Source: a virus
IMG/VR virus record: IMGVR_UViG_3300044644_001164
Coordinates: 1 to 27,301 of that record
Reading direction: 5' to 3' (one strand)
DNA length: 27,301 nucleotides
Within the stretch, counting starts at the first letter, position 1, and the number at the start of each line of letters is the position of its first letter. This document shows, one piece after another, positions 1-27,301 of the stretch. Position numbers and translations under genes: made by a program. The notes under the pieces are model-generated. The model saw nothing but the letters and a program-made list of their open reading frames with translations. It had not been told where the DNA came from and searched no databases.

Positions 1-80
1 GAGCCTACATTACTAGATAGTCTCTTCTGCAATTTATCCCCCAAGATGGGCGGGACATTCCAAACATCCTTTGCGGCCAT
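1..80 (-). CDS. Partial hypothetical protein (5' end only)
   Basis: The start of a leftward gene that runs off the window edge; 26 codons are visible, beginning MAAKDVWNVPPILGDKLQKR. The ATG overlaps the stop of the upstream gene as TAATG, and an excellent Shine-Dalgarno (AGGAGG, 8 bases before the ATG) precedes it, so the start is well supported. It is the last visible member of the leftward run of small genes. The fragment is too short to assign a family. Confidence 0.6.
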   Translation of the reverse strand, partial: MAAKDVWNVPPILGDKLQKRLSSNVG

Positions 81-340
81 TAGCTTACCCTCCTACAAAT
101 CCATATATAATCATTCTCGATAGGCTGGCGAACAGTGAAGCGCCTATTCTCTATCCTTCTGTAAAACGATTTTAAAGCGCCTCGTATGTTAATAGCCTCT
201 TCGGCAGAGCTGACAGTAAAGTAGTCACCTATTATCATTGCCTTAAATGGATACTTGGCTCTTCCATTGATACTATGGCGAACAACATGTTGTCTTGGCG
301 TTATTCCCGTTAGTTTTACTTCTTCATCCTTCGACGGCAT
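80..340 (-). CDS. Small conserved phage protein, function unknown
   Basis: Encodes 86 residues from the ATG at 340, preceded by GAGGAG at a good distance. A GTG two codons upstream (346) is also possible but sits too close to the Shine-Dalgarno. The protein is basic, with a middle segment YPFKAMIIGDYFTV and an end FTVRQPIENDYIWICRR. Short phage proteins with an aromatic-rich F-x-V-R ... W-I-C-R-R ending are common, but I know of no function. It lies 2 bases after the preceding membrane-protein gene and overlaps the next gene by TAATG, so the three are probably co-translated. Confidence 0.6.
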   Translation of the reverse strand: MPSKDEEVKLTGITPRQHVVRHSINGRAKYPFKAMIIGDYFTVSSAEEAINIRGALKSFYRRIENRRFTVRQPIENDYIWICRRVS

Positions 341-342
341 TA

Positions 343-543
343 TCACTTTCTCCTCTTATACCAAATCTTACCCGATAATGTAACACAAATAACAAGGACT
401 GCCAAACAGATGTCAAGGGATTCAAATGCTGATTTCAATCCGTCCAAAAAAGCACTTTCATTACTCCTTTTTAGCCAAAAAAAAGAAATTATTTTTTCCA
501 AAATTAAGTCTCGCGCGCACCCCATATAAATTTGATATTCCAT
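343..543 (-). CDS. Small single-pass membrane protein, unknown
   Basis: A 66-residue ORF with one clear hydrophobic segment near the C-terminus (about residues 43-60, LDICLAVLVICVTL), followed by a basic tail (WYKRRK). That fits a small inner-membrane protein with a cytoplasmic basic end. The Shine-Dalgarno before the ATG is weak. It is the first gene downstream of the repeat-rich region 544-976, and a possible promoter (603-631) lies in that region, so it may head its own short operon with the two genes that follow. No family recognised. Confidence 0.5.
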   Translation of the reverse strand: MEYQIYMGCARDLILEKIISFFWLKRSNESAFLDGLKSAFESLDICLAVLVICVTLSGKIWYKRRK

Positions 544-602
544 TACGTCTGTGATTTCAACGTAATGCAGACGTAATGCTTGAAACCCTTGCTACGACTG
601 GC

Positions 603-631
603 TTATTACGGCATTACGTCTATTACGTCAA
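603..631 (-). promoter_or_regulatory. Candidate leftward promoter
   Basis: On the minus strand a TTGACG box (631-626) is followed after 17 bases by TAATAA (608-603). The -35 box is good and the -10 is poor. Two copies of the ATTACGTC motif lie within it, which would suit a regulated promoter for the genes at 543 and below. Confidence 0.3.
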
Positions 632-659
632 ATTTTAAAAAAAATGAATTGATTTTTTT

Positions 660-890
660 TTTTTCAAAACGCTACCTTATATATAATGCATTAATTGCTC
701 CGTGGTCCGTGGTCCATGATCCACTCACCCACATACACTCAAAACCCTCCAAGACCCACGCACCAAGCCATTGGGCTCATTTCCCACTAAAAACGCACTC
801 TAAAAATTGCCTATTTTTTAAGCAAAGTTGCCTATTTTTTAAGCAAAAACACCCATTACGTTACATTACGTCTATTTTTCAAAACGCTAC
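660..890. repeat. 16-bp direct repeat pair
   Basis: TTTTTCAAAACGCTAC occurs at 660-675 and again at 875-890. The second copy abuts the T-tract of the terminator. Both lie in the non-coding region, at the two ends of a roughly 200-base stretch. Confidence 0.6.
807..847. repeat. Tandem 20-bp repeat
   Basis: TTGCCTATTTTTTAAGCAAA occurs at 807-826 and again at 828-847, separated by one base. Each copy ends in short inverted TTGC/GCAA arms around a T-rich core. Confidence 0.7.
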
Positions 891-893
891 TTA

Positions 894-930
894 TAAAAAA
901 AGAGACCCCCGAATGAATTCGAAGGTCTCT
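894..930 (-). terminator. Intrinsic terminator, leftward
   Basis: Bases 901-930 fold into a hairpin with outer stem AGAGACC/GGTCTCT and inner stem CGAAT/ATTCG. Read leftward, it is followed at once by a run of seven T. It lies about 47 bases past the stop of the 63-aa gene and would end the operon that begins near 2523. Confidence 0.8.
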
Positions 931-976
931 GTAAAATTTTTCCTGATTTTGGCCGTAATAAGTTACCTAAATACCC

Positions 977-1168
977 CTATTGCACCGTATTATTCAGTCC
1001 ATGAAGTAGGCAAGATACAATGTGTTTCATGATGACGATTTCACCGAATTCTAGGTCTTGAATTTCGCCTACTTCTTCATTTTCTTTGCAGATAACGGGT
1101 GCGAACATAGGATACGTTATCCCGTCCACGGTAATCCTTACTATCTGCATTAGTTTTTCGTCGTCCAT
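977..1168 (-). CDS. Small phage protein, function unknown
   Basis: A 63-residue acidic protein. The first half looks like a small beta-rich unit (MQIVRITVDGITYPMFAPVI) and the middle is Glu-rich. It is the last gene before the leftward terminator at 894-930 and starts 12 bases after the XF1762-like gene ends, so it belongs to the same operon. No family recognised. Confidence 0.5.
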   Translation of the reverse strand: MDDEKLMQIVRITVDGITYPMFAPVICKENEEVGEIQDLEFGEIVIMKHIVSCLLHGLNNTVQ

Positions 1169-1180
1169 TGACGTAGTTTA

Positions 1181-1672
1181 CTATGGTTTATCCGTGCTGT
1201 CTTCTACTACTCTACTCTTAATCTCCCAAAGAAGCCTTTTTACCCCTCCGTTGCCTACGGTATCCCGCATTTCTTTAAGCCTGTCATCTGCAGTAGAGTC
1301 TGCCCACGATCCTCTAGGTTCGAGTTCCTTGATGCATACCCATCCAGCTGCGCGAAGACTTGCGCCGCTCTCGTCGTGTTGGGTATAGGTAATGCATCTT
1401 TTGTATCCCATGGCCTTACCGGCACGCCAAATAGCACCATACAACATGCTATTTGCATTGGCGGTGCCATCGGTGCATGTTCGATTGACCTCCAGCGTGA
1501 GTCCATCATCAAAATGCCTTGCTACTGGACGGCCGGCCATGGCCACACCTACAAGAGTTCCTTCGTTCTCAAGGCCTATACTAAACTTATGCCCTCTTGG
1601 CGGCTTGTTGTGTCGATGCAAAAGCGCTACAAACTCACAGGCCTTTCTAAAGGTGATGGGAACGATGGTCAT
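1181..1672 (-). CDS. XF1762 family protein
   Basis: A 163-residue protein that I recognise as the XF1762 family of phage and prophage proteins. Family signs are an N-terminal HRHNKPPRGHKFSIG (about residues 19-33), GRPVARHFDDGLTLEVNRTC (47-66), NSMLYGAIWRAGKAMGYKR (73-91), and a GASLRAAGW ending. The layout resembles an acetyltransferase (GNAT) fold, but the substrate is unknown. The gene starts in an ATGA overlap with the stop of the DUF3310 gene. An 18-bp direct repeat lies at its 3' end and again at the 3' end of the preceding gene, so the gene is bracketed by repeats. Confidence 0.85.
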   Translation of the reverse strand: MTIVPITFRKACEFVALLHRHNKPPRGHKFSIGLENEGTLVGVAMAGRPVARHFDDGLTLEVNRTCTDGTANANSMLYGAIWRAGKAMGYKRCITYTQHDESGASLRAAGWVCIKELEPRGSWADSTADDRLKEMRDTVGNGGVKRLLWEIKSRVVEDSTDKP

Positions 1673-1691
1673 CTATCCGTGCTGTCTTCTA
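1189..1691. repeat. 18-bp direct repeat bracketing the XF1762-like gene
   Basis: TATCCGTGCTGTCTTCTA occurs at 1189-1206 and at 1674-1691. Each copy encodes the C-terminal EDSTD of a different protein, in the same frame. Recombination between them would remove or add the 1181-1672 gene almost exactly. Confidence 0.75.
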
Positions 1692-1965
1692 TGAATTCCA
1701 CAAGGGCATTGATATACCATTGCGCTTTCTTTAAGTCCTTCAGCGTGTCGTCTTTAAGTCCGGCGCGGGATAGATACTTGAGTGCGGTAAGGCGTAGATG
1801 CCCTCTGAATTCCTCAGGGGTGGACTTGGCCTCCATGTAGTCAATCGTTTCGATCCCTCCGCTGGTGTAGTGCGGAGGGCTGTTGATAAGGTCTTTTGTT
1901 GATGGAGAAGATTTCTTAAGCCACTCTTTCATTTCTTCCGCTGTCATTTCTATTATGTTACTCAT
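1669..1965 (-). CDS. DUF3310 domain protein (T7 gp1.7-like)
   Basis: A 98-residue protein whose second half is the DUF3310 domain: INSPPHYTSGGIETIDYMEA (residues 27-46), then HLRLTALKYLSRAGLKDD and DLKKAQWYINALVEFI. The domain is widespread in phages; in T7 it is part of gp1.7, reported to act as a nucleotide kinase. Whether this short version has that activity is unknown. Its ATG overlaps the upstream stop by 8 bases, with a GAGGAG just before, and its own stop overlaps the next start (ATGA). Confidence 0.85.
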   Translation of the reverse strand: MSNIIEMTAEEMKEWLKKSSPSTKDLINSPPHYTSGGIETIDYMEAKSTPEEFRGHLRLTALKYLSRAGLKDDTLKDLKKAQWYINALVEFIEDSTDR

Positions 1966-2149
1966 ATTGCTCCTCTTCCTTGTCTGCTTCTACGGCCGAC
2001 GCAAGGTCGACCAGTAATCTGTCCCAAATGGTTTGTTTAAAGTCGTCAGGGTATTCATTCCAGGCCTTAAAGTATTCGACGTCCGGACGAAAGCCGTAAG
2101 CGTCTTTATAAAGGTCGGATAATAGGTCGGTGTCGAAGGTATATTTCAT
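1958..2149 (-). CDS. Conserved small phage protein, unknown
   Basis: A 63-residue acidic protein with the N-terminal pattern FDTDLLSDLYKDAYGFRPD and a later WDRLLVDL. I have a clear memory of this pattern in many proteobacterial phage proteins, always without a function. It starts in an ATGA overlap with the preceding gene and overlaps the DUF3310 gene at its end, so it is firmly in this operon. Confidence 0.7.
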   Translation of the reverse strand: MKYTFDTDLLSDLYKDAYGFRPDVEYFKAWNEYPDDFKQTIWDRLLVDLASAVEADKEEEQYE

Positions 2150-2334
2150 TCATTGTTCTCCTTCAACAGGAAATGAGGCGTGGGCCGTGGTAAACGGACG
2201 ACGTTGTCTGGATGGAGACGGTATTTGCTACCCATTTGCTCCTTGAGCCGTGCAACTTTACTCTCGCGCAATGCGATAGCGGCTTGAAGTTCAGCATCGG
2301 GCAATTGCACACGTGCTAAGTCTATTAGATACAT
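2146..2334 (-). CDS. Small phage protein, unknown
   Basis: A 62-residue basic protein beginning MYLIDLARVQLPDAELQAAI, with a helical middle and a basic, proline-containing end. I chose the ATG at 2334 because AAGGA stands 7 bases before it. An upstream in-frame ATG at 2367 would add 11 residues and has a weaker GGGGTG site, so either start is possible. The stop overlaps the next gene by ATGA. No family recognised. Confidence 0.55.
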   Translation of the reverse strand: MYLIDLARVQLPDAELQAAIALRESKVARLKEQMGSKYRLHPDNVVRLPRPTPHFLLKENNE

Positions 2335-2406
2335 GATATTTTCCTTTTCTAACTTTCTATTAAACATAATTCACCCCAAAAACAGGTTTGAGTGACTAGA
2401 ATACCA

Positions 2407-2523
2407 TCATTTTTGGCTTTGTAAAGCTTTTTTAGCGAAAGTATACGATAAAAGTATCCCGAACGATGCGCCGAGCATAAAAGCTTCTTTGTAGCACAGG
2501 TAATAATCGAGGATTTCAGTCAT
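2407..2523 (-). CDS. Small membrane protein, 38 codons
   Basis: A short ORF with a strong AAGGTGA site just before the ATG. It encodes MTEILDYYLCYKEAFMLGAS followed by FGILLSYTFAKKALQSQK. The middle (about residues 14-30) is hydrophobic enough for one membrane pass, with a basic end. It is the first gene of the leftward operon that ends at the 894-930 terminator. No family recognised; the good ribosome site and position are the main support. Confidence 0.5.
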   Translation of the reverse strand: MTEILDYYLCYKEAFMLGASFGILLSYTFAKKALQSQK

Positions 2524-2553
2524 TTTTCACCTTGGTAGGATATTTACCATATT

Positions 2554-2582
2554 TTGCATATTAATACGATAAATGTTATAAA
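2554..2582 (+). promoter_or_regulatory. Candidate promoter for the HNH gene
   Basis: TTGCAT (2554-2559) and TATAAA (2577-2582) are separated by exactly 17 bases, 28 bases before the HNH start codon. The -10 is a good sigma-70 match and the -35 is partial. Confidence 0.45.
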
Positions 2583-2610
2583 GAGTCTTTCTGTAAGGGT
2601 ATATTCTACT

Positions 2611-2982
2611 ATGCCGCATAAAGATCCGGAAGTAAGAAGGCTAAAACAACGTCAGTATTCAAGCAAGCACTACCATTCCAACAGGGAAGAGCACATCGAG
2701 CGCATACGGGTGCAGAAGATTCGTATGCGGGCCGAGTGGGAAGAGTATAAGTCTACCTTGGAGTGCGTGCAGTGTGGGCAGAATCATCCGGCCACGTTGG
2801 ACTTCCACCATGTTATCAAAGACCCCGCCAATAGAAAGATAAGTGAATTGACCCAAAACGGGGCATACAAGCTTGCCCGTGCGGAGATCGAGGCGAAGTG
2901 CGTGGTGTTGTGTGCCAGTTGTCACCGGATATGGCACCATGAAGAGCGCCAGATGAAGGAAGGGAGTTTTTTAGAGCGCTAA
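2611..2982 (+). CDS. HNH endonuclease
   Basis: A 123-residue protein and the only rightward gene in the left arm. It carries an HNH fold with zinc-binding pairs: C52-x2-C55, then LDFHH (His66, His67), Asn74 in DPANRK, and C101-x2-C104-H105 with more His at 109-110. The basic N-terminal helix could contact DNA. The ATG at 2611 is preceded by TAAGGG about 11 bases away; an upstream TTG in frame (2554) lies inside the candidate promoter, so I reject it. Free-standing HNH genes in phages are often homing nucleases or packaging-linked nickases. Its own promoter and opposite strand suggest independent acquisition. Confidence 0.85.
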   Translation: MPHKDPEVRRLKQRQYSSKHYHSNREEHIERIRVQKIRMRAEWEEYKSTLECVQCGQNHPATLDFHHVIKDPANRKISELTQNGAYKLARAEIEAKCVVLCASCHRIWHHEERQMKEGSFLER

Positions 2983-2983
2983 G

Positions 2984-3005
2984 TGTAAAGCATACTTTAC
3001 ATTTT
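2984..3005 (+). terminator. Weak candidate terminator after HNH
   Basis: TGTAAAG-CATA-CTTTACA makes a 7-bp stem (2984-3001) right after the HNH stop, followed by TTTT. The stem is AT-rich, so termination would be inefficient. Confidence 0.35.
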
Positions 3006-3095
3006 GGCAGTCATGTTGCCGATAAGTAACAGGTTTTAGTTCAAAACTAAACTAAAAGTGTAGACCTACGCAAATAATTAAACTCAAAAACTGTA

Positions 3096-3194
3096 TATAC
3101 ACACGGGGTGTATACAAAACGCCAAAAAATATACACGTTATCAAAACGTGTATACAAAACGCCAAAAAATATACACGTTATCAAAACGTGTATA
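3096..3194. repeat. Tandem 40-bp repeats with three dyads
   Basis: A 40-bp unit occurs at 3108-3147 and 3148-3187 without visible change, with the start of a third at 3188. Within it TATACACGTT-N5-AACGTGTATA forms perfect 10-bp inverted repeats at 3130-3154 and 3170-3194. A related 7-bp dyad TATACAC-N5-GTGTATA lies at 3096-3114. The dyad centres are 37 and 40 bp apart. These look like iterons or operator sites. Confidence 0.8.
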
Positions 3195-3195
3195 A

Positions 3196-3218
3196 AATGT
3201 CTAAACAAATGTCTAAAC
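3196..3218. repeat. Short direct repeat AATGTCTAAAC
   Basis: AATGTCTAAAC occurs at 3196-3206 and 3208-3218, directly after the 40-bp repeats. Confidence 0.55.
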
Positions 3219-3230
3219 TAATAGTTCTGA

Positions 3231-3337
3231 GTAACATATATGTTACCTTAACCTATTTAAAGCGACTTTTATGAACCACTTTGCAAGATAGTCGCGACTG
3301 TTTTAAAGTCGGCTACGATCGTAGTATTTGTAGCTAC
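3231..3337. repeat. Cluster of perfect palindromes
   Basis: Perfect palindromes GTAACATATATGTTAC (3231-3246), AGTCGCGACT (3290-3299), CTACGATCGTAG (3313-3324) and GTAGCTAC (3330-3337) lie within about 110 bases. Their sequences differ, so they are probably not one operator family. Confidence 0.6.
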
Positions 3338-3367
3338 AAAAAACCCCGCGTAGTCTCCTGGGCGGGG
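3338..3367 (-). terminator. Intrinsic terminator after pqqA
   Basis: Read leftward, CCCCGC (3367-3362) pairs with GCGGGG (3349-3344) across a 12-base loop and is followed by six T (3343-3338). It lies 22 bases past the pqqA stop and would end the leftward transcript that carries pqqA. Confidence 0.85.
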
Positions 3368-3389
3368 TATGTATATACATTGTATATAC

Positions 3390-3461
3390 TTATTTGTTCA
3401 TTACGTACATTGTCACTTCGAAGCCAAAGCGCATTTCAGTTGCAGCTGGAGTTGTCCACAT
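3390..3461 (-). CDS. pqqA: PQQ precursor peptide PqqA
   Basis: A 23-codon gene whose product begins MWTTPAATEMRFGFEVTMY and ends VMNK. It matches PqqA, the ribosomal precursor of pyrroloquinoline quinone: length 22-29 residues, N-terminal W-T-x-P, the R-F-G-F-E-V-T-M-Y core, and the obligatory Glu (E15) and Tyr (Y19) three residues apart. In the known pathway PqqD presents the peptide to the radical SAM enzyme PqqE, which joins the two side chains; proteases, PqqB and PqqC finish the cofactor. The Shine-Dalgarno AAGGA lies 8 bases upstream, and a terminator follows 22 bases after the stop. No pqqB-E is visible, so host enzymes must process it. I think it is an auxiliary metabolic gene raising PQQ supply; the function is inferred from sequence. 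Confidence 0.9.
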   Translation of the reverse strand: MWTTPAATEMRFGFEVTMYVMNK

Positions 3462-3471
3462 GATGTTAGTC

Positions 3472-3487
3472 CTTAATATATATTAAG
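3472..3487. promoter_or_regulatory. 16-bp palindrome over the pqqA ribosome site
   Basis: CTTAATATATATTAAG is a perfect palindrome ending at the AAGGA site of pqqA. It could be an operator or a structure limiting ribosome access. Being purely A/T inside, it may also be chance. Confidence 0.45.
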
Positions 3488-3495
3488 CAAAAGTG

Positions 3496-3531
3496 CTTGT
3501 ATGTAATAATCCGCCTAATATTACACACAAG
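3496..3531 (-). promoter_or_regulatory. Leader stem-loop upstream of pqqA
   Basis: On the minus strand CTTGTGTGTAATA (3531-3519) pairs with TATTACATACAAG (3508-3496), 13 bp with one G-U pair, around a 10-base loop. It sits 35 bases before the pqqA start. A short T tract follows (CACTTTTGC), and a small competing hairpin AAGCA-CTTT-TGCTT is possible. It may be an attenuator, a processing site or an RNA-stability element. Confidence 0.5.
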
Positions 3532-3568
3532 CCATACGGATAATCATTAATCGCAAAAAAGTGATATA

Positions 3569-3652
3569 TTACTTAGCCAGCTTCTCGGCGTTCTCTTTCA
3601 TCTTACTAAGTATCAATAAGAAGCGTAGCTCTTCAAGTTCGGCGGCGGTCAT
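3569..3652 (-). CDS. 27-codon peptide, unknown
   Basis: Starts in an ATGA overlap with the stop of the Cys-rich membrane-protein gene. It encodes a charged helical peptide (MTAAELEELRFLLILSKMKE then NAEKLAK) with no transmembrane segment. The tight overlap argues for real translation by coupling, but the length gives little else to go on. It is the last gene before the pqqA leader. Confidence 0.4.
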   Translation of the reverse strand: MTAAELEELRFLLILSKMKENAEKLAK

Positions 3653-3870
3653 ACGGTCTTCCCGATATAGGTCGCAGAACTGTCCTTGAATTGAACCTCG
3701 ATTTGGCAGTCCTGGCCTTTGTTTCCACTGAAAAGCTTATACAAGCCCAGACCCATGGAAAGAAGGCATATGGTCAACAAGGTCGCGATCACGACCGTCG
3801 CGCGGTCCACGCTCCTGTCTGGCTGACACGTGCACCGACGTCCTTGGTTGCAGTCCTGATTACATGCCAT
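3649..3870 (-). CDS. Cys-rich single-pass membrane protein
   Basis: A 73-residue protein with an N-terminal cysteine cluster (C3, C7, C13, C15 in MACNQDCNQGRRCTC), a membrane segment at about residues 25-46 (VVIATLLTICLLSMGLGLY), and a polar C-terminal part. The N-terminal pattern is familiar from proteins in betaproteobacterial phages and prophages, where it has no known role. AAGGAG lies well placed before the ATG. It is downstream of the Cys-rich exported protein, so two Cys-rich envelope proteins are adjacent. Confidence 0.65.
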   Translation of the reverse strand: MACNQDCNQGRRCTCQPDRSVDRATVVIATLLTICLLSMGLGLYKLFSGNKGQDCQIEVQFKDSSATYIGKTV

Positions 3871-3884
3871 CGTTATTCTCCTTT

Positions 3885-4037
3885 TTAGAAGCAGTTAGTA
3901 TTGCAATTGCCGAGGCTATCACAGCAAGTAGTACACATTACCATTCTACCGCCAGACATAAAGGTGTGAGTGGTGCATGCCGCGTATGCTGTTAATGAAA
4001 CTACTAGTAATACTAATCCTACAAATACCTTTTTCAT
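3885..4037 (-). CDS. Cys-rich exported small protein
   Basis: A 50-residue protein from the ATG at 4037, chosen because GAGGAG stands 8 bases before it. The upstream in-frame start at 4067 would put a basic extension ahead of the signal peptide. A Sec signal peptide is clear: MKKVFVGLVLLVVSLTAYA, with cleavage expected after AYA. The mature part has about 31 residues with six cysteines, including a CTTCC group. It is likely periplasmic with disulfides. Small exported proteins of this form occur in phages without known function. Confidence 0.65.
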   Translation of the reverse strand: MKKVFVGLVLLVVSLTAYAACTTHTFMSGGRMVMCTTCCDSLGNCNTNCF

Positions 4038-4038
4038 G

Positions 4039-4188
4039 TTATTTCTCCTCTTGTTTAGGTGTATCAACGGGTGGTGTATCTTCTAGCTTGACTGACCAGT
4101 CGATTTCCCCGTAATTTTTATCGAACTTGTCATTCTCGTTAATTTTAGACTGGATTTTATCTCCAGTGATATCGTTACGGGCTACCAT
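4039..4188 (-). CDS. Small conserved phage protein (MARNDITGD-type)
   Basis: A 49-codon gene with AGGAGAG just before the ATG; its start overlaps the stop of the upstream gene by 7 bases. The product begins MVARNDITGDKIQSKINEND and is acidic and polar. I recognise the N-terminal pattern A-R-N-D-I-T-G-D-x-I-x-S-K from many short proteins in proteobacterial phages. The function is unknown. Confidence 0.65.
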   Translation of the reverse strand: MVARNDITGDKIQSKINENDKFDKNYGEIDWSVKLEDTPPVDTPKQEEK

Positions 4189-4439
4189 TGCATCTCTCCT
4201 ATCTCTTCTACACTAAAAGGATCCACCTCTTCGGTACTATCCCCTTTAAGCGTATAGTACTCTTTCAGCGCGTCCTCATGTAGGCCCGCGAGCCGTGAGA
4301 ATTTAAACGCGTACACTTGCGCAAAAGACATCAACAATGAAGACGGAACCAGCTCTTCACTCTCCGCCATAGCACGTAGGTCATCCACGACCATCCAACA
4401 GTCCATAATGCTTTCTTCCATATCGGTATATACACTCAT
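4182..4439 (-). CDS. Small acidic phage protein, unknown
   Basis: An 85-residue acidic, mostly helical protein with no recognised domain. The ATG at 4439 is preceded by AAGGAGC and lies in an ATGA overlap with a 7-codon leader ORF (4459-4436) that has a nearly identical ribosome site. It overlaps the MARNDITGD-type gene by 7 bases. Confidence 0.55.
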   Translation of the reverse strand: MSVYTDMEESIMDCWMVVDDLRAMAESEELVPSSLLMSFAQVYAFKFSRLAGLHEDALKEYYTLKGDSTEEVDPFSVEEIGEMQW

Positions 4440-4459
4440 TTTTTGCTCCTTAAGCTCAT
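4436..4459 (-). promoter_or_regulatory. Seven-codon leader ORF with duplicated ribosome site
   Basis: ATG AGC TTA AGG AGC AAA AAA TGA begins 7-8 bases after one AAGGAGC and contains the second AAGGAGC that serves the 85-aa gene. Its TGA overlaps that gene's ATG. It looks like a small tandem duplication of the AAGGAGC-A/C-AAAATGAG block. Confidence 0.45.
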
Positions 4460-4469
4460 TTTGTGCTCC

Positions 4470-4643
4470 TTATAAGTCGTTCGCTATTTCAAGTTCGACG
4501 ATGTCTATTTCCGTCAACTTATCATTGGGTAGTTTTACCATTGCAGTAGTAGGGAAGTGACCTACACTAATTACTTCAACAACACATTCACCCTTTTGCC
4601 ACCACATCCATTGATACAAATGATTCATTTTATTTAATTTCAT
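4470..4643 (-). CDS. Small phage protein, 57 codons, unknown
   Basis: Encodes a product starting MKLNKMNHLYQWMWWQKGEC, with a Trp-rich N-terminus and a beta-rich remainder (CVVEVISVGHFPTTAMVKL). It starts 2 bases after the preceding gene's stop, and a GGGAAGAGAG stretch serves as a ribosome site. It ends at the AAGGAG used by the leader ORF. The Trp-rich N-terminus could be a small beta-barrel domain, but no family is recognised. Confidence 0.5.
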   Translation of the reverse strand: MKLNKMNHLYQWMWWQKGECVVEVISVGHFPTTAMVKLPNDKLTEIDIVELEIANDL

Positions 4644-4645
4644 AA

Positions 4646-4825
4646 TTAGACTCTCTTCCCGTTTGCCGCGTCGCGGGCATCGCGTTCGGCTTCTTTCTGA
4701 AACCGTATGTATATATTTTCAATAAGCATTCCAATGTCAAGGTAATTAGTATCAGGCATACCTTTAACAATACCCGATACTGTTTGACCGAAGGCCTCTG
4801 CGTTCTTTTCATCTAGTTTATCCAT
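4646..4825 (-). CDS. Small phage protein, unknown
   Basis: A 59-residue, mostly helical and acidic protein beginning MDKLDEKNAEAFGQTVSGIV. I place the start at the ATG in the TAATG overlap with the winged-helix gene; a TTG two codons upstream is less likely. It has no membrane segment and no recognised domain. Confidence 0.55.
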   Translation of the reverse strand: MDKLDEKNAEAFGQTVSGIVKGMPDTNYLDIGMLIENIYIRFQKEAERDARDAANGKRV

Positions 4826-5358
4826 TACCAATTCCCAAACATGCCCATGCCACTGCCAATGGCTACTTTACTGTTACGACGGCTCTTCTCTTCCTTCTTC
4901 ATATTAAAGTCAGAAGCAGGACGTCGGCTATTAAAGTACATAGTCGTGTGTTCATCCACTTTTACTACAACGGGCTCCGCCTTTGCTGGCCGGCCTTCTC
5001 TTACTGGATTCTTCGTGTAGGTCCGTGGTCCTTGAGCCGCGCGCCGTTCTCTATGCAACTTGTTTTTCTCCGCCTTAATCTCGATCTCTTTGATGTCCCT
5101 ACCTACATAAGGAAGCCCAGTAGGCGCATAACTGCACATGGTACGATTACTAACAGTACAGAAGTACGATTCATCGTCTATCTTAACGTAGCCTTTGCCA
5201 CATAGCGCCTTAAGTAGGTTGTGCATCTGCATCTTAGAGATGTTAAGCCTCAAGCAAATCTGACTACGAGACAAGGGGTGCTTATTAAGAAGCTCCATTA
5301 TCCTTAATTTGTTTTGCTCTGACTCAATAAATGCATCAGTACGTGTTTTCGAAACCAT
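4825..5358 (-). CDS. Winged-helix DNA-binding protein
   Basis: A 177-residue basic protein. Residues about 14-62 form a winged helix: helix, then HPLSRSQICLRLNISKMQMH with a typical turn, then LLKALCGKGYVKID and the wing, as in MarR- and IclR-like repressors. The C-terminal two thirds are Lys/Arg-rich and low in structure, with a final MGMFGNW. The AAGGAAG ribosome site is well spaced. Its start overlaps the upstream gene by 23 bases. It could be a phage regulator acting on one of the palindrome regions, but that link is inference. Confidence 0.6.
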   Translation of the reverse strand: MVSKTRTDAFIESEQNKLRIMELLNKHPLSRSQICLRLNISKMQMHNLLKALCGKGYVKIDDESYFCTVSNRTMCSYAPTGLPYVGRDIKEIEIKAEKNKLHRERRAAQGPRTYTKNPVREGRPAKAEPVVVKVDEHTTMYFNSRRPASDFNMKKEEKSRRNSKVAIGSGMGMFGNW

Positions 5359-5524
5359 AATGCTTCCTTTCTTTTAACATTGCGTCTGCATACATGTAAG
5401 CTGTTTCTGCACAACTATGAGGAGGTAAGCCTCCTCTGGATGTTAGACCAATCATCGCGCACATTGCAAACATGTCTCGATAGTCTAAATCATATACATC
5501 ATCTTTTGGAGTCTTTGCTGTCAT
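5336..5524 (-). CDS. Small phage protein, unknown
   Basis: A 62-residue protein with DLDYRDMFAMCAMIGLTSRG and AYMYADAMLKERKHYG. It resembles the small phage family in which a D-Y-F-A-x-x-A-L-x-G-L segment is followed by A-Y-x-x-A-D-A-M, of unknown function. The start overlaps the 41-codon gene and the end overlaps the winged-helix gene. Confidence 0.6.
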   Translation of the reverse strand: MTAKTPKDDVYDLDYRDMFAMCAMIGLTSRGGLPPHSCAETAYMYADAMLKERKHYGFENTY

Positions 5525-5624
5525 GGATTTCTTCTTTTTTATCTGGTTGTTGAGGGTCAGGCTTCGTCGCTATGCCGGTAAGCCCAATAATAATTCCTAT
5601 CAGTGCTGAAAGAGCGTAACTCAT
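5499..5624 (-). CDS. Small membrane protein, 41 codons
   Basis: Starts in an ATGA overlap with the stop of the 76-aa gene. The product MSYALSALIGIIIGLTGIAT is followed by a hydrophilic KPDPQQPDKKEE-type tail, so it is a short N-terminal membrane anchor with a charged tail. It overlaps the next gene by 26 bases in another frame, which is unusual but seen in compact phage operons. No family recognised. Confidence 0.5.
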   Translation of the reverse strand: MSYALSALIGIIIGLTGIATKPDPQQPDKKEEIHDSKDSKR

Positions 5625-5851
5625 GACGCGGCCTTAGGCAAAAAGAACTCAAATTCGTTAATCACGGGCTTGGATGTTGCACGTTTGAACATGTCCAACT
5701 GCTCATGTAGGCCATCAAAGCTCTCTGATAAGATAGTGGCATCCGAATAGCCGGATAAACCACCGTCTTTATCGTAAAACACCTCTTTTATCTCGAAATA
5801 TTCGCCCATTTCTTCATCATTGAAGCGTACTACACGGTGATTCCAGGTCAT
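5621..5851 (-). CDS. Small conserved phage protein, unknown
   Basis: A 76-residue acidic protein beginning MTWNHRVVRFNDEEMGEYFE, then IKEVFYDKDGGLSGYS and LHEQLDMFKRATSKPVI. The W-N-x-R-V ... Y-E-I-x-E-V-Y-Y-D-x-x-G pattern is familiar from many proteobacterial phage and plasmid proteins of unknown function. It has ATGA overlaps at both ends, so translation is coupled to its neighbours. Confidence 0.65.
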   Translation of the reverse strand: MTWNHRVVRFNDEEMGEYFEIKEVFYDKDGGLSGYSDATILSESFDGLHEQLDMFKRATSKPVINEFEFFLPKAAS

Positions 5852-6135
5852 AGTATGTCCTTTGTATTTTTAGTAAAGAATTTTTGTTTAACTGCAGCAC
5901 GTGCAGCCAACACATCGTCTTCAAATTTTAATATTTGATCGTGATTAAGCGTATCCGTAATGTTAATACGACGGATTTTCCCTGTCTTTAGATTTCTAAG
6001 CTCAAACCAGACCTCTTCGATTTCAATTTGCTCTGGAATGTACTCAAAATCATCGTCAATGGAGCCATACATCTCCGGAAGGACGCTGTAATTAAGTAAA
6101 ACGTCTTGCATTAAAGATGATTTAACGGCGCCCAT
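5848..6135 (-). CDS. Hypothetical acidic phage protein
   Basis: A 95-residue acidic protein. The centre (about residues 36-62) looks like beta strands, EIEEVWFELRNLKTGKIRRI, followed by a helical end. It starts 14 bases inside the upstream ribbon-helix-helix-like gene, with a strong GAGGAG. No family recognised. Confidence 0.5.
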   Translation of the reverse strand: MGAVKSSLMQDVLLNYSVLPEMYGSIDDDFEYIPEQIEIEEVWFELRNLKTGKIRRINITDTLNHDQILKFEDDVLAARAAVKQKFFTKNTKDIL

Positions 6136-6304
6136 TAGTCTGCTCCTCTAAAAGCTTATTAAACTCGCGTTCAATAAGGTCCATAGCCGCTTGTCCGATA
6201 GAAACATCGTAATAATCTGCTAATTCTTTGAGCATTGCGTAAGATTTTGATCGGATGATCAAAGTAGCCCATGCAGTGTCTCTTTGTGATGGCGATTTTG
6301 CCAT
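6122..6304 (-). CDS. Putative ribbon-helix-helix regulator
   Basis: A 60-residue protein. Residues 13-18 (ATLIIR) could form a short strand and 22-52 two helices (MLKELADYYDVSIGQAAMDL then IEREFNKLL), the order of strand and helices seen in Arc/CopG-type repressors. It has the strong site AAAGGAG and a candidate promoter (6332-6361) directly upstream, so it may head the leftward operon down to about 4470 and act as its regulator. The fold is inferred from pattern only. Confidence 0.45.
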   Translation of the reverse strand: MAKSPSQRDTAWATLIIRSKSYAMLKELADYYDVSIGQAAMDLIEREFNKLLEEQTNGRR

Positions 6305-6331
6305 TGGCGCTCTCCTTTCTAATGAAAAGAC

Positions 6332-6361
6332 ACTGTATCATAAGCTTTTAAGATTATGCAA
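6332..6361 (-). promoter_or_regulatory. Candidate leftward promoter
   Basis: TTGCAT (6361-6356), an 18-base spacer and TACAGT (6337-6332), followed by GTCTTTTC. A nearly identical arrangement lies before the leftward gene at 13322, so the two are probably the same promoter class. Confidence 0.5.
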
Positions 6362-6369
6362 GCACTTTT

Positions 6370-8235
6370 TTATCGTGCTCCGCCCCAAGAAGTACCGATT
6401 TCTACGTCTACTTTGCTCGGCACTTCCAAATCAACGGCTGTACGCATGATTTCTGCAGCTGCTTCAGCCTCTTCACGGTTCTTAACTGACACGGCAACCT
6501 CATCGTGCACCTGTAAAAGGATACGGAAACCTGCTTTATGCAGTGCAATCATGGCCGCCTTGGTCTGGTCGGCCGCAGAACCTTGGATTAAACGGTTCAA
6601 ACCCTTGTATGTACCCGCACGCTTGATCCGTGGTCCGTATTCCGAGACGGCTTGTTCATAAGGAAGCGCCTTGTTCACTCCCCATGCGATTGGCTCCCAT
6701 AATGGGAACCTACATTTACGCCCTAGAAGGGTGCGAATAGCGCCATTTGACGACGGCTTTTCAATACGGCGCATGACCGCGTCGACTGTACCACGTAAGA
6801 ATGGTACTTTATTGTGGAAGGTGCTCATCAATTCACTGGCTTCGTCCACAGGAAGGTCCAATTGTCCGGCTAATTTGTTCTTGCCCATGCCATACATCAA
6901 GCCTAAACCGATTGTCTTGGCTTGTTTACGCTCAATGCCTGCCATGTCTGCCACCATTTGATGGAAATCCGTGTCAGGATTGTCCCGATAGGCTTGTGCC
7001 ATCTTCTCTGCACCGTCTAATCCGATAAGCGTAGCGTAATGCACTAGCAAACGCGGCTCTTGTGACGAGAAGTCGTTCGCGGCCCATAGCTCGCCTTCCT
7101 CTGGAAGGAACAAGGAGCGCACTAGCGGGCCTATGACCTCGTGTCTTGCGGGGACCTGCTGCAGGTTAGGCTGTGACATAGATAGCCTGCCAGTCACCGT
7201 GCCGCCATCGTCAGAGCGAAGTTGGTTGACGTGTGGATGTATGCGTCCATCTGCGGCGGAGAAGTCCAGGTAAGGCTGTAAGAACGTGCCGTGGGTCTTG
7301 TTTAGCTCGCGTGCTTCTACAATCATCTTAGCGACAGGGTGTGCGTTTCCATCTAGGAAAGACTTAGTGAAGCTTGGTGCGCCGGCCTCGGTCCTTGGGT
7401 ACTTAATCTTAAGCTTGTCGAATGCAGTAGCGATACTGGCCGCGGCCCATATATCGACGTGATTGCCTACTTCTTTCTTAATATCCATCAAATATTGCTG
7501 TTCTTTGCGCTTCATGTCCTTAATAAGCTTCTCTGCGTTCTCACGATCAAAGCGGACACCTTTGAATGTCAGGTCAATAAGGATGGGAAGCATCTCTGTC
7601 TCCATACCAAACACGGACTCAACCTCTTCCCTACGTAGTAATGTCTGTAGATGGTGCCAAAGCTTTAGGGTAAGCGCCGCGTCTTGCTCCGCGTAGTCGC
7701 CCACGTACATGGCAGGCAGCTTCCATAGTTCTTTCTTAGGGTGCACGCCGAAGTCTGCAGCCGCATCTTTAAGTCCTTGCTCGGACTTGGTCTCTTTGAG
7801 CATGTCAAAGCCCAGGCTATTCAAGGCAAATGAGAAACGGTTCTCGTCCACAATTGCCGCGGCGAGCATGGTATCAATGATGCGTCCGTTGACCTCGAAG
7901 CCTGTTGCCTTGAGCCAGCCCGTGTCGTATGCCGCGTTGTGCATAATCTTGTCGCAAGGTAAGGCTAAGGTCTTCTTGACCCAGCGCTCCACAATGCCTT
8001 TGTCTAGGTTGCCACCGCCTTGATGTGCTACTGGGAAGTAGCCCTTCCATCCGTCTACTGCAAACGCGTAGCCGACGATGTAGCCGTCTTTACGAGGCCA
8101 GCCTGGGCCGAACTTCTCCATGTTGGGGTCGCATGTCTCCAAGTCGATTGCGATTTCCGTTGCCTGCGATAGGTCGGGAAAGCTCTGAGGAGGTAGCCAC
8201 TCAGAGGACGTTGGGAATAGTGATCTAGGTTTCAT
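6370..8235 (-). CDS. Family A DNA polymerase with 3'-5' exonuclease
   Basis: A 621-residue replicative polymerase. The N-terminal proofreading domain has D31-L-E33, NAAYD104 and Y181-x3-D185, the DEDDy set. The polymerase domain has motif A NDFSSQEPR (Asp388), motif B RKQAKTIGLGLMYG (436-449) and motif C VHDEV (Asp578). The 5'-3' nuclease domain of bacterial Pol I is absent, as usual in phages. The residue matching E. coli Phe762 is Leu (L444), a variant common in environmental phage polymerases and linked in the literature to slower, more accurate synthesis. Its start overlaps the helicase stop (ATGA). Confidence 0.95.
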   Translation of the reverse strand: MKPRSLFPTSSEWLPPQSFPDLSQATEIAIDLETCDPNMEKFGPGWPRKDGYIVGYAFAVDGWKGYFPVAHQGGGNLDKGIVERWVKKTLALPCDKIMHNAAYDTGWLKATGFEVNGRIIDTMLAAAIVDENRFSFALNSLGFDMLKETKSEQGLKDAAADFGVHPKKELWKLPAMYVGDYAEQDAALTLKLWHHLQTLLRREEVESVFGMETEMLPILIDLTFKGVRFDRENAEKLIKDMKRKEQQYLMDIKKEVGNHVDIWAAASIATAFDKLKIKYPRTEAGAPSFTKSFLDGNAHPVAKMIVEARELNKTHGTFLQPYLDFSAADGRIHPHVNQLRSDDGGTVTGRLSMSQPNLQQVPARHEVIGPLVRSLFLPEEGELWAANDFSSQEPRLLVHYATLIGLDGAEKMAQAYRDNPDTDFHQMVADMAGIERKQAKTIGLGLMYGMGKNKLAGQLDLPVDEASELMSTFHNKVPFLRGTVDAVMRRIEKPSSNGAIRTLLGRKCRFPLWEPIAWGVNKALPYEQAVSEYGPRIKRAGTYKGLNRLIQGSAADQTKAAMIALHKAGFRILLQVHDEVAVSVKNREEAEAAAEIMRTAVDLEVPSKVDVEIGTSWGGAR

Positions 8236-9737
8236 AGTCTAAAGCCTTTTCTTTCGTTTTTAGGTAAGACAATATGCAATGACTGACGGGCACGTGTAAT
8301 TCCCACGTACAGTAAGCGATTAACATCATCAGGGTTTTTATCGTATTCACTTGCGAATTTAGTAGAAAGGTCCGTGAGCAGTAAGACGTTGTCCGCCTCA
8401 CCGCCTTTTGCTCCGTGGATCGTGGAGAGTTTTATATTGACCTTGCCGGATATTTTGGTACCACGACGTAATAGGGAAATAATGTAGTCACGCTTCTCTT
8501 CGCCTATCTTTGTCAGGGCCTCATGCCATATAACATCAGTGTTCAAGCCATGGTTTTCTTTTAAATAATCCATGGTAAAAGAGCCTTCTGGGTCGAGATC
8601 CTTTAGCATTTTGTGACCCCGTTTGATATAATTGGAATCAAGATGTTTATAGATCTGTTTGACAACAGGGAAAGGGACTTCTTTACCCTTTCGCAATGTT
8701 TCCCACCCTATCACCGCAGTAATTACGGCTTCGTTAATGCTCCGGTAGCCTTGGCGCTCGAACAATAAGCCTTGTGACTTAATCCAGTTATGCATGTCGT
8801 TGAGCATGTAGTTGGCAGAAGCAAGAATCAACCACTCGCCTTTGGTTATATCCACGTGTTCAAAGTCATTGTAAAACTTCACAGCGCCTTCAAACTCACG
8901 TGGGTTCCATTTCTTAGGTTGCCTTACACGGATACGGTTGACCACGGTGTTGGCAAGCGCATGCACCTTAGCCGGGACACGGTAGGACTGCTCTAGTACT
9001 GTGATGTCGCCCTCAAAGCCAAGGAAGCTATTCACGTCTGCCCCGGCCCAGTTATATACAGCCTGGTCATCGTCACCAGCCAGGAAGGACCTCTTTGCTT
9101 TTGCCGCTAATTCCGATACCAGACGCCATTGCAGGCGTGACAAGTCCTGTGCTTCGTCGATGATTAACACCTCAAGACTAGGCAGGCGATGTGCTTCTTC
9201 TACTAGGCGCTCCAGTAAGTCAGTGAAGTCGAGTAAGGAATTGGCTTCTTTGTAATGGCGATAGGCACGCTCAACGTAGTCAAAATGGAACCATTCGATT
9301 TCCATTTGGCTACGATTATAGTGAGTGCGTAGGTCAACGCCTCGAATACGGGCAATGTTGATTTCATTTAGGATAGGGTTATCCGTCTTGACCATGAAGT
9401 CTTCTTCGCCGTTATCAATGCTTATCTCAATGCCGGACTCGCGAGCGAACTCCCTAAAGTTCTCCGGCTTCATCATGTCCTTGTTGCTGATGCCAAGGCA
9501 CCGGTAAGCAAGACTATGGAGCGTTCTGAACCAAGGGAAATCTATCTCAGGATTTAGCTGCGGGAATTTTTGCACTGCGCGTTCTTTTGCTTCAGTAGCC
9601 GCCTTGCGCGTAAACGCAAAGTAACCCATCTGGGATGGGTGCACTCCGCTATCTAATTCCTGCTGAATGACGTTCAACAAGAAGGTAGTTTTGCCTGAGC
9701 CTGGTCACGGAGGGCCAAAAACTTTACGAATAGTCAT
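8232..9737 (-). CDS. SF1 UvrD/Rep-like helicase, with in-frame TGA
   Basis: A DNA helicase of superfamily 1. From the ATG at 9737 (perfect AAGGAGG site) the frame reads MTIRKVFGPP, then TGA (codon 11), then PGSGKTTFLL. The expected Walker A is GPPGSGKT, so two codons including a stop have been added. Everything downstream is complete: FTRKAATEAKER, DEAQD (194-198), GDDDQAVYNWAGA (221-233), QSYRVP, STIHGAKGGE (from 438) and VGITRAR (478-484). If translation began downstream at TTG 9680 the enzyme would lack its ATP-binding lysine. It partners the polymerase and primase. It may be a recent mutation, a sequencing or assembly error, or recoding. Confidence 0.85.
9705..9707 (-). other. In-frame TGA inside helicase Walker A
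   Basis: The plus-strand TCA at 9705-9707 is a TGA in the helicase frame, codon 11 from the 9737 start. Removing the six bases of codons 10-11 restores a textbook GPPGSGKT. Confidence 0.85.
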
Positions 9738-9770
9738 TGACCCTGCCTCCTTTCCTAATAAGTGTCATGT

Positions 9771-10022
9771 TTAAGCGTCAAGGTCTTCAAGGATAGGCCA
9801 CATGATGATAGGCGTTGATTCACCTACAAATGCACCTACGATGTTGAAGTCAATATACTCGATGGCTTCCTCTTCAGTCATGCCGTCTTGTTCTACCATG
9901 GCTTCTATAATCATAGGGCCATCGTATATACAGCGTTCTACTAGCATGTTGCCATGCCATGTCATGCACATGCCAATTAAGGCAAAGTCATAGTTATCAA
10001 TTGTTAAGGTATCGTCGTTCAT
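9771..10022 (-). CDS. Small conserved phage protein, unknown
   Basis: An 83-residue acidic protein ending EAIEYIDFNIVGAFVGESTP followed by IIMWPILEDLDA. I recognise the E-x-I-E-Y-x-x-F-N-I-x-G-A-x-V-G-E-x-T-P pattern from many phage genomes, where it is a conserved protein of unknown function. It starts in a TAATG overlap with the primase stop and sits between the primase and helicase, so it belongs to the replication block. Confidence 0.7.
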   Translation of the reverse strand: MNDDTLTIDNYDFALIGMCMTWHGNMLVERCIYDGPMIIEAMVEQDGMTEEEAIEYIDFNIVGAFVGESTPIIMWPILEDLDA

Positions 10023-11593
10023 TAGAATGGGCTCACTTTCTTCATTTCAGGGGTTACAAAAGGAGAATCTTGCTTGTCAAACCTAGGAAGGCTCCACACG
10101 CGAGTAGCGCGGCCTTTTAGGTATAGGCTTACAGGGTCTCCGCCTAGTTCGCGCATACGTTGCGCCATCTTCGGAGCAGAAAGTCCAGTGAAGTTGTTAC
10201 GCTTCAGGTGAGCCTCAAGGTCCTTGATTCGGAAATACACTTTACCTTCTTCGTCACTCGTCCATGGTCGGCCCATGAGAATCTCGTCACGGTCCATGGC
10301 CTGTTGCAAGTGAGTGGTGAACTCTTCCACAAGGTCAATGAATCGACCAGTAATGCTCGTGTCATCAGACGCCTCGGTAATCTGCTCAAGCTCGACCATC
10401 TCTTTCAGTAGTCCGTTAAGCACGCCTTCCCAGTCCGGCTTACGCAAGGTAGGAGGAAGTATGTTGATTTTCTCAACGCAGGCCTTTTGGAATGCCATCT
10501 GATTAAAGAGGCTATCTGTCTCAAGTTCGATGCGTTTGCTGTTCACATCCAAGAACCACAATGGCGGCTCGGAGTTGTATTTGGATAATGATCCCATTTC
10601 GGGAGCATCTGGTCCGTCGGCCCCGATCCCAAATTTACGAGTACGGCATATGCCAGAGTTGCAGAATGAATTGATAGGCGCATCCTTGCACTTATACTTG
10701 TAATCTTTCTTCTGTAGCTGCTTGACTATGATTTGCAATTCGCTCATGCCTAGTGGAGGACCAAAATACTTTTGGTTGTACTCCATAAGTTTGTCTTCCC
10801 AGCCCACGGAAAACACTCTTTTCAAATAAATGCCAATATTGAACAGTCCATTGTTGCGAGTTCCCTCAGGAAAGCCTTGAGCACATAAAGCTTGCATGCA
10901 AGGAGGGCCATCTTTGATCGGATTCTCTGATTCTCGTGGTTCTTCCGGAAAAGTCAAATTATCGGCTTGCACAAAGCGGTCATAGAGCTCATAAAACTCC
11001 TCAAGTGAGGCCGCAGTACCATCGTCCTTGATTGCGTAGCGTAAGCCCTCATTACTTGCGAAATAGGGCAAGTTGAGGAAATTACCAGTGTCTCCACGCT
11101 CTACAAGTATCTCAGATTGCTTCGGAAAGATCTCTCGACCCGATTCTCCGAGTAATCCAGCGCATGTCTTAAGATAACGCTGCATTTCACCTGCCGGGAT
11201 GGGGTCTTTAGTAAATAGGAATACGTGTGCGCCACCGGATTTACTTCGGCATACCACAAGAGGTAAGTTTAGCTTGCGCACTTTTGTGACAAGGCCGAGG
11301 TGGTCTAGTGGATATTGGTCGATATCAATACAACCCCATATGCATGTGTTGTCTGCTCGAATAGGAATAATCCCTAAGCTGGGTTCTACGCCATTAAGGT
11401 GATCCATCCATAGGTTGTCAGTAGGCGGCTTACGGATGACCATAGCCTTGCCTGCCTGTTTACCATTGTCTTTGGCTTTTTCAATTTTATATGTGCCATA
11501 TGCAATATCTAATCCTTTGAATATTGCTTTGAATCGTGTGATGTCAGTCATTCTATCTTTCTCAGTTAAAGATGGGGTACTCGCTGCGTCCAT
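10022..11593 (-). CDS. Archaeo-eukaryotic-type primase
   Basis: A 523-residue primase of the AEP superfamily, closest in layout to the primase module of TOTE-type and phage primases. The catalytic acidic pair is D90-I-D92 (CIDIDQYPLD) and the nucleotide-binding motif is SKSGGAH (119-123, His123). The C-terminal half has PPCMQALC (C232, C237) and CKDAPINSFCNSGIC (C302, C311, C316); a four-Cys set like this may bind an Fe-S cluster or zinc as in PriL. The start at 11593 has AAAAGGA 7 bases before it; an internal ATG at 11551 is an alternative. It would make primers for the nearby family A polymerase. Confidence 0.85.
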   Translation of the reverse strand: MDAASTPSLTEKDRMTDITRFKAIFKGLDIAYGTYKIEKAKDNGKQAGKAMVIRKPPTDNLWMDHLNGVEPSLGIIPIRADNTCIWGCIDIDQYPLDHLGLVTKVRKLNLPLVVCRSKSGGAHVFLFTKDPIPAGEMQRYLKTCAGLLGESGREIFPKQSEILVERGDTGNFLNLPYFASNEGLRYAIKDDGTAASLEEFYELYDRFVQADNLTFPEEPRESENPIKDGPPCMQALCAQGFPEGTRNNGLFNIGIYLKRVFSVGWEDKLMEYNQKYFGPPLGMSELQIIVKQLQKKDYKYKCKDAPINSFCNSGICRTRKFGIGADGPDAPEMGSLSKYNSEPPLWFLDVNSKRIELETDSLFNQMAFQKACVEKINILPPTLRKPDWEGVLNGLLKEMVELEQITEASDDTSITGRFIDLVEEFTTHLQQAMDRDEILMGRPWTSDEEGKVYFRIKDLEAHLKRNNFTGLSAPKMAQRMRELGGDPVSLYLKGRATRVWSLPRFDKQDSPFVTPEMKKVSPF

Positions 11594-11651
11594 GGTGTAG
11601 TCCTTTTAGCTCGGACTTCGAGTGCCATGGCATCCGCTTTCCCCCAAACGC

Positions 11652-12422
11652 TTAGAAGGGTAAGTTTTCTTCTCTTGCTGCTTCGTCTTGATGTTTAACT
11701 TTTACATCACCTGTACTGATGGACTGTGCAAATAATTTAGCAGTTTGATAAACGCCGGTGTCTTCAACTGAACCGACACGTTCAACTTCCCAGCCGAACC
11801 ACTTACCTTTATCGTTAGACTCACCAACTGTGCTTAGACGATAGACTTGGCTATACATAGGAGGCGTGTATAGACCGTTTTTACCATTCAATTTAACTGA
11901 CATCATCATTGAATTCCACTTACGTGATTTCTTCAATTGTGTTGATTTCATCACAATCAATGCCGGGCTAGGAACGCCGTTAGCATCCAATACCATTACG
12001 TAATGGTTGGCAGTGTTTTCAATGTAATTGCCGTTATCTAAATAGTCACGGTTCTCACCTGTCTCACGATGTGTCTTAGACAAGATATCGCTAGTGCTTG
12101 GATAGATATTAATAGGTGCGCCTGAGCCGCTACCACGTGGTGCCCACTCTATGTACTGACGGACATAAGCTGTAGGAATTACGAGGATGCCTTTCTTACC
12201 ATCATACAACTCGCCGGTTACGCTGTTGTAAATCATGCCTGGTAATGCGCCATCTACATCGCCCACTTCAGGTGAAGTGTTTGTTAATAGACGTAAGAAC
12301 GGAAGCGCAAAGTCTTCCTGATTCATCGTGTCAAAGCCGCTTAGTGCGTCGTCTTCAAATGATGAACCTAGTGCAACTGCTGTCGTGCCTTTTACTTCTG
12401 CTATTTCTGATTTAGTAGCCAT
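11652..12422 (-). CDS. Putative ssDNA-binding protein
   Basis: A 256-residue protein. The body is beta-rich, with motifs FALPFLRLLTNTSPEVGDVD and GILVIPTAYVRQYIEWAPRG, and the C-terminus is acidic and ends ENLPF. An acidic tail ending in a hydrophobic residue is the mark of many SSB proteins, which use it to recruit partners. The family is familiar from environmental phages beside primase and polymerase genes, where it is usually annotated as a probable SSB. Good AAAAGGA site. I cannot see a standard OB-fold motif, so the role is inferred from tail and context. Confidence 0.55.
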   Translation of the reverse strand: MATKSEIAEVKGTTAVALGSSFEDDALSGFDTMNQEDFALPFLRLLTNTSPEVGDVDGALPGMIYNSVTGELYDGKKGILVIPTAYVRQYIEWAPRGSGSGAPINIYPSTSDILSKTHRETGENRDYLDNGNYIENTANHYVMVLDANGVPSPALIVMKSTQLKKSRKWNSMMMSVKLNGKNGLYTPPMYSQVYRLSTVGESNDKGKWFGWEVERVGSVEDTGVYQTAKLFAQSISTGDVKVKHQDEAAREENLPF

Positions 12423-12442
12423 GATGCTTTATCCTTTTATCG

Positions 12443-12997
12443 TTATGCTGATTTAATTACTGCTTTTTGGCCAATGTATGCGCCGAACAATTCGCTGGGG
12501 AACTCGTTACCGCGTTCAACCTGCTCTTTAACCCATGCCTTTAAGGTCATCGGTTCTATCTTCTCGGCTTGATCAGCTGGATAGCCGGTCTCACCAAGTA
12601 GATTCAATAGACGTGCACAAAGCTCGTCTTCGCCACGTCCGAAACGGACACTGACTGTGTTCTTAATGATGTCATCAAAGCCGTGGTCCCTTAGCCATTG
12701 GTAGGCTTCAGCTCTACGTGCTTCTGAAATCGATGCACTGTAGAAGGCTTTAATTTCAATGGATGAACCGTCATCCATACGGAACGCTTTCATGCCCATA
12801 CCGGACAATGCCTCAGGGATAGACTCCTCAGTCAATTTACGGTACTGCTCTTTACGTTCTTTAAATACTGTCTCTAGGTCTAGTATTTCTTTTTCTAAAT
12901 GCTTAGCACGTTTTGCTAGATTAGCGATGCCTTGAATGTCATCATCTTGAATCTGAAGCGCACCTGCGTCTTCCTCAAATATATTCGTCAAACTCAT
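12443..12997 (-). CDS. Coiled-coil phage replication-block protein
   Basis: A 184-residue protein. Residues about 24-58 form a coiled coil (NLAKRAKHLEKEILDLETVF on to KERKEQYRKL). The rest has a conserved look: MKAFRMDDGSSIEIKAFYSA, YQWLRDHGFDDIIKNTVSVR, FGRGEDE, then LKAWVKEQVERGNEFPSELF. I have seen this pattern in phages next to SSB-like proteins; no biochemical role is known to me. It starts with AAAGGAG and overlaps the upstream 115-aa gene by 23 bases. Confidence 0.6.
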   Translation of the reverse strand: MSLTNIFEEDAGALQIQDDDIQGIANLAKRAKHLEKEILDLETVFKERKEQYRKLTEESIPEALSGMGMKAFRMDDGSSIEIKAFYSASISEARRAEAYQWLRDHGFDDIIKNTVSVRFGRGEDELCARLLNLLGETGYPADQAEKIEPMTLKAWVKEQVERGNEFPSELFGAYIGQKAVIKSA

Positions 12998-13322
12998 CTA
13001 TTTCTCCTTTCTTAGGGAACAAATCAACCTGAATTGGAATGTAACGTTTTTCTAGTTTATCCCATTTCAAGCACTTAAATCTACCATTATTTTTACTCGC
13101 TGCAATAGCGCTGATGATTCCAATGGCAGTAGGATCACCTATAAAGAGGAGATAATCCTCATCTGTAAACTTCTCTAACTTACGCTGTATTCTACGAACA
13201 GTAGGATACACTGAAAAAGCAATTTGCGCATTAGGCGGCAAAATTGTTTCTATGTCTCCGTAGTTTAAAGCAGACGTAATGTTATGTGAACCCGTCTCAG
13301 AGACGACAAAAACTGTTGGCAC
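12975..13322 (-). CDS. Small conserved phage protein, unknown
   Basis: A 115-residue protein beginning MPTVFVVSETGSHNITSALN. The GTG start at 13322 is supported by AGGGAG 7 bases before it. The later part (YLLFIGDPTAIGIISAIAAS, then KWDKLEKRYIPIQVDLF) recalls a family of short phage proteins with an alternating beta/alpha fold and a conserved I-x-G-x-P/T near the middle. Function unknown. It heads the leftward replication operon, directly after the candidate promoter at 13354-13382. Confidence 0.6.
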   Translation of the reverse strand: MPTVFVVSETGSHNITSALNYGDIETILPPNAQIAFSVYPTVRRIQRKLEKFTDEDYLLFIGDPTAIGIISAIAASKNNGRFKCLKWDKLEKRYIPIQVDLFPKKGEIDEFDEYI

Positions 13323-13353
13323 TATATTTCTCCCTTTCTAAATTCGAAAAGAC

Positions 13354-13382
13354 AGTGTACACTCACATTTATGGGATTGCAA
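13354..13382 (-). promoter_or_regulatory. Candidate leftward promoter of the replication block
   Basis: TTGCAA (13382-13377), a 17-base spacer and TACACT (13359-13354), then GTCTTTTC. This matches the arrangement at 6332-6361. The -10 overlaps a perfect palindrome AGTGTACACT (13354-13363), which could be an operator. Confidence 0.5.
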
Positions 13383-13405
13383 CCCCTTAACTAGAAAGAA
13401 AGATC

Positions 13406-14860
13406 ATGACAACTGAATTTTTACATAGCTACCCGTTTAAGAACAAACCATTTTTACATCAACAGGCTTATCTAGAGCGCTTTTGGAACCATCGTGTGGC
13501 AGCGTTATTTGCTGACATGGGTACCGGAAAGAGCTTCATGGTCATCAATAATATAGCCATGCTATATGACCAGGGTAATATAAATGCTGTATTAATTGTC
13601 GCGCCCAAGGGTGTATACCGTAACTGGCTAGATACTGAAATACCGAAGCATTTACCGTTACATGTAATATATAGAATGGCAATATGGAACCCGTCGCCTA
13701 AGAAGGCAGAGAAAGATGCGATGGATAGACTGTTTGATGTGACCGAAGACTTAAAGGTCTTAATCATGAACATTGAGGCGTTGTCCACGGAGAAAGGTGT
13801 TAAGTTCGCGAGCCGTTTCCTCATGTCGCATGAAGCCTATATGGCCATCGACGAGAGCACTACAATCAAGACGCCTACTGCTGCGCGGGCCAAGAACGCT
13901 GTGAAGGTAGGCAAGCTTGCTAAGTATCGCCGCATTATGACTGGCTCGCCTGTTACAAAGAGTCCCATGGACTTATACCAGCAGTGCGCCTTCTTGTCTG
14001 AGGATTGTCTAGACGCTCGTAGCTTCTATGCTTTCCAAGCGCGGTACGCGGTCACTGTAGAACGAAGCCTTGCTACGCACTCGTTTAAACAGGTCGTTGG
14101 ATACCGTCACCTGGACGAGCTGCAGGATAAAATCAATCGCTTTGCTTTCCGCGTTACTAAAGAGGAATGCCTGGACTTGCCAGACAAGATGTACACAAAG
14201 CGTGAAGTGGACTTAACCGACGAGCAGATTAAAGCGTACAACGAAATGAAGACCATGGCACTGGCTATGTTCAAAGAGGGCATGGCGTCTACGGTCAATG
14301 CGCTGACGCAGATTATGCGCTTGCATCAGATAGTGTGCGGTCACTTAAAGCTTGACGACGGCACGGTAAAGGAACTACCTAATAATCGGGTCAAAGAACT
14401 GCTAAGCATTGTCGAAGAGACCAGCGGCAAGATTATCATCTGGGCGAACTACCGCCATGACATCGAGGCAATTAAGATTGCGCTACAGAAGGAATACGGC
14501 ATGAACTCCGTCGCCACGTACTACGGTGACACGGCATCCGAAGACAGGCAGAAGATTGTTATTGACTTCCAAGACCCTGAATCGGAGCTGCGCTTCTTTG
14601 TCGGCAACCCTAGGACAGGCGGCTACGGCTTGACCCTGACGGCTGCCAGCGTGGTCGTGTACTTCAGCAATAGCTTTGACTTGGAGGTACGCCTGCAATC
14701 AGAAGACCGTGCGCACCGTATTGGCCAGACAAAGAACGTGACATACATTGACCTGATATCGCCTAAGACAGTGGACGAGAAAATTGTGCAAGCCTTACGC
14801 GCTAAGATTGACATCGCAAACCAAGTAATGGGCGAGGAGCTAAAAGAATGGTTGATTTAA
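13406..14860 (+). CDS. SNF2-family helicase
   Basis: A 484-residue SF2 ATPase. Motif Q/H at HQQAYL (18-23), Walker A ADMGTGKS (36-43), Walker B IDEST (148-152, a DEST in place of DEAH), motif III TGSPV (179-183), and at the C-terminus TGGYGLTLTAA and QSEDRAHRIGQTK, the SNF2-type motifs V and VI. It is an ATP-driven translocase on double-stranded DNA, found in many phages beside recombination or replication genes. It is rightward, on the opposite strand from the replication block, and overlaps the next gene by 13 bases. The start is the ATG at 13406, with a weak AAGAAAG site. Confidence 0.9.
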   Translation: MTTEFLHSYPFKNKPFLHQQAYLERFWNHRVAALFADMGTGKSFMVINNIAMLYDQGNINAVLIVAPKGVYRNWLDTEIPKHLPLHVIYRMAIWNPSPKKAEKDAMDRLFDVTEDLKVLIMNIEALSTEKGVKFASRFLMSHEAYMAIDESTTIKTPTAARAKNAVKVGKLAKYRRIMTGSPVTKSPMDLYQQCAFLSEDCLDARSFYAFQARYAVTVERSLATHSFKQVVGYRHLDELQDKINRFAFRVTKEECLDLPDKMYTKREVDLTDEQIKAYNEMKTMALAMFKEGMASTVNALTQIMRLHQIVCGHLKLDDGTVKELPNNRVKELLSIVEETSGKIIIWANYRHDIEAIKIALQKEYGMNSVATYYGDTASEDRQKIVIDFQDPESELRFFVGNPRTGGYGLTLTAASVVVYFSNSFDLEVRLQSEDRAHRIGQTKNVTYIDLISPKTVDEKIVQALRAKIDIANQVMGEELKEWLI

Positions 14861-15555
14861 TCCCTATCAAGAAGTTATATAAATATGAAACATTGCAGCG
14901 TGTCGATGCACCAGAAGGGCGTCGCTACGTATACGGGGAACAGAAGCTGCCAAGCGTAACGACGGTCCTGTCCAAGACTAAAGACCAGTCTCATCTTGAC
15001 GCGTGGGCCGCGAGGGTTGGTGCGTCAGAAGCGGAGCGTATAAAGAATGAGGCCGCTACAGTAGGCACGCACATGCACAACGTGATGGAGCGCATGATAG
15101 CGTATCGCAGCCTGCCTAGGCCAACGAATTGGCTGATGTGCAAGGGCTACGAGATGGGGTATAAGTTAATCAATACTTACTTCAAGAATATAGACGAGAT
15201 ATGGGGCTCTGAGGTCGCATTGTATTACCCGGAGAAATATGCAGGGACCACGGATTTAGTAGGCGTGTATCGTGGCAAGCCTGCCATTGTGGACTTCAAG
15301 CAAAGCGTTAAGCCTAAGAAGCGCGAGTGGATTGACGATTACTTTCACCAGTTGGCAGCGTATGCGTTAGCGCATGATGTTGTTCACGGCACCAACATTG
15401 AATACGGTGTGGTGTTGATGGCAGTACAAGACGGCACGACCATGGAGTATTCCACGGCCGGCCAGGAGTTTGTACGATATAAAGAAGAGTGGTTAAGGCG
15501 CGTCGAAAAGTACTACGCCATGGACGAGATTGTGTCCATTGGGAAAAGCGACTGA
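14848..15555 (+). CDS. PD-(D/E)XK exonuclease (RecB/Cas4-like)
   Basis: A 235-residue nuclease. Its motifs are in the right order: GTHMH (73-77), E122, GTTDLVG (133-139, Asp136), IVDFKQS (148-153, Asp149 and Lys151), and YFHQLAAYALA (166-176, the Q-x3-Y motif). Such proteins act on DNA ends for recombination or degradation, and in phages often replace a lambda-type exonuclease. The ATG is inside the end of the SNF2 gene, with GAGGAG before it, so the two are co-translated. Its last 43 bases overlap the end of the convergent virion gene. Confidence 0.85.
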   Translation: MVDLIPIKKLYKYETLQRVDAPEGRRYVYGEQKLPSVTTVLSKTKDQSHLDAWAARVGASEAERIKNEAATVGTHMHNVMERMIAYRSLPRPTNWLMCKGYEMGYKLINTYFKNIDEIWGSEVALYYPEKYAGTTDLVGVYRGKPAIVDFKQSVKPKKREWIDDYFHQLAAYALAHDVVHGTNIEYGVVLMAVQDGTTMEYSTAGQEFVRYKEEWLRRVEKYYAMDEIVSIGKSD

Positions 15556-18500
15556 AGCATTTTACGACTAGCAGACTGCTCACCTTCTGGTCCTTGAGGC
15601 GTGGCCATTGATACAGGGCCCGGTGCTGGTGCAGCCGGGGCAGGCGCTGCAGGTGCACGAGAAGAGGACGTGCCACGAGTGCTAGGCGCAGGGGGCATTC
15701 TGCGTAGTTGTTGTCTGGCAGGCACCTCTGCAGCCCTTGCTTGGGCTCGTTCCTTAGCGTCAAATTCCTCAAGGGCTCTGTCATCCTCGGCCATCAATTG
15801 TCTAAAGGCAGCAGTAGAGGTTACGCCAGGGGAATACATACGGCGAAGAAGCGATAGATTTAATGCTTTACGATCTCCCTCTGTCTTACCCTTGGCTAAA
15901 AATGCGGCTGTTACTTCATCATCCAAAGCAGCTTCTTCAAGCATTTTCATGGCTTGACGAGCAGGTGTTTTACTAAAGAAGTTGGATGTAGCACGAGATA
16001 CTTTAGCTGCCCATGCAAGGCTGCCCGGACCTCCTGGTTTAGTTGCAGCGGCAAGTTTTAATCCTAGCTGATTTATTGCAAGGGATTCTACTTCGTTTAC
16101 AACGCCTCCTGGCATAGTATTCTCTAGCCTGCCTGCTTTTGCAGCTTCTGATATTCTGCTCATTGGATCAAGTAGGCGTTTCATGTTCTTAAGCTGTGTT
16201 AATGACATTAGGCCATTGGCACGCATTATATTTACTACGGAAGGTTGACCACTTCTAATGGGTTTAAACAACGCATCTTCGTATGCTTGCACGTCAAAGT
16301 TGCCGTTTTTTGAGGCCTGTTCAAAAGCATGCTGGAATACCATTGAAACAAGGCCTTTTTCCGCGTCGGCCCTAACTTTTGGATCAGCTTGTTTAGCAAT
16401 TTTGACCATACTGCGCATAGCACTAACAGGGTTATCACTATTAAGGGCATCAGTTAATGCGCGAGTCGGGTCGTCAGTGAAGCGTAAAAGATTAGAAAAG
16501 GCCTCTTCCTCTCTTAAAGATTTATTTAAAGCACTTTGAGTATCTTTTACAGACAGATAGGTATGTTGTGCAGCCGCTACATTTGAAAGCTCATTAGTTA
16601 GGCCTAGTCTTTCAATTAAATCCGCATTTTTAGCAACGTACCTAGCCAGCCTGTCTGGCTTAATTAGACCCGTATTAGGGTCTGCCATATCAGCCACGGC
16701 AAGCTTAATGACGCGAGACTGAGCATCGCGTACAGAATTAAACTGTTGCGTAGACAAGTCTTTATATTTAAAAAGGGCTTCTGCTTGAGGACTATCAATA
16801 CCAAACTTAGCCACAGCATCATCGTATTGATTGCCCATGAATTTCACGGCATCTTCAATCTCCCCCATTCTTAAGGCGGCGACATCCCCTGCCCTTGCAA
16901 ACGCCTTGTTTACAAGGATTTCGGGTTGATAACGGGCTCCGCCTCTTTTATTGGTGGCGTTTAATTCTCCACCAAACTTACGGGTAAACTCTTCGTTCAG
17001 TTTAAAAGAGAAAGCACGCGCATTCGCGTACGCTGTTCCAGGAAGTGTACTTAGATCGTCTAGTACACTGGACGCTAAATGGCTGTATTTTTGCGCAGCA
17101 CCGGCTTCCCCTGCAGCATCTGCTTTACGGGCAGCGTCTAGTAGCGAGCTTCTAAACGCGATTAAGTCATAGGCAGGAACTTGTTTTATTTTAATCTTAG
17201 CAAGGAATTCAGCAGGGATACGACCTGTGTCTATGAACTCCTGCGTCTGCATGCCTTGTCGGTATATTTTCAACGAATCTGCACTAACCCCAAACCGTTT
17301 TAATGCGGAATTTACGGCACTAAAATTTCCATTTAAATCTTCAGGGGTAAGGTCATGGGCTATTTCTAAAAACGCTTCTTTGGTGTTTTGTGGAGCTAGT
17401 TTTACAGGAATAATTTTTCCTGTTGCAGTTTTCTTAAATCCTTCTGCACGCACTCCAGCGCCCCATAGGGAACTTTCCATTTCACGCGCATTAGATAAAG
17501 CACTATCTACTGATTTACGAAGAATAGAACCAATCTCTTCTCTTGAAGCAGACCCAGATTTACCTAGGGTTGCCACGGCATTGGCAGCACGGACTTCTGC
17601 CCCATTGATAGCAGAAGTAAGTAGGTCGGTGTAATGCGCGTCACGTAGTTTAGCGGCAGCAGTCATGGCCGCTGGATCGCCGCTTGACTGAAGTCTTGAA
17701 ATAAGTGTTTTATAGGCAACTAAAGCATCTGTTGCCATCTTATTAGATTGATTAGCAAAATCCACGCTGTTATTAACAAGCGTACGCTCCAAAGAGGTAA
17801 ACGGTGAAATACCTAGCTTTTGAGCAGCCGTAAGCTTAATTGGTTTTCCATTTACATCTAACGCATCAGGCGCATTTAACTTCTTAATTAAGGTCTCTAC
17901 ATCAAGGCCTGTATCCTCTAAAAGAGACGCATAGTAGTTGGCTACGTTCCTAGAGGCAGTGCCTGAACTAATAGCCGTATTAGCTTGGTTTCTTAAGTTT
18001 GAAACGGCCGAATTAGCATCAAAAGCAAATTTACCAGGGCTGAGTGTCCCGAAGGTTATTTCCATACCTGTACGTAGCCAAGGACTGTTTGGGTCAGCGT
18101 CTACTGCCAATGATCCGCCTAAAGCGGCATATGCATTTGAAAGGACTTCTTTTTTGAAAAAAGGCTTTGGATTAGCACGTGCATACACCCCTATGGCGCT
18201 AATAGCACGGCTTAATGTGCCCGACCCGGCTTGTGCTTCAGGGAATAATTTAGCAGAAGGAGAGGCTACCAGGCCTGAGACAAAGGTCTCAAACCATGCT
18301 TCGTGGGCCTTGGTCCCTTTAGGGGGCTCCGGTAGATACTGCATCAACGCATCTGCAAGGGTAGCACCGCCAAGTAGGCTTGCGCCCACCCCACCTACAT
18401 AGCCTGCACCTACGGCATAAGGCGCTACTTTAGGGGGAAGTTTACTTAGCGTAGGCGCTAATGCTTCTCCAATTTTAAGCCCTGCTTTAATGCCCGCATA

Positions 18501-18836
18501 AGCCCCCGCACCTTCTACTGCACCTTTAGATGCACCAATGCCTGAAGCAATAGTGTAATCTGTAGCCGAAGGATTAGAATCAGATTCTAGCCCTAATCCC
18601 CTTAGGTTTTCTAGGGTAAAAGGTGTTTTAGTAGGATCGCCTGACCATTCTGGAATAGGAAGAGCCTCTTTAGAAAGCCCTGGAGGGGCATTCTTCTCAA
18701 GAGACTTAAGATTGTCTAGGGTAAAAGGGGCATCACTAGGGGCCGCTGGCGCTGCATCTTCTGGCGCATCCTCAGATGATCCAAACTCTACACTTACTAC
18801 CTGACCAGGGGTCCAGGATGGGTCATTTTCTGCCAT
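15513..18836 (-). CDS. Large putative internal virion protein
   Basis: A 1107-residue protein. The N-terminus has a duplicated short motif, PFTLDNLKSL (37-46) and PFTLENLRGL (72-81), followed by Gly/Ala-rich stretches (about 95-125 and 137-165) with glycine-zipper character. The middle is long, mostly helical and Ala-rich. The C-terminus is Pro/Ala-rich and ends with a KMLQSLFPMDTISSM motif. I know this style, including the LRRMPPAP and SLFPMD end, from environmental phage genomes, where it is treated as an internal or DNA-ejection protein. It is the last gene of the leftward virion block. I see no peptidoglycan hydrolase motif, so assignment rests on composition and position. Confidence 0.6.
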   Translation of the reverse strand: MAENDPSWTPGQVVSVEFGSSEDAPEDAAPAAPSDAPFTLDNLKSLEKNAPPGLSKEALPIPEWSGDPTKTPFTLENLRGLGLESDSNPSATDYTIASGIGASKGAVEGAGAYAGIKAGLKIGEALAPTLSKLPPKVAPYAVGAGYVGGVGASLLGGATLADALMQYLPEPPKGTKAHEAWFETFVSGLVASPSAKLFPEAQAGSGTLSRAISAIGVYARANPKPFFKKEVLSNAYAALGGSLAVDADPNSPWLRTGMEITFGTLSPGKFAFDANSAVSNLRNQANTAISSGTASRNVANYYASLLEDTGLDVETLIKKLNAPDALDVNGKPIKLTAAQKLGISPFTSLERTLVNNSVDFANQSNKMATDALVAYKTLISRLQSSGDPAAMTAAAKLRDAHYTDLLTSAINGAEVRAANAVATLGKSGSASREEIGSILRKSVDSALSNAREMESSLWGAGVRAEGFKKTATGKIIPVKLAPQNTKEAFLEIAHDLTPEDLNGNFSAVNSALKRFGVSADSLKIYRQGMQTQEFIDTGRIPAEFLAKIKIKQVPAYDLIAFRSSLLDAARKADAAGEAGAAQKYSHLASSVLDDLSTLPGTAYANARAFSFKLNEEFTRKFGGELNATNKRGGARYQPEILVNKAFARAGDVAALRMGEIEDAVKFMGNQYDDAVAKFGIDSPQAEALFKYKDLSTQQFNSVRDAQSRVIKLAVADMADPNTGLIKPDRLARYVAKNADLIERLGLTNELSNVAAAQHTYLSVKDTQSALNKSLREEEAFSNLLRFTDDPTRALTDALNSDNPVSAMRSMVKIAKQADPKVRADAEKGLVSMVFQHAFEQASKNGNFDVQAYEDALFKPIRSGQPSVVNIMRANGLMSLTQLKNMKRLLDPMSRISEAAKAGRLENTMPGGVVNEVESLAINQLGLKLAAATKPGGPGSLAWAAKVSRATSNFFSKTPARQAMKMLEEAALDDEVTAAFLAKGKTEGDRKALNLSLLRRMYSPGVTSTAAFRQLMAEDDRALEEFDAKERAQARAAEVPARQQLRRMPPAPSTRGTSSSRAPAAPAPAAPAPGPVSMATPQGPEGEQSASRKMLQSLFPMDTISSMA

Positions 18837-18845
18837 GTTACTTCC

Positions 18846-20906
18846 TTATCGTTTTTTAGGAGACCACGGAATCGTTTTAGTTCTTGGAGTCCAGGTACGG
18901 TTTTCCGCATCGTATATTAAATACTCTGCACCCATAGGAAGGTCAGCATACTCTTGTTCCGTAGAGACAGGAGGGGGTGCTCCAAGCATTTTAATAACTT
19001 TATCTACTTCTGCTGCTTTTGCCGCAGCTTCGTTAGTCACGGTAACATCTAAATTCTTATCTAGCGCGGTTTTTTCTGCATCTTTACGAATAGTGTATAA
19101 CGTACGGGCAAGTCCAATAACGCTATTTTTCGCTGCTGATTCACTTTTAAAAGCTGAAATACCCAAGTCGGTATACTTATCAATTGCGACCCGTTCACCT
19201 TCAGTTAGTTTTGTTGTTGCGCGTAATGCCTCTTTAATTCTAGGTGCTAGATTTTCTACTATCGCCGTGTCTTGTTGCGCTCTAACTGCAATCTCACCTG
19301 CCGGATTATATGGTATTTTTTTAGATACCATGTCCCCTATGTAACTGCCTAATCCAAATGCCCCTTCAATAGCGCCATAGTAAGTAGGTTCATTAAAGGG
19401 TTCATATTTTAGTTTAGGTGCATTTTTTTTCAAGGACCTTTCATAGGCTAACAACGCATCTTGTGCATCCTTATCCCCATTTTGGGCCGCTGTCCTAAGT
19501 TGGTTAAGTTGTTTTTCAGGTATTATACCCCCTGTCCATTCTGCTTGGCCAGTCGGTTCCGCAGAAGTAGCACCGGGAACAGGTGCAGGTGCAGGTGCTT
19601 TGCCTGTGCCACTATATTTTCCAGCGAGTGATTGGCGCAATTGATCCATAGTACCCCTAGTCATAAAGGCATCAACCACCTCAGGGTGTTCTGTTCCAGG
19701 AACAACTGTTTCAACAACTCGACCTTTGTCATCCGTATATCTACTGATAGTAGGTTTAAACAACTCCAATGCAGCCATCATAACCGCTCTATTTTCATCG
19801 ACTGAAGTATTACCCTTTCCGTATCTTTCCAATAAACCCGGAGTGCTTATTATAGAATTGGCCCACTCGCTTTTTGGTAAAGCAGAGCTACTACCGGCCT
19901 TAAGAACGGATGCATCGTATTTTTGCTGAGTTGCAGCAAGTTTAGCATTGTAGTCCCGTACGTTTTCAATGTTTTTCTCAGACGAAGATATAGCCATAGC
20001 ACGAATTGCACGTTTTTGTTTTGCATCTTCTGCAAGAATTCCACCAACTGCAGTAGGTAACGTACGCATTGCACCGGCAAAACGAGACGCAGCAGAGCCA
20101 CCTCTCATCTGATTACCCTGATCATCCACGTTTGCAGCATAATTAAAAGCACGACTACCTAGCTCTGCTAACATCTGTGCTTGAGTTAGGTTTTTATCTG
20201 AACCTAATAGACGTTCATACATAGCGGTACGAGAATTAACCCCTGTCTCTAGGCCCGGTTCAGCCATAGGCTGTGCCCTCATAGTTGCTAGTACTCTCTC
20301 GCGAGCCTTTGCAACTGTATCGGCATCAAACATGCCTGGAGCAAATGAGGATGTATCTTCAAAAGGGGTTACGCCATCCTCGTCGGTCCCGTCTCTAAAA
20401 TTTTGAACATAGCCACCCATAGCCATAGCCACCGGTTCTTGAGGCATTGCTCCTTGGTCCGTGGGCAACGCACCGATGCCACCCATACCCGCTTCAGCAG
20501 GCATGGCTTCTGGTGTCATGCCTGGCATACCTTGTGGCATAGCAGCAGGAATACCGCCTTGTTGAGGCATAGGCGCTGCTTGTTGTTGAGCCAACACAGG
20601 TTGTAATAAGGCAAGAACGTCTTCTGGGGTGTCTGCTGCAGCGTTGTAACCGACTAAGTCAGCAAGCTCCTCGACCCGCGCGTCTATAGAGCGCATGTCA
20701 CCACGAAGGTTATTCATCAGGATTTCAGGTGAATTAGGACGACGGTCAGCTACTTTCGCTGCCTCGTTATCGTCCATCTCGTATTCGTCTTCGCTGTCGT
20801 CCTCATCCATTGCATCCATAAAGCCTTGCATGATGCCGACGTTTTCTACATCAGTTTCATCAACGCCTTTTTTAAACATTGGTCGATCTGTTATTTTAGC
20901 TTTCAT
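18846..20906 (-). CDS. Putative structural protein, 686 aa
   Basis: The N-terminus is very acidic (DAMDEDDSEDEYEMDDNE) and is followed by EILMNNLRGDMRSIDARVEE and ELADLVGYNAA, a pattern I know from environmental phages. A Pro/Gln/Met-rich linker (about residues 113-165) leads to a GGYVQNFRDGTDEDGVTPFE segment and a long helical remainder. It lies between two other Ala/Gly-rich virion proteins and is probably packaged in the capsid or ejected with DNA. The ribosome site AAGGAAA is well placed. Confidence 0.6.
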   Translation of the reverse strand: MKAKITDRPMFKKGVDETDVENVGIMQGFMDAMDEDDSEDEYEMDDNEAAKVADRRPNSPEILMNNLRGDMRSIDARVEELADLVGYNAAADTPEDVLALLQPVLAQQQAAPMPQQGGIPAAMPQGMPGMTPEAMPAEAGMGGIGALPTDQGAMPQEPVAMAMGGYVQNFRDGTDEDGVTPFEDTSSFAPGMFDADTVAKARERVLATMRAQPMAEPGLETGVNSRTAMYERLLGSDKNLTQAQMLAELGSRAFNYAANVDDQGNQMRGGSAASRFAGAMRTLPTAVGGILAEDAKQKRAIRAMAISSSEKNIENVRDYNAKLAATQQKYDASVLKAGSSSALPKSEWANSIISTPGLLERYGKGNTSVDENRAVMMAALELFKPTISRYTDDKGRVVETVVPGTEHPEVVDAFMTRGTMDQLRQSLAGKYSGTGKAPAPAPVPGATSAEPTGQAEWTGGIIPEKQLNQLRTAAQNGDKDAQDALLAYERSLKKNAPKLKYEPFNEPTYYGAIEGAFGLGSYIGDMVSKKIPYNPAGEIAVRAQQDTAIVENLAPRIKEALRATTKLTEGERVAIDKYTDLGISAFKSESAAKNSVIGLARTLYTIRKDAEKTALDKNLDVTVTNEAAAKAAEVDKVIKMLGAPPPVSTEQEYADLPMGAEYLIYDAENRTWTPRTKTIPWSPKKR

Positions 20907-20915
20907 GGTATTTCC

Positions 20916-22355
20916 TTAGAATAAACCGGCTTTATTTGCTGCAGCTGCTGTTGTAACACCACCTACCACTGTACCCGCTACTGTTTGGAAAGTAGAAGGG
21001 CTAGGTGCACTGGCCGAAGTCAAAGACATCTGACTAGTCGGAGCGTTTTTGTATATATCAGACACAAAACCCAGTTGTTGGTATGGCGCCATAGTCTCTT
21101 GAAGCTGCGTATTACGTGCCGCGTCAATTTGTTTTTGTGCTTCAGACTGTTCGATAGAACCGATGCCAGACATCAAGTTAACATCATTAATACCAGCACG
21201 TTGAACTGCCTCGCCTATTTGACCTTGGGCCGTACCCATATTTGCAATGTTAGTACCTATGTTAGACATGGTGCTGGCTTTATTCAAGTCCACATTGGCT
21301 GCTTGAGTACCTAAAGCACCAATGCCTTGACCTAGATTACCTAGAGTAGCCGCTTCAGAGGCAGCTAGGTTGCCCATATTAGCCGTACCAGTTTGACCTA
21401 GTTGCGTGTTTTGAATTGCTTGACCCCCTAAGGTGCTACCGATGTTGGCCGTAGTATTAGCCGCATTGCCGTAGATATTAGCGGCCGCAGTGCCAATATT
21501 ACTTTGTGTGGCACCTGCATTAGTAATGCCTTGGGCCGCGGCCAATTGGCGTTGACGCTCTTGTTCAAAGGAAGTCATACCGGCTGCTTGCGCTTGGCCA
21601 TAGTTGGCAGACATGTCCTGGAAGACGCGTTGTGACATCAAGTCTTGTAGGTTACGCTCTTGTTCAGCACGCTGAACACCTTCGCGAGTGCCGCCAAAAG
21701 CACCTGAACGAACCGCTTGTGCCGCAGTACCTTGAGAAGCGATATCACCTTGACGACGCATCTCTTTCAATGCATTTTGTGTTACTTGCTCTTGATACGG
21801 GTTCATGAAGCGCTGAGTAGTAGCCGTGTCATAGCCGCCAGTAGCCGCGTTATAGCCAGCGATACCTTGGCCTACAGTGCCCATTGCCTCGGCTTGAGCA
21901 GGAACACCTGCACCAATTGCATTCTCTGACATGCCTGCCGCACGGCCTAAAACGCCTTGTGACTCATTTAGATTAGCTTGAGTGTACTGACCAGCAAGGT
22001 CAGCCGCTTGTCCGATACCGCCTGCAGCAGTAACGCCTTGGCCCATAATACCTTGAGCTGTTTGAAAAGCAGGAGCAGCATTTACACCCGCTGCAACATT
22101 TGCTCCTTGGCCCGCGATATTTTGTCCTTGTGTGATGCCTGCTGACGCTGCATCTAAATAAGGCTGATAAGCACCAATACCTTGACGAGCAAGGTCCATG
22201 GCCTGTTGAGTACCCGCAGAAGTAGCCGCTGCCTCATAGGCAGGCAGGTTCAGTGGTGTCTTATATAGTCCTTGCGCTTCTTTTAACAGGCCTAGTTTAT
22301 AGGCCTCAATTTCGGGAGCTTCCCGTACAATCTGGGTGCTAATTTCCTCGGCCAT
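20916..22355 (-). CDS. Putative internal virion protein, 479 aa
   Basis: A 479-residue Ala/Gly/Gln/Asn-rich protein. The central FMNPYQEQVTQNALKEMRRQ and GTAAQAVRSGAFGGTREGVQ are conserved in the environmental phage family to which it belongs. The rest is low-complexity, largely NIG/AAN/GQ repeats, with few charged residues. P22-type ejection proteins share this style, so a role in DNA delivery is plausible. It starts 1 base from the stop of the 623-aa gene. Confidence 0.6.
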   Translation of the reverse strand: MAEEISTQIVREAPEIEAYKLGLLKEAQGLYKTPLNLPAYEAAATSAGTQQAMDLARQGIGAYQPYLDAASAGITQGQNIAGQGANVAAGVNAAPAFQTAQGIMGQGVTAAGGIGQAADLAGQYTQANLNESQGVLGRAAGMSENAIGAGVPAQAEAMGTVGQGIAGYNAATGGYDTATTQRFMNPYQEQVTQNALKEMRRQGDIASQGTAAQAVRSGAFGGTREGVQRAEQERNLQDLMSQRVFQDMSANYGQAQAAGMTSFEQERQRQLAAAQGITNAGATQSNIGTAAANIYGNAANTTANIGSTLGGQAIQNTQLGQTGTANMGNLAASEAATLGNLGQGIGALGTQAANVDLNKASTMSNIGTNIANMGTAQGQIGEAVQRAGINDVNLMSGIGSIEQSEAQKQIDAARNTQLQETMAPYQQLGFVSDIYKNAPTSQMSLTSASAPSPSTFQTVAGTVVGGVTTAAAANKAGLF

Positions 22356-24227
22356 TTACTTCCCCTTTGCCTCAAGTTGTTTCATTAGGGCGTACATACG
22401 TTTAGCGCCCTTTCTACGTGATCCTTGGCCCATGGCACGTACTGCCTTGGCCGTAAATACAAATTCACCATCTGATAACATCGCTGGAACAGAATCAGAA
22501 GTCCCGGTGCCTGGACCGCTGATTGGGCCTGTTTTACGAGGGAAATCTTTAAGCGATGCAATACCGCCTTTTGCTAGTGCAACTGGTGCAGGAGCTGCTG
22601 CGGTTTGGTATGGATTGTTTTGACGAGCATACGGATTAGGACCGTAAGTAGTGTTAACGCCACCAAAAGACAAGCCATACTTGTCAGGTTCAGCGGCCAA
22701 TAAATCAGCACCTGTTGTCTTGAACATGTCTGCATTTGCAGGTGGAGTCGCTGGAATAGGTTTAAACGCACCACCTAGATAAGCAGCACCAAGGCCTACG
22801 GCTGCCATTGGACCGTATTTAGATAGCATCCCAGGTAAGGCATCTTTATATGCCTCTGATAAAACAGAACCAGCAGGAGCTTTTAATACTTCCTGTGCCG
22901 TAACACCAAATTTATCTTGCACTGATTTAAGGGCGTCTGACATGCCTTGTTCTTGTATAGCAGAAGGAGAAATATTTTTATACGCAGCAGAAGCGGCGTC
23001 ACCTAAATTACCCGCTTTTAAGGAGTCCATCACACCTGGTGTAGGAGGTTGGTATGCAGCGTTAGGGGTGAATGAGCCTTCTACAATAGGGGCTGGAGTC
23101 GCGCCTATTGTAGGAGCCGCGGGCATTGGTGCTGGAGCCGCTGGCATTGGAACACCCTGAATGCCTTGAAGGCCCTGGGCACCTTGAACACCTTGGGATA
23201 TATCAAAGGTAGATACGTCCGGAATAGCAGGCGTGGCTAAAGAATCGAGGCCTCCAGTTGGGGTAAAGCTTCCCTCTACAACAGGTGCCGGGGTAGAAGG
23301 AGCACCTGCTGCTGCAGTAGAGCTAGGAGACATGATGCCTGTTACAGCACCCGCCACTGCGCCTGAGATGATACCGCCTTTAAGCGCTTGTCCTAATTTC
23401 TGACCAGACGCAAGGTTAACAAGCGTGCTACCTGCAAATGTATTTACTGCAGTCGCCAATGCGGCATTTGTAATACCTAGTGCTGGGGCCAAAGGTCCCA
23501 TGAAGTATACAGCGGCCATGGTAAGCGCTATCCTGCCGATTGGGCTTTGCGCTATTTTCTTAATTACTTTACCTACGCCTTTAACAACACCTTTAACAAC
23601 TTTACCGATTTTCTTAAATGCTTTCTTTAAGAAGAATTCAGGAAGACCTGTTACTGGATTGATTGTGCCGCTACCGCCACGGCTGCGTAAAAGAGCTGCT
23701 TCACCCGGTGTAATGTGGGCAAGCATGGTATCGCCATTACGGCCCATATTTGCAAGCTCTTGTGAAATGGTTTTAGCATTAATGATTCCACCATCAGCAT
23801 AGGCTGGAACGGCAGGCGCCATAGGTGCTTGTTGAGCATCTAGTTGGTCAAGTGCTAAATTAAATGCAGCAAAGAAGGCAGGGTCGAACTGTTCTGGAAG
23901 TAAATCTTCCGGCACGCCTTCTGCAAGAAGTTCCATACGGTCTTCTGTGTAGTCCTCAGGAGCAGCAAGAATGCCGTCTACCATTTCTTGTAATGCGTCA
24001 ATGACTTCTGGAGATAAGTTCATGGCCGCTAGTTCACGGATAAACTCGTCTGCCGCTGCAGGGTCTACTTCCGCAATGCCGCCTAAGATGTCTTTATTGA
24101 ATTCGCGAGGATTGTTTTTAGCGTAGCTTTCAATAACCGGACTAAACTTAGACGGGTCAATTTGACCGCCTGCCTCTTGTGGTTGCCCTTCGGGCAATGC
24201 CATAATACCCTGCATTTCTTCTGCCAT
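22356..24227 (-). CDS. Putative internal virion protein with membrane-active segment
   Basis: A 623-residue protein. The N-terminus (24-130) is an acidic helical domain with LSPEVIDALQEMVDGILAAP. It is followed by DTMLAHITPGEAALLRSRGG and GTINPVTGLPEFF (167-199), a familiar phage signature. Residues 199-226 are Lys-rich and amphipathic (KKAFKKIGKVVKGVVKGVGK), next to a hydrophobic stretch (232-270) and a glycine-zipper (284-299). Residues 346-360 form five collagen-like Gly-x-Gln triplets. The end carries MLSDGEFVFTAKAVR, seen in several large virion proteins. A DNA-ejection or membrane-penetration role is inferred. Confidence 0.6.
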   Translation of the reverse strand: MAEEMQGIMALPEGQPQEAGGQIDPSKFSPVIESYAKNNPREFNKDILGGIAEVDPAAADEFIRELAAMNLSPEVIDALQEMVDGILAAPEDYTEDRMELLAEGVPEDLLPEQFDPAFFAAFNLALDQLDAQQAPMAPAVPAYADGGIINAKTISQELANMGRNGDTMLAHITPGEAALLRSRGGSGTINPVTGLPEFFLKKAFKKIGKVVKGVVKGVGKVIKKIAQSPIGRIALTMAAVYFMGPLAPALGITNAALATAVNTFAGSTLVNLASGQKLGQALKGGIISGAVAGAVTGIMSPSSTAAAGAPSTPAPVVEGSFTPTGGLDSLATPAIPDVSTFDISQGVQGAQGLQGIQGVPMPAAPAPMPAAPTIGATPAPIVEGSFTPNAAYQPPTPGVMDSLKAGNLGDAASAAYKNISPSAIQEQGMSDALKSVQDKFGVTAQEVLKAPAGSVLSEAYKDALPGMLSKYGPMAAVGLGAAYLGGAFKPIPATPPANADMFKTTGADLLAAEPDKYGLSFGGVNTTYGPNPYARQNNPYQTAAAPAPVALAKGGIASLKDFPRKTGPISGPGTGTSDSVPAMLSDGEFVFTAKAVRAMGQGSRRKGAKRMYALMKQLEAKGK

Positions 24228-24314
24228 GTTTAACCTTTCCCAAATACATAAATGGCCTCACAGGGCCGCACCTCGGTAAGGGAGGCGAAGATGTTGTAAT
24301 TATGAGCTATTTTA

Positions 24315-24653
24315 CTAGTTCCTGTCTACAAGTAATGCAGAAACAGAGACATTTAATCCAGTAGCTGAGGATGTAATTTTTAATATGTCAGTGGCCTCTA
24401 GTATCAAAGGTCCGGCCACCTTGCCCGAAAGTAAATCAATATACGAATTAGCAGCTACCGCCATTGCAGGAGCCACGGTCACCGTACCTGTCCCTAAAGG
24501 AGAAAAAGCAGCAGTCACATTGATAGATCCACCGGTTGTATTAGCCACAATAATGGACCGTACAATAGCCGCAGTAGCATCTGGAACCGTAAGAATATTA
24601 TCGGTAGTTGCCCCACTAAATTCTTTGTAGTAACGTTTATATAGGTTTGCCAT
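24315..24653 (-). CDS. Small beta-rich virion protein
   Basis: A 112-residue Ala/Thr/Val-rich protein with pattern ILTVPDATAAIVRSIIVANT (20-39), an N-x-T-x-x-G-x-x pair, and a later DILKITSSATGLNVSVSAL. It matches a well-spread class of short phage structural proteins with a jelly-roll or Ig-like look, often decoration or tail/fibre proteins. It starts in a TAATG overlap with the 58-codon gene. Confidence 0.55.
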   Translation of the reverse strand: MANLYKRYYKEFSGATTDNILTVPDATAAIVRSIIVANTTGGSINVTAAFSPLGTGTVTVAPAMAVAANSYIDLLSGKVAGPLILEATDILKITSSATGLNVSVSALLVDRN

Positions 24654-24829
24654 TATCTTCCAAAAAACCAGGCCATAGCCTCAGCTTTATCCTCAGTTAC
24701 GTTAGGTGTGTAATTACTATTAAGCTGCAAAATGATTTGCTCTACGGACCTAATCAATTGGTCAATCTGAGGAGGACTATATTCCACCGTAGCCGCGTTA
24801 GGCAAACGAACGTTATTAATTTTACTCAT
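24653..24829 (-). CDS. Short conserved virion-block protein, 58 codons
   Basis: Begins in an ATGA overlap with the 620-aa gene and ends in a TAATG overlap with the 112-aa gene, which supports real translation. The product MSKINNVRLPNAATVEYSPP is followed by QIDQLIRSVEQIILQLNSNY and ends AMAWFFGR. I recognise this class of short protein between the tail/stabilisation and decoration-type genes of environmental podovirus-like phages; its role is unknown. Confidence 0.7.
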   Translation of the reverse strand: MSKINNVRLPNAATVEYSPPQIDQLIRSVEQIILQLNSNYTPNVTEDKAEAMAWFFGR

Positions 24830-26688
24830 CGTAGACCATCCGGTTCAATATCCACGCGCAGCGTACCGAAGCGCCAATTACTATTTACTTCATCCGTTTC
24901 AATACTTACTGAAATCTGCCGGCCACGAGCCCTTGTGTCTACCTTCTCCGTATTAGGATTAATAATATAAGGGTCAAGAGAACTTACCACAGCGGTGTCT
25001 GATGGGAAAGCGCGAAGTAAAAGATGAACTGTCATGTTCCCTACGAAATTCCTAAAGTCAGGGATAAATCGTTTCATAAACATGATTTGATCACCATCGC
25101 CAATGTCAAAATAGCCTGATTTCAAATACGCGGTAATAGGCTGGTCTACTGCATTTACTCCTGTTTCTTGGAAATACACAATAGAACGACCTGCAGTAAG
25201 GCCGCCGACAGTCGGACCGACTGGCGTAGCAATACTATCAACGAGGTATTCAGCGGCTATGGGCCTGTCGTAACTTCCGATATCTTTCCAGGCAGTACGT
25301 TCCATTGTACCTATAGACCAAACTCCTTCTATGTAGTCATAGGTTACGTATCGATTAATGTATTCCGAATCAGCCGTGCAATACCACCACGTCACTTCAT
25401 TGTACTCAGAGTTAACGCCAATGTGCACTTTGGTATTCTGGACCTTATTAAAATCCTTAAACACATAGTCTTGAACAGTACACGGGATTTTTTTAACCGT
25501 ACCATCAAAGACGTAGAACGCACCAAGGCTCATCCACATAGCAACGCCGTTGACATCGGCTGCAGCATGAGGCCCGACCAGTCCGCAGTTAGTGCCTAGT
25601 TGAGAGAAACCAAAAGTGTATGGAGGACCTACATATTGCATACCATGCAAGGAGGTATCGGTAAATATAAGAATCTGACCACGTGATCGAATAGCTGACA
25701 CGATGTGACTACCGTCCGTGAGCCGTTGTCCGCCGGCCGTGTTGGTTGCAGTAGGCTCAAAGTTTGCAATGTCCTCTTGGTCTGAGAAACGAACATACAT
25801 AGGGTCTTGAGAGGAGGAAGTGCCAATGACATCTTCGGTACCAAGGCAAACAAGGTGCCTATCTGGAGTAGATACTAGAGCAAATGTACTGGTTGTAGGG
25901 GCACCGGCAATTTGTACAGCAGGAGTGTTTGCTCCTACACTGGTGTCCCATAGATACGTTCCGCCATTTACTAGTTGGCAAATGACATCTTCGCCATAAC
26001 TATCTAACTGCCATACCCTAGAATCTAAAGAACTCCCGGTAACAGCAGCTGGGTCGCGAGGCGTGCCCCATGTAGAAAGGCCCCATGTACCTGTTCCCCA
26101 GCCAAAGTCAAAGTAGCTGACATCAGAACCAATGCCTATTTGATAGTCTATGTCGGCAGTACCTGCAAGGCTCGCGGTGCTTGTTGCATTGACCGAGGCA
26201 ATAATAGTGTATTGAGTTCCGGTGAGTACTTGTTGTACTTCATATTCTCCGTCTAAGGTGGCATTTGGTATGCCACCCGGATTACCTGTTACACCCGAAA
26301 TAATTACAAAGTCACCGGCCTGTACGTTTGTGGTAAGGTCATTGACTCCTACCACATTACTGCCAACTGTCGTACTAAAAGTGGCCGTGGTGGTAGTTTC
26401 ACGAATAGGGGTAATGTCTTCCCACTGCGATCCAATTCCGACGTATAATTTTCGAGTAGTGCCTACCATGATATAGGGAACACCATCTAAAGCGTTCCAG
26501 GTAAACACCTCACTAATCATGCCTATTAGGTATTGAGCATCAAGGTTAAAATATTGCCAGCCGCCTATCTTCTCCGGTAAACCATCTTGAAACCGCACAT
26601 AATCACTGTCCACCCAGCCGCCTTCGGCACCGTATTCGGTGTTTTGTTTGTCAATTCCGGGTTTCAATGCAAGTTTCAAAAGGGCCAT
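24826..26688 (-). CDS. Tail or DNA-stabilisation-like virion protein
   Basis: A 620-residue, beta-rich protein beginning MALLKLALKPGIDKQNTEYG with VRFQDGLPEKIGGWQYFN. It contains regular beta-strand segments, including LVNGGTYLWDTS and DRHLVCLGTEDV, and ends in a beta domain (SVSIETDEVNSNWRFGTLRV). The layout fits the tail or packaged-DNA stabilisation protein (P22 gp10-like) class in environmental podovirus-like phages, but I can only assign it as a tail/portal-associated structural protein. It follows the lysozyme gene with one base between and overlaps the 58-codon gene by ATGA. Confidence 0.65.
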   Translation of the reverse strand: MALLKLALKPGIDKQNTEYGAEGGWVDSDYVRFQDGLPEKIGGWQYFNLDAQYLIGMISEVFTWNALDGVPYIMVGTTRKLYVGIGSQWEDITPIRETTTTATFSTTVGSNVVGVNDLTTNVQAGDFVIISGVTGNPGGIPNATLDGEYEVQQVLTGTQYTIIASVNATSTASLAGTADIDYQIGIGSDVSYFDFGWGTGTWGLSTWGTPRDPAAVTGSSLDSRVWQLDSYGEDVICQLVNGGTYLWDTSVGANTPAVQIAGAPTTSTFALVSTPDRHLVCLGTEDVIGTSSSQDPMYVRFSDQEDIANFEPTATNTAGGQRLTDGSHIVSAIRSRGQILIFTDTSLHGMQYVGPPYTFGFSQLGTNCGLVGPHAAADVNGVAMWMSLGAFYVFDGTVKKIPCTVQDYVFKDFNKVQNTKVHIGVNSEYNEVTWWYCTADSEYINRYVTYDYIEGVWSIGTMERTAWKDIGSYDRPIAAEYLVDSIATPVGPTVGGLTAGRSIVYFQETGVNAVDQPITAYLKSGYFDIGDGDQIMFMKRFIPDFRNFVGNMTVHLLLRAFPSDTAVVSSLDPYIINPNTEKVDTRARGRQISVSIETDEVNSNWRFGTLRVDIEPDGLR

Positions 26689-26689
26689 T

Positions 26690-27184
26690 TTATTCTTTCC
26701 TAAACAGTGCTGCTTCGTCTTTGCGGCGTATATCTAGTCCTTTCAAGACCTTACCGCCGGCTTTATTATACTTGAGAAGACTCGTAATAGCACCTGCTTT
26801 ATCGCCACGCAAAAGCGCCTGACGGAGGGTTGACCGCTGAAGTACACCAAGACCAAGGTTAAAGCTAAAACTAACCAGAGCATCAAATTCATTCTGTGAA
26901 AGTCGTATAGGTAGATAACGGGCAACCCCTCGTTCAAATCGTACGACATCCTTAGCCAGTATTGAGTCAACTTCTTCTTCGCTCCATCTACGGTTATCTT
27001 GTGGTTTTAGTGGGTACGCTTTACGAGCAGCCATACCTTCTGGAGTAGACGGTATCTTAGCTTGCTCCGGGTACATCACATGCCCAACACCAATTGTCCA
27101 AAGCTTAGCAGGGCATTGATACGGTTTGTACCTAACGCCCTCGTGGTGCTTAAGCATTTTAATCAGTTCTTTACTTGCCTTCAC
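26690..27184 (-). CDS. GH24 endolysin (phage lysozyme)
   Basis: A glycoside hydrolase 24 muramidase that cuts peptidoglycan for host lysis. From the GTG at 27184 it has 164 residues; a TTG at 27223 would add 13. I prefer the GTG because it overlaps the upstream gene by only 14 bases and gives the usual short N-terminus. The site reads HHEGVRYKPYQCPAKLWTIG: catalytic Glu and, 15 residues on, Thr are present. The position of T4 Asp20 is Cys here, a substitution seen in other phage lysozymes and tolerated. It has no signal peptide or SAR anchor, so it needs a holin; the partial membrane gene upstream is the candidate. Confidence 0.85.
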   Translation of the reverse strand: MKASKELIKMLKHHEGVRYKPYQCPAKLWTIGVGHVMYPEQAKIPSTPEGMAARKAYPLKPQDNRRWSEEEVDSILAKDVVRFERGVARYLPIRLSQNEFDALVSFSFNLGLGVLQRSTLRQALLRGDKAGAITSLLKYNKAGGKVLKGLDIRRKDEAALFRKE

Positions 27185-27301
27185 GATGCTTTTCCCATTG
27201 ACGAGAACCAAAGTAGAAGCCAATTATGCTACTTACAATTGCCATTTCATCATCAGAAAAGACTAAGCTCATTGCCGTCGTAAACTCAACACCAGTATAT
27301 A
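27171..27301 (-). CDS. Partial membrane protein, holin candidate (3' end)
   Basis: The 3' end of a leftward gene that enters from the window edge; 42 codons are visible, ending SSIIGFYFGSRQWEKHREGK before TAA. A hydrophobic AIVSSIIGFYFGSR segment followed by a basic tail is typical of small phage membrane proteins that stand directly before an endolysin. Its stop overlaps the endolysin start by about 14 bases. A holin or lysis-linked role is inferred from position; the N-terminal part is not visible. Confidence 0.6.
   Translation of the reverse strand, partial: YTGVEFTTAMSLVFSDDEMAIVSSIIGFYFGSRQWEKHREGK

What the first reader, a model, noticed from the sequence alone, without database searches (positions are those of the whole stretch)
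3390..3461. Phage-borne pqqA: a 23-codon cofactor precursor gene
The minus strand encodes a complete PqqA-like peptide (MWTTPAATEMRFGFEVTMY plus four residues) with the obligatory Glu15 and Tyr19. PQQ is the cofactor of methanol and other dehydrogenases. Here a phage carries only the substrate peptide, the smallest possible auxiliary metabolic gene, and relies on host PqqB-E. In methylotrophs pqqA is often present in extra copies, so the peptide may be limiting; the phage could be keeping carbon and electron flow high during infection, or diverting the peptide. A short gene like this is missed by most gene callers, so it may be common and overlooked in phages of methylotrophs. I do not know whether phage pqqA has been described before.
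Basis: partly seen in the sequence, partly recalled or inferred. Interest (0 to 1): 0.93.

Follow-up and report, generated by a model that had tools for sequence, protein, structure and literature searches.

The report
Overlooked PQQ precursor gene in methylophages
Viruses that infect methanol-eating bacteria carry a tiny gene for the peptide that the host uses up, one per molecule, to make the cofactor PQQ of its methanol-oxidising enzymes; the gene is present in every such cultured virus found here, in several unrelated families, but gene annotation has almost always missed it.

Summary
Window 3390-3461 (-) is an intact 23-codon pqqA that passes the Pfam and NCBIfam PqqA cut-offs, with a Shine-Dalgarno site, its own terminator and phage genes on both sides. 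Its peptide is identical to the commonest PqqA of Methylophilaceae. It is not a one-off. Ten phage records in a 50,697-record collection carry an intact pqqA (isolates P19250A, Venkman, MEP301, MEP401/402, four Melnitz; one uncultured genome); none has it annotated. Over 200 IMG/VR contigs do too (about 1,600 estimated). Between unrelated methylophages pqqA can be the only shared DNA. No Pseudomonas, Klebsiella or Acinetobacter phage was found to carry it. Phage copies are under purifying selection; 204 screened viral loci contain no PqqB-E. Hosts multiply pqqA (median 4 copies, up to 12) but keep pqqE single. Best explanation: the phage supplies the one PQQ component consumed stoichiometrically, and host enzymes do the rest, so PQQ-dependent methanol oxidation continues during infection. 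That step is inferred, not shown. Precedent: one Lake Baikal phage population with pqqA (PMC7678222), whose authors stated that P19250A lacks such genes; it has one. New here: the breadth, the repeated occurrence and the systematic annotation gap.

The parts
3390..3461 (-). pqqA: 23-residue PqqA precursor peptide MWTTPAATEMRFGFEVTMYVMNK, with the cross-link pair Glu15 and Tyr19
3470..3474 (-). Shine-Dalgarno AAGGA, 8 nt before the ATG
   Evidence: an SD-like core is present in 127 of 127 phage copies examined
3338..3368 (-). intrinsic terminator ACCCCGC-loop-GCGGGGT followed by TTTTT, downstream of pqqA
   Evidence: terminator-like sites after 37 of 122 phage copies, about 0.3 expected from shuffles
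2554..2982 (+). HNH endonuclease, the phage gene on the 3' side of pqqA
   Evidence: phrog_3106 E 7e-21; homologue in phage DSL-LC04
3649..3870 (-). small ORF of unknown function on the 5' side of pqqA
   Evidence: no family
6370..8235 (-). phage DNA polymerase A that places the virus in the DSL-LC04 / HTVC023P-like lineage
   Evidence: 78% identity to DSL-LC04, 52% to pelagiphage HTVC023P

Best explanation
This is a functional phage copy of pqqA, an auxiliary metabolic gene that supplies a consumable. The host enzymes PqqB-E are catalytic and should persist after the phage takes over transcription, whereas the peptide would run out. By making its own PqqA, the phage would let host PqqB-E keep charging methanol dehydrogenase, so that methanol oxidation (carbon and electrons) continues during infection. 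Shown here: intact gene, viral location, host-identical peptide, purifying selection, restriction to methylotroph phages, absence of other pqq genes, and host amplification of pqqA only. Inferred: translation during infection, processing by host PqqD/PqqE, and PQQ being limiting.
For: Family membership. Peptide identical to the commonest Methylophilaceae PqqA, 55 of about 129 host copies. Ten phage records, nine of them Methylophilales isolates, carry it, spanning short-tailed, siphovirus and T4-like genomes. pqqA is the only shared DNA between MEP301 and P19250A or MEP401 in the stretches compared. Purifying selection on codons not fixed by the search pattern: pN/pS 0.36, and 0.20 in codons 12, 18 and 20-23. 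Stand-alone placement: on the opposite strand to both neighbours in 86 of 188 loci. No PqqE over cut-off in 50 whole records or in the window and no PqqB-E in 204 viral loci, with positive controls found. Hosts: pqqA in 150 of 150 Methylophilaceae genomes, mean 4.3, median 4, maximum 12; pqqE single in 136 of 144; the pattern was noted earlier (PMC4109929). Queries with Pseudomonas and Klebsiella type PqqA find only methylophages plus misfiled Acinetobacter host contigs. Mechanism of PqqA use from PMC10906245.
Against: No expression, peptide or PQQ data. OM43 cultures are given PQQ in some media (PMC9004378), so PQQ need not be limiting in the laboratory. Not every relative carries it: 6 of 32 Venkman-lineage contigs that cover the site lack it there, most MEP401-lineage fragments show none, and none of 50 polymerase relatives of the window phage does, although their hosts are unknown and many records are fragments. 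Short infections might not exhaust existing holoenzyme.
Confidence: 0.77

Rival explanations
1. The phage peptide is a decoy or competitor: made in excess it occupies PqqD/PqqE, or is diverted to another product, and changes host redox metabolism instead of raising PQQ.
For: PqqD binds PqqA with sub-micromolar affinity (PMC10906245), so excess peptide could titrate it; only the substrate is encoded.
Against: The window peptide is letter-for-letter the host peptide, and Glu15 and Tyr19 are present in all 114 distinct phage cores (both positions were required by the search pattern, so this is not independent). A dead-end decoy should lose the reactive pair; the Methylophilales isolates, found without the pattern, all keep it.
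Confidence: 0.08
2. The gene is a passenger or recombination relic without present benefit.
For: It sits in accessory, variable regions and is absent from lineage relatives.
Against: Purifying selection at positions the search did not fix, an SD in every copy, terminators far above chance, and independent occurrence in several phage families.
Confidence: 0.05
3. The pqqA copy is an attachment site: the phage integrates into one of the many host pqqA genes and its own copy restores the gene, as some phages do with tRNA genes.
For: Hosts offer many dispersed pqqA targets.
Against: Phage and host genes differ at synonymous sites (only 5 identical 54-nt cores among 114 phage and 109 host cores; window best host identity 92%); only 1 of 119 host pqqA loci has phage-like neighbours throughout, and it looks like a phage contig binned into a MAG. 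A thorough integrase search was not made.
Confidence: 0.04
4. Host DNA contamination or misassembly.
For: One IMG/VR hit, L058, is a host segment (SoxYZ, adenylate cyclase, methanol dehydrogenase nearby).
Against: Isolate genomes carry the gene; only 1 of 204 viral loci has host-pqqA-like neighbours; 18 of 20 sampled loci have a PHROG family in their largest ORF; the window is phage on both sides.
Confidence: 0.02

Closest known systems
pqqA / PqqA precursor peptide of Methylophilaceae (PF08042, TIGR02107)
   Same: Same peptide, same start-to-stop length, same Glu/Tyr pair, same SD-ATG layout; the window peptide is identical to the commonest host one.
   Different: Carried by a virus, not next to pqqB-E, usually a lone gene in a phage intergenic gap.
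Lake Baikal T4-like methylophage population VP_266 with pqqA and methanol dehydrogenase (PMC7678222)
   Same: Phage-borne pqqA with host PQQ metabolism as the proposed target.
   Different: There pqqA was reported with methanol dehydrogenase in one large T4-like population. Here the gene occurs without any other PQQ gene, in genomes from 35 kb to T4-like size and in unrelated families. That paper states that P19250A carries none of these genes, whereas it carries a pqqA with a peptide identical to the window's.
Photosystem gene psbA in cyanophages (from general knowledge)
   Different: psbA encodes a damaged-and-replaced protein subunit; pqqA encodes a precursor peptide consumed stoichiometrically to make a cofactor.

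Membership tests
PqqA (PF08042 / TIGR02107) | Score above curated cut-off over the full model | tested here: met
   40.3 vs 21.1 bits, positions 1-19 of 19; 38.8 vs 20 bits, 1-21 of 21
PqqA (PF08042 / TIGR02107) | Glu and Tyr separated by three residues (E-x-x-x-Y), the PqqE cross-link pair | tested here: met
   Glu15 and Tyr19 in the translation; pair identified as Glu16/Tyr20 in M. extorquens (PMC10906245)
PqqA (PF08042 / TIGR02107) | Is cross-linked by PqqE with PqqD and yields PQQ | not testable with these tools
   needs in vitro reaction or complementation; sequence identity with host PqqA makes it likely
Phage auxiliary metabolic gene | Gene of host metabolism located in a genuine viral genome | tested here: met
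Phage auxiliary metabolic gene | Maintained by selection in phages | tested here: met
   pN/pS 0.36 overall at codons not fixed by the pattern, 0.20 at codons 12, 18, 20-23
Phage auxiliary metabolic gene | Expressed in infection and changes host metabolism to the phage's benefit | not testable with these tools
   no transcriptome, proteome or infection data available

The most novel reading that the evidence does not exclude
pqqA is a signature gene of methylophages as a whole, gained repeatedly by unrelated phage families because PQQ precursor supply is a bottleneck of infection in obligate methylotrophs: a class of auxiliary gene that supplies the consumable substrate of a host cofactor pathway rather than an enzyme.
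Probability: 0.6. Interest if true: 0.85.

Novelty: new variant of a known kind. Interest (0 to 1): 0.77.

Why it matters
A 70-base gene that annotation pipelines drop appears to be the most general shared gene of viruses that kill methanol oxidisers of seas and lakes. It gives a host marker readable directly from DNA, corrects a published statement about P19250A, and suggests what limits an infected methylotroph: the peptide consumed to make PQQ. Isolated phage-host pairs already exist (Venkman, MEP301, MEP401, Melnitz, P19250A), so the idea can be tested now. It would also account for why hosts multiply pqqA alone: both host and phage raise the dose of the consumable.

Tried and rejected
First IMG/VR pattern had one N too few, my error, and found nothing. 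A single-linkage neighbour clustering was spoiled by ORFs overlapping pqqA and was redone. A promoter-consensus search upstream of pqqA gave only a weak excess over shuffles (42 vs 32 of 122), so no promoter is claimed. The methanol dehydrogenase found with pqqA in record G220 (L058) first looked like a second VP_266-type phage; SoxYZ and other host genes beside pqqA show it to be host DNA, so it was dropped. 'Acinetobacter phage MD-2021a' hits are host contigs with pqqABCDE. Accession guesses for Venkman EXVC038S were not in the collection. Phages MEP431-434 and HIM624-A exist in the taxonomy but their genomes could not be examined.

Full report
The observation. Window 3390-3461 on the minus strand encodes MWTTPAATEMRFGFEVTMYVMNK and a stop. 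It matches Pfam PF08042 across the whole model, 40.3 bits against a cut-off of 21.1, and NCBIfam TIGR02107, 38.8 bits against 20. It is the only such match in the record, E 8.4e-11. A Shine-Dalgarno AAGGA lies 8 nt before the ATG and an intrinsic terminator follows the stop codon, so the gene reads as a small unit with its own end. No promoter is claimed.

The surroundings are viral. The window holds an HNH endonuclease, a Mom-like protein, DUF3310, DNA polymerase A, a UvrD-like helicase, a SNF2-type helicase, a virion structural protein, a tape-measure-like protein and an endolysin. The polymerase is 78% identical to that of phage DSL-LC04 (61.5 kb, Dishui Lake) and 52% to pelagiphage HTVC023P. 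The replication module is collinear with DSL-LC04 and IMG/VR relatives; the stretch that holds pqqA lies in the variable zone beyond the polymerase. None of 50 whole records of the lineage (49 of the 80 polymerase relatives, and DSL-LC04) has a PqqA match, while the same search rings on known carriers. So pqqA is accessory in this lineage and was probably gained by this phage or its near kin. The closest relative, L249 (95% polymerase identity), ends before the site, so it is uninformative.

Host link. The window peptide is identical to the commonest PqqA of Methylophilaceae genomes (55 copies among about 129 in 119 loci). At DNA level the gene differs: the best host match is 92% over 72 nt and the best phage match 94%.

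How general it is. tblastn of the peptide against 50,697 phage records finds P19250A (100% identity), an uncultured Manatee Spring podovirus (96%), MEP301 and Venkman (91%), MEP401 and MEP402 (83%) and four Melnitz genomes (73%). None is annotated as PqqA: in five records the gene lies in an unannotated gap, and in the other five the feature under the match is a 'hypothetical protein', which in the two I read is an ORF called on the opposite strand. I cannot prove that the collection holds no methylophage without it; MEP431-434, HIM624-A and Venkman EXVC038S are named in the taxonomy but could not be examined. A narrower pattern, matched by 7 of 119 of that sample, returned 96 loci in a complete scan, which extrapolates to about 1,600 contigs (roughly 800-4,000 from the sampling error of 7 in 119, assuming the first 120 are a fair sample). 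The 84 further loci from it are all intact. Carriers lie on records of a few kb up to 356 kb.

Unrelated phages share only this gene. With 7.4 kb of MEP301 as query, the only match to P19250A, MEP401 and the Manatee Spring phage is 74-88 nt at pqqA. Among 127 loci there are 103 different immediate gene neighbourhoods, and the window shares with other carriers almost nothing but the common phage gene DUF3310. In the Venkman lineage the place is conserved: 26 of 32 contigs covering the site have pqqA, including every one with primase identity of 92% or more. In 86 of 188 loci pqqA lies on the strand opposite to both neighbours, the layout of an independently expressed cargo gene.

Selection. Among phage copies, at codons that the search pattern left free, pN/pS is 0.36 (0.22 in hosts), and 0.20 at codons 12, 18 and 20-23, with synonymous sites near saturation. 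Codon 12 is Phe in 110 of 119 and codon 18 Met in 109 of 119 although neither was required. All 127 copies have an SD-like core. Terminator-like sites follow 37 of 122 copies against 0.3 expected.

Only the substrate is carried. No PqqE over the cut-off occurs in 50 whole viral records or in the window, and no PqqB, C, D or E in 204 viral loci, with positive controls found. One record seemed to combine pqqA with methanol dehydrogenase, but its pqqA sits beside host SoxYZ and other host genes and I take it for host DNA. Only that 1 of 204 loci resembles host pqqA neighbourhoods, and in 18 of 20 randomly sampled loci the largest ORF belongs to a phage protein family.

Why the substrate alone. 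In 150 Methylophilaceae genomes pqqA is always present, mean 4.3, median 4, up to 12 copies, two or more in 144, while pqqE is single in 136 of the 144 genomes where it was found. This host pattern was already noted (PMC4109929). PqqA is the substrate that PqqE, with PqqD, cross-links between Glu and Tyr before proteolysis and ring formation by PqqB and PqqC (PMC10906245). One peptide is spent per PQQ, whereas the enzymes turn over. Host gene amplification and phage carriage therefore point to the same bottleneck. In a sample of the wider host order, 31 of 120 genomes have pqqA, with 1-6 copies (the 6 is a Methylophilaceae genome).

Specificity control. PqqA peptides of Pseudomonas and Klebsiella type, used as queries against the same phages, find only the methylophages and two host contigs misfiled as an Acinetobacter phage. 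In this collection phages of facultative PQQ users do not carry it; phages of hosts whose carbon and energy metabolism rests on PQQ do.

Literature. In the held library the one clear precedent is Lake Baikal population VP_266 with pqqA and methanol dehydrogenase (PMC7678222), whose authors state that P19250A encodes none of these genes; one search shows an identical PqqA there. A 2026 reservoir study lists pqqA among viral genes (PMC13188868). The papers on MEP301, MEP401/402, Venkman and Melnitz do not mention it in their main text. Subscription papers and supplements were not available. PHROGs has no family that matches the peptide, which helps explain the gap.

What is shown and what is not. 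Shown: a real, intact, selected, virus-borne pqqA, widespread in methylophages of unrelated families and usually unannotated. Inferred: that it is made during infection, processed by host PqqD and PqqE, and that PQQ supply limits the phage.

Noticed in passing
window 3099-3198: Two near-identical palindromic repeats (TATACACGTTATCAAAACGTGTATA followed by CAAAACGCC) plus a related GTGTATAC element downstream of pqqA; possible operator sites or terminators.
   Followed up: no
window 1181-1672 (-): Mom-like DNA modification protein (phrog_1384, E 2e-41), suggesting modified phage DNA.
   Followed up: no
CAKLQF020000010.1 (L009) and CAKLQH020000055.1: Records filed as 'Acinetobacter phage MD-2021a'; the first is a bacterial contig with pqqABCDE and polyphosphate kinase.
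   Followed up: yes
MZ577095.1 (L008:3961-4056) and MW202481.1 (L003:2067-2195): Annotated hypothetical proteins on the opposite strand over an intact pqqA; probably spurious calls.
   Followed up: yes
L058 (IMGVR_UViG_3300025120_009955, 72 kb): IMG/VR record that contains host DNA: SoxYZ, CHASE2 adenylate cyclase, methanol dehydrogenase and pqqA.
   Followed up: partly
L025, L041, L078, L099: Viral PqqA variants of the type EIRLGMEITAY, unlike Methylophilaceae, hinting at phages of other PQQ-dependent hosts.
   Followed up: no
L040 (IMGVR_UViG_3300023174_000036, 356 kb): A 356-kb viral record carries pqqA, possibly a jumbo methylophage.
   Followed up: no
L232 (uncultured bacterium Loclat_bin-07551 contig): A contig binned with a bacterial MAG has pqqA amid genes shared with 44 phage loci; looks like a methylophage contig in a bin.
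   Followed up: partly
L117:942-1772 and L128:3906-5018: pqqA-bearing phage contigs with PAPS-reductase-like and ferrochelatase/2OG-oxygenase-like genes.
   Followed up: no
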